From an uncultured Pelagibacteraceae bacterium (GTDB taxonomy: Bacteria; Pseudomonadota; Alphaproteobacteria; Pelagibacterales; Pelagibacteraceae), in the NCBI GenBank assembly GCA_902569285.1, contig CACFTS010000004.1, positions 1 to 51,346 of the forward strand: a DNA stretch of 51,346 nucleotides, given 5' to 3'. This document shows, one piece after another, positions 1-51,346 of the stretch (within the stretch, counting starts at the first letter, position 1; each line of letters begins with the position of its first letter). The translations under genes were made by a program, and so were the position numbers. A model generated the notes under the pieces. The model did no database searches. It saw only the letters and a program-made list of their open reading frames with translations, and had not been told where the DNA came from.

Positions 1-326
1 ATAAAAGAGACGCAAGATTATTCATAACTTTTAGACCTGGTGAAAAAATTTCTAATGAAATAAGTGCGACCGCAGGTTACGAATTCAATAAAAATAATAC
101 TGTTTTAGCAACCTCTGGAAATAACAAATTTAAATTTGATATTAAGCAACAAGGCTTTGCTTGGATGACTAGTAATAAAAAAGAAAAAATAATGGTCAGA
201 GTCATGAAAAAAGGATCAAGAATTATGCTCACTGGCTATAATGAAAAAGGATCTCAAACCATAGATCATTATTCACTACTTGGCTTTACTAAAGCATATA
301 ATGCTGCAAAAAAAGCCTGCAGTTAA
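1..326 (+). CDS. 3' end of a CDS, likely invasion-associated locus B (IalB) family protein (partial)
   Basis: Open frame from base 3 reading KRDARLFITFRPGEKISNEISATAGYEF...AYNAAKKACS*, stop at 324-326; runs off the left edge. Resembles IalB-family C-termini. Confidence 0.6.
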   Translation, partial: KRDARLFITFRPGEKISNEISATAGYEFNKNNTVLATSGNNKFKFDIKQQGFAWMTSNKKEKIMVRVMKKGSRIMLTGYNEKGSQTIDHYSLLGFTKAYNAAKKACS

Positions 327-329
327 TTA

Positions 330-1514
330 ATGAAATCAAAAAAAAGAATTGTTTTAGCCTACTCAGGTGGACTGGATACATCTATAATTCTTAAATGGCT
401 TCAAGAAAATTATAATGCCGAAGTAATTTGTTATACGGCTGATATTGGCCAAAAAATTAATCGAAAAAAAATTCTATATAATGCTAAAAAATTTGGAGTT
501 AAAAATATAATTATAAAAGATCTAAAAGATATTTTTGTAAAAGATTATATTTTTCCAATGATCCGAGGTCATGCAATTTATGAAGGTGTTTATTTATTGG
601 GAACATCAATTGCAAGACCATTGATTGCAAAAGATCAAATCAGAATTGCAAAAAAATATAAAGCATATGCAGTATCTCACGGAGCAACAGGAAAAGGCAA
701 TGACCAAGTTAGATTTGAACTTGGATATCATTACTTTGGACCAAAAATAAAAATAATTGCACCATGGAGAATATGGAAATTAAAATCTAGAACAGATCTA
801 ATTAATTATGCAAAAAAAAATAAGGTATCAATTCCAAAAGATAAAAAAGGTGCTCCTCCCTTTTCAGTTGATGATAATTTATTTCATACTTCAACAGAAG
901 GTAAAGTTTTAGAAAATCCCAAGAACTTTGCTCCAGAATTCATTTTTCAAAGAACTGTTTCGCCAGAAAAAGCTCCAAATAAAGCAACATTTGTTTCTAT
1001 TAATTTTAGAAATAGTGATCCAGTTGGCGTTAATGGAAAAAAATTACGTCCTTCAAAATTACTTGAAAAACTAAATCAATTAGCTGGAAAAAATGGAATT
1101 GGTAGAGTTGATCTTGTCGAAAATAGATTTTTAGGAATTAAATCGAGAGGAGTATATGAAACTCCAGGAGGAACACTTTTAATTAATGCTCATAGAGCAA
1201 TAGAGTCTGTTACTCTAGATAAAGAAACAATGCATAAAAAAGATTCTATAATGTCAAGATATGCAGAACTAATCTATAATGGCTATTGGTACTCAAAAGA
1301 AAGATTTAAACTTCAAAAAATAATAGATCTTAAAAAAAATAAAGTTAATGGAACTATTAAACTAAAACTTTACAAGGGTAATATAACTATTGAATCAAGA
1401 GTAACTAATAGCAATTCATATTCAATAAAAAAAGTTTCTTTTGAAGAAAATAAATCATTTAACAAATCAAATGTTGAAAGATTTATAAATTTCCACAAAA
1501 AAAAATTAAAATAA
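330..1514 (+). CDS. argG: argininosuccinate synthase
   Basis: N-terminal LAYSGGLDTSIILKWL P-loop motif, SHGATGKGNDQVRFELGY, full-length 394 aa. Confidence 0.97.
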   Translation: MKSKKRIVLAYSGGLDTSIILKWLQENYNAEVICYTADIGQKINRKKILYNAKKFGVKNIIIKDLKDIFVKDYIFPMIRGHAIYEGVYLLGTSIARPLIAKDQIRIAKKYKAYAVSHGATGKGNDQVRFELGYHYFGPKIKIIAPWRIWKLKSRTDLINYAKKNKVSIPKDKKGAPPFSVDDNLFHTSTEGKVLENPKNFAPEFIFQRTVSPEKAPNKATFVSINFRNSDPVGVNGKKLRPSKLLEKLNQLAGKNGIGRVDLVENRFLGIKSRGVYETPGGTLLINAHRAIESVTLDKETMHKKDSIMSRYAELIYNGYWYSKERFKLQKIIDLKKNKVNGTIKLKLYKGNITIESRVTNSNSYSIKKVSFEENKSFNKSNVERFINFHKKKLK

Positions 1515-1524
1515 TTTTAAATTA

Positions 1525-1746
1525 TTATTTCACTTTTTTTTTAGCTATTTCTCTTGGATCAGGGATATTGCCAAAAGAAAACTGTATTGTTCTTATTAAT
1601 ACCCATCCCAAAGCCATAGATGACAATATATAATATATAAATGTCATTGACTCACTTTTTGCAAAGTTTTCTAAATCAGCTCCGAAATAAATTATGTTCC
1701 AAAATAAAAAAAAAAATATTTCATATATAATTATAATTTTAAACAT
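1525..1746 (-). CDS. small membrane protein, unknown function
   Basis: 73 aa ORF with two hydrophobic segments. Confidence 0.55.
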   Translation of the reverse strand: MFKIIIIYEIFFFLFWNIIYFGADLENFAKSESMTFIYYILSSMALGWVLIRTIQFSFGNIPDPREIAKKKVK

Positions 1747-1827
1747 TGATAGAGCTCAAATTATATTAGTTTAATATTTTTAAGATTTATTTTTTGTCGC
1801 AGTTAACTAAATATAAAGTATTTTATT

Positions 1828-1935
1828 ATGTGCGACAAAACTGTAGCTATAGTTCTTATTGCAGCAGCTATAGTAATTTTAAGATTGAGACATAGTGATA
1901 AACTTGGAATTAAACCAAAAAAAAATCGTAACTAA
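1828..1935 (+). CDS. putative 35-aa small membrane protein (absent from the supplied ORF track)
   Basis: ATG 1828 to TAA 1933-1935: MCDKTVAIVLIAAAIVILRLRHSDKLGIKPKKNRN; one hydrophobic helix then a basic tail; fills the gap before the SDR gene. Confidence 0.4.
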   Translation: MCDKTVAIVLIAAAIVILRLRHSDKLGIKPKKNRN

Positions 1936-1944
1936 ATTATAAAG

Positions 1945-2652
1945 GTGGATGCTAAATATTTAATTTTTGGAGCAACTGGATCTATTGGATCTAATTTAGC
2001 TAATCAATTACACAATTCTAATGAAGATATTCATCTTGTTGCAAGAAATGAACAAGAAGTGAAATCTTTATCAGAGAAGTTTAAATGCACTTATTCTGTA
2101 GCTGATGTTTTGGAAGATAACTTTATTGAAAAAGTAAAATCTGAAATTTCTGAAGTTAAGGGAATTGCATATTGTGTAGGCTCAATTGATTTAAAACCTC
2201 TAAAAATAGTAAAAGAAGATGATTTTCAAAAATGCATGAAATTAAATCTTTATTCTGCTGTTAAAATTATTAAAGAATATCAAGATAGCCTTAAAAAAAA
2301 TAAAGGTTCAATAGTATTATTTTCTTCTGTCGCTGCTCAAAGAGGCTTTCCTAACCATTCAATTATTGCTTCTGCTAAAGCAGCAGTTAGAGGATTAACT
2401 ATTTCTCTTGCGGCGGAATTTGCTCCAAATATTAGAGTAAATTGTATAGCGCCAAGTTTAACAAATTCAAAAATTTCTCAACCAATATTAAAAAATAATA
2501 TGATGGCTGAAGGTATTAAAAAAGCTCATCCTATGAAAAGAATTGGCGAAGGAAAAGACATTGCAGCAATGGCTAAGTTTTTACTTACAGAAGAAAGCTC
2601 ATGGATAACAGGCCAAGTCATTGGAGTAGATGGTGGAAGGTCTTCTATTTAA
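1945..2652 (+). CDS. SDR family NAD(P)-dependent oxidoreductase
   Basis: GATGSIGSNLA Rossmann motif, SSVAAQRGFPNHSIIASAKAA catalytic region, VDGGRSSI C-terminus; GTG start. Confidence 0.9.
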   Translation: MDAKYLIFGATGSIGSNLANQLHNSNEDIHLVARNEQEVKSLSEKFKCTYSVADVLEDNFIEKVKSEISEVKGIAYCVGSIDLKPLKIVKEDDFQKCMKLNLYSAVKIIKEYQDSLKKNKGSIVLFSSVAAQRGFPNHSIIASAKAAVRGLTISLAAEFAPNIRVNCIAPSLTNSKISQPILKNNMMAEGIKKAHPMKRIGEGKDIAAMAKFLLTEESSWITGQVIGVDGGRSSI

Positions 2653-2768
2653 TGAAAAAAAAAAATAAATATAAAACATCTATTTCATATTTATTTGTAA
2701 AAAAATATGTTTACTATTACTACGCTTTTTTCTGGATAATTCTAATTATTTATTTAATTTTAAAATGA
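2652..2768 (+). CDS. putative 38-aa small membrane protein (absent from the supplied ORF track)
   Basis: ATG 2652 overlaps the SDR stop (TAATG); TGA 2766-2768 overlaps the next ATG (ATGA). MKKKNKYKTSISYLFVKKYVYYYYAFFWIILIIYLILK. Confidence 0.5.
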   Translation: MKKKNKYKTSISYLFVKKYVYYYYAFFWIILIIYLILK

Positions 2769-3193
2769 AAAAAAATATAAGTCAAAAACAAGTAAATTTA
2801 ATAGCTTGGATAAAACAAAAATGGAGAACAAAATCTGGAAAAAAATCTTCATCAACAGGGGAAAGATATTTACCAGAAAAAGCAATAAAAACTTTATCAA
2901 AAAGTAATTATAAATTTACTTCTAATTTAAAACGCAAAAGTTTAAAAAAAGGAAAACAATATTCTAAACAACCAAAATTTATAGTTGAACAAGTTAGAAA
3001 ATATAGAAATGAATTCAAATATAAAATATCAAATAAAAAAACAGATAATTATACTCATCCATATTTAAGAAAAAAATTATTTTTACAAATTAAAGCTGCA
3101 AATACACATGGAACTAAAGCTAGGCAATGGTCTGCTAGAAAAGCTCAATATTTGGCAAAAAAATATAAGGCTCTAGGTGGTGGTTACTATTAA
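2765..3193 (+). CDS. small basic protein, DUF6321/DUF5872-like
   Basis: Lys-rich; motifs KWRTKSGKKSSSTGERYLPEKAIKTLS, KQYSKQPKFI and WSARKAQYLAKKYKALGGGYY recall a family I associate with phage and marine proteins. Confidence 0.6.
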   Translation: MKKNISQKQVNLIAWIKQKWRTKSGKKSSSTGERYLPEKAIKTLSKSNYKFTSNLKRKSLKKGKQYSKQPKFIVEQVRKYRNEFKYKISNKKTDNYTHPYLRKKLFLQIKAANTHGTKARQWSARKAQYLAKKYKALGGGYY

Positions 3194-3928
3194 TTATTTA
3201 TAAATTTTAAGAATATCACTTTTAAATTTTGAATATAAAATATTAGAATAATTATTCATATTTTTCATATTAGCTTGTGCTTCATTATCAAATTTCCTAA
3301 GTGCATCTGGACCTAATTGTTTTTCCAAAGCTGACTTATATTCTGGAACACATCCCCATTCATTTACTGTTGTATCCTTAATTTCTATATGAAATTGAAT
3401 TCCATAGGCATGATCTTGATATTTAAAAATTTGATATTTAGTTATTGGAGATGAAGCAAGTAGTGTCACTTCTTTATTTTTATCTAATCCTTTAACTTCA
3501 TAAGAATGCCACTGTAAACTTTTTATTTTATTTGGAAATTGAGAAAATAAATGATCATCTTTTTTTTCTTTAGTAAAATTAATATCCATAATTCCAATTT
3601 CTGGAGGATTTGATTTAACAACCTTTCCTCCAATAACTTCTCCAAGTAATTGACAACCTAAGCAAAAACCTAAATAAGGTTTTTTTAAATCTACAACAAA
3701 TTCTTTAATTTTTTTTTTTTCTTCAATAAGCCAAGGATATTGATCTTCCATGAATGTATCCATTGGTCCACCCATGCAAAACATTCCATCAAATTTGCTT
3801 AAATCATCTGGAATTTTTTCACCTTCATCTAATTCTATTGTTGTTAACTTTGCCCCATCCTTAATCATTAAATCTTTTATAAAGCCAGGATCTTCTATTT
3901 TGATATGTTGTAGAATTAATATATTCAT
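3194..3928 (-). CDS. type 1 glutamine amidotransferase (GMP-synthase-like)
   Basis: GFCLGCQLLGEVIGGKVV nucleophile elbow; FHIE catalytic His/Glu. Confidence 0.9.
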   Translation of the reverse strand: MNILILQHIKIEDPGFIKDLMIKDGAKLTTIELDEGEKIPDDLSKFDGMFCMGGPMDTFMEDQYPWLIEEKKKIKEFVVDLKKPYLGFCLGCQLLGEVIGGKVVKSNPPEIGIMDINFTKEKKDDHLFSQFPNKIKSLQWHSYEVKGLDKNKEVTLLASSPITKYQIFKYQDHAYGIQFHIEIKDTTVNEWGCVPEYKSALEKQLGPDALRKFDNEAQANMKNMNNYSNILYSKFKSDILKIYK

Positions 3929-3971
3929 TTTTAATAAAATATACTAGAAAGCACTTAAAAAAAAAATTCAA

Positions 3972-5021
3972 ATGTCAAAGTTAACAATTTTAATTATTTT
4001 TATTTTTACTTATAATTCTCTCATAATTGCTATGGAAAAAAAACCTTACCACCATTTATCTGATGGTACTTTTAGAAATCCTGAAGGATCTCCTCTTAGA
4101 TCTGAAAATATTAAATGGTCATATAAAACATTTAATCAAGAAAAAAAGAAACTCGATATGACAGTTCCAAAGGAACACGTTGTTGCTAAAGACAAAGTTA
4201 AAGCTGATTTAGAAAAATTTAAAAATGACGATTATATTGCTTGGATCGGTCATGCCACTTTTCTAATTAAACTTGAAGAAACAACTATAATTACTGACCC
4301 CGTTTTCTCTAAAAATGCTGGTCCGCTAATCTTTGGACCAAAAAGATTTGTAGAACCAGCTTTAAAGCTAGATGAGATCCCAAAAACTGATATTTTTTTA
4401 TTAACTCATAATCATTACGATCATCAAGATATGTCAACTATTAGAAAATTCCCATTTAAAGATGCCAAAGTAATGCTTCCTTTAAAACTTGGTAAATACT
4501 TTAAAAGATATAAAGATGTCAATGAAATGGATTGGTATGATGAAATTAAAGTTAATGATAATTTAAAAATAACATTACTTCCAGCAGTTCATTGGTCAAA
4601 AAGAGGTTTAACAGATACTAATAAAACTCTTTGGGGAAATTTCTTAATTGAATACAAAAATAAAAAAATTTTATTTGGTTGTGATACAGGTTACGGAAAT
4701 ATCTATAAAGAATTAGGTGAAAAATATGGTCCTATTGATTTAGCCATGATTAATATTGGTGCTTATGATTTTAGACCAATGTTTGAAAAATCAGTTTATC
4801 ACACAACCCCTGAAGAAGCTTTACAAGTTGCACAAGATTTGAAAAGTAAAAAAGTTTTAGGAACTCATTGGGGTACATTTGTTCTATCTCTAGAACCAAT
4901 TATGGAACCACCTGTTCGATTTAAAGATAATGCTGAAAAATATGGATTTAAAAAAGAAGATGCTATTATTTTTAAAATTGGAGAAATAAATTCTCTTAAA
5001 AACTTATTAAATTATAATTAA
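3972..5021 (+). CDS. MBL-fold metallo-hydrolase, NAPE-PLD/UlaG-like
   Basis: WIGHATFLIKLEETTIITDPVFS, THNHYDHQD, HWSKRGLTDTNKTLWGNFLIE, GTHWGTF; putative signal peptide. Confidence 0.9.
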   Translation: MSKLTILIIFIFTYNSLIIAMEKKPYHHLSDGTFRNPEGSPLRSENIKWSYKTFNQEKKKLDMTVPKEHVVAKDKVKADLEKFKNDDYIAWIGHATFLIKLEETTIITDPVFSKNAGPLIFGPKRFVEPALKLDEIPKTDIFLLTHNHYDHQDMSTIRKFPFKDAKVMLPLKLGKYFKRYKDVNEMDWYDEIKVNDNLKITLLPAVHWSKRGLTDTNKTLWGNFLIEYKNKKILFGCDTGYGNIYKELGEKYGPIDLAMINIGAYDFRPMFEKSVYHTTPEEALQVAQDLKSKKVLGTHWGTFVLSLEPIMEPPVRFKDNAEKYGFKKEDAIIFKIGEINSLKNLLNYN

Positions 5022-5164
5022 TTATCTAAAATTTTCTTCTTAGCTTTTTCATTTATTTTATTTGAATTTTTAGCGCTAAGTCCTTTCATTATGGCACTAC
5101 CACCTAAGTAAATTATAAATGCCAAAATTGATATTGCTAAACCAAAAAAAATTATTGTTTCCAT
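5018..5164 (-). CDS. putative 48-aa small membrane protein (absent from the supplied ORF track)
   Basis: METIIFFGLAISILAFIIYLGGSAMMKGLSAKNSNKINEKAKKKILDN; fills the gap upstream of folD on the same strand. Confidence 0.5.
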   Translation of the reverse strand: METIIFFGLAISILAFIIYLGGSAIMKGLSAKNSNKINEKAKKKILDN

Positions 5165-5167
5165 AAA

Positions 5168-6013
5168 TTAATTTTGTGATCTTTTAAAACAGTCAATTGT
5201 ATTTTTAAGCAAACAAGCAATTGTCATAGGCCCTACACCGCCAGGAACTGGGGTTAAAGCTTTTGCATTTTTTGAAACCTCATCAAATGCTACATCACCA
5301 ACAATACCTTTGTCTGTTTTATTAATACCAACATCAATTACTATTGCATCTTTTTTAACCCAATCCCCTTTTACTAATTCAGGAATTCCAACAGCTGCAA
5401 CAATAATATCTGCCTCCAAACATTCAGCTTTTAAATCTTTAGTTTTGGAATGTGTGATTGTTACAGTACAATTTTCTTTTAGAAGAAGTTGTGTCATTGG
5501 CTTACCATTTAAATTTGATCTTCCAACTATAACTGCTTTCTTACCACTTAGATTTGGCTCAATTTTTTTTATTAGCAAATAACATCCTAGTGGAGTGCAA
5601 GGAACAGAACTTTCATAACCGGAAGAAAGATTTCCAACATTCATAGGATGAAAACCATCAACATCTTTTGAAGGATTAATTGCTTCAATTACTTTTTGTT
5701 TATCAATATGTTTTGGAAGAGGTAACTGAACTAAAATTCCTGAAACAGTTTCATCTTTGTTTAATTCTTCTATTTTATCTAATACAACTTTTTCTTCTAC
5801 AGAATCTGGGTACTTTATGACATCTGATTTAAGTCCTACTTCATTTGCTGACTTTTCTTTATTTCGAACATAAATTTGACTTGGTGCTAAATCACCAATT
5901 AAAATTACTGTTAATCCTGGGACTTTATTATATTTATTTTTTAAATCTGAAACTTCTTTCTTAAGCTCTTCTCTAAGTTCTGCTGCAGCTTTTTTTCCAT
6001 CAATTAAAATCAT
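5168..6013 (-). CDS. folD: bifunctional methylenetetrahydrofolate dehydrogenase/methenyltetrahydrofolate cyclohydrolase
   Basis: GILVQLPLPKHID, KDVDGFHPMNVG, VGRSNLNGKPMTQLLL, TPVPGGVGPMTIACLL. Confidence 0.97.
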   Translation of the reverse strand: MILIDGKKAAAELREELKKEVSDLKNKYNKVPGLTVILIGDLAPSQIYVRNKEKSANEVGLKSDVIKYPDSVEEKVVLDKIEELNKDETVSGILVQLPLPKHIDKQKVIEAINPSKDVDGFHPMNVGNLSSGYESSVPCTPLGCYLLIKKIEPNLSGKKAVIVGRSNLNGKPMTQLLLKENCTVTITHSKTKDLKAECLEADIIVAAVGIPELVKGDWVKKDAIVIDVGINKTDKGIVGDVAFDEVSKNAKALTPVPGGVGPMTIACLLKNTIDCFKRSQN

Positions 6014-6019
6014 AAATTT

Positions 6020-6310
6020 TTAGAATATTATTGGAGCAATGTAGAGCTTCATACACATTTCTATAAACCAAATCAATAGAAGTAAAATAATTGGTGAAAT
6101 ATCTAGAGCACCTAAATTTGGTAAAAAACCTCTAATTTTGTTTAAAATAGGATTAGTTAATCGGTAAGTAAATTCTAAAATAGAGTAAACAAACCTGTTT
6201 TGAGTATTCAAAATATTAAAGGCAATCAGCCAACTTATTATTACATTTGCAATAACTACATATGAGTAAAGTTTTAATATTTGTAAAACTAAATAAAAAA
6301 TTGCAATCAT
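6020..6310 (-). CDS. YggT family membrane protein
   Basis: Hydrophobic, ISWLIAFNILN...FTYRLTNPILNKIRGFLPNLGALDISPIILLLLI. Confidence 0.85.
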   Translation of the reverse strand: MIAIFYLVLQILKLYSYVVIANVIISWLIAFNILNTQNRFVYSILEFTYRLTNPILNKIRGFLPNLGALDISPIILLLLIWFIEMCMKLYIAPIIF

Positions 6311-7392
6311 TTTTTCTCTACATAAATAGATTGGCTTGGGAAAGCAAATGAAGCTTTATTTCTTTCAACTATTTGCTTAATTGAAATAGCAAGTCTTTCT
6401 TTAACTGCTAACCATTCATCCCAATCATCTGTTTTTGTAAAGCAACGAATATACATATCAATAGAACTATCAGCAAATTTATCTACTCTAACTGCATAGC
6501 CAAGGTCAGGCTTGTAGTCCTCATGTTTCTTTATGAAGTCCTCTATCTCATTTCTTATTGTTTTAAGTTGTTCAACAGTCGTGTCGTACTGTAAATTTAT
6601 TGTCCAACTAATAATCCAATTGGTTGTTTGGCTAATATTAATTACCGCATTTTCAGCAAATTGAAAATTTGGAATGATTGCAATCGATTTATCAAATTTA
6701 CGTACAACAGTTGATCTAAAACCTATTTTTTCAACAATCCCTTCTATTATGTCTTCTACAAGTATCCAATCTCCAATTTTAAATCTTTTTTCAACTAAAA
6801 CTAATATTCCGGAAATTAAATTTTTAAATAAATCTTGTGCTCCTAATGCAACGGCCACACCAAACAAACCTAGTCCTGCTATAATTGGTCCTATTTTTAT
6901 TCCCCAAAGTTCAAGAACTGCCGCTAAACCAAGAATAAAAATTAAAATTTTTAAGGATTTGATAATCCAGCCAATTAATTCTCGAGTTAAAACCTTACCT
7001 AAACCACTTAAAATATATGAAATTGGCTCTATTATTTGATGCATTATCCAAAAAATAAAAATAGTAATTAATGTTCTGTTTATTGTATCTACTATAGTTC
7101 TGCTATCTTCAGAGAAAGACATATAATAACTTGCAATAAAAAAACCTATAACAATTGGAAGAAATCTTGCTGGTCCTTCCATAGCTTTAACAAAAGTATC
7201 GTCGAGTTTATTACTAGTTTTTTTTGTTATACTTTCTAATCTTTTTATAATTACTCTACTCATGATTCCTCTAAAAATTAAAAAAATAAGAAAAATTGCA
7301 ATTCCAATTAAAATTTGAAATATATCTACTCCAAGAATTCCCTTATTCCATACAGACAAAAAAAGCTCTTTAAAATTATTAAAAATTTCCAT
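6307..7392 (-). CDS. mechanosensitive ion channel family protein (MscS-like)
   Basis: GLGLFGVAVALGAQDLFKNLISGILVLVEKRFKIGDWILVEDIIEGIVEKIGFRSTVVRKFD. Confidence 0.93.
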   Translation of the reverse strand: MEIFNNFKELFLSVWNKGILGVDIFQILIGIAIFLIFLIFRGIMSRVIIKRLESITKKTSNKLDDTFVKAMEGPARFLPIVIGFFIASYYMSFSEDSRTIVDTINRTLITIFIFWIMHQIIEPISYILSGLGKVLTRELIGWIIKSLKILIFILGLAAVLELWGIKIGPIIAGLGLFGVAVALGAQDLFKNLISGILVLVEKRFKIGDWILVEDIIEGIVEKIGFRSTVVRKFDKSIAIIPNFQFAENAVINISQTTNWIISWTINLQYDTTVEQLKTIRNEIEDFIKKHEDYKPDLGYAVRVDKFADSSIDMYIRCFTKTDDWDEWLAVKERLAISIKQIVERNKASFAFPSQSIYVEKK

Positions 7393-7394
7393 AA

Positions 7395-8093
7395 CTAAAT
7401 TTTATATAACAAAAATTCCTCTTCTCCAGGACTAAAAAGAAAAATCTTTTTCCATTTAATTTCGTTCAATATTGACGAGGTTTTTTCACCTATACACATT
7501 AAATTTGTATTCATCCAAAGACTTTCAAATTGATAAATCTTTATAAAACTTAAAAAACTAGAAGCACTATTTTGTGAATAAATATAAACTATATCAGGTA
7601 TCTTTAATTTTAACTCTTTAACAAAATTTTCGTCAAATTTTTTATTATGATTAATTTTATAATTTACTATTCTTTGAATACTATAACCTTGTTTTAAAAG
7701 TTGTTGATCAAGATCAAAAGAAATAATTTCTCCACTTACATAAATTAATTTTCCATCTTTTGGATCAAAATTTTGCAGAATCAATTCTTTCAAATTATTA
7801 ACATTGCCCTCAGCTGAAATTACATTTTGAAAACCAACACTTCTTGCTTTTTTTTCAGTTGTATTACCAACACAAAAACATAAAAGTTTTTTATCAATAT
7901 TTTTAAAATCTAAAAACTTAATAGCATTAGCACTCGTAAAAATAATACCTTTATAATCTAAAAATTTTATTTCTTCATACTTCAATGGCTCAACATTTAT
8001 TAAAGGAAGGTGAGAAACTTGATGTCCTAATGATCTAAATTTTAAAATCATTTCAGAACAATCTTCTAGTGGTCTAGTCAACAAAATATGCAT
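7395..8093 (-). CDS. hemD: uroporphyrinogen-III synthase
   Basis: LLTRPLEDCSEM N-terminus, IIFTSANAIKFL, adjacent to hemC. Confidence 0.85.
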   Translation of the reverse strand: MHILLTRPLEDCSEMILKFRSLGHQVSHLPLINVEPLKYEEIKFLDYKGIIFTSANAIKFLDFKNIDKKLLCFCVGNTTEKKARSVGFQNVISAEGNVNNLKELILQNFDPKDGKLIYVSGEIISFDLDQQLLKQGYSIQRIVNYKINHNKKFDENFVKELKLKIPDIVYIYSQNSASSFLSFIKIYQFESLWMNTNLMCIGEKTSSILNEIKWKKIFLFSPGEEEFLLYKI

Positions 8094-8094
8094 A

Positions 8095-9012
8095 TTATCT
8101 TTTGTAAGAATTATTTGATTTTTTTTTTAACACTTCACCTACTTCTATGCCGAGTTCTTTTGCATTATTTATTTTTGAAGATCTTTTTTCATAAAATCTT
8201 TTTAAACCATCTAATGAAAAAAGTTCTGCTTCTAAGATAATTTTGTCTCCTTCTATCATGGCATGAACTCCAATAGCTGTTTCACAATCACCTTCCAAAA
8301 CTTTCAAAACATTTCTTTCAGCATAAGCCCTTAAAGAAGTTTCTTTGTGATTTATCTTATCTAAAATAGAAATAATTTCATTATCATCCTTACGACATTG
8401 AAGAGCAATAATTCCTTGACCCGCACTTGGAATTAGTTCTTGAGTTGAAAAAATCTCAGTAATTTTATCCTCAACTTTTAACGATTTCATTCCTGCACAA
8501 GATAAAATTATTGCATCATATAGTCCATCATTTAATTTTTTAATCCTTGTATCAACATTTCCTCTAATAAGTTTACAATTAAAATCATTTCTAATTTTTT
8601 TAATCTGAAACTCTCTTCGATAAGATGAGGTTCCAATTATTGAATTAAACTTTAATTCTTTAAGTTTTTTTTTGTTATTAGAAATTAAAATTTCTCTTGG
8701 ATCATTTCTTTCTAAAAATGTATCTATTCTTAAACCATCAGTTTCTAAAGCAGGTAAATCTTTTAAAGCATGCACAGCTATATCAATTTTTTTTTCTTGA
8801 AGTTCTTTTTCTATGTTTGTTGAAAATAAACCTTTGCCACCAGCCTCTGATAATCTAACATCTTGAACCTGATCACCTTTAGTTTTTATTTCTTTAATTA
8901 TAATGTCATCATCATTAAATTTTGTATTTTGAATAATCTTATCTTTTGCTTTTTGAGCATAAATAAGAGCTAATTTACTTCCTCTTGATCCAATAATAAT
9001 TTTACTTTTCAT
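8095..9012 (-). CDS. hemC: hydroxymethylbilane synthase
   Basis: IGSRGSKLALIYAQ, AVHALKDLPA, GTSSYRREFQIKK, PSAGQGIIALQCR, EGDCETAIGVHA. Confidence 0.97.
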   Translation of the reverse strand: MKSKIIIGSRGSKLALIYAQKAKDKIIQNTKFNDDDIIIKEIKTKGDQVQDVRLSEAGGKGLFSTNIEKELQEKKIDIAVHALKDLPALETDGLRIDTFLERNDPREILISNNKKKLKELKFNSIIGTSSYRREFQIKKIRNDFNCKLIRGNVDTRIKKLNDGLYDAIILSCAGMKSLKVEDKITEIFSTQELIPSAGQGIIALQCRKDDNEIISILDKINHKETSLRAYAERNVLKVLEGDCETAIGVHAMIEGDKIILEAELFSLDGLKRFYEKRSSKINNAKELGIEVGEVLKKKSNNSYKR

Positions 9013-9065
9013 AAAATTTATTTCTTATTTGTATAAAGATTGTACTATTATTAAAAACTATTTGA

Positions 9066-10139
9066 ATGAGCAAAAAAACTATAATTCTTGGAATTGAATC
9101 TAGCTGCGATGAAACAGCTGCATCTATATTAACTGAAAATCAACATGGTATACCAACAATTTTATCTAATATAATATCGAGCCAAGTAGATGTACATAAA
9201 GAGTTTGGTGGAGTGGTACCTGAACTTGCAGCACGTTCCCACATCGAAAAAATTGATTGGATAGTAGAAAAAGCAATAAAAGATAGTGGAAAAAAATTAG
9301 AAGATATAGATGCTATTGCATCAACTGCTGGACCTGGTTTAATTGTTTGTTTATCTGTAGGATTAAGTTTTGGTAAAGCTTTAGCTTTATCTCTTAACAA
9401 ACCTTTTATAGCTGTTAATCATTTAGAAGGTCATGCTTTAAGTCCAAAACTAAATTCTCAATTAGATTATCCTTATCTTTTATTATTAATTTCAGGAGGT
9501 CATTCTCAATTTTTAAGTGTTGAAGGATTGGGAAAATATAAAAGACTTGGAACAACTATTGATGATGCTTTAGGTGAAGCTTTTGATAAAACTGCAAAAA
9601 TTTTAGGAATTGAATTTCCTGGTGGTCCACAAATTGAAATTCTAGCTAAAAAAGGTAATCCAAATAAATATGAACTACCAAAACCAATTTTTAACAGAGG
9701 TGGGTGTAATTTATCTTTTGCGGGATTAAAAACAGCTATATTAAAAATTTCTAAAACATTAAAAACAGATCAAGATAAATATAATCTTGCAGCTTCATTT
9801 CAAAAAACAATTGAAGAAATACTAAATAAAAAAACCAAAATCGCTTTTGAAGAATTCAAAAAAAAGAACAATACAAAAACTAATCATTTTGTAGTAGCGG
9901 GTGGAGTTGCTGCTAACAAAAAAATTAGAGAAATATTAATAAATCTTTGCAAAAAAGAAAACTTTAAACCTATATTTCCTCCAAAAGAATTATGTGGTGA
10001 TAATGCAGCTATGATTGCAATGGTTGGATTAGAAAAATATAAATTAAATCAATTTACAAAACTAGATCATCCTGCAATCCCAAGATGGCCTTTGGATGAA
10101 AGCGCAGCTTTTCTTAAAGGCGCTGGCGTAAAATTTTAG
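9066..10139 (+). CDS. tsaD: tRNA N6-adenosine threonylcarbamoyltransferase
   Basis: LGIESSCDETAASIL, NHLEGHALSP, LLISGGHSQFL, VAGGVAANKKIRE. Confidence 0.97.
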   Translation: MSKKTIILGIESSCDETAASILTENQHGIPTILSNIISSQVDVHKEFGGVVPELAARSHIEKIDWIVEKAIKDSGKKLEDIDAIASTAGPGLIVCLSVGLSFGKALALSLNKPFIAVNHLEGHALSPKLNSQLDYPYLLLLISGGHSQFLSVEGLGKYKRLGTTIDDALGEAFDKTAKILGIEFPGGPQIEILAKKGNPNKYELPKPIFNRGGCNLSFAGLKTAILKISKTLKTDQDKYNLAASFQKTIEEILNKKTKIAFEEFKKKNNTKTNHFVVAGGVAANKKIREILINLCKKENFKPIFPPKELCGDNAAMIAMVGLEKYKLNQFTKLDHPAIPRWPLDESAAFLKGAGVKF

Positions 10140-10167
10140 AGGCGTTCTGTTGCCAGGTGCCCCGAAC
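10139..10167. repeat. Outer direct repeat A (left copy)
   Basis: gaggcgttctgttgccaggtgccccgaac; 23-bp core ggcgttctgttgccaggtgcccc (10141-10163) identical to 10853-10875. Confidence 0.9.
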
Positions 10168-10220
10168 TTTGTAGCATTATTCGTGAATAATTTGAATTGA
10201 AAAACGACTATTTTAACTAA

Positions 10221-10242
10221 AATCCCGTACATATCCCGTACA
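10221..10242. repeat. Inner direct repeat B (left copy)
   Basis: aatcccgtacatatcccgtaca, identical to 10784-10805; itself two tcccgtaca units at 11-bp period. Confidence 0.95.
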
Positions 10243-10268
10243 GAATTTTTATGTTAAGATTTTATTGA

Positions 10269-10781
10269 ATGAAAAAAAATATAGAATTTAAAAGATTTGT
10301 TAATAAAAAAGCCGATCCAGAAGAACTCAAAATTGTTAAATCATTATCTAAAAAATTTTTTATTTATTTAAACAAAAAAGAAATAGTTGAAAAATTAAAG
10401 TCTATTCACACTTTAGGTAACAGTAGTCAAAAAATTCAAGATATATTTATAAGTCATTTAAAAGAAGCAGGGTTTGAAAGTGAGAAAAAAGGTTTGTTTA
10501 AAAATTATAATTCTCAATTGAGACCTGATTATTATAAAAAATTAAAAAAAAGTGGCATCATACTTGAGGTTGAAAGAGGCAAAACTTTAAAAAATAATAT
10601 GGATTTATTAGATGTTTGGAAGTGCCATATATGCAAAGAAGCAAACCACTTATTTTTAGTTATACCAAAAGATGTGAGTCATACTCCAAATTGTTTTAGT
10701 TATAGCTCAAAAAGACTAGGACTGTTTTTTTTAAAAGAAAATTATATTAATATAGATAGCTTAACTATATTTGGATATTGA
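10269..10781 (+). CDS. putative stand-alone PD-(D/E)XK-superfamily nuclease
   Basis: LRPDYYKKLKKSGIILEVERGKTLKNNMDLLDVWKCHICKEANHLFLVIP fits D...ExE plus a conserved core, as in restriction-endonuclease-like proteins; flanked by direct repeats. Confidence 0.6.
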   Translation: MKKNIEFKRFVNKKADPEELKIVKSLSKKFFIYLNKKEIVEKLKSIHTLGNSSQKIQDIFISHLKEAGFESEKKGLFKNYNSQLRPDYYKKLKKSGIILEVERGKTLKNNMDLLDVWKCHICKEANHLFLVIPKDVSHTPNCFSYSSKRLGLFFLKENYINIDSLTIFGY

Positions 10782-10783
10782 AT

Positions 10784-10805
10784 AATCCCGTACATATCCC
10801 GTACA
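10784..10805. repeat. Inner direct repeat B (right copy)
   Basis: aatcccgtacatatcccgtaca, starts 2 nt after the ORF stop. Confidence 0.95.
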
Positions 10806-10850
10806 CAATTTGTTAACGATAATATTTTATGGATTATTTTTAGTTTTAAA

Positions 10851-10879
10851 GGGGCGTTCTGTTGCCAGGTGCCCCAAAC
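10851..10879. repeat. Outer direct repeat A (right copy)
   Basis: ggggcgttctgttgccaggtgccccaaac; GGGGC/GCCCC ends can pair. Confidence 0.9.
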
Positions 10880-10905
10880 CCCTAAACTAAATAATAAAAA
10901 ATTAA

Positions 10906-11973
10906 TTAAGCTTTAGTTCTATAATCCTTTATATGTTCTGGAATACGTTTATTTTTTCCAAACATATAATGATTGTCCATTTTTTCTCTATATTTACTAG
11001 CAGGCACTGTTAATCCAACTGCTTCAGCAACTTCTCTTATTAACATTGGATTTGCACCACAACAAACACCTAAATAGTTTATTCCTAAACTATAAGCCTC
11101 TTTTGCAAATTGACCAATTTCATATCTATTGCACTGCATAGGATCTAAAGCTGTAGGAAAAGTTGTTTCATGAGGTGAATGACAAAAACATCCATTATTA
11201 TCTGGTAAATTAAAAAAAGTAGGATGATTTTCAGTTGTTCTATAAGTTATAGGTAATCCTGCCACATGACATTTTAATGCTTTTCTAATCTCTTTTAGAT
11301 AAGGCATCATTGTATTAATTCCTCTATGACAGTTCATCCCAACAACATCACCACCTCTCTGTTCTAATTCTTTACAGGTATCAAGAATTGAAACATCATC
11401 TCTCATAATATTTTGACCATAAGGAGCTATGGTAATTACAGAAGGAAGTCCCGTTTCTTTCATCACTTTTAATGCTGTATAAGCTTCTTCAGCATAATAA
11501 AAAGTTTCTCCAATTAATATATCGGCTCCCTCTTCAACTGCCCATGTAACCATTTCTCTAAACATTTTTTCTACTTCTAATTGGGCTTTTTTATCATTTT
11601 GATTCCAAATATTTGAATTTGAAATATTACCAGCCATTAAATTTTCTTCACCTACGAGTGGACTAGTTGCAACTTTTTTTGCAATTTTTAATGCTGCTCT
11701 ATTAAGAGGTTCTAATAATTCCTCTTTGCCAATAACTCGCATTTTTTCTCTATGTCCATTATATGTAAAGGCCTGAACGATATCTGATCCAGCATGTTGA
11801 AAATCTCTATGCAAATTTTCTAATGCTTCTGGATGTTCCAAAGAAACCATAGGAACAAACTCTCCAGACGACATATATCCTCTTTTCTCTATTTCAAAAA
11901 GAAATCCTTCAGCACAAATAACTGGCCCTGAGTTTAATCTATCGATTAAACCTTTTTTATTTTCTTTACTCAT
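10906..11973 (-). CDS. bhmT: betaine/homocysteine S-methyltransferase family protein
   Basis: VICAEGFLFEIEKRGYMSSGEFVPM, VVGMNCHRGI, GVCCGANP Zn-binding Cys motif. Confidence 0.88.
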   Translation of the reverse strand: MSKENKKGLIDRLNSGPVICAEGFLFEIEKRGYMSSGEFVPMVSLEHPEALENLHRDFQHAGSDIVQAFTYNGHREKMRVIGKEELLEPLNRAALKIAKKVATSPLVGEENLMAGNISNSNIWNQNDKKAQLEVEKMFREMVTWAVEEGADILIGETFYYAEEAYTALKVMKETGLPSVITIAPYGQNIMRDDVSILDTCKELEQRGGDVVGMNCHRGINTMMPYLKEIRKALKCHVAGLPITYRTTENHPTFFNLPDNNGCFCHSPHETTFPTALDPMQCNRYEIGQFAKEAYSLGINYLGVCCGANPMLIREVAEAVGLTVPASKYREKMDNHYMFGKNKRIPEHIKDYRTKA

Positions 11974-11979
11974 CTTCTT

Positions 11980-12034
11980 CTCCTTTTTAGTGCTTTGACA
12001 TATGTCGGGTGCACAATTTGGTTAAATAACCCGG
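11980..12034 (-). promoter_or_regulatory. SAM-V riboswitch aptamer overlapping the RBS
   Basis: Minus-strand RNA CCGGGUUAUUUAACCAAAUUGUGCACCCGACAUAUGUCAAAGCACUAAAAAGGAGAAGAAGAUG; recognisable SAM-V core directly before the bhmT start. Confidence 0.85.
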
Positions 12035-12051
12035 TTTTTTTTAATTAAAGT

Positions 12052-12081
12052 AAAAAAAAACCACCTGAAAAATAGGTGGTT
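12052..12081 (-). terminator. Intrinsic terminator between the two SAM aptamers
   Basis: Minus-strand AACCACCT-ATTTTTC-AGGTGGTT followed by T run. Confidence 0.9.
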
Positions 12082-12092
12082 CCATAGAAACA

Positions 12093-12145
12093 TCTATTTA
12101 GCAGGTTTTATAAAGCGCCCGCAATTTGACTTAAATCGGCGCTGA
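12093..12145 (-). promoter_or_regulatory. SAM-II riboswitch aptamer
   Basis: Minus-strand AGCGCCGAUUUAAGUCAAAUUGCGGGCGCUUUAUAAAACCUGCUAAAUAG matches the SAM-II layout (GCGC..GAUUUAA..UUGC.GGCGC..AUAAA..GCUAAA). Confidence 0.88.
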
Positions 12146-12226
12146 ATTAAAGTTAACACAAAACTAATATAAAAGCAAATAATTAAGAATATTGTTTTTT
12201 GTTAAAAAAAATTTATCCTATAAATT

Positions 12227-12646
12227 ATGGCAAGATCCTATTTTCTAATAAAATCTGAACCTGATGTCTGGTCTATTGAACAACAGAAAAAGGCTGGAAA
12301 CAAAGGAACACCTTGGGATGGTGTTAGAAATTATCAAGCAGCAAAAAATTTAAAAGCTATGAAAAAGGGTGATCAATGTTTTTTTTACCACTCAAATATT
12401 GGAAAGGAAATTGTAGGAATAGTTGAAGTAATAAAAGAACATTACTTAGATAAAACAGACCAATCTGGTCGGTTTGTTGCTGTTACAGTTAAATTTTTAA
12501 AAAAATTAAATAAACCAATAACCCTTGAAAGAATTAAAAAAAACAAGAAATTAAGCCATTTATCACTTATAAAACAAAGTCGTCTATCTGTAATGCCAAT
12601 AGACTCTAAAAGCTGGAAAATCCTAAATAACATGGGTAAGATTTAA
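12227..12646 (+). CDS. EVE domain-containing protein
   Basis: [46 protein letters not shown]. Confidence 0.95.
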
Positions 12647-12660
12647 ATAAAAAATTATTT

Positions 12661-14745
12661 ATGCCAAAAAAAAGAAGAAAATCTAAAATTAAAAAAAAAT
12701 CCTCAAGAAAAAAAAAGGTTAAAAATAGAAAAAAAAATTCAAAAAAAAAAGTATTAAAAAGAAAAACTAAAACAAATAAATCATCATCAAAAAAGAAAGA
12801 CTCTTCATCTCAAGAATTAATTTTTAAAATAAAACCAGAGTGGATTAAAAGTAGTCTAGCAAATAAATTGCAATATCAAAATAAATATAAAGAATCCATT
12901 AAAAATAATAATGCTTTTTGGAAAAAAGAAGGAAAAAGAATTACTTGGATCAAACCATACAAAAAAATTAAAGATGTAAAATACAGTAAAGATGAGGTGA
13001 GAATAAAATGGTTCGAAGATGGAACCTTAAACGCTTCTGCAAATTGTATTGATAGACATTTAAAAGATAAAAAAGATAAAACTGCAATTATTTGGGTTGG
13101 AGACGATCCTAAAGATACCCAAAAAATTTCTTACAAACAACTTCATCAAAAAGTTTTAAAAGCTGCTAATGGATTAAAAAAATTAGGAATTCAAAAAGGA
13201 GATAGGGTTACAATATATTTAACTATGATACCTGAACTTGCAATATTGATGTTAGCTTGTGCAAGAATTGGGGCTATTCACTCAATAATTTTTGGTGGTT
13301 TTTCAGCTGAATCTATTTCAGGAAGAGTAAACGATTGTAAATCTGAATATATTATAACTGCTGATGAGGGTGTTAGAGGTGGAAAAATTATACCATTAAA
13401 AGCTACAACAGATGAAGCATTGATAAATTGTCCAGATGTTAAAAAATGTATCGTTGTTAAAAGAACTGGAAATTATGTTTTTTGGAATAATGATAGAGAT
13501 GTTTGGTATCATGATTTAATTAAAGATGTTCCAAATCATTGTGAACCAGAAGAAATGAATGCGGAAGATCCATTATTTATTCTTTATACATCAGGATCTA
13601 CAGGTAAACCAAAAGGTGTTTTACATACAACTGGTGGATATATGGTTTATGCATCTATGACTCATCAATATATTTTTAACTATAAACCAAAAGACATTTA
13701 CTGGTGCACTGCAGATATTGGATGGGTAACTGGTCATAGTTATATAATTTATGGACCACTTTCTAATGGAGCAACAACAATTATGTTTGAGGGAGTTCCA
13801 AATTACCCTGATAGCTCTAGATGGTGGCAAATCGTAGATAAGTTTAAAGTTAATACATTTTATACTGCACCAACAGCTATACGATCTTTAATGAGAGAAG
13901 GAAATGAGCCAGTAAACAAAACATCAAGAAAATCTCTTAAACTATTAGGAACAGTTGGGGAACCTATAAATCCTGAAGCTTGGATGTGGTATTATAAAAC
14001 TGTTGGAAATTCAAAGTGTCCAATAGTAGATACTTGGTGGCAAACTGAAACTGGAGGGATTTTAATTGCACCACAAACCGGAGCCATTCCTTTAAAACCT
14101 GGCTCTGCGACAAAACCTTTTTATGGTATTAAGCCTCTTCTCGTAGATAAAGACGGTAAAGAAATAAAAGGAGCTGGTGAAGGCAGACTTTGTATTGCTC
14201 AATCTTGGCCGGGCCAGATGAGAACTGTTTATGGTGATCATCAAAGATTTATTGATACTTACTTCTCTCAATTTGATGGAAAATATTTTACTGGTGATGG
14301 ATGTAAAAGAGATAAAGATGGGTATTACTGGATCACAGGTAGAGTTGATGATGTAATTATCGTATCAGGACATAATCTTGGTACAGCAGAAATTGAAAGT
14401 GCTTTCGTTGCACATCCTAAGGTTGCTGAAGCAGCAGTTGTTGGTTATCCCCATGATATTAAAGGTAATGGATTATATTGCTATGTAACTTTAAATGCAG
14501 GGGAGTCAGAAACTGGAGATCTTGAAAGAGAATTAAAACTTTGGGTTAGAAAACAAATTGGACCATTGGCAACTCCTGACCTTATACATTTTACTCCTGG
14601 ACTTCCTAAAACTAGATCTGGAAAAATTATGAGAAGAATTTTAAGAAAAATTGCAGCAAATGAACATGGTCAATTAGGAGATACTACCACTCTAGCTGAC
14701 CCAAGTGTTGTTGATAGTTTAGTTGAAAACAGAAAAAATACTTAA
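12661..14745 (+). CDS. acs: acetate--CoA ligase with Lys-rich N-terminal extension
   Basis: [68 protein letters not shown]; extra ~51-aa K/S/R-rich N-terminus. Confidence 0.96.
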
Positions 14746-15365
14746 AATTTTATTCTCTCTTTAAATTCTTTTTTAACAATGTCCCACTTTAAGATTACTG
14801 AGTTTAAAACTATCTTTCGATCTAAAGTTTTTAACTCCTCTGCAATAGGTGCCCACTTATATAATGATAGAGCACTAGAGTTAAATGGAAGATCATTATA
14901 ATAAATTTCCCAATTTATATTCTGCAGTCTATCATTAAAATTTTTTTTTGCTTCTTCGATTATATCAAGTGGCATTTTATTTGTAGTTTCATCATCTAAA
15001 ATTTTTAGAAAAATTTCTTCAGCTTTATGAACATCTTGATAGTTCAAGTTATTTTTTAAGTAAGAAAATATATAAAAAATCAAATCCTGAAGAGCAACAG
15101 CATACATATTCCATTTAGCTAAATTTACAGATTCCATAAATTTATCATTTTCAAAGTGAAGAACATATCTTGTCCCCATCCTAGTTTTTAAATATCCATA
15201 AAGAGTTACTTGGGTTACCCAGGCTGATTTTGATTGAATGAAACTCTCTAGTTCATCTAAATTAGTTATTTTTTTCTTTGGTATAAAAGCTTTAAAAAGG
15301 GAAAAAAGATAAACTTTAAAATCATTCCAAGATAGGTCTCTCCAAGTTAATTTATATTTCCCCAT
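14742..15365 (-). CDS. conserved hypothetical protein
   Basis: 207 aa uninterrupted ORF; no recognised motif. Confidence 0.7.
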
Positions 15366-15490
15366 AAAATTGATATTTATTTGATTTATACCTTAAAAAT
15401 ACCAACAATATGAACAATTTTAACACTTTAATTCTCTTATATAATCGTTATGGTTTCCGGCAGTTATAACTAAAAGAGAGAGGTATTATA

Positions 15491-15751
15491 ATGTCAAAAC
15501 AAACACAACACTGGGAAAAAACCAGAGGATTGCTATTCACGACTCTAGCAATTTGGTTTGTATTCTCAATTGGCATCTTTCTTTTTGGAGCTGAAATGGA
15601 ATCGGTCACTGGACCATTTGGTTATCCGCTGACATATTGGTTTACTTGTCAAGGATCTCTTGGAATTTTCGTAATTTTAATTTTTTGGTTTGCGAATAGA
15701 CAAGAAAAAATCGATGAAGAGTTTGGCTTTACAGAAAGAGGAGATGACTAA
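15491..15751 (+). CDS. DUF4212 domain protein, small subunit of sodium/solute symporter
   Basis: YWFTCQGSLGIFVILIFWFANRQEKIDEEFGF; overlaps the symporter start. Confidence 0.9.
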   Translation: MSKQTQHWEKTRGLLFTTLAIWFVFSIGIFLFGAEMESVTGPFGYPLTYWFTCQGSLGIFVILIFWFANRQEKIDEEFGFTERGDD

Positions 15752-17562
15752 TGATTAAAGGTAATTTTATAGACAATTTGCCTAAAGTTTATGGAATCTA
15801 CACAGGTGGATTTATAGGTTTCATAATCATTATGGCAATTGGTGAGCAGATGGGTATGACATCGAAAACAATAGGTATTTGTTTCGTTGCCTTCACGGTA
15901 GCCATCTATGCTATAATTGGTTATCTATCACGTACAGCACAAGCTGATGCGTATTACGTAGCAGGAAGGCAAGTACCGACCGTGTTCAACGGAATGGCAA
16001 CTGCAGCTGACTGGATGTCAGGTGCATCATTCGTTGCAATGGCAGGTGGTATTTACTTTAAAGGCTACGGTTATATGGCACTACTTGTAGGTTGGACTGG
16101 TGGATATGTATTAGTTGCATCTTTATTAGCACCATACCTAAGAAAATTTGGCTGTTACACAGTTCCAGATTTTATTGGTACAAGATACGGTGGTAATTTA
16201 AGTAGGTTTCTTGCAGTAGTAGTTTTAACTGTTGCTTCATTTACTTATGTGACTGCACAAATTAACGCTACAGGTACTATTGCATCTGTTGCTCTAGATA
16301 TTCCTTTCCAATACGCTGTATATGTTGGACTAATAAGTATTTTACTTTGTTCAATGTTAGGTGGTATGAGAGGAGTAACTTGGACACAGGTTGCACAATA
16401 CATTGTACTAATCATAGCTTACTTACTTCCAGTATTCTGGATCAGTAACAAAATGGGTGCGGGTTTCTTTCCACACTTTATGTTAGCTGATGAAGTAGCT
16501 AGAATTGGTGAATTAGAACAACAGTTTGGTTTTGTAAAAAACGCAGCTGCTGATCTAAAAACAGTACCTAAAGGATTAGCTGGAATAACTAAGGCTCACT
16601 CAGCGGTTAACGCTACGCCTTGGGCATTTATTTCATTAGCACTTGCAATGATGATGGGAACAGCATCATTACCTCACGTGATGATGAGATATTTCACTAC
16701 TCCAAGTGTAAAAGCAGCTAGAAAATCAGTAGGTTGGTCTTTATTCTTTATCTTCCTACTTTATTCTTCAGCTCCAATGTTAGCGACACTATCTAAATTG
16801 TCATTGATTGATCCGTCACTACCAACTGGTATTATCGGTAAGTCAATTGCAGAAGTTCAAGCGATAGATTGGTATCAAAACTGGAACCAAGCAGACTTAA
16901 TGTTTGTAAGCGACTTTAACGGAAATGGAACTCTTGAATTAAACGAGTTTTTCATGGGTGGTAAAGCCGTTGTGTTAGCAACTCCAGAAATAGCTGGATT
17001 ACCATACGTAATCTCAGGTCTAGTTGCTGCTGGAGGTATGGCTGCTGCCATGTCAACAGCCGATGGTTTGATTCTAGCGATTGCAAATGCTTTATCTCAT
17101 GACTTGTACTACAAGATCATTGATCCAAAAGCAGAAACTGCTAAACGACTAGTTGTTGCAAGGGTATTACTTGTAGTAATTGGTTTTGCTGGAGCAACTA
17201 TTGCAGCAATGGAAATTCAAGGTATCTTAGGTTCAGTAATTTGGGCTTTTGACTTTGCGATGTCTGGATTGTTCTTCCCACTTGTACTTGGTGTATGGTG
17301 GAAGAGAGCTAACAGAGAAGGTGCTATAGCTGGTATGGCTTTAGGTCTAATTTCTGGTGCTTGGTATCTAATTTGGGTACGAACAGGCGGAAGTGGATTC
17401 TTGGGTATTACTCAGTTAACGTTTGGTATCTTCGGTTCTGCAGTTAGTTTAGTATCTATGGTTGTTGTAAGTTTAATGACTTCAGCACCAAATGCTGCTA
17501 CGCAAAAAATGGTTGATGAGGTTCGTGTACCGTCAGGTAGATCGATCCTTGGCAAACAATAA
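15751..17562 (+). CDS. sodium:solute symporter family protein (acetate permease-like)
   Basis: YYVAGRQVPTVFNGMATAADWMSGASFVAMAG; many TM segments; downstream of acs and the DUF4212 subunit. Confidence 0.93.
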   Translation: MIKGNFIDNLPKVYGIYTGGFIGFIIIMAIGEQMGMTSKTIGICFVAFTVAIYAIIGYLSRTAQADAYYVAGRQVPTVFNGMATAADWMSGASFVAMAGGIYFKGYGYMALLVGWTGGYVLVASLLAPYLRKFGCYTVPDFIGTRYGGNLSRFLAVVVLTVASFTYVTAQINATGTIASVALDIPFQYAVYVGLISILLCSMLGGMRGVTWTQVAQYIVLIIAYLLPVFWISNKMGAGFFPHFMLADEVARIGELEQQFGFVKNAAADLKTVPKGLAGITKAHSAVNATPWAFISLALAMMMGTASLPHVMMRYFTTPSVKAARKSVGWSLFFIFLLYSSAPMLATLSKLSLIDPSLPTGIIGKSIAEVQAIDWYQNWNQADLMFVSDFNGNGTLELNEFFMGGKAVVLATPEIAGLPYVISGLVAAGGMAAAMSTADGLILAIANALSHDLYYKIIDPKAETAKRLVVARVLLVVIGFAGATIAAMEIQGILGSVIWAFDFAMSGLFFPLVLGVWWKRANREGAIAGMALGLISGAWYLIWVRTGGSGFLGITQLTFGIFGSAVSLVSMVVVSLMTSAPNAATQKMVDEVRVPSGRSILGKQ

Positions 17563-17574
17563 AAAAAATTAATT

Positions 17575-17600
17575 AAGGGGCGATTAATTTCGCCCCTTTT
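17575..17600 (+). terminator. Intrinsic terminator after the symporter
   Basis: AAGGGGCG-ATTAATTT-CGCCCCTT followed by TT. Confidence 0.85.
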
Positions 17601-17631
17601 AATCTCATACTTTTTCCAATATAAATTTTAA

Positions 17632-17976
17632 ATGTCTGCTAATTTTCATCCCTTAGTTTACATAATTGATTATATTCTGGGCGTAATAATGTGGACTTTA
17701 ATAGGGAGAGTTGCAATGAATATCTTCCAAAGAGAAGATTCCCAGTTTTTTTTTATGAAGGTTTTTGTTAAATTTACCAATCCATTACTAAAAATATTTA
17801 AACCCTTAACTCCTTCATTCATAATCCAACCTCTAGTTCCACTATATGTTGCCTGGTTTTTTTTTATGATTAGATTTTATTTAATGCCTTGGATTTTAGG
17901 ATATTCAGTAATGGGTATGTTGTCTTTTCCTCTAGAAAGTGAAATTTCAAGACAAATTTACCAATTTTTTAATTAA
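17632..17976 (+). CDS. YggT-like integral membrane protein
   Basis: Hydrophobic; IGRVAMNIFQREDSQFFFMKVFVKFTNPLLKIFKPLTPSFI. Confidence 0.65.
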   Translation: MSANFHPLVYIIDYILGVIMWTLIGRVAMNIFQREDSQFFFMKVFVKFTNPLLKIFKPLTPSFIIQPLVPLYVAWFFFMIRFYLMPWILGYSVMGMLSFPLESEISRQIYQFFN

Positions 17977-18016
17977 ATTAAATTTTAAAAATTGATACAA
18001 GTAAATCTAATTATCA

Positions 18017-18676
18017 ATGAAAAAAATAAAAATTTCACCATCAATATTATCAGCTGACTTTAGTCAATTAGGTAATGAGATAAAAAGATTAAAAGACGGA
18101 GGTGCTGATATGATCCATGTAGATGTAATGGATGGTCATTTTGTTCCAAATTTAACCATTGGGCCCCCTGTAATTAAAGCATTAAAAAAACAATCTTCAA
18201 TGATTTTTGATGTTCATTTAATGATCTCTCCAGTTCATAAATATATTAAAGCTTATTCAGATGCCGGTGCAGATATAATTACAATACATCCTGAGGCTAC
18301 AGATAATTTAAAATTATCAATTTTAAAAATTAAAGAATTAAATAAAAAAGTTGGCGTATCCTTAAACCCTGAAACTAAAGTTGATGTTATTCTTGAACAT
18401 TTAGATAAAATTGATTTAGTATTAATTATGAGTGTTAATCCCGGATTTGGTGGTCAAAAATTTATACCAGAAGTTTTAAATAAAATAAAGGAATTAAAAA
18501 AAATTCAAGAAAATAAGAATCTTGATTTTGATATTGAAATTGATGGTGGTATTAATTTTGATAATTCTAAAATAGCTATAGAAGCAGGGGCTAATATTTT
18601 AGTCTCAGGGACTACAATTTTTAAAAGCAATGATGGAGATATTAAAAAAAATATTGAATTATTAAAATCAAAATAA
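18017..18676 (+). CDS. rpe: ribulose-phosphate 3-epimerase
   Basis: ISPSILSADFSQLGNEI, HVDVMDGHFVPNLTIGPPV, MSVNPGFGGQKF, EIDGGI. Confidence 0.97.
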   Translation: MKKIKISPSILSADFSQLGNEIKRLKDGGADMIHVDVMDGHFVPNLTIGPPVIKALKKQSSMIFDVHLMISPVHKYIKAYSDAGADIITIHPEATDNLKLSILKIKELNKKVGVSLNPETKVDVILEHLDKIDLVLIMSVNPGFGGQKFIPEVLNKIKELKKIQENKNLDFDIEIDGGINFDNSKIAIEAGANILVSGTTIFKSNDGDIKKNIELLKSK

Positions 18677-18680
18677 TTTC

Positions 18681-20285
18681 ATGATTTATATAAATCGTTT
18701 TTTTTTAAACATCTTTAATCAAATTAGAAAATTTTATTTAAACTCTAATCTTTATGATAAAAAAATTTCTAAAATAAATGGTAAAAATTTAATTTATAAA
18801 CCTAGTCCACATTTACTTTCATCTTTAATTAAATATAAAAAAAAAATTAGAATTGAAGATTTTTCATTAGATGAAGTTTGGAATAATAAAAATATAAGTA
18901 ATAAAGATTACAAACACTTAAATAATTTTTACTGGTTTTTCAGTTTAGATCTAAAATCTTCAAAACAAAATACACAAACAGTAATTAAAAATTGGATTAA
19001 CAATAATTACAAATACAACAGTAAAAGTTGGAATTTTGATTTGACAGCAAAAAGAATTATTGCTTGGTTATCTTGTCATAATCTTACTTATGAAGAAAGC
19101 AGTAAAGAATATAGGGATAATTTTGATATAATGATACAAAAACAAGCTAATCATTTAATTAATGAAGTTAATAGATCAGATCCCGTTGATGATAAATTAA
19201 TTGGATGTGCATCAATTATATTGGTTGGACTTTGTTACCAAGATGAAAAAAAATATTTATCTTTTGGATCAACTCTATTAAAAAAAATTTCTAAAATGAC
19301 TTTAGATAATTATGGTTTTCCAAAATCAAGAAATATCAAACAATTAATTTTTTATCTAAAATATTTTATTTTAATAAGAGAATGGTTTAAAGAATCTCAA
19401 ATTAATGTTCCTGAACATATTGATGAAACAATTTATTATCTTGGGCAAGGTTATTCTTTCATTTGGCAAAATATTAACTCTGATATCTTATATAATGGAA
19501 ATAACATCTCAGATAATAGCAGCTTTGATAACTATTTAAAAAGATTAGGTTATAAATTTAAAAATGAAGATCAGGATTTTGGTGGATATATAATTTTGAA
19601 AAATAAAAAAATTTGTCTAACAATGGATGTTGGTCCTTCACCAAATTTGGCATTTTCTAAAGATTATCAATCTGGAGCTTTATCTTTTGAAATTATTTCT
19701 AATGGAATAAAATTAATAAGTAATTGTGGATATCATAAAGAAAGTAATATTAAACTAAATGAATTATCAAAATCAACTGCTGCACAAAGTACATTAACTA
19801 TTGATGACAACTCCTCATGTAAATTTACTAAAATTAATAACTCATGGTTAATAAAAAGAGGTTTAAAGATTATAAAAAAGAATACTGTTTTTAAAAAAAA
19901 TTATTGGAAAATCAATTCTTCTCACGATGGTTATCTAAAAAAATATAATGCAATTCATGAAAGAGAAATTGAATTTTATCCTGAACAAATGACTTTTATT
20001 GGTACAGATAAAATAATTAAAAAAACAAATAATAATTATAAATTTGATATTCGGTTTCATGTAGAACCAAACGTTAAATTAATGAAAACACAAGATAATA
20101 AAACAATCTTAATTGAATTGAAGGATGAAGGTTGGAAATTTACATGTAATAATTATGAGATAAATATTGATAATGGCTTATATTTCGGTAATAAAAATTC
20201 TTATACTGATAACCAAAATATTTTTATTTCTGGTATTTCCAACAACCAAACTGAAAATATTAAATGGGAAATAAAAAAAATATAA
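18681..20285 (+). CDS. heparinase II/III family protein
   Basis: Size, position between rpe and purH, DDKLIGCASIILVGL and GPSPNLAFSKDYQSGALSFEI... pattern. Confidence 0.8.
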   Translation: MIYINRFFLNIFNQIRKFYLNSNLYDKKISKINGKNLIYKPSPHLLSSLIKYKKKIRIEDFSLDEVWNNKNISNKDYKHLNNFYWFFSLDLKSSKQNTQTVIKNWINNNYKYNSKSWNFDLTAKRIIAWLSCHNLTYEESSKEYRDNFDIMIQKQANHLINEVNRSDPVDDKLIGCASIILVGLCYQDEKKYLSFGSTLLKKISKMTLDNYGFPKSRNIKQLIFYLKYFILIREWFKESQINVPEHIDETIYYLGQGYSFIWQNINSDILYNGNNISDNSSFDNYLKRLGYKFKNEDQDFGGYIILKNKKICLTMDVGPSPNLAFSKDYQSGALSFEIISNGIKLISNCGYHKESNIKLNELSKSTAAQSTLTIDDNSSCKFTKINNSWLIKRGLKIIKKNTVFKKNYWKINSSHDGYLKKYNAIHEREIEFYPEQMTFIGTDKIIKKTNNNYKFDIRFHVEPNVKLMKTQDNKTILIELKDEGWKFTCNNYEINIDNGLYFGNKNSYTDNQNIFISGISNNQTENIKWEIKKI

Positions 20286-21820
20286 TGAAAAAAATAAAAT
20301 CCGCTTTAATATCCGTATCAGATAAATCAGATTTAAAAACTCTTTTACAAATTCTTCACAAAAATAAAATTAAATTAATTAGTTCTGGTGGAACTTTTAA
20401 AACTATTCAAAAACTTAAATTTAAGTGTATAGAAGTCTCAAATTTTACTGGTTCTAACGAAATTCTTGATGGCAGAGTTAAAACTTTACATCCAAAAATT
20501 CATGCAGGAATTTTAAATAAAAGAAATAATAAATCGCATTTAAAAGAGTTAAAAAATAATAATTTTGAAAATATTGATTTAGTCATTGTTAATTTTTATC
20601 CATTTGAAAAAACTTTAGAAAAAACAAAAAATCATAATAAAATTATCGAAAATATTGACGTAGGTGGACCCACAATGGTGAGGGCTGCTGCAAAAAATTA
20701 TAATGATGTAACTGTAATTACATCAACAGAACAATATTCAGAACTTATAAATGAATTAAAAATTAACAAAGGAACTACTTCGCTTGAATTTAGAAAAAAA
20801 ATGTCTCAATTAGCTTTTATTGAAACAGCATACTACGATTCAGTAATATCAAATTACTTCAATAAAACTTCAAATATATATTTTCCCAAAAAAAAAATTA
20901 TTCATGGAAATTTAATAGAAAAATTAAGATATGGTGAAAATCCTCACCAAGAGAGTGCTATTTACTCACAAAACAAAAATTTAAAAATAGATAAAATTCA
21001 TGGAAAACGATTAAGTTATAATAATTACAATGATATATTTTCTGCATTAGCCATTTCTAAAACTCTACCAAAAAATACGGGTACTGTTGTTATAAAACAT
21101 GCCAATCCTTGCGGCGTATCAATTCTTAAGAATAAAATAGATAGTTATAAATCTGCTTTAGCATGTGATCCTATAAGTGCTTTTGGTGGAATCGTTTCAT
21201 GTAATTTTAAAATCAATAAAAGTTTAGCTTTAGAACTTAATAAAATTTTTCTTGAAGTAATTATTGCTAATGGCTTTGATAAAAATGCTCTTAAATTATT
21301 GAGGTCAAAAAAAAATTTAAGACTAATTGATGCTTCTAATTTTTTATTAAATGAGATTTTAAGATTTAATTCTATAAATGATTCTATTTTAATACAATCT
21401 GAAGATAAAAAAATATTTTCTAAAAAAGATTTTAAAATTGTTTCAAAAAAAAAACCAACCAAAACACAATTTAATAATTTGATTTTTGCCTTTAATGTTT
21501 GTCGTTATGTAAAATCTAATGCAATTGTGCTTGCAAGTAATAAAACTACGATAGGGATTGGATCAGGGCAACCTAGCAGACTTGATAGCTGTCAAATTGC
21601 TATTGATAAGATGAATAAATTCAAAAATAATAAAAATGAAATTGTTGCTGCTTCTGATGCTTTTTTTCCATTTGTAGATGGTATTGAAAAACTAATTCAA
21701 TCAGGTGTTTCTGCTATTATTCAACCTGCAGGATCAATTAGAGACAAGGAAATTATAAAATTTGCGAATACAACAAAAACTGTGCTAGTTTTTTCTAAAA
21801 CTAGACATTTTAGACATTAA
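20285..21820 (+). CDS. purH: bifunctional phosphoribosylaminoimidazolecarboxamide formyltransferase/IMP cyclohydrolase
   Basis: KSALISVSDKSDL, LISSGGTFKTIQ, DGRVKTLHPKIHAG, LRYGENPHQES, KHANPCG; start moved from 20264 to 20285 (TAATG overlap). Confidence 0.95.
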   Translation: MKKIKSALISVSDKSDLKTLLQILHKNKIKLISSGGTFKTIQKLKFKCIEVSNFTGSNEILDGRVKTLHPKIHAGILNKRNNKSHLKELKNNNFENIDLVIVNFYPFEKTLEKTKNHNKIIENIDVGGPTMVRAAAKNYNDVTVITSTEQYSELINELKINKGTTSLEFRKKMSQLAFIETAYYDSVISNYFNKTSNIYFPKKKIIHGNLIEKLRYGENPHQESAIYSQNKNLKIDKIHGKRLSYNNYNDIFSALAISKTLPKNTGTVVIKHANPCGVSILKNKIDSYKSALACDPISAFGGIVSCNFKINKSLALELNKIFLEVIIANGFDKNALKLLRSKKNLRLIDASNFLLNEILRFNSINDSILIQSEDKKIFSKKDFKIVSKKKPTKTQFNNLIFAFNVCRYVKSNAIVLASNKTTIGIGSGQPSRLDSCQIAIDKMNKFKNNKNEIVAASDAFFPFVDGIEKLIQSGVSAIIQPAGSIRDKEIIKFANTTKTVLVFSKTRHFRH

Positions 21821-22152
21821 ATTTTATCAATTTTAGCAGCTAAAATAAAATCATTTTCGGATAAACCTTCAATTGCATGTGTTGTGATATTAATTTTTGC
21901 ATAACCCCAACCAAATGAAATTTCGGGATGATGCCCTTCCTCTTCTGATATTTTTCCCACTTCATTAACAAATTTTTGACTTTCTAAAAAATTTTTAAAA
22001 TTAAATTTTTTTTCTATAAAAAAAATACCTTTATTATTTTTAATAATACTCCAACCATCAACTTTTTTTTGGTATTTATGAATTTCAGAAATATCGAATG
22101 GAATAACTCCACCTTCACAAGGTATACATTTTTTTTCTGAAAGTTTATTCAT
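21817..22152 (-). CDS. phhB: pterin-4a-carbinolamine dehydratase
   Basis: CIPCEGGVIPF, EEEGHHPEISFGWGYAKINITTHAIEGLSENDF. Confidence 0.93.
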   Translation of the reverse strand: MNKLSEKKCIPCEGGVIPFDISEIHKYQKKVDGWSIIKNNKGIFFIEKKFNFKNFLESQKFVNEVGKISEEEGHHPEISFGWGYAKINITTHAIEGLSENDFILAAKIDKI

Positions 22153-22174
22153 CTAGATTATATCCTAATTCTAT

Positions 22175-22249
22175 TGGAGCGGGCAAAGGGGGTCGAACCC
22201 TCGACCTTCTCGTTGGCAACGAGACGCTCTACCACTGAGCTATACCCGC
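22175..22249 (-). tRNA. tRNA-Gly (anticodon GCC)
   Basis: Minus strand GCGGGTATAGCTCAGTGGTAGAGCGTCTCGTTGCCAACGAGAAGGTCGAGGGTTCGACCCCCTTTGCCCGCTCCA; cloverleaf with loop TTGCCAA, encoded CCA. Confidence 0.97.
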
Positions 22250-22318
22250 AAATTAATGTAGTATAATTAGTCGTTTTTTTAATTCAAGCAATATTAAATA
22301 TGATATATTTTTCTACCA

Positions 22319-22996
22319 ATGAAAAAAGAAGATTTACCAAAAATAATATCTATATTTCCTTTAAGCAATTTTATAATTTTTCCTAATACCACTGTCCCAT
22401 TAAATATTTTTGAGCCAAGATATATTGATATGGTAAATGATAGTATGAGTCACAGCAAACTTATTGGAATGATACAACCAAAACTAAAACCCACTACTTA
22501 TAGAATTTTTGATTCTGCAAAACTTAAAAATCATCTTAATCCAGACTTACACGAAATTGGTTGTATGGGAAAAATAACAAATCTTAAAGAAATTGAAGAT
22601 GGTAAATTTTTAATTGAACTAAAAGGAATTATTAGATTTCAAATTATGAAAGAAATTCAATCAAAAAAAAAGTATCGTCAATACGAAATAAATTTTAGTA
22701 ATTTTTATGATGATCTTGATGTTAAAATTGAGAATATTCAATTTTCTGATTTAAAACTTATTTTTAAAGATTTAAAGAAACTTTTTGAAAAAAGAGGTTT
22801 TATAATTAATTGGAAAGAACTAGGAAAACAAAGCTTAGATGAAACTATCAATGCATTAGCTATGGCCTCTCCATTTACACTCGCAGAAAAACAAATTTTA
22901 TTAGAAGCAAAAAATTTAGAAACAAGAAAAAAAAAAATTTCAGAAATATTAAAAACTTATTCATTTGATGATTATAATAATACTACAGTTCAATAA
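22319..22996 (+). CDS. LON peptidase substrate-binding domain protein
   Basis: IFPLSNFIIFPNTTVPLNIFEPRYIDMV, IGCMGKITNLKEIEDGKFLIELKGIIRF. Confidence 0.9.
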   Translation: MKKEDLPKIISIFPLSNFIIFPNTTVPLNIFEPRYIDMVNDSMSHSKLIGMIQPKLKPTTYRIFDSAKLKNHLNPDLHEIGCMGKITNLKEIEDGKFLIELKGIIRFQIMKEIQSKKKYRQYEINFSNFYDDLDVKIENIQFSDLKLIFKDLKKLFEKRGFIINWKELGKQSLDETINALAMASPFTLAEKQILLEAKNLETRKKKISEILKTYSFDDYNNTTVQ

Positions 22997-22998
22997 TT

Positions 22999-24111
22999 TT
23001 AAATTATTAAACCGTTATTAGCAATTTTTTCAAAAGATCTATTTAAAAATTTATTTTTTCCAAAAAATTGAATTGATTTACTAAAAAAATCATTTTTCAT
23101 ATTACTTTCTAATTTGAAAAACTCATACACAAAATCAATACTACTTGAAAAAAGATAATTTTTGTGTTTAGTTTTTTTCTCAAAATCAACACATATAGAA
23201 CTATCTAAATCCAAACCATGATCTAGCTTAAATTTTATCAGTTCGGATATATTTTTAATATCTCTCAGAGACATATTAAAACCTTGTCCGGCTAATGGAT
23301 GTAATTTATGCAATAAATCTCCAAAAGCTAAAATATTTTTATAATAATAAGATCTTAAATTAGATGATTTTAATTCAAAGGAAACTAATTCACTAAATTT
23401 TATAATAGAATATTTAGTATTATATTTTTTAATTAATCCTTTTAAATCTACATTTTTATTTCCTTCTATTGAATAAACAATGGAAGTTTCTTTTGTTGAA
23501 ATAGGCAAAAATGCAATTGGTCCTCTTTCTGTAAATGTCTGAGAGGCGACATTGTTATTTCTTAGCTCTTTGTGTTTAATAATTGCTGTGTGTGCATAAC
23601 TATTATAATTTTTTTTCATTTTTTTGAAAAAAAATTTATTTGTAATTGCATTATAGCCATCACAATTAATAATTAAATTATAATCTTTAATATTAAAATT
23701 TTGAAAATTATTTTTATTCTTAAAATTACAAAATTTATTTTTTTTAAGTTTTGATAATAAATATTTTTGTAAATCGTAGTTTTTAATAATTGCAAAAAGT
23801 GGTTGATCATCATTCTGAAAATTTAGAATTTTCTCATTTTGTAAATTATCAGAATAAATTTCTATTTTATTAATATTCCATAAAAATTTTTTAATATCTA
23901 AAATATCTTTATTAAAAAAATCTAAATTTTTTTTTGATATTGCAATTGTTCGAGTCTTATTATTCTTAAAAAAATTTTTATTTGAAAAAATATCAACAAA
24001 TATTCCTTTGTTAACCAAAGATTTAGCTAAACTTAAGCTTGTTAATCCATCACCTAGTATGCAGAGTTTCATCATATTTTTAATTTTAACAACAAAAATT
24101 AGATGATACAA
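22999..24111 (-). CDS. FAD-dependent monooxygenase, UbiH/Coq6-like
   Basis: CILGDGLTSLSLAKSL, GDLLHKLHPLAGQGFNMSLRD; true start likely internal (MMKLC, ~24075). Confidence 0.85.
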   Translation of the reverse strand: MYHLIFVVKIKNMMKLCILGDGLTSLSLAKSLVNKGIFVDIFSNKNFFKNNKTRTIAISKKNLDFFNKDILDIKKFLWNINKIEIYSDNLQNEKILNFQNDDQPLFAIIKNYDLQKYLLSKLKKNKFCNFKNKNNFQNFNIKDYNLIINCDGYNAITNKFFFKKMKKNYNSYAHTAIIKHKELRNNNVASQTFTERGPIAFLPISTKETSIVYSIEGNKNVDLKGLIKKYNTKYSIIKFSELVSFELKSSNLRSYYYKNILAFGDLLHKLHPLAGQGFNMSLRDIKNISELIKFKLDHGLDLDSSICVDFEKKTKHKNYLFSSSIDFVYEFFKLESNMKNDFFSKSIQFFGKNKFLNRSFEKIANNGLII

Positions 24112-26226
24112 AGTGATAAATTTGATTCATCTAATATGGATATAAAAAAACTATCTAATACAGCCTTAATGTTTGTAATTAAGCGATTAATTGAAATCAT
24201 GGGTATTTGTATCTCTTTATTTGGAATTTTTATATTTATTGCATTAATTTCATATTCTCCTAATGATCCAAACTTTATTTTTCCGGATAATACAGTTATT
24301 AAAAATATATTAGGATACCAAGGCAGTCTTATATCTGACTTTTTATTACAATCTATTGGTTTAATTGCTTATTTAGTTCCAATTACTTTTATCTTTACAG
24401 GAACAAATATTTTTAGAAAAAAAGAGATTTTCCTATTGATTGAAAATGCTTTTTTTATTGTAATATATTCTCTTTTTGGATCTTTATTCTTTAATATTTT
24501 TTATATAGAAACTTTTACACTTTATATAAATGGAAATGGAGGATTTGTTGGAAACTATTTAAGCGAAACTTTTATAAAAAATTTAATTAATTCTTATAAT
24601 AATTTTTTTTATTATTTTTTTATATTAATAACAATATTCTTTTTTTTAATAAGTATAAATTTTAACCCAAAAAATTTTTTTCAAGGTATAAAAAAAATAA
24701 TTCAATTTATTTTGAAAAAAAATATAAAAAATTATACAAATAAAAATGAAGTGATAGATGAGTTTATTCCACAAGAAGAAATTAAAAATTTGATACAGGA
24801 AGATTTACCATTTATTAAAACAGAAAATATTAAATCTTCAAATAAAACTAAATTTTTACTCCCATCAATTGATTTATTAAAAGTTCCTTCGAAGAAAGAG
24901 AGGGAAAATTTAAATAAAAATGAAAATAATAATCCCGAATTTCTTGAAAAGATTCTTTTAGATTTTGGCGTAAATGGGAAAATAAAAAAAGTAAGTCATG
25001 GACCTGTTGTAACTTTAAATGAATTTGAACCTGCTGCGGGTATTAAAGTTTCTAAAATAATTAATCTTTCTGATGATATTGCTAGAAATACAAGTTCTGA
25101 ATCTGCTAGAATAGCTACTATTCCTGGAAGTAACACAGTAGGTATTGAACTTCCTAATTCACTAAGAGAAAATGTTTATTTAAGTGAGATATTAAACACC
25201 GCAGATTTTAAAAAGAAAGAAATTAAATTACCAATAGCTTTAGGTAAAAATATTTCTGGAACACCTGTCGTTGGAGATTTATCATCCATGCCTCATTTAT
25301 TGATTGCTGGTACAACTGGTTCTGGTAAGTCAGTTTGTGTAAATACAATAATTTTATCACTTCTTTACAAACATACGCCGGAAAAATGTAAATTTATTCT
25401 TATAGATCCCAAGATGTTAGAACTTTCTACTTACGAAGGAGTTCCACATTTACTTTGTCCTGTCATTACAGAAGCTAAAAAAGCTGCTTCAGTTTTAGGC
25501 TGGGTAGTAAAAGAAATGGAAAGTAGATACAGATTAATGACCAAAGAAGGAGTTAGAAATATTGATAGTTATAATGCAAAACATAAACTTCCTATGCCTT
25601 ATATAGTTGTTGTAGTTGATGAAATGTCCGATTTGATGTTAGTTGCTGGAAAAGAAATCGAAAACTATATTCAAAAATTATCTCAAATGGCAAGAGCAGC
25701 AGGAATTCATATTATTATGGCTACTCAAAGACCAAGTGTTGACGTAATTACAGGTACAATTAAAGCCAATTTTCCTACCCGTATTTCATTTCAAGTAACA
25801 TCTAAAATAGATAGTAGAACAATTTTAGGTGAACAGGGTGCTGAGCAGTTATTAGGTAAAGGAGATATGTTATATATGTCTTCAGCAAATAAAATTATAA
25901 GAATCCATGCCCCTTTTGTATCGGATAACGAAATAGAAAAAATCAATAACTTTTTAAGATCTCAAGCAGAACCAGATTATGTTGATGAAATTTTAAACTT
26001 TGTTGATGAAAAGGAAATAAATGAAACTTCAAAAAATCAAGGAGATAAAGATGAACTTTATCAAACTGCTGTTGAAATAATTAAATCAGAAGGAAAAGCT
26101 TCAACATCTTTTTTACAAAGAAAACTTCAAATTGGCTATAATCGTGCAGCAAGAATAATTGATATGATGGAAGCAGAAGGTATTGTTAGTAAAGCAAATC
26201 ATGTTGGAAAACGAGATGTTCTTTAA
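24103..26226 (+). CDS. ftsK: DNA translocase FtsK
   Basis: N-terminal TM helices, LLIAGTTGSGKSVCVN Walker A, VVVVDEMSDLM Walker B, C-terminal gamma-type winged helix. Confidence 0.96.
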   Translation: MIQSDKFDSSNMDIKKLSNTALMFVIKRLIEIMGICISLFGIFIFIALISYSPNDPNFIFPDNTVIKNILGYQGSLISDFLLQSIGLIAYLVPITFIFTGTNIFRKKEIFLLIENAFFIVIYSLFGSLFFNIFYIETFTLYINGNGGFVGNYLSETFIKNLINSYNNFFYYFFILITIFFFLISINFNPKNFFQGIKKIIQFILKKNIKNYTNKNEVIDEFIPQEEIKNLIQEDLPFIKTENIKSSNKTKFLLPSIDLLKVPSKKERENLNKNENNNPEFLEKILLDFGVNGKIKKVSHGPVVTLNEFEPAAGIKVSKIINLSDDIARNTSSESARIATIPGSNTVGIELPNSLRENVYLSEILNTADFKKKEIKLPIALGKNISGTPVVGDLSSMPHLLIAGTTGSGKSVCVNTIILSLLYKHTPEKCKFILIDPKMLELSTYEGVPHLLCPVITEAKKAASVLGWVVKEMESRYRLMTKEGVRNIDSYNAKHKLPMPYIVVVVDEMSDLMLVAGKEIENYIQKLSQMARAAGIHIIMATQRPSVDVITGTIKANFPTRISFQVTSKIDSRTILGEQGAEQLLGKGDMLYMSSANKIIRIHAPFVSDNEIEKINNFLRSQAEPDYVDEILNFVDEKEINETSKNQGDKDELYQTAVEIIKSEGKASTSFLQRKLQIGYNRAARIIDMMEAEGIVSKANHVGKRDVL

Positions 26227-26774
26227 TGAAAAAAATCTTTTTGATTATATTTTTTATAGTCTCAGTTAATAATGTTTCAGCATCAATAAAAGACAATATA
26301 ATTAATAAATTAAAAGATATTGAAAATATATCTTTTAAATTCGAGCAAAATATCAATGGAAAAATTGAAAATGGCAATTGTATAATTGAATATCCAAAAA
26401 AAATTTTTTGTAAATACGATTTAAGCAATCAAAAAATTTTAGTCTCAAATGGCAAATCTTTAGTGATAAAAACTTTAAGTAGTTATTATCATTATTCACT
26501 AAAAAAAACTCCATTAAATTTGATTTTGAATAAAAATTTTTTATTAGAAAAGATCAGTAATTTAGAAGAAAGAAATATTAATGATCAATTTGTAAATTAT
26601 AATTTTATAGAAAATGAAAATGAAATAAATTTATTTTTTGATAAAAATACTTTTAATTTAATTGGTTGGCAAACTATTGATATTTATCAAAATATTAGTA
26701 TTACCTATCTTTCTTCTATTAAAAGAAACCAAAAATTAAAAGAAAACTTATTTACACTTCCACAACAAAATTAA
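26226..26774 (+). CDS. lolA: outer membrane lipoprotein carrier protein LolA family
   Basis: Signal peptide, ISFKFEQNINGKIENGNCIIEYPKKIFCKYD, position after ftsK. Confidence 0.87.
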   Translation: MKKIFLIIFFIVSVNNVSASIKDNIINKLKDIENISFKFEQNINGKIENGNCIIEYPKKIFCKYDLSNQKILVSNGKSLVIKTLSSYYHYSLKKTPLNLILNKNFLLEKISNLEERNINDQFVNYNFIENENEINLFFDKNTFNLIGWQTIDIYQNISITYLSSIKRNQKLKENLFTLPQQN

Positions 26775-26775
26775 T

Positions 26776-27273
26776 TTATAATAATACAGTTTCTGTTTTA
26801 AAAATTTTCATACCTCTAGCAATATAATTTTTTAAAGCATTGTGGTGATCTAAAGAACATGTATGTACCCAAACTCTTTTGGGTTTATTTAAAAATGAAT
26901 TTTTTATAGCAGATGATAAAAGGTAAGAGCCTAATTTTTGATTTTGATATTCTTCTAATAACCCCAAATAAGCTATTTCAACTTCATTTAAATTTAAAAT
27001 GAGCTCAAAATAACCAGCTAAATCCTCCTTAAATTTTAAAACATAAGTTTTAACTTTTTTATCTGATACATATTCAATCCATTGTTTTTCCGTCCAAACC
27101 AAACGATCGACCCAGTGATGATTTTTTCCTACATTTTTATAGAAAAATTTATTAAGCTGAAAATCAACAGGGTCGACAAGTTGAACTGAATGTTTATCTG
27201 AATTATAAAAAGAGTCTTTAAAATCCTCAAGAGAAGATATTTCTAAATAATTTCTTTCTACCTTTTTGTTCAC
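26776..27273 (-). CDS. GNAT family N-acetyltransferase
   Basis: YFELILNLNEVEIAYLGLLEEYQNQKLGSYLLSSAI...VWVHTCSLDHHNALKNYIARGMKIFKTE. Confidence 0.9.
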   Translation of the reverse strand: MNKKVERNYLEISSLEDFKDSFYNSDKHSVQLVDPVDFQLNKFFYKNVGKNHHWVDRLVWTEKQWIEYVSDKKVKTYVLKFKEDLAGYFELILNLNEVEIAYLGLLEEYQNQKLGSYLLSSAIKNSFLNKPKRVWVHTCSLDHHNALKNYIARGMKIFKTETVLL

Positions 27274-27635
27274 TCAACCATCTTGCCAACTCTTTCACCT
27301 CCAAATAAATGAAAGTGTAAATGAGGTACTTCTTGGCCTCCATGTTCACTTATGTTTGCTAATGCTCTATAGCCTTTGCCTGTATCCACTGAAATTCCAA
27401 GCTTTTTAGCAACAATATTAATTCCTTTTAACAATCCAACCATTTCATCAGGAGAGGCATTCAAACTAAAATCATCAAGATCAATATATTTGCCTTTTGG
27501 TATTACTAGAGCATGGATCTTTTTTTTTGGATTAATATCATAAAATGATAAAACAAAATTATCCTCGTAAATTTTTTTACAAGGAATTTCGCCTCTTAAA
27601 ATTTTTGCAAAAATATTATTATCATCATATTTCAT
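27270..27635 (-). CDS. HIT family hydrolase
   Basis: IFAKILRGEIPCKKIYED, QEVPHLHFHLFGG. Confidence 0.95.
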   Translation of the reverse strand: MKYDDNNIFAKILRGEIPCKKIYEDNFVLSFYDINPKKKIHALVIPKGKYIDLDDFSLNASPDEMVGLLKGINIVAKKLGISVDTGKGYRALANISEHGGQEVPHLHFHLFGGERVGKMVE

Positions 27636-27645
27636 TATTAAACCT

Positions 27646-27918
27646 TTATTTTTTTCTTTTATTTAATTCTTCCATTATATCTTCTATTTTAACTTCATTA
27701 GCCTCTAGATACATAACTAAGTGATATAAAACGTCTGCAGCTTCATGTATTTTGTTAGAATTTTTTTCAACTGCTTCAATTAATTCATTTATTTCCTCTA
27801 AAATTTTTTCTTTACTTAAGTTTTTATCATTCAGAAGTTTATTTGTGTAAGACCCTTCAACAGGATAATTTTTTCTCTCTCTTGCAATTTTAAAAAGGTC
27901 TTCTAATGTATTAAGCAT
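27646..27918 (-). CDS. hisE: phosphoribosyl-ATP diphosphatase
   Basis: IHEAADVLYHLVMYLEANEVKIEDIMEELNKR; in his operon. Confidence 0.93.
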   Translation of the reverse strand: MLNTLEDLFKIARERKNYPVEGSYTNKLLNDKNLSKEKILEEINELIEAVEKNSNKIHEAADVLYHLVMYLEANEVKIEDIMEELNKRKK

Positions 27919-27919
27919 A

Positions 27920-28675
27920 TTAAATTCTAACTGGAATTCCTTTAGAGTTCAAATATTCTTTAGCTTCTTTTACTGAATGTTTACCATAGTGAAATATTGA
28001 AGCAGCTAATACTGCGCTGGCATTACCTAATTTTATTCCATCAACTAAATGATCTAAGTTACCAACACCACCAGATGCAATTAAAGGAATATTTATCTTT
28101 GATGATATTTTTGACATTAAATCAATATCATAGCCAACTTGTGTCCCATCCCTATCCATAGAAGTAACTAATAGTTCGCCTGCTCCACTATCCTCCATTT
28201 TTTTTGAAAATTCTATAACATCAATATTGGTATTATTTCTTCCACCATGAGTAAACACCTCCCATTTACCTTCATTTAATTTTGCATCAATTGCTACAAC
28301 AATACACTGTGAACCAAATTTTTTTGAACTTTCCTCAACTACTTTTGAATTTTGAACAGCTGCTGTATTTATTGAAACTTTATCAGCACCACAGTGAAGT
28401 AATTTAGAAATGTCTTCAACGCTTCTTACCCCGCCACCAACAGTTAAAGGTACAAAACATTTTTTTGATGTTTTTTCTACAACTTCATAAATTATATCTC
28501 TATTTTCATTTGAAGCAGTTATATCTAGAAAACATATTTCATCAGCACCACCATCGCTATAAATTTTAGCTTGTTCAACTGGATCACCTGCATCTTTTAA
28601 ATCAACAAAATTAATACCTTTTACAACACGTCCATTTTTAACATCTAGGCATGGAATAATTCTGTTTTTAAGCAT
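27920..28675 (-). CDS. hisF: imidazole glycerol phosphate synthase subunit HisF
   Basis: [45 protein letters not shown]. Confidence 0.98.
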
Positions 28676-29387
28676 CTATTTCTCTCACTAAATCTTCTAA
28701 TTTTATATCTCCATCGTATATGGCTTTACCAACTATTATACCTTCAATATTTTTTAAACTTTTAGCTTTTTTGATATCATCTATTGATGAAACTCCACCA
28801 GAAATAATTACAGGACAATTTGATATCTCAGCAACTTTCGATGTTTCTTCGAAGTTTGGACTTTGTTTAGTACCGTCTCTATTAATATCAGTATAGATCA
28901 ATCTACTTACTCCATAATTATTTACTTCTTTTAAGAAATCTAAAGTTAATTGATTAGAACTCTCTTTCCAGCCGGATACTGATAGATATCCATTTTTAGC
29001 ATCTAAACCTAACGCAATTTTGTTTGAAAATTTTTGACATACTTCTTTTAAAAAGTTTTTATCTTTTATGGCCGCACTTCCTAAAATTACTTTTTCAACA
29101 CCAGTATCAATATATTTTTGAATGCTTTCAAAACTTCTAATACCTCCACCAATTTCAATTTTAAGGTCAAATTTATTAATTATTTCTTGAATAATTTCCA
29201 AATTAACTGTCTTTCCAGTTAAAGCTCCGTCTAAATCTACAATGTGTAAATTTTTAAAACCATGATCTTTATATTTGCCAGCTTGATCAACTGGCGACAT
29301 TTTATATTCAGTTTTATTATCAAAGTCTCCTTTGACTAATCGCACACACTTCTTATCTTTTATGTCTATTGCTGGAAATATTTTCAC
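28668..29387 (-). CDS. hisA: HisA ProFAR isomerase
   Basis: [42 protein letters not shown]. Confidence 0.97.
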
Positions 29388-30220
29388 TTATTTTTTAATT
29401 TTTCATCTTTCTTTGGTTTTCTAAAAACAATACTATCGTAATAAACAGTTTGATCAGGCAGACTTTCCCAATCAGAGTTCCAATATCCAATTGTTCTATG
29501 TCTATAAATACCAAGTTTAAAATAACCTGAATTACATGTATCAGCTAAAGTTTTAACATTTTTAAGATCTGCAAGTATCTCATTATTTTTATAAATTATG
29601 AATCTTCCAGTCTCATCATTTTTCCACAATACATGTAGTTTTATATGTGTCCATTTACCTTTAAGATCTTCTATTTTTCCAATAATAACAGGATCAACAT
29701 TACTTGCTGCTTTGGTTTGCCAAGTATATTGATGTTCTCCTTTGTACTTTGAGTCAGCAAGCCAAAAATTACAACAGCTATGACAACCTTTTTGTTTATA
29801 TTTTTGAGTATGATGTTGACCAAGTATTACCACGGCTCTTTTCTCTAAAGATTTATAACTTTCATCAAAATAAATAGCATACTCATATATATGCTCTTTT
29901 TTGTTTAAATTTTTTTTTTTATCAAAAGTAAGTTCTTGTCTACTTCTATTTCCTTTACCATCACATTCTAAATCTTTTGATGTTCCATCTCCACAACCAG
30001 CATCTTCTCTATTTACTATAACCTGAATACTTGTATCTCCCTCATAAACTGGAAATCCATCAGATTTATTTACATTTTTTATTCTATTTATTTTTTTATT
30101 TGGCATTGAAATATTAATTTTTTTAAAACCTTTGATATCTTTAGATTTAAATTTATCTCCAGCTAAGGCGAGATTGCTTGTTATAAAACCTATTACAAAA
30201 ATTAATATAATTTTTTTCAT
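29384..30220 (-). CDS. secreted polysaccharide lyase-like protein (heparin lyase I / LamG-like fold)
   Basis: Signal peptide; RSRQELTF, YEYAIYFDESYKSL, VILGQHHTQ, GKWTHIKLHVLWKNDETGRFIIYKNNEIL, FKLGIYRHR, VYYDSIVFRK. Confidence 0.7.
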   Translation of the reverse strand: MKKIILIFVIGFITSNLALAGDKFKSKDIKGFKKINISMPNKKINRIKNVNKSDGFPVYEGDTSIQVIVNREDAGCGDGTSKDLECDGKGNRSRQELTFDKKKNLNKKEHIYEYAIYFDESYKSLEKRAVVILGQHHTQKYKQKGCHSCCNFWLADSKYKGEHQYTWQTKAASNVDPVIIGKIEDLKGKWTHIKLHVLWKNDETGRFIIYKNNEILADLKNVKTLADTCNSGYFKLGIYRHRTIGYWNSDWESLPDQTVYYDSIVFRKPKKDEKLKNK

Positions 30221-30222
30221 AA

Positions 30223-30849
30223 TTACAAATTTATAAAATTTTGAATAATTTGTAGACCAATTTTATCACTCTTTTCAGGATGAAATTGGGTTCCAAAAAT
30301 ATTATTTTTTTCCACTGAACATACAATATTTGATGAATAATCTGTTGTAGCAGAAATTACATTTTTATCCTCTGGAATAAATTCATAACTATGCACAAAA
30401 TACATGTGTGAATTATTTTTTATATCTTTAAAGATCTTGCTTTCTTTAACAATATTTATCTGGTTCCAACCTATATGAGGAAGTTTATATTTTCCATTTT
30501 CGTTATCGATTTTTGAAACTTTACCAGAAATCCAACCTAACCCTTTTGTTTCAGTTTCTTCATAACCAATATCTGCAAACATCTGTAAACCTACACAAAT
30601 TCCAAGAAGAGGTTTTTTATTTTTAATTGCAAATTCGTTTAGAGTCTCTACTAAACCATTAATTTTATTTAAAGCATCTACACAGCTTTTAAATGAACCC
30701 TGCCCTGGCAAAACTAATTTGTCGCTAGATTTAATCTTATTTAAATCTGAAGTTACTTCGATATTCACTTTATCTTTAGCTACTTCCTTAAAGGAGTTTA
30801 TTACAGAGCTAATGTTGCCCGAATTATAGTCAACGATTGTGACATTCAT
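30223..30849 (-). CDS. hisH: imidazole glycerol phosphate synthase subunit HisH
   Basis: PLLGICVGLQMF, GTQFHPEKS. Confidence 0.96.
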   Translation of the reverse strand: MNVTIVDYNSGNISSVINSFKEVAKDKVNIEVTSDLNKIKSSDKLVLPGQGSFKSCVDALNKINGLVETLNEFAIKNKKPLLGICVGLQMFADIGYEETETKGLGWISGKVSKIDNENGKYKLPHIGWNQINIVKESKIFKDIKNNSHMYFVHSYEFIPEDKNVISATTDYSSNIVCSVEKNNIFGTQFHPEKSDKIGLQIIQNFINL

Positions 30850-30854
30850 TAAAC

Positions 30855-31445
30855 TTATAAAGAACCCTTGGTTGAAGGAATTGATTTTCTATTCCTAGGA
30901 TCCATTTCCAATGCAGTTCTTAAAGATCTTGCCAGTCCTTTAAAGCAAGACTCGATAATGTGGTGACTGTTATCACCATAAATATTTTCAACATGTAAAG
31001 TAATTCCAGCTGCTTGTGAAAAAGCTTGAAACCATTCTTTGAATAATTCTGTATCCATCTCTCCAAGCTTTTCTACTTTAAGCTTAACCTTCCAAATTAG
31101 ATAAGGTCTATTCGATACATCAATGGCAACTCTAGTTAATGTTTCATCCATTGGAATCATTGCATGTGCATATCTTCTAATTCCAACAAACTTTTTAGAT
31201 GCTTTTTTCAAAGCCTCACCAATTGCAATACCTGTGTCCTCTGTTGTGTGATGAAGATCAATATGTGTATCTCCTTTAGCTTTAATACTCATATCAATTG
31301 ATGAATGTTTAGATAATTGCTCTAACATATGATTAAGAAAGCCAATTCCTGTATCAATTTTATATTTACCATTACCATCAATATTTAAATCAACACTAAT
31401 ACTGGTCTCTTTGGTTTTTCTAATAATTTTACCTTTACGCTTCAT
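30855..31445 (-). CDS. hisB: imidazoleglycerol-phosphate dehydratase
   Basis: [47 protein letters not shown]. Confidence 0.97.
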
Positions 31446-31501
31446 AATAAAAAACAGGTATACATATAATATTCAATTATAGCAATAATACTAAACCTGG
31501 T

Positions 31502-31530
31502 CTTGAACTATTAGATTTAATATCCATTTA
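31502..31530 (+). promoter_or_regulatory. Candidate heat-shock sigma (RpoH)-type promoter for hslVU
   Basis: CTTGAAC-N15-CCATTTA ending 6 nt before the hslV ATG. Confidence 0.45.
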
Positions 31531-31536
31531 TAAGCT

Positions 31537-32052
31537 ATGACAACGATTGTATTGGTAAGAAAAAATAATGAAGTAGTAGTTGCTGGTGATGGCCAAGTAA
31601 GTATGGGAAACACTGTTGTTAAAAGTACTGCTTCCAAAGTTAGAAAAATTGAAAAAAGAGAAGTAGTAGCAGGCTTCGCTGGTTCTACTGCAGATGCTTT
31701 AACTTTATTTGAAAGATTAGAGGCAAAAATAGAAAAACATGCTGGAAACTTATCTAGAGCAGCTGTCGAATTAGCAAAAGATTGGAGAACAGATAAATAT
31801 TTGAGAAGACTCGAAGCATTGATGGCGATTGGAGATAAGAAAAATAGTTATATTATTTCTGGCACAGGTGATGTTTTAGAACCTGAGGGTGATGTAATAG
31901 GAATAGGTTCAGGTGGAAATTATGCTTTAGCAGCAGGAAAAGTTTTAATGGGTACAGACATGACTGCTGAAGAAGTTGCAAAAAAAGCTATTGAAGTTGC
32001 TTCAGAAATTTGTGTTTTTACAAATAATAATATTAAAATTGAAAAATTATAA
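31537..32052 (+). CDS. hslV: ATP-dependent protease subunit HslV
   Basis: [45 protein letters not shown]. Confidence 0.97.
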
Positions 32053-33425
32053 TGGAAAAATCTAACGTTACTCCACTAGTTCCTAAAGATAAGAATGCTA
32101 AAAATAATAAGTCTCTTGTAAGTTCATTGTCACCAAGAGAAATAGTTTCTGAATTAGATCGTTTTGTAGTAGGTCAAAATAAAGCAAAAAGAGCTGTAGC
32201 AGTTGCACTTAGAAATAGGTGGAGAAGACAGGCTCTAAAGGGTGAAATGAAAAACGAAGTTTTGCCAAAAAACATTCTTATGATTGGACCAACTGGTGTT
32301 GGAAAAACTGAAATATCAAGAAGACTTTCAAAACTTGCCGAAGCTCCATTTGTAAAAGTTGAGGCAACAAGATTTACTGAAGTTGGTTATGTAGGAAGAG
32401 ATGTTGAACAAATTATAAGAGATTTAATTGAAATTGCTATCTCGATGGAGAAAGTTAAAAAAAGAAAAGAAGTTTATGCCCAAGCACAAAAACTAGCAGA
32501 AGATAAAGTTTTAGATGCTTTAGTTGGAAAAAAAGCAAGTCTTGCTACAAGAGAAAGTTTTAGAAAAAGATTGAGAAATGGAGATTTAGATAATAATGAA
32601 ATAGAAATTTCTGTTAATGATACCGGTAGTAATAATACTTCTTTTGAAATTCCAGGTATGCCAGGTACAAATGTAGGAATGATAAATATTGGAGAAATGC
32701 TAGGTAAATCTATGGGCAGCAAAGAAAAAAAGAAAAAAATGTTAGTTAAAGAATCTCATGAAATTTTAATTAATGATGAATCTGATAAATTAATTGAACA
32801 AGACAAGATTATTAAAGCTGCAAAAATTTCAACGGAAAATAATGGAATAGTTTTTTTAGATGAGATAGATAAAATATCTGGAAGAACTGATAGGGTTGGT
32901 GGTGATGTTTCTAGAGAAGGAGTACAAAGAGATTTATTACCTTTAATCGAAGGTACAACTGTTAATACCAAGTATGGACCGATTAAAACTGATCATATTT
33001 TATTTATTGGTTCAGGAGCTTTTCAGCTTGCTAAACCTTCTGACTTATTACCAGAACTCCAAGGAAGACTTCCAATTAGAGTAGAATTAGAAGCTTTAAC
33101 TAGTGAAGATTTTAAAAGAATATTAAAGGAACCTGATTTTAGTTTAATTAAACAATATATTGCTTTATTAAAAACTGAAAATATTGATCTTGAATTTTCT
33201 AATGATGGAATTGACACAATTGCAAATATTGCATCTGAAGTTAATGCAACTGTAGAAAATATTGGAGCCAGAAGATTACACACTATTATTGAAAAAATAT
33301 TAGACGAAATAAGTTTTACTGCCACAGATAGATCAGGAGAAAAAATTGTAATCAACAAAGAATATATTCATAAAAACTTGGATAACCTTGTAAAAGATAC
33401 AGATTTATCAAAATTTATTCTTTAA
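32052..33425 (+). CDS. hslU: ATP-dependent protease ATPase subunit HslU
   Basis: [59 protein letters not shown]. Confidence 0.97.
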
Positions 33426-33428
33426 AAA

Positions 33429-34295
33429 TTATTTTAGATAATTAAGTTCCTTCATTTCATTTTGAAGTTCTTTTTCTAGATTATCTTTTATTTCTATATC
33501 TAAAATTTTTTTCCAATCATTTTTAACCCCCCGATTGAAAAATTTGATTTTTTCACCTGTATTAGGATTTTCTCTTGCCTCAAAAAAAGTTTCTTTTTCT
33601 TCTAATTTTTGCATTTTATCAAAACTAGTAGTTTTTAATGCATTATTAAATTTTTCTTTATCTAATGTAAATTTTACTTTTCCAAGATGAGCAATAAACT
33701 TTAATATTTTTCTAAAGATTTTTTCAGTATCGTAAACCAAGTCTTCATATTTGATTAGTAAATATCTATTATATTTCTCAAAAACTTTCCAAGAATTGTA
33801 ATGATATTTCCACGAACCCAAATAAGTTGTACAATAAGTTTTGGAATCTTTACCAAGTAATTGATACGATAACAATATATCAGATGATTCTTTTATAGTT
33901 TGTTGAAAATGATGAGAATAAGAAGTAATCACATTTCTTGGATCTCTAACAATATAAATTACTCCAAGTGTATTATGTCCATCAGTAAATTTAAATTCTT
34001 CTTTTTTGCCTTGTCCGTAAATTTCACCATTAAAAAAACAGCTATGTGTTTTGAGAAATCTTATGGTTTTTTTATCATAAAATGATTTTTGTAAATTAAT
34101 GTAATTTTTATACATTTCTTTTTCATTATTTATATCAACACCTATTCGTTTAAATAAAGAATTATCTGGAAATTGTTTAATATTTCTAAGTAATTTAAAA
34201 TTAAAATTTCCATCTTTTGAAAATATGTAAGAGGACAACAAAGATCTAACTAATGTATTTCCACTTTTTGGATATGATGCTAACCAAATTATCAT
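33429..34295 (-). CDS. sulfotransferase domain-containing protein
   Basis: IIWLASYPKSGNTLVRSLLSSYIF (PAPS-binding), IVRDPRNVITSYSHH. Confidence 0.92.
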   Translation of the reverse strand: MIIWLASYPKSGNTLVRSLLSSYIFSKDGNFNFKLLRNIKQFPDNSLFKRIGVDINNEKEMYKNYINLQKSFYDKKTIRFLKTHSCFFNGEIYGQGKKEEFKFTDGHNTLGVIYIVRDPRNVITSYSHHFQQTIKESSDILLSYQLLGKDSKTYCTTYLGSWKYHYNSWKVFEKYNRYLLIKYEDLVYDTEKIFRKILKFIAHLGKVKFTLDKEKFNNALKTTSFDKMQKLEEKETFFEARENPNTGEKIKFFNRGVKNDWKKILDIEIKDNLEKELQNEMKELNYLK

Positions 34296-34337
34296 AGTTA
34301 AAACTATTATATGTTTATGTTATTTTAAATAAATAAA

Positions 34338-34748
34338 TTAATTTTTTTTTAAAAAAATATAAAATGCTCCACTCCCACCATCTTCAATATTTGCTTCTTT
34401 AATTTCATAAATCATTTTCATTAATTCTTGATTATTTCTGATAAATTCTGGTATAGAATATTTTAAAATACCCAAATCTTTAGAAACATAAGGATCTTTC
34501 TCATTATCTGAATGAATACCTTTACCGGTAATAATTACCAATTTAAAAATATTATCCTCGTAAGATTTCTTTATGAAGTTTTCTATAGTTTGATTAGCAT
34601 CATCTAAAGTATAACCATGAAGATCTAATGATTTTATTTTTCCTCTTTTTCTCTTTTTTTCAAAATTATCTTTATTGGGTAATTTTTCATCTTTTAATAA
34701 AAATTCTTCCCAATCATTTTTATCTTTATCTGAAATTTTACTTTCCAC
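34338..34748 (-). CDS. Smr/MutS2 domain protein
   Basis: KIKSLDLHGYTLDDANQTIENFI...LVIITGKGIHS. Confidence 0.92.
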   Translation of the reverse strand: MESKISDKDKNDWEEFLLKDEKLPNKDNFEKKRKRGKIKSLDLHGYTLDDANQTIENFIKKSYEDNIFKLVIITGKGIHSDNEKDPYVSKDLGILKYSIPEFIRNNQELMKMIYEIKEANIEDGGSGAFYIFLKKN

Positions 34749-35345
34749 CTAGTTAAGAGTATTTACTAACAACCAATTTGGATTGCTCGATCTCATATCT
34801 CTTGAAAATGTCCAAGTATCATAAATTGTTTTAATTTTGTCCGGATTTCCTGAAATAATTTTTTTCTCTTTATCGCGTATGCAAGTTATAATTTCACTAA
34901 CAAAGTCTACCGTAACCTTTAAAATTCTATCAATTTTTTTGTGTTCTTTTATATTTGCCGATTTAATACCTATAAATGTTATTTCAGCAAAATGTCCTCT
35001 TTGATTTCTTTCCCTAAGAGCTATATTAAACTGATCATATATTTGTTTACTTAATAGTGGTTTACTGGCTATTAATTTATTATCATTATCACTAAAATCT
35101 GTGATGATGGTTTCGTATGCAATTTTAGCCCCTTTCAAAAATTCATTCTGAGCTTCTTCATCAAAATTTTCCTTTTTATTTATTTTATTTTCCTGATGTA
35201 CTTTTTTTAAAATATTTTCAAATTGTGGAGTTGTTTTTCCTTCAAAACCTGTTCTTTTCCCAAGAATTCCTCTTAGTCTTAAAAAAATAAAACCAGCAAT
35301 CATTGCTAGTAAAATAATATCTATATATTCAAAACTATAATTCAT
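34749..35345 (-). CDS. Tim44/TimA-like domain protein
   Basis: N-terminal TM, RGILGKRTGFE, C-terminal DTWTFSRDMRSSNPNWLLV. Confidence 0.9.
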   Translation of the reverse strand: MNYSFEYIDIILLAMIAGFIFLRLRGILGKRTGFEGKTTPQFENILKKVHQENKINKKENFDEEAQNEFLKGAKIAYETIITDFSDNDNKLIASKPLLSKQIYDQFNIALRERNQRGHFAEITFIGIKSANIKEHKKIDRILKVTVDFVSEIITCIRDKEKKIISGNPDKIKTIYDTWTFSRDMRSSNPNWLLVNTLN

Positions 35346-35402
35346 AATATTAATTTAATTACTATGTTGATTAATTTCAACTAGCAATTAGATTAAAGAT
35401 AA

Positions 35403-35828
35403 ATGAATACTGTTTTAATTGCTATAATCTTAGTACCAATAATAGAGATTTATCTATTTATAAAAATTGGCACTCAAATAGGGGCTTTTAACACCATTTC
35501 TCTAATATTTATTACTGCAATCATTGGAATAATCTATGCAAGATATGAAGGTTTAAACACACTCAAATCTGGATTTTCTCAATTAATTAAAAATGAATTA
35601 CCTGCTTACGAAATAATTTCAGGAGCAGCAATTACTTTTGCTGCATTGCTTTTAATTATACCAGGATTTGCAACTGATATTTTAGGATTTTTATTAATAT
35701 TTCCATTAACAAGAAAACTAATTTTTGGAAAATTTCTGAAAAAATTTAAGAATGAGACAAAAATTAAAAAACCATATATAGAGGGAGAGTTTGAAGACCT
35801 TGAGGAAGATGATGAGCGAAAATTATAA
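35403..35828 (+). CDS. fxsA: FxsA family membrane protein
   Basis: VPIIEIYLFIKIGTQIG...AALLLIIPGFATDILGFLLIFPLTRKLI. Confidence 0.92.
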   Translation: MNTVLIAIILVPIIEIYLFIKIGTQIGAFNTISLIFITAIIGIIYARYEGLNTLKSGFSQLIKNELPAYEIISGAAITFAALLLIIPGFATDILGFLLIFPLTRKLIFGKFLKKFKNETKIKKPYIEGEFEDLEEDDERKL

Positions 35829-36234
35829 AATCATATTTAAATTTATCAAAGATATATCAGCTGAAACACCTGATATTGAAACATATTTATACGTAAAAGA
35901 TTATATTTCTAAATATCAACTTAATATTGAAATAAATTCAAAACCTTTAAAGGATCAAATTATTGAAATAAACACAATGTTGAAATTTCAAGATAAAAGT
36001 GAAAGTAAAAAAAAATCACACTTTGAAATGATTTATACCACAGTAATAAAACTGAATAATGAAATTAAGGATAAAAATATTTTACAAAAAATTATTCTAT
36101 GTGACGTTCAGAAGGAAATTTATTCTGAAATGGAAAAAGCTTTATTAAATCTTCTGCATATGTCAGGCTATTCTAATATTAAGTTTGAAAAAAAAATTGA
36201 TTTTGAAGAACTTTATAATAAAAAATTTAATTAA
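35791..36234 (+). CDS. secB: protein-export chaperone SecB family
   Basis: FIKDISAETPDIETYLYV, HFEMIYTTVIKL; true start likely internal (MSENYKII, ~35812). Confidence 0.85.
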   Translation: MKTLRKMMSENYKIIFKFIKDISAETPDIETYLYVKDYISKYQLNIEINSKPLKDQIIEINTMLKFQDKSESKKKSHFEMIYTTVIKLNNEIKDKNILQKIILCDVQKEIYSEMEKALLNLLHMSGYSNIKFEKKIDFEELYNKKFN

Positions 36235-36893
36235 AAAAAATTTTTTTTAAGGCTAGTTTTTAAATATTGATCGTGTTTACTCTTTTCTTCATCACTGAGT
36301 TTAATAATCTTTTTAAAATATAAAATATTTTTATCATTTATTTCTTTATTTTCGTTAGTTTCATTATTAAAATTTAAGGTAGGTTCTTTTTGATCAATTA
36401 AGTTTATGTAAACTTTTGATAATAAATCACAGTCAATAAGAGCAGTATGTTGGGTTCTTTTTGAATTATCAATCCTATATCTTTTACAAAGAGCATCTAA
36501 ACTTGATGGTGAACCAGGAAACTTGTCTCTAGCTAAAATTAAAGTATCCACCACATCATTTTTTAGTGTCTCCTTACCAATTATTTTCAACTCATTATTT
36601 AAATGAGATAAATCAAACTCAGCATTATGAATAATTAATCTTTTACCATTAATGAAATTTAAAAATTCATCAGCTATTTCTTTAAATTTTATTTTTTTTG
36701 ACAAAAATTCATCAGTATATCCATGAGTCTCCAGAGCTTTTTCAGAAACCTTTCTTTCTGGATTTAAATAACAATGAAATTTATTTTTAGTTGGAATTAG
36801 ATTTTCCAATTCAATACAACCTATCTCAACTATTCGATGACCATCTTTTACTGATAGTCCTGTGGTTTCGGTATCTAATATTACTTCTTTCAT
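36231..36893 (-). CDS. dnaQ: DNA polymerase III subunit epsilon
   Basis: EVILDTETTGLSVKDGHRIVEIGCIEL, IHNAEFDLSHLNNEL, HTALIDCDLLSKVYINL. Confidence 0.96.
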   Translation of the reverse strand: MKEVILDTETTGLSVKDGHRIVEIGCIELENLIPTKNKFHCYLNPERKVSEKALETHGYTDEFLSKKIKFKEIADEFLNFINGKRLIIHNAEFDLSHLNNELKIIGKETLKNDVVDTLILARDKFPGSPSSLDALCKRYRIDNSKRTQHTALIDCDLLSKVYINLIDQKEPTLNFNNETNENKEINDKNILYFKKIIKLSDEEKSKHDQYLKTSLKKNFF

Positions 36894-37463
36894 TTATAAA
36901 ACTTTTTTTAGAATATATTTAATATCTCTTTTAACAAATTTATTAGTAAAATTATTTTTAATAATAAAATGAGATTTTCTTTTTTTATAAACAAGTGATA
37001 GTTGTAATTTTCTAAATTTATTTAGTAATTTTTGATTAAAATTAGTTCTTTTTCTCAATCTTTTTAAAATATCTAATTTTTTAGACTGAACAAAAACTAA
37101 AATATCACTTTTTTTATTTATTCTATTTTCTAATAAAAGAGGAATATCTAAAATTACAACTTTTTTATTTTTATTTTTTTTCAAAAAAACATTCATTTTT
37201 TTTCTAATTTCTAAATGAACAACATTAATAATTTTTTTAAAATTATTTGAATTGGCTAATATTGCTTCTGTAACTTTATGTTTTTTTATTGGATAAGAAT
37301 TAAAATACTTAGGTAAAATCTTTTTTAATTTATTAAAAATTTTTTTATTTTTTTTATATAATTTACCAACTTCTTTATCTGCATTAAATACAGGATAACC
37401 AAAACTCTTAGCCACATAAGTTTTGCCTGATCCTATATCTCCTAAAATTCCAATTCTTATCAT
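36894..37463 (-). CDS. coaE: dephospho-CoA kinase
   Basis: RIGILGDIGSGKTYVAKSFGYPVFNADKEV, VILDIPLLLENR. Confidence 0.93.
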   Translation of the reverse strand: MIRIGILGDIGSGKTYVAKSFGYPVFNADKEVGKLYKKNKKIFNKLKKILPKYFNSYPIKKHKVTEAILANSNNFKKIINVVHLEIRKKMNVFLKKNKNKKVVILDIPLLLENRINKKSDILVFVQSKKLDILKRLRKRTNFNQKLLNKFRKLQLSLVYKKRKSHFIIKNNFTNKFVKRDIKYILKKVL

Positions 37464-38254
37464 TAATCTAAAAGTTTAATTGTTTCATCATCAATTTTAG
37501 CCATTTTTTTATGCCATATAGTAAATGATTGATGTGCTTGATAAATAAACATCATTTTTCCATTTTCCGCATTATTTCCAAATAATTTTGCTTTTTTTAA
37601 AAAAATTGTTTCCCTTGGATTATAAATTACATCATAAAAAAATTTGTTTGGGCCAATAGATGAAAAATCAATTTTTATCTCATCTTCATTATTCAACCCA
37701 ATACTTGTCGCATTAATAATCATATCAAAATCTATTGTTTCGCCCCAATCAACTATTTCAAGATCTTCAAATAATTTTTTTATATTTTCTGCTTTTTCTT
37801 TAGTTCTATTACTTAATGTAATTTTTGAAGCTTTCATTTTTTTAAGCGAATAAATAATTGAGGGAGCAACACCTCCAGCACCTAGTATAAAAATTTTCTT
37901 ATTATAAATATCATATTTTGCATATTTGATTGCCAATTCAAAACCAGCAATATCTGTATTATGACCAATTGTAATTCCATTTTGGAAATAAATTGTGTTA
38001 ACGGATTGAGTATCTTTTGCTTCTGGACTTAATTCGTCTAAAAATGGGATTACTACTTTTTTAAATGGAACAGTAACATTAATACCATTTATTTTTTCTT
38101 CTTTAATTTCAGAAATGATATTTTTAAGCTCATTCTCATCAAGCCTTTTTTTATCATAAATAGCATCAATATTATTTTCTTTTAACCAATAGTTATGAAG
38201 TTTAGGTGACAAAGAATGATTTATTGGATTTCCAATTACTAAGTATTTTTTCAT
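37463..38254 (-). CDS. aroE: shikimate dehydrogenase
   Basis: YLVIGNPINHSLSPKLHNYWL, GINVTVPFKK, GHNTDIAGF, LGAGGVAPSI; start revised from 38356. Confidence 0.95.
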   Translation of the reverse strand: MKKYLVIGNPINHSLSPKLHNYWLKENNIDAIYDKKRLDENELKNIISEIKEEKINGINVTVPFKKVVIPFLDELSPEAKDTQSVNTIYFQNGITIGHNTDIAGFELAIKYAKYDIYNKKIFILGAGGVAPSIIYSLKKMKASKITLSNRTKEKAENIKKLFEDLEIVDWGETIDFDMIINATSIGLNNEDEIKIDFSSIGPNKFFYDVIYNPRETIFLKKAKLFGNNAENGKMMFIYQAHQSFTIWHKKMAKIDDETIKLLD

Positions 38255-38255
38255 A

Positions 38256-38840
38256 TCATTGATAATTATCCAAATATTCCTTAATTTTTTTAACTGGTAA
38301 ACCCATAATTGTATCTTCGTCTCCTTCAATATTAGAAAATAAAGTTCTGCCCTCACCCTCTATTTGATAAACATTATAAGCAAACAAAGATTCATCGCTG
38401 ATTTTTTCTAAATATTTTTTAAGTTCTTCATCAGACATTTTTTTCATGGTTAATACGGCTTTATCTGTATAATTCCATATCATTGAACCATTTTTTGAAA
38501 TACAAACTGAACTTATTAAATAATGCTTCTTACCATTAAGTTTTTTTAAAGTCTTAAGTGCCTCATTCCTATCTAATGGTTTTGAAATTATTTCGCCTTC
38601 TAAATCAATAATACTATCTGCCCCTATTACGATATTTTCATTTTTTTTTTGACTTACTTGATTTGCCTTTAATTCTGCTAAATTTTTAGAAATAATTTCT
38701 GGAGTAGCTCCTTCATTTAAAAGACTTTGTTTAACAAGATCTTCATTAACATTTGATGGTTCAACAATACAATTAATATTATTTTTATTTAAAATTTCTT
38801 TTCTCACTCTACTCTTTGATGCAAGAATTAATTCAACCAT
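38256..38840 (-). CDS. maf: Maf-like nucleoside triphosphate pyrophosphatase
   Basis: LILASKSRVRKEIL, VIGADSIIDLEGEIISKPLDRNEAL, GEGRTLFSNIEGDEDTIMGLP. Confidence 0.93.
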   Translation of the reverse strand: MVELILASKSRVRKEILNKNNINCIVEPSNVNEDLVKQSLLNEGATPEIISKNLAELKANQVSQKKNENIVIGADSIIDLEGEIISKPLDRNEALKTLKKLNGKKHYLISSVCISKNGSMIWNYTDKAVLTMKKMSDEELKKYLEKISDESLFAYNVYQIEGEGRTLFSNIEGDEDTIMGLPVKKIKEYLDNYQ

Positions 38841-39657
38841 TTTGTTTATAAATTTCGTATATTTTAATTACTGAAGCTGCAGTTTCTTCAACAGATTTTC
38901 TTGTTACATCAATTGAGGGCCATTTATATTTTCTAAAAGTATTTTTTGCTTCATCAATTTCTTTTTTGATTTTATCTAGATCTGTATAAGTTTTATTTTC
39001 AGTTTCTTTAAGTGAGCTCATCCTGTTTTTTCTAATATCTACAAGTCTTTCTGGCTCTGTATTTAAACCAACAACACAAGAAATTTTTGGATTTTCTCTC
39101 AAAATTAAAGGAATTGAATTTTCATTTACTATAGGGATGTTTGATGTTTTAAAACCTTTGTTGGCTAAATAAATTGATGTGGGTGTTTTGCTTGTTCTGC
39201 TAACACCTAATAATATTATGTCAGATTTTTTTATTTCTTTAACAAGATTCCCATCATCATGATTCATTGTAAATTGAATTGCTTCAATTCTTTTATAATA
39301 TTCATCGTTTAAAGCATATTGCCCACTTGGTTGATGAGAAGCTTTTTGATTAAGTAGTTTAGAGAAACTTAATATAAGATTACCCAAAACACCAAAACAA
39401 GGTATTTTTTTTTCATTACTATTATTTGCAAGATACTTAGCAATATTAGTATCTACTATTGAGTATAAAATTATAGAATTAGAATTTTTTTCAGCTTCAG
39501 ATAAAATTTTTAAAATTTGGTTTTCTGTTCTAGTAAATGAATAAGTGTGTATTTTATAGTTGATATTTTTAAATTGTGCTTTAATAGCAGAAAAAATCCT
39601 ATCTAAAGTTTCTCCTGTTGAATCTGAAATAAGGTAAATTTGATAAATATTACTCAT
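38833..39657 (-). CDS. pyruvate, phosphate dikinase/PEP synthase regulatory protein (DUF299 kinase-pyrophosphorylase)
   Basis: YLISDSTGETLDRIFSAIKAQF, DIILLGVSRTSKTPTSIYLANKGFKTSNIPIV. Confidence 0.95.
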   Translation of the reverse strand: MSNIYQIYLISDSTGETLDRIFSAIKAQFKNINYKIHTYSFTRTENQILKILSEAEKNSNSIILYSIVDTNIAKYLANNSNEKKIPCFGVLGNLILSFSKLLNQKASHQPSGQYALNDEYYKRIEAIQFTMNHDDGNLVKEIKKSDIILLGVSRTSKTPTSIYLANKGFKTSNIPIVNENSIPLILRENPKISCVVGLNTEPERLVDIRKNRMSSLKETENKTYTDLDKIKKEIDEAKNTFRKYKWPSIDVTRKSVEETAASVIKIYEIYKQNG

Positions 39658-39939
39658 GTATTAAGTGTTAATAACTTTATTTCATTTAAATTATTTTTAA
39701 TATTTTTAATATTTTTAAATTTATGTTGTAAAACATGGCTTTTATTAACATTATTAAACATGTGTATAAAGTTTTTCATATATTTTGATAATTTACTAAT
39801 AAGCTTCAATTTTACTTATATATTTAATAAATTTTAAGCTCTAAATGTTAATAAAAAGTTTATAAAATGTTTATAAAAATTAATCATCATTATTCACAAA
39901 TTATACTACAAATACTATCAATTATATTTAATTATTAAT
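39658..39939. other. oriC: Candidate chromosomal replication origin (oriC)
   Basis: Gap between divergent ppsR and hemE; TTATTCACA (39890-39898) and TTATACACA (complement of 39761-39769) match TTATNCACA; one-mismatch boxes at 39666-39674, 39742-39750, 39846-39854, 39868-39876; AT-only 9-mer repeat at 39697-39723. Confidence 0.8.
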
Positions 39940-40941
39940 ATGTCAGATATTAAAAAAGTAATAATTAATAAAAAAACAGACTTAAATCCTATATGGATAA
40001 TGAGACAGGCTGGTAGATATCTTCCTGAATTTAGAGAAATTAGAAAACAAAATACTGACTTTATAAAATTATGTTTAAATCAAGAATTATCATCTGAAAT
40101 AACATTACAACCATTAAAAAGATTTGATTTAGATGCTGCAATAATTTTTTCTGATATTTTAATGTTACCATATGGATTAAATCAAAAAGTAGAATTTAAA
40201 AAAAATTTTGGACCATTGTTAGGAGAATTAAATTTAAATGAAATTTTAAAGTTAGAAGAAATAGATTTTGTTCAAAAAATTTTACCTGTTTATAAAGCAA
40301 TAAATATTGTTAGTAAAAATCAACTTACTAAAAATAAAAGTACAATTGGCTTTGTTGGAGCGCCGTGGACATTATTAGTTTATATGATTAATAAACAATC
40401 TCCAAAATTAAAGTTAAAAAATGATTTTTTTAAAGATAATTTTTTAATAAAAAAAATATTAATTATTTTGGAAAAATTCTTAAAAGTTCACATTAAAAAT
40501 CAAATTGATAATGGTGCTGATATTATACAAATTTTTGATAGTTGGGCTGGATTATTAGAAAAAAAAGATTTACCAAATTATGTATATATTCCAACTTTAA
40601 ATTTAGTGGAATTTGTTAAGACTTTAGGAGTTCCAGTTATATGTTTTCCAAGAGGTATAAAAGATTATAAAAATTATTGTGAAACGGTTAAACCTGATGC
40701 TATCTGTATTGATTACGAAGTAGATCCTATACAAATTAGGAAAGAAATTACCATACCTGTTCAGGGTGGGCTAGATCCTAAAATTTTACTAACTGATAAA
40801 GACAATCTTGGTAAAGAAGCAAAAAAATATTTAGATATATTTAAAAATCATCCTTATATATTTAATTTGGGTCATGGAGTTTTGCCAGAAACCGACCCAA
40901 ATATGGTGGACTATCTTGTTAAAACAGTAAAAGATTATTAA
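39940..40941 (+). CDS. hemE: uroporphyrinogen decarboxylase
   Basis: PIWIMRQAGRYLPEFREIR, IIFSDILMLPYGL, IGFVGAPWTLLVYM, FNLGHGVLPETDP. Confidence 0.97.
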   Translation: MSDIKKVIINKKTDLNPIWIMRQAGRYLPEFREIRKQNTDFIKLCLNQELSSEITLQPLKRFDLDAAIIFSDILMLPYGLNQKVEFKKNFGPLLGELNLNEILKLEEIDFVQKILPVYKAINIVSKNQLTKNKSTIGFVGAPWTLLVYMINKQSPKLKLKNDFFKDNFLIKKILIILEKFLKVHIKNQIDNGADIIQIFDSWAGLLEKKDLPNYVYIPTLNLVEFVKTLGVPVICFPRGIKDYKNYCETVKPDAICIDYEVDPIQIRKEITIPVQGGLDPKILLTDKDNLGKEAKKYLDIFKNHPYIFNLGHGVLPETDPNMVDYLVKTVKDY

Positions 40942-41967
40942 ATGAAAAAAGCTATAATATTATTTAATTTAGGAGGTCCTGATAAATTAGAGAGTGTTGA
41001 ACCTTTCTTATTTAACTTATTTTATGATCCGGCAATACTAAATTTACCAAAGTTTTTAAGGTATCCTTTAGCAAAGTTAATATCTAATCGGAGAGCTCCG
41101 ATAGCAAAAAAAATTTATAAAGAACTTGATGGTTCTTCACCCATATTAAAACTAACAATAGACCAATCTAGTGCTTTAGAACAAAGACTTAATTACACTG
41201 ATAATAAAAATGAACACAAATGTTTTATTGTTATGAGATGCTGGAAACCAAGAGCAGATGATGTGATTAAAGATGTTATAAATTATAATCCGGACGAGAT
41301 AATATTATTGCCATTATATCCACAATATTCAGCGGCAACTTCGGGCTCTTCTATTAAAGAATGGAATGATGTGTGCAAAAAAAACAACTATGAGGTAAAA
41401 ACATCTACTATTTGTTGTTATCCTACTAACAGTCTTTTTGTTAAAAGTCATGTGATTGAAATAGAGAAAAAAATTAACAAATTAAAAAATTATAAATTAA
41501 TTTTTTCTGCACATGGATTGCCAGAAAAAAATATTAAAAAAGGAGATCCTTATCAGTGGCAAGTTGAACAATCTGTTGCAAGTATTGTTAAAAGTTTAAA
41601 TATAAATAACCTTGATTGGATTTTAAGTTATCAGAGTAGAGTTGGTCCTTTAAAATGGATTGGACCTTCAACAGATGATGTAATAATTGAAAATTCAAAA
41701 TTAGGAAAAAAAATAGTTATTGTACCCATAGCATTTGTTTCAGAACATTCAGAAACTCTAGTTGAACTTGATATTGAATATAAAGAATTAGCTAATAAAA
41801 ATGGATGCAAAGATTATATAAGAATTCCAGCGCTAGGAATAAATTCAGATTTTATTAATTCATTATCTACTTTGGTTATAAAGAAAGAAGAGAATAAATT
41901 TTCTGAAAATTTATATCCGCCAAAAACTCAATGTCCAAATCAATTTAAAAAATGTCCATGTTTATAA
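40942..41967 (+). CDS. hemH: ferrochelatase
   Basis: AIILFNLGGPDKLESVEPFLFNLFYDPAI, LLPLYPQYSAATSGS, FSAHGLPEK. Confidence 0.97.
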   Translation: MKKAIILFNLGGPDKLESVEPFLFNLFYDPAILNLPKFLRYPLAKLISNRRAPIAKKIYKELDGSSPILKLTIDQSSALEQRLNYTDNKNEHKCFIVMRCWKPRADDVIKDVINYNPDEIILLPLYPQYSAATSGSSIKEWNDVCKKNNYEVKTSTICCYPTNSLFVKSHVIEIEKKINKLKNYKLIFSAHGLPEKNIKKGDPYQWQVEQSVASIVKSLNINNLDWILSYQSRVGPLKWIGPSTDDVIIENSKLGKKIVIVPIAFVSEHSETLVELDIEYKELANKNGCKDYIRIPALGINSDFINSLSTLVIKKEENKFSENLYPPKTQCPNQFKKCPCL

Positions 41968-41968
41968 A

Positions 41969-42400
41969 ATGAATACATATTTATTATTTAAGAGCTTACA
42001 TTTAATTACTGTTATTTCATGGATGGCAGGTCTTTTGTATTTACCAAGAATTTTTGTTTATCATTCTGAAAATATTAATGAAACAATATCCACAGTATTT
42101 AAAATTATGGAAAGAAAGCTTTTTTATTATATTATGACACCTGCAATGATATTAAGTTGGTTTTTTGGTTTGTTGCTTATTTCAAAAATAGGATTCGATC
42201 AATTAACTAGTTTATGGCTTCAATTAAAATTAATATTTGTCGTTTTATTGACTGTTTATCATTTCTATCTAGGTTTTTTATTGGTTAAGTTTAAATTAGA
42301 TAAAAATGAAAAATCATCAAAATTTTATCGTTTTTTGAATGAAATACCTACATTATTGCTTATTTTGATAGTTTTTGTAGTAATTTTTAAGCCAATCTAG
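41969..42400 (+). CDS. hemJ: HemJ-type protoporphyrinogen oxidase (CopD-like membrane protein)
   Basis: SLHLITVISWMAGLLYLPRIFVYH; follows hemH. Confidence 0.88.
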   Translation: MNTYLLFKSLHLITVISWMAGLLYLPRIFVYHSENINETISTVFKIMERKLFYYIMTPAMILSWFFGLLLISKIGFDQLTSLWLQLKLIFVVLLTVYHFYLGFLLVKFKLDKNEKSSKFYRFLNEIPTLLLILIVFVVIFKPI

Positions 42401-42466
42401 GGTTGAATTATAATTAATAGTATATATATTTAATTCATTCATTAAGTCCTTAATAAATTTCAAATC

Positions 42467-43735
42467 ATGAACATTCAAGAATTAAAATTAAAATCATCTG
42501 AACAGCTTATTACTCAAGCAGAGGAACTTGGTATAGAAAACGCTAGTACTTTAAGAAAACAGGAAATACTTTTTGCAATCTTAAAAAAAGTAGCTGAAAA
42601 AGAAGAAATTACTGGAGCGGGAGTACTACAATTGCTTCAGGATGGTTTTGGTTTTCTAAGAGCAATGGAGTCAAATTATCTTCCTGGACCAGATGATATT
42701 TATGTAAGTCCAAGTCAAATTAGAAAATTTGGTTTAAGAACAGGAGATACTGTTGAAGGTCCAGTGAGGGCACCAAAAGAAGGTGAAAGATACTTTGCTT
42801 TACTTCAAGTAAGTAAAATTAATTTTGAAGAGCCTGAAAAATCTAGACATAAAATAGCATTTGATAACTTAACACCTCTTTATCCAGACAAACAACTTGT
42901 TATGGAAGTGGAAATAACAAAACCAGATAAAAAACAAGATTTAACTCCAAGATTAATAGATTTGGTAAGTCCCATTGGTAAAGGACAAAGGTCTATTATT
43001 ATTTCACCTCCTAAAGCAGGTAAAACAATGATTTTGCAAAGTATAGCAAACTCAATAGCTAAAAATTATCCAGAATGTTATTTGATGGTATTATTGATTG
43101 ATGAACGGCCTGAAGAGGTAACAGATATGCAGAGAACTGTTAAAGGTGAGGTAATTAGTTCTACCTTTGATGAACCAGCACAACGTCATGTTGCTGTTGC
43201 TGAGATGGTCATAGAAAAAGCTAAAAGATTAACAGAACATAAAAAAGATGTAGTTATACTTTTAGATTCAATAACAAGATTGGGTAGAGCTTACAATGCC
43301 GTAATACCAAGCTCAGGTAAAGTTTTAACTGGAGGTGTTGATGCGAATGCTTTACAGAGACCAAAAAGATTTTTTGGTGCCGCAAGAAATATTGAAGAAG
43401 GTGGATCATTAACGATTATCTCTACAGCATTAATTGATACTGGAAGTAGAATGGATGAAGTAATTTTTGAGGAGTTTAAGGGAACAGGAAATAGTGAAAC
43501 CGTTTTAGATAGAAAAATAGCTGATAAAAGAATATATCCAGCAATTGATATTACAAAATCAGGAACAAGACGAGAAGAATTATTATTTGATAAAAATGAT
43601 TTACAAAAAATGAATGTGTTAAGAAGAATAATAGCTCCAATGGGTACAATGGATGCGATCGAATTTATTAACTCTAAATTAAAAGATACAAAAAATAATG
43701 CTGAGTTCTTTAACTCAATGAATAAGCCTGCTTAA
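42467..43735 (+). CDS. rho: transcription termination factor Rho
   Basis: [63 protein letters not shown]. Confidence 0.98.
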
Positions 43736-43744
43736 ATTTAATTA

Positions 43745-45427
43745 ATGGTATCAATTCAAAATTTAGAATTTGAATTACAAGAATTATTTGAAAAACAAAA
43801 TTATTCAAAAATAATATCTGAAATAACTTCTAAAACCAAAGAAAATGAGAGAAATGCCGGATTATTTGTTTTATTGGGTATAAGTAGAATTTCTCTTAAT
43901 AAAAATAAAAACAAAAATGAAGTTAATATAGCCGTTAGTGATTTTAAAAAGGGATATCTTAAAGAAAAAGAGTCTGTTAATGGTCTGAATGCTTTAACAA
44001 ATTTTGTTATTTCAAGTGCAATTCTTAGTGATTTTGAAAATTCAGATGTAGATTTTGATGAGATAATAAGTTTTTATAAAAAATCTCCTCAATTTTTCCA
44101 GGATAAAAGACCCATAAATATTGCTATGACTATGGTTTATAAAAGATTAAATGATTACAAAGGTATGTTATTTCATCTTGAAAAAATAATTAAATCTAAT
44201 GATTTTATTGTTCAAGATTTGTGTAATTATGGTTATTGGAGATGCTTTGATAAAAATTGGTCTCAGCCTGATTTTTTTGAATTTGGTAAGTTTTTAAATG
44301 ATAATTTAAATGAATATACTCAAGATGAAGTTGTTAAATTATCTAATAAAAAAAATAAGAAAATTAAAATTGGAATTTTATCTTCTGATATTAAAGACGC
44401 ACACTCTGTAACTTATTTTCTAAAAACCATATTATTAAATTATGATAAAGAAAAGTTTGAGATTGTTTTATTTTTAAATCAGATACACGAAGATATTACA
44501 ACTAATGAAATTTCCTGCTTAGTAGATAAAGTAATTAATGTTGGAAAACTTAATGATTTAAAAGCCTTTAATACCATCAGAGAATTTAATTTAGAAATAA
44601 TGATAGATATAATGGGTTATACATCAAGAAATAGAATAGAGTTATTTAAGAATAGAATGGCAAAAAAACAGGCTATTTGGATGGGTTATTGTAATACCAC
44701 AGGCGTAAAAAATATGGATTACATCATCACAGATCCTAATCTTATTTATGAGAATGAGAAAAATTTATACTCTGAAGAAGTTATATATCTTCCAGAAATT
44801 TGGAACTGTCATTCTGGATTTAACTTTAAAAGAAAGGAAAATTTACCCCCAATAATTAAAAATAATTTTATAACTTTTGGTTCTTTTAATAATCCCGCTA
44901 AAATGAATGAGACTGTAATTGATTGTTGGGCAAATATTTTAAAAAATATAAAGAATTCAAAGTTAATAATTAAATGCGCAAATAAAAAAAGAAAATTAGA
45001 TAGAATTGAAAAACTATTTAAAACAAGAGGTGTTTTGGACTCAGTGATTTTTTATACTAGAATAGATAAAGTTGAAGATCATCTTAATTTGTATAAAGAA
45101 ATAGATATAGCACTAGATACTTTCCCGTATAATGGTGTGACAACTTCATTTGAAGCTATTTGGATGGGCGTACCTGTACTTACAATGGCTGGTTATAATT
45201 TTAATTCAAGATGTGGTGAGTCAATAAATAAAAATTTAAATATGGAATATTTGATTGCTCAAAATGAAGATGAATATGTGACTAAAGCTCTAGAGTTAAA
45301 TAGTGATTTAGATAAATATTATGAAATAAGAAAAAAAATATTCAAAAATTCTGAAAATAGTGCATTATTTAATCGCGATTCTTTTTCAAAGAATTTTTTT
45401 AAGGCTATAGAAAAGATAATCAATTAA
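43745..45427 (+). CDS. SPINDLY/O-GlcNAc transferase-like glycosyltransferase
   Basis: KIGILSSDIKDAHSVTYFLKTIL, EIMIDIMGYTSRNRIELFKNRMAKKQAIWMGYCNTTGVKNMDYIITD, ALDTFPYNGVTTSFEAIWMGVPVLTMAG. Confidence 0.88.
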   Translation: MVSIQNLEFELQELFEKQNYSKIISEITSKTKENERNAGLFVLLGISRISLNKNKNKNEVNIAVSDFKKGYLKEKESVNGLNALTNFVISSAILSDFENSDVDFDEIISFYKKSPQFFQDKRPINIAMTMVYKRLNDYKGMLFHLEKIIKSNDFIVQDLCNYGYWRCFDKNWSQPDFFEFGKFLNDNLNEYTQDEVVKLSNKKNKKIKIGILSSDIKDAHSVTYFLKTILLNYDKEKFEIVLFLNQIHEDITTNEISCLVDKVINVGKLNDLKAFNTIREFNLEIMIDIMGYTSRNRIELFKNRMAKKQAIWMGYCNTTGVKNMDYIITDPNLIYENEKNLYSEEVIYLPEIWNCHSGFNFKRKENLPPIIKNNFITFGSFNNPAKMNETVIDCWANILKNIKNSKLIIKCANKKRKLDRIEKLFKTRGVLDSVIFYTRIDKVEDHLNLYKEIDIALDTFPYNGVTTSFEAIWMGVPVLTMAGYNFNSRCGESINKNLNMEYLIAQNEDEYVTKALELNSDLDKYYEIRKKIFKNSENSALFNRDSFSKNFFKAIEKIIN

Positions 45428-45472
45428 AAATATTTAATTTTGATATTTTAATAATATATTTATACTCATGTT

Positions 45473-46804
45473 ATGACGATCTATGCACTTTCATCAGGAC
45501 CCGGCATATCAGGCGTGGCTATCATTCGAATTTCAGGGCCAGAGGCTGCAAAAGTAATTAAATCCCTTACTGGTAAGGAAATACCCAAGCCAAGAATGGC
45601 AACCCTAACAAAAATAAACAATATCAACACTTCTGAGCTAATTGATGAGGGAATAATAATCTGGTTTCCTGGGCCTGAGAGCTACACAGGTGAGGATATG
45701 GTTGAAATACATATACATGGAAGCAAAGCTGTAATATTGGCTCTACAAAATGAGATTGGTAAAGTAAAAAATTGTCGTTTAGCTGCACCAGGAGAATTCA
45801 CAAAACTTGCTTTCCAAAATGGAAAAATAAATTTACTTAAAGCCGAAAGCATAGCCGACTTAATCTCTGCAGAAACTGAAATTCAGAGATTGCAAGCTGT
45901 TAAAATTATGAAAGGTAAGTCGTCAGAGAAATTTAATCAGTTAAGAGAAAAATTATTAAAACTTTTATCATTTATTGAAGCTAAAATAGATTTTCCAGAA
46001 GAAGATCTACCAGATGAAAATATTAAAAAAATAAAAAAAGATTCTACAGATGTTTTAAATGAAATAAAAAAAATATTAGACGATCAAAAAGTCGGTGAAA
46101 TAATTCGTGAAGGTTTCAAAATTGCTATTATAGGTCCAACTAATGCAGGTAAGTCTAGCTTATTAAATAATTTATCTAATAGAGAAGTCGCTATAGTTTC
46201 CGAAATTGCAGGAACAACAAGAGACGTGATTGAAACTCATTTAAATTTAGATGGCTATCCTGTTGTTATTTCAGATACTGCAGGCATGAGAGAATCAAAG
46301 GATGAGATAGAAAAGAAAGGTATTAAATTATCATTGGATAGAGCTGAAAATGCAGATTTAAAGCTAGTCGTAGTTGATGCTAAAAGTATTGATTTAAGCG
46401 CTTTTTCAAATGATTTATTAAAAAATAATGCAATTTTAGTTATTAATAAGTCTGATTTATTGAAAAATGAATTAGATCCAGAGGTAACTAAATTAGAGCA
46501 TGTTTTAATTTCATTAAAAGAAAATTATAATATTGATAAATTAATTTTAAAAATAAAGAATATTTTAAAAAATAAATTTATATCAGAAGAAGATATTCTA
46601 ATTACAAGAGAGAGACATAGACAACATTTGGTTCAGTGTGGAGATCATCTAAAAAATTTTTTAGATAAAAATGATAAAAAAAATTTTGATAAAGCTGCTG
46701 AAGATTTAAGATTAGCTACTAGACATTTAGGCATGATTGTTGGAAAAGTCGATGTAGAGGAGATATTAGGAAGTATTTTTAACGATTTTTGTATTGGAAA
46801 ATAA
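45473..46804 (+). CDS. mnmE: tRNA uridine-5-carboxymethylaminomethyl(34) synthesis GTPase MnmE
   Basis: TIYALSSGPGISGVAIIRISG, IIGPTNAGKSSLLNNL, AGTTRDVIETHL, C-terminal FCIGK. Confidence 0.97.
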   Translation: MTIYALSSGPGISGVAIIRISGPEAAKVIKSLTGKEIPKPRMATLTKINNINTSELIDEGIIIWFPGPESYTGEDMVEIHIHGSKAVILALQNEIGKVKNCRLAAPGEFTKLAFQNGKINLLKAESIADLISAETEIQRLQAVKIMKGKSSEKFNQLREKLLKLLSFIEAKIDFPEEDLPDENIKKIKKDSTDVLNEIKKILDDQKVGEIIREGFKIAIIGPTNAGKSSLLNNLSNREVAIVSEIAGTTRDVIETHLNLDGYPVVISDTAGMRESKDEIEKKGIKLSLDRAENADLKLVVVDAKSIDLSAFSNDLLKNNAILVINKSDLLKNELDPEVTKLEHVLISLKENYNIDKLILKIKNILKNKFISEEDILITRERHRQHLVQCGDHLKNFLDKNDKKNFDKAAEDLRLATRHLGMIVGKVDVEEILGSIFNDFCIGK

Positions 46805-46919
46805 TGTCGTTTTTACTGTGTTTTTGATATTTTTTTTCAATTTTAGTCGATAAATAAGGCTTATTTAGCAAAAAAAACTGAAATCTTGTAAATATTTTAA
46901 TCGAATATAAATTTAGTTC

Positions 46920-48791
46920 ATGAAAAATGAATTATCTTTTGATGTTGTTGTGATTGGTGGAGGTCATGCTGGATGCGAAGCAGCAACAGCATCAGCACGT
47001 CTCGGAATTAATACTGCCTTATTCACTCATAATAAAAATACCATAGGAGAAATGTCATGCAACCCAGCTATTGGTGGTTTAGGAAAAGGTCACTTAGTAA
47101 GAGAGATTGATGCTCTGGATGGGGTTATGGGTGAGGTAGCAGATAAGTCTGGAATACAATTTAGACTACTAAATAGAAGTAGAGGTCCAGCGGTAAGAGG
47201 ACCAAGAACTCAATCTGACAGATCATTATACCGTAAATTTATGCAGGAAAAACTTGTAAACTACTGTAATTTAAGCATTTTTTCAGATCCTGTTGTTAAG
47301 TTTATTTTTAATAATAATGAAATAAGTGGATTTATAACATTAAAAGGTAACAAAGTAAGTTGTAACAAGTTAATTCTTACAACAGGGACATTTTTAAATG
47401 GCTTGATACATATAGGTGATGAGAGAACCCCTGCAGGTCGATTTAATGAAAAACCAAGTATGGGTTTAAGTGAACAATTAGAAAAATATAATTTCAAAAT
47501 TGGAAGACTAAAGACAGGTACACCTCCTAGATTAGATTCCAGAACAATTAATTTTAAAAATTTAGAAAAGCAATTTGCTGACGATGATCCATATTTTTTT
47601 TCTTTCTTAACTAAAAAAAATTTAAACAAACAAGTGTCCTGTTCGATGACTTATACGAATGAAAAGGTTCATAAGATTATTGAAAATAATTTATCTAAAA
47701 GTGCTATGTACTCTGGGAGCATACAGGGTGTTGGTCCAAGGTATTGTCCTTCAATAGAGGATAAAATAGTAAAATTTTCTGATAAGACTAGACATCAAAT
47801 CTTTTTAGAGCCAGAGGGCCTTAATGATCATACTATTTACCCTAATGGTATATCAACTTCACTACCTGAGGTAGTACAATATGAAATACTCAATAATATC
47901 AATGGTTTAGAAAATGCTAAAATTATTAGACCAGGATACGCTATAGAATACGACTATATTGATCCTAGAGAACTATTTTTGACATTAGAGACGAAAAAAA
48001 TAAAAAATTTATATCTTGCAGGTCAAATCAATGGAACTACAGGGTATGAGGAAGCGGCTGCACAAGGTCTTATAGCAGGAATAAACGCTGCTCTGTCCTT
48101 AAAAAACATGGAGCCTTTTATCCTAGATAGATCAGATGCATATATTGGAGTAATGATAGATGATTTAGTCACTAAAGGTGTTGCTGAGCCTTATAGAATG
48201 TTTACATCTCGAGCTGAGTACAGATTAAGCCTCAGATCTGACAATGCTGATTTAAGACTAACACATAAGGGAATTCAGATTGGTTTAGTATCTAATAGTA
48301 GAAAAGAGATATTTGAGGATAAATTTGCCAAACTTAGTAAAATTTCTCTTCAGATGGCTAGTTTAAATATTTCCCCATCAAAAGCAGATAAATATAATAT
48401 AAAAATAGCGAAAGATGGTATTTTTAGAAGTGCTGAAGAGATTTTAACTCAAAAAGACGTAGATATGAAAAAAATAAGGAATATTTGGCCTGAAATTCTT
48501 AATCATGGCATTGAGATTGATGAGCAGATTGAGATTAACTCACATTATAGAGGATATCTGAAAAAGCAAAAAGCCGATATCTTAGCTTTCAAAAGAGATG
48601 AGAACTTATCTATACCAGATAATATTGATTATGATCAATTCTCAGGCTTATCTAACGAGGTAAAAGCCAAATTCAAGCAAATTAAGCCTAAAACTATGGG
48701 TCAAGCCCTTAGAATTGATGGAATTACACCAGCAGCGGTATATATTTTGTTGTCACATGTTAAAAGAAGGTCTATTAAGCATATAGCTTAA
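46920..48791 (+). CDS. mnmG: tRNA uridine-5-carboxymethylaminomethyl(34) synthesis enzyme MnmG
   Basis: [57 protein letters not shown]. Confidence 0.98.
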
Positions 48792-49438
48792 TGGATAATC
48801 AAATTTTAAATTCTTACTCAAAAATATCAAACTTGAATGTTTCACGTGAAACTTGTAATGAGCTTGAAAGCTTAATTTCAATGATTCAAAAAAAAAACAA
48901 AGAAATTAATATTATAAGTAAAAAAATGAGTGAAAAAGAGGCTATAAGGGAGCGTCATATAATAGATTGTGCGCAAATAATTGATTTTATTGATTTAAAT
49001 AGTAATACAACCTCAGATTTAGGAACAGGAGCTGGTATGCCAGGATTAATCGTTGCGATAGTGATTAAAAATTTAAAAAATAGTATGAAAATTAACCTAT
49101 ATGAAAAAAGCTACCATAAATGCCTTTTTTTAAAAGAAGTTTCAAAAAAATTGAATTTAAATACTGATGTAATTCAAAAAGACATTTTTACGGTTAAAAA
49201 TATTGAAACAGGAACAATAATTTCGAGAGCTTTTAAACCAATGCCAGTAATTCTTGATTTAGTAAATCAAAATTTTAGAAAATACAAAAACATAATTTTG
49301 TTCATGGGTAGCACAGGAAGAAAAATTTTAAACAATACACTCAAAGAGTGGGATTTAGATTATGAAGAAAAAAAAAGTTTAACTAGTGATGAGTCTTTTA
49401 TATTAAATATTAAAAAAATTAAAAAAAAAGTTTCGTGA
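48791..49438 (+). CDS. rsmG: 16S rRNA (guanine-N7) methyltransferase RsmG
   Basis: ERHIIDCAQIIDFI, SDLGTGAGMPGLIVAIV; between mnmG and parA. Confidence 0.95.
   Translation: MDNQILNSYSKISNLNVSRETCNELESLISMIQKKNKEINIISKKMSEKEAIRERHIIDCAQIIDFIDLNSNTTSDLGTGAGMPGLIVAIVIKNLKNSMKINLYEKSYHKCLFLKEVSKKLNLNTDVIQKDIFTVKNIETGTIISRAFKPMPVILDLVNQNFRKYKNIILFMGSTGRKILNNTLKEWDLDYEEKKSLTSDESFILNIKKIKKKVS
48838..48853. promoter_or_regulatory. parS: parS centromere site inside rsmG
   Basis: TGTTTCACGTGAAACT, 15/16 match to TGTTTCACGTGAAACA; parAB directly downstream. Confidence 0.95.
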
Positions 49439-50229
49439 AAATAATTTCAATAATAAATCAAAAGGGTGGAGTAGGTAAAACAACAACAGTTATAAATCTG
49501 GCTTCGGCATTATCTCAACAAAAAAAAAAAATTTTAGTAATTGATCTAGACCCGCAAGGAAATGCTACAACAGGATTGGGATTATCTAATACTGAAAAAT
49601 CAGATCAAACGATATATGGAATTTTAAATGGAACAATGACAATCTCAGATGTAATCAAGAAAACAAAATTTGAAAATTTAGATTTAATCTCTTCAAACGT
49701 AGACTTATCAGGATTGGAGATAGAAACAGCAGGGGATAGTGATAGAGCCTTTATTTTGAAGAGTAAATTAACCGCGTATTTAAAAGATTCTAGAACATTA
49801 TATGATTATATTCTAATAGACTGTCCACCATCTTTGAGCCTGTTAACTGTGATGGCTTTAGTATCCTCAAATTCACTTTTGGTTCCCCTTCAGACAGAAT
49901 TTTTTGCTTTAGAGGGTTTAACTCAGCTTATGAAAACTATTGAAAGAATAAAAGTTAATCTAAATCCTGATTTAACAATACAAGGAATACTTTTAACGAT
50001 GTATGACAGAAGAAATAAATTATCTTCTCAAGTTGAAGCAGAAGCAAGAAATTATTTTAAGGACAAAGTTTATCGAACAGTAATACCAAGAAATGTTAGA
50101 TTATCTGAAGCACCCTCACATGGTGTACCAGTTTTGGTATATGATAAAAATTGTCCTGGAAGTAAATCATATTATAGTTTTACAGATGAATTTGTTAATC
50201 AAGAGAGCAACATTGGGAGTGCTGCATAA
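49435..50229 (+). CDS. parA: chromosome partitioning ATPase ParA
   Basis: IISIINQKGGVGKTTTVINLASAL, VIDLDPQGNATTGLG. Confidence 0.97.
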   Translation: MKIISIINQKGGVGKTTTVINLASALSQQKKKILVIDLDPQGNATTGLGLSNTEKSDQTIYGILNGTMTISDVIKKTKFENLDLISSNVDLSGLEIETAGDSDRAFILKSKLTAYLKDSRTLYDYILIDCPPSLSLLTVMALVSSNSLLVPLQTEFFALEGLTQLMKTIERIKVNLNPDLTIQGILLTMYDRRNKLSSQVEAEARNYFKDKVYRTVIPRNVRLSEAPSHGVPVLVYDKNCPGSKSYYSFTDEFVNQESNIGSAA

Positions 50230-51074
50230 TGAATTCTAAAATTAAAAAAGGATTAGGAAGAGGTTTATCATCTTTAATCGGAGAAACAAAAGTAGAGAAT
50301 AAAACAAATAAATTAAATTTAAGTGAAATTATTCCAAATAAATATCAGCCAAGAAAAGATTTTGATGAGGATAATTTAGAAGATTTAAGTAACTCAATTA
50401 AAGAAAGAGGAGTAATCCAGCCAATAATAGTTAGGAGATCAAATAGTGATGATACTAAATATGAAATTATTGCAGGTGAAAGAAGATGGTTAGCAGCTAG
50501 AAAAGCAGGACTACATGACATTCCAGTAGTTATAACCGAAGCTGATGACTTAAAGTCTTTAGAATTTGCTATTGTTGAAAACGTTCAAAGACATGATTTA
50601 AACCCTCTTGAAGAAGCACAAGGATATAAAAGGTTGATTGATGAATTTTCATATGATCAAGAAAAAGTATCTAAATTTATAGGTAAAAGTAGAAGTTATA
50701 TAACTAATTCTTTAAGGTTATTAACCCTTCCTAAATCTGTATTACAATATATTGAAGATAAAAAAATTAGTGCAGGACACGCAAAAATATTAGTTGGTTT
50801 GGATAATACTGAATTCATTGCTAATAAAATCATTGAAAAGAAACTTTCAGTTCGTCAGTCTGAAAATTTTGTCAAAATTTTTAAAAAGAAAAAAGGCTCT
50901 TTTTCTTCATCAATTGATCCTAATATACAAAGTCTTGAAAGGTCGATATCTGACAAAATTGGCTTAATGGTCTCTATAAAAAATAATAAAAGGAACAAAG
51001 GAACTATTACTATTTCTTATCATGATATTGATCAATTAAACAAGATTATTGATATTATTAAATCTAATTATTAA
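50229..51074 (+). CDS. parB: chromosome partitioning protein ParB
   Basis: KKGLGRGLSSLIGE, IAGERRWLAARKAGL, VENVQRHDLNPLEEAQGYKRL. Confidence 0.97.
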   Translation: MNSKIKKGLGRGLSSLIGETKVENKTNKLNLSEIIPNKYQPRKDFDEDNLEDLSNSIKERGVIQPIIVRRSNSDDTKYEIIAGERRWLAARKAGLHDIPVVITEADDLKSLEFAIVENVQRHDLNPLEEAQGYKRLIDEFSYDQEKVSKFIGKSRSYITNSLRLLTLPKSVLQYIEDKKISAGHAKILVGLDNTEFIANKIIEKKLSVRQSENFVKIFKKKKGSFSSSIDPNIQSLERSISDKIGLMVSIKNNKRNKGTITISYHDIDQLNKIIDIIKSNY

Positions 51075-51346
51075 TATCCGAAGAGCTTTGTTCGAGAATA
51101 AAATTTGTAGTAATTAATATAGGGTTGTTAAAATTCTTTTTAATTTGAAGTTCAATATCGTTTAATTGGTAAATCAATTTCTTAATTTTATCCGATTTCC
51201 ATTTATTAAGTTGAGTTTTAACTATTTCCTTATCTTTCCAAAAAATCGGAGGTTTAGCATATTCTATTGTTTTATTTACATCATTATTTTTTTCAAATTC
51301 AATTGATAATTTTAATACTTTTTTTGCTTTCATTAAAAAAGTTCTT
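51064..51346 (-). CDS. holA: DNA polymerase III subunit delta, C-terminal part (runs off the window)
   Basis: KPPIFWKDKEIVKTQLNKW and TNFILEQSS resemble HolA C-terminus; position after parB; frame stays open to window end. Confidence 0.7.
   Translation of the reverse strand, partial: RTFLMKAKKVLKLSIEFEKNNDVNKTIEYAKPPIFWKDKEIVKTQLNKWKSDKIKKLIYQLNDIELQIKKNFNNPILITTNFILEQSSSDINN

Follow-up and report, generated by a model that had tools for sequence, protein, structure and literature searches.

Dehalococcoides genomes carry large islands that lie in tandem after ssrA, the tmRNA gene, and each of them terminates in a directly repeated copy of the ssrA 3′ end. Sixteen of these islands possess a serine-recombinase module, and 15 islands without an integration module have been proposed as possible cis-mobilizable elements (PMC3146451; PMC2764846). 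CIMEs and the accretion of elements at tRNA and tmRNA genes also involve att-flanked cargo that is devoid of recombination or transfer genes and accumulates in tandem. In the streamlined aquatic genome of Methylopumilus, the additive flexible island at tRNA-Lys is a variable region with recurring 20-bp repeats of the RNA-gene end (PMC10872708). Tycheposons, which are included in a listing of satellites (PMC11389934), bring cargo to RNA-gene sites in the streamlined marine host Prochlorococcus; they are 4-200 kb long and carry a tRNA and a tyrosine recombinase (PMC10872708, PMC11389934). CALINs are arrays of promiscuous small cassettes, which need a recombinase from elsewhere (PMC11389934).

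We analyzed a stretch of 51,346 nucleotides (hereafter, the window) from an uncultured Pelagibacteraceae bacterium, the source genome of which is 59% complete. Downstream of tsaD, the window contains a small cassette with a nuclease gene, and related cassettes were found in other SAR11 genomes. The closest precedent for the SAR11 cassettes appears to be the integrase-less Dehalococcoides ssrA islands, which are likewise arranged in tandem after ssrA and ended by its 3′ end. However, most SAR11 cassettes contain a single gene, none was found to encode a recombinase, and they add cassette-specific arm-type sites and second host sites (rnhA and bhmT). They share the att-flanked cargo with CIMEs, but a related autonomous element was not detected at the SAR11 site, and the ends are kept as a unit while the cargo is swapped. 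The Methylopumilus island uses another host RNA gene, and arms and conserved ends were not seen described there (PMC10872708). Tycheposons have comparable hosts, RNA-gene sites and a tyrosine-recombinase logic, whereas the SAR11 cassettes are mostly <2 kb and carry neither a tRNA nor a recombinase. In contrast to the CALIN arrays with their attC sites, the SAR11 site is best explained as an ssrA-derived core with arms. The SAR11 cassettes differ from these precedents in being mostly of single-gene size, in the lack of a recombinase found in cis, in their conserved ends with swappable cargo, and in having arms specific to each cassette as well as secondary host sites. Within the open-access literature, to which our search was confined, no description of such cassettes in SAR11 was found.

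Results

Arrangement of the tsaD locus

A preliminary description of this DNA had placed two nested pairs of direct repeats, A and B, around an ORF encoding a 170-aa protein, between tsaD and bhmT. The coordinates were re-derived, and the repeats, the ORF and both neighboring genes were located as described. The features of the locus are listed below, with the strand in parentheses.

9066-10139 (+): tsaD; its stop codon abuts the putative distal att core A1
10139-10163 (-): repeat A, putative distal attachment core (A1) of the ‘type I’ family, which copies the ssrA 3′ end; aligned with other cassettes
10160-10220 (-): ‘type I’ conserved end, TTCAAATTATTCRCGAATAATGNTACAAAGTTCGGGG, linking the A1 core to the arm
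10222-10242 (-): repeat B, putative arm-type site, TGTACGGGATA + TGTACGGGAT, preceding the A1 core by 84 bp in the ssrA orientation
10269-10781 (+): cargo ORF, predicted 170-aa BamHI-like PD-(D/E)XK nuclease
10785-10805 (-): repeat B′, second putative arm-type site, 65 bp after the start of the A′ core in the ssrA orientation
10806-10850 (-): conserved cassette end from arm to core, mean identity 87% in five genomes and 37% beyond the arm
10851-10875 (-): repeat A′, putative proximal attachment core A0
10850-10912 (-): ssrA 3′-end segment joined to bhmT at the stop codon; of 61 aligned bases, 57 agree with an ssrA end
10906-11973 (-): bhmT (betaine-homocysteine methyltransferase), within the 2.1 kb inserted between tsaD and the EVE-family gene
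11977-12041 (-): SAM-V riboswitch of bhmT (Rfam RF01826, 58.3 bits)
12227-12646 (+): EVE-family gene, directly after tsaD in relatives; far edge of the insertion

The two copies of A (10138-10167 and 10850-10879) form a direct pair of 30 nt with 93% identity and a spacing of 712, within which a 23-bp core is identical (10141-10163 and 10853-10875). The A block as previously drawn begins at the final base of the tsaD stop codon. The B pair (10221-10248 and 10784-10811) is also direct, with 96% identity over 28 nt and a spacing of 563. Each B copy is a tandem of ATCCCGTACAT and ATCCCGTACA with a period of 11 bp, which reads on the minus strand as two 10-mers, TGTACGGGATA and TGTACGGGAT, 11 bp apart. 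When up to 3 mismatches were allowed, the chance expectation was 0.00 for the A and for the B matches. The ORF is intact and is the only one in the cassette (10139-10875), which contains no recombinase or transfer gene. Terminal inverted repeats, by which an IS or a MITE is recognized, were not present in the cassette, the repeats being direct.

Insertion site and the bhmT fusion

The EVE gene (marker KSEPDVWSI) begins no more than a few nt from the end of tsaD in 22 of 29 relatives, which represents the empty site, and none of the relatives has A at this position. The true insertion between tsaD and the next gene is 10140-12226 (about 2.1 kb) and comprises A, the nuclease cassette, A′, bhmT and the SAM-V riboswitch. 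A′ is not a free repeat but part of a 61-63 nt ssrA 3′ end, which is joined to bhmT within the shared heptamer AGCTTAA. The same kind of tail is present on the bhmT gene of another genome at another locus (G121, L183), where 58 of 61 aligned bases match the ssrA end, and is absent from a 95% identical bhmT (G022, L181). We therefore infer that the ssrA attachment site was carried to bhmT first, by a separate event, and that the cassette used this site afterwards.

Upstream of the SAM-V riboswitch (window 12080-12146), a hairpin with a T-run and a GCGCC..GGCGC segment resembling SAM-II were observed. SAM-V alone passed the Rfam gathering score in this region.

Repeat A and the 3′ end of ssrA

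Judged by its sequence, repeat A is a copy of the ssrA 3′ end. Its copies at the tested SAR11 loci match the terminal part of RF01849, the Rfam model for alphaproteobacterial tmRNA (alpha_tmRNA), and one locus (L007) carries a complete ssrA (224.6 bits) that ends in A. A pattern scan detected A in 131 of 151 SAR11-genus genomes, and the reversed control pattern gave 1 match in the whole list. A is single-copy in many of the genomes and is arranged in chains in others. In the chains (L015, L016, L018-L020, L024-L026, L030 and L031), ssrA comes first and is followed by A copies in the same orientation, with one or a few genes between them. We refer to the 41 intervals between neighboring cores as cassettes; their median length is 0.73 kb, and the extremes are 0.29 and 5.8 kb.

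The 3′ end of rnhA is a second host site. A single core at one locus (L028) and an occupied site at another (L032) form an empty/occupied pair, and decaying cores are present in several relatives. Further host sites were found at other genes (L014, L017 and L021). An A-like core 4-8 nt past the rnhA stop codon, from intact to decayed, was also seen in many SAR11 genomes (L212, L220, L224, L226, L230, L231 and others).

Arm sequences and conserved ends

If A is the attachment core of an integrase, arm-type sites are expected at a fixed distance at each cassette end. Of 41 cassettes, 6 had matched 21-mers (at least 18 of 21) near both ends; among 1640 mismatched pairs, 9 reached this level. The arm sequence varies from cassette to cassette. 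Matched arms were weak or absent in about three quarters of the 41 cassettes, which suggests that many of them have decayed.

Cassettes with the arm of the window: The exact arm (up to 3 mismatches) was found in 6 of 399 genomes, and the reversed control gave 0. It is located at exactly +65 and -84 from the cores in four two-ended cassettes (the window, G712, G589 and G803), and G146 has a window-type arm at +65 from the ssrA core. A lone diverged copy (2 mismatches) near rnhA in G804 has no core at that spacing. The host sites are rnhA in three cases, ssrA in one and, in the window, the ssrA tail borne by bhmT. Cassettes sharing this arm are 87-96% identical through the arm. Further inward, the identity falls to 33-37% (47% in the first 66 bp on the inner side of the right arm), and the ‘type I’ stretch of the ends is 90% identical.

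‘Type I’ ends: This end gave 29 matches in 27 of 399 SAR11-genus genomes, with 0 for the reversed-pattern control. A period-11 tandem arm was present at -43 to -49 from the end motif in all 29. The arm sequences fall into the classes TGTACGGGAT, TGGCAC, TCCGCACT, TGGCGTC and others.

Own-arm matching: When the left arm was read at position +65 in every cassette, the cassette's own right arm matched at 16 or more of 21 positions in 13 of 21 cassettes, versus 49 of 420 cross pairs, many of which belong to the same class. None of 20000 permutations reached the observed total. These comparisons are strong evidence that both ends of a cassette arise and function as a pair, the arms being the cassette-specific part. 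B is best read as behaving like the arm-type sites of an integrase. The A-to-A′ and B-to-B′ stretches had been offered as alternative units; instead, both repeats appear to belong to a single attachment site, in which A is the core for recombination and B the arm site beside it.

tRNA-Ser chain: In another marine alphaproteobacterium (L008, 1845-4121), a chain of tRNA-Ser(GGA) 3′ halves surrounds a 57% identical relative of the nuclease, and an arm-like tandem, TGGCTACACATAGGCTACACT, is present on both sides. Thus, the core-plus-arms layout is not confined to ssrA.

Cargo of the cassettes

The cassettes with the arm of the window carry unrelated genes. The cargo is a UvrD/GajB-like helicase with three small ORFs in G712, an MrcB-N/HNH protein with a BRCT protein in G589, and an acyl carrier protein with an AMP-binding (acyl-CoA) ligase in G146. 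The G803 cassette (L267, 4188-4657) is only 0.47 kb long, possesses both ends and both arms, has no credible gene and is MITE-like. A 5.8-kb ssrA cassette with exact arms, CACGAAGTTTTACACGAAGTTT (L171, about 4500-10800), contains a type I restriction-modification system, and the cargo of another (L174, 2347-3816) is a GIY-YIG/NUMOD endonuclease.

The nuclease

The AlphaFold model of the 170-aa protein had a pLDDT of 79 and a pTM of 0.80. In Foldseek, the model matched OkrAI (3odh; E 4e-4, prob 1.00, TM 0.51), BamHI (1esg; E 1.4e-3) and BglII. E72, P86-D87 and E100-x-E102 are invariant in 7 homologues. We take E72, D87, E100 and E102 to correspond to E77, D94, E111 and E113 of BamHI (E-D-ExE), the residues being matched by order only. 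Thus, the ORF product is predicted, by fold and active-site pattern, to be a BamHI-like PD-(D/E)XK nuclease, in line with the fold class expected beforehand. In contrast to BamHI, OkrAI and BglII, to which its identity is about 14%, it is solitary, without a methylase partner.

Between the nuclease gene of the window and the copy at L006, 24 codon changes are synonymous and 7 are non-synonymous, which indicates purifying selection. The two copies are 96% (aa) and 93.5% (nt) identical, whereas the neighboring M23 gene of the same genomes is 77% (aa) and 76.3% (nt) identical. The nuclease is therefore far closer than its neighbor, and a recent transfer is suggested. The same nuclease (94-96% aa) is present in three cassettes of three end types, where the homology stops at the ORF. 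All four marine alphaproteobacterial loci found for the nuclease (the window, L006, L007 and L008) are cassettes bounded by RNA-gene tails. Such repeats are lacking around its relatives in Hydrogenedentota and Flavobacterium.

No convincing family was found in Pfam, NCBIfam, PADLOC or PHROGs, and no match was found in the phage and plasmid collections. An identity as AbiEi/AbiGI was considered; the matches were weak and were taken as noise. No cognate methyltransferase, which a type II restriction-modification system would include, is encoded within the cassette. Since no methylase lies beside the nuclease, a stand-alone restriction-like defence is favored as the function of this cargo, at about an even chance.

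A 402-aa protein encoded in a high-GC prophage-like contig (L178, 2227-3435) combines an ankyrin-like N-terminus with a C-terminal part related to the nuclease.

Search for a recombinase

PF00589 proteins in the 151 genomes of the genus were Xer-size proteins or prophage integrases at tRNA genes, and none was located at the A arrays. Among the ORFs of 61 cassette loci, there was no homologue of the SAR11 integrases. The PF00589 search also returned no integrase inside the arrays or in prophages near ssrA. No related autonomous helper at the same site was found in the 151 genomes or in viral contigs. Thus, either a recombinase would work in trans or the system has fallen silent.

In the IMG/VR viral contigs, neither the arm nor the ‘type I’ end was matched, and no contig carries a cassette end. 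The contigs with a full A were considered as helper phages, but they are phage contigs encoding their own tmRNA; the remaining core matches look like chance matches.

Eight marine viral contigs (L079, L083, L104, L087, L089, L113, L127 and L099) encode a permuted tmRNA of the alphaproteobacterial type with the tag ADENLALAA, located for example at 10573-10892 in L079 (a 243-kb contig), 9783-10102 in L083 and 1628-1948 in L104. Several SAR11 genomes (L158-L167) contain prophage-like blocks, in which integrases of 420-550 aa lie beside tRNA genes, often tRNA-Leu.

Discussion

The segment 10139-10875 is probably a non-autonomous integrative gene cassette that is moved in trans by a recombinase of the tyrosine type, a class assigned solely from the att architecture. 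As in known attachment sites, the core lies in the 3′ end of an RNA gene (the last bases of RF01849), and repeated arms are present on both sides at a fixed distance. The proposal of a mobile-type unit bounded by nested direct repeats is supported, and both the repeats and the ORF recur at other loci.

The two cassette ends may be the halves of one attP, consisting of an ssrA-type core, a conserved stretch of 40-60 bp and paired arms spaced by 11 bp. A helper recombinase from a phage, a satellite or another element would act on them in trans. The cassette would be excised as a circle, B′-A-B, with the crossover inside AACAGAACGCCCC, and any core of the ssrA type could receive the circle. Among the many identical cores, the recombinase would recognize a matching pair by the arms, so that a chain could release single cassettes. 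In the window, the target core would be the ssrA 3′ end that had earlier been fused to bhmT.

Immobile CIME-like relics are a rather unlikely alternative, in which phage or island insertions at ssrA have lost the integrase and most genes, and homologous recombination between A copies shuffles the pieces. The absence of an integrase from every cassette and the degeneration of many cores and arms are in agreement with it, and 15 integrase-less Dehalococcoides islands have been read in this way (PMC3146451). However, relics would not be expected to keep their ends at 87-96% identity and exact spacing while the cargo is wholly replaced, even in the gene-less 0.47-kb cassette. Moreover, homologous recombination over ends of about 90 bp leaves unexplained why the two arms within a cassette resemble each other and not the arms of other cassettes. 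The preliminary description had also considered homing, in which the endonuclease cuts the A or B site and repair copies the cassette in. The predicted nuclease fold, the occurrence of the nuclease in cassettes at four of four marine alphaproteobacterial loci and the GIY-YIG/NUMOD endonuclease in one other cassette are compatible with such movement. Nevertheless, it is very improbable, because the same two ends surround unrelated cargo or no gene, without any nuclease, in G712, G803 and G146, because the same nuclease is present in cassettes with different ends and arms, and because its relatives from Hydrogenedentota and Flavobacterium lack the repeats.

Two further explanations concern the nature of the repeats. 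The capacity of A to fold into a hairpin and its role in delimiting one-gene cassettes in chains recall an integron-like CALIN array, in which A would be an attC-type folded single-strand site. We give this almost no credence: A is an ssrA 3′ end, and the paired arms outside the core are foreign to attC. An unusually stable hairpin was considered and rejected, the fold being barely better than those of shuffles (z -1.0). In addition, the cassette genes lie in both orientations (42 versus 17). It could also be that neither repeat is a recombination site, A being a dispersed hairpin terminator and B an operator that regulates the nuclease; the position of A copies just after the stop codons of the ssrA tag frame, bhmT and rnhA would fit a terminator. 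This, too, has scarcely any probability, since the distance of B is fixed to A and not to any ORF, B is identical around unrelated cargo or no gene, and the A chains delimit strain-specific genes.

SAR11 bacteria are among the most abundant bacteria of the ocean, and mobile elements are usually said to be almost absent from their streamlined genomes. It is conceivable, at somewhat less than an even chance, that SAR11 possesses its own parallel to the integron, with a shared ssrA-type core, a variable arm as the ‘address’, a family of trans-acting recombinases differing in arm recognition, and cargo enriched in anti-phage functions. Whether the variable arm site chooses which of the many identical cores recombine is a directly testable question. 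Small cassettes of genus-wide occurrence, with swappable and often defence-like cargo, would provide these bacteria with a concrete means of exchanging genes and resisting phages.
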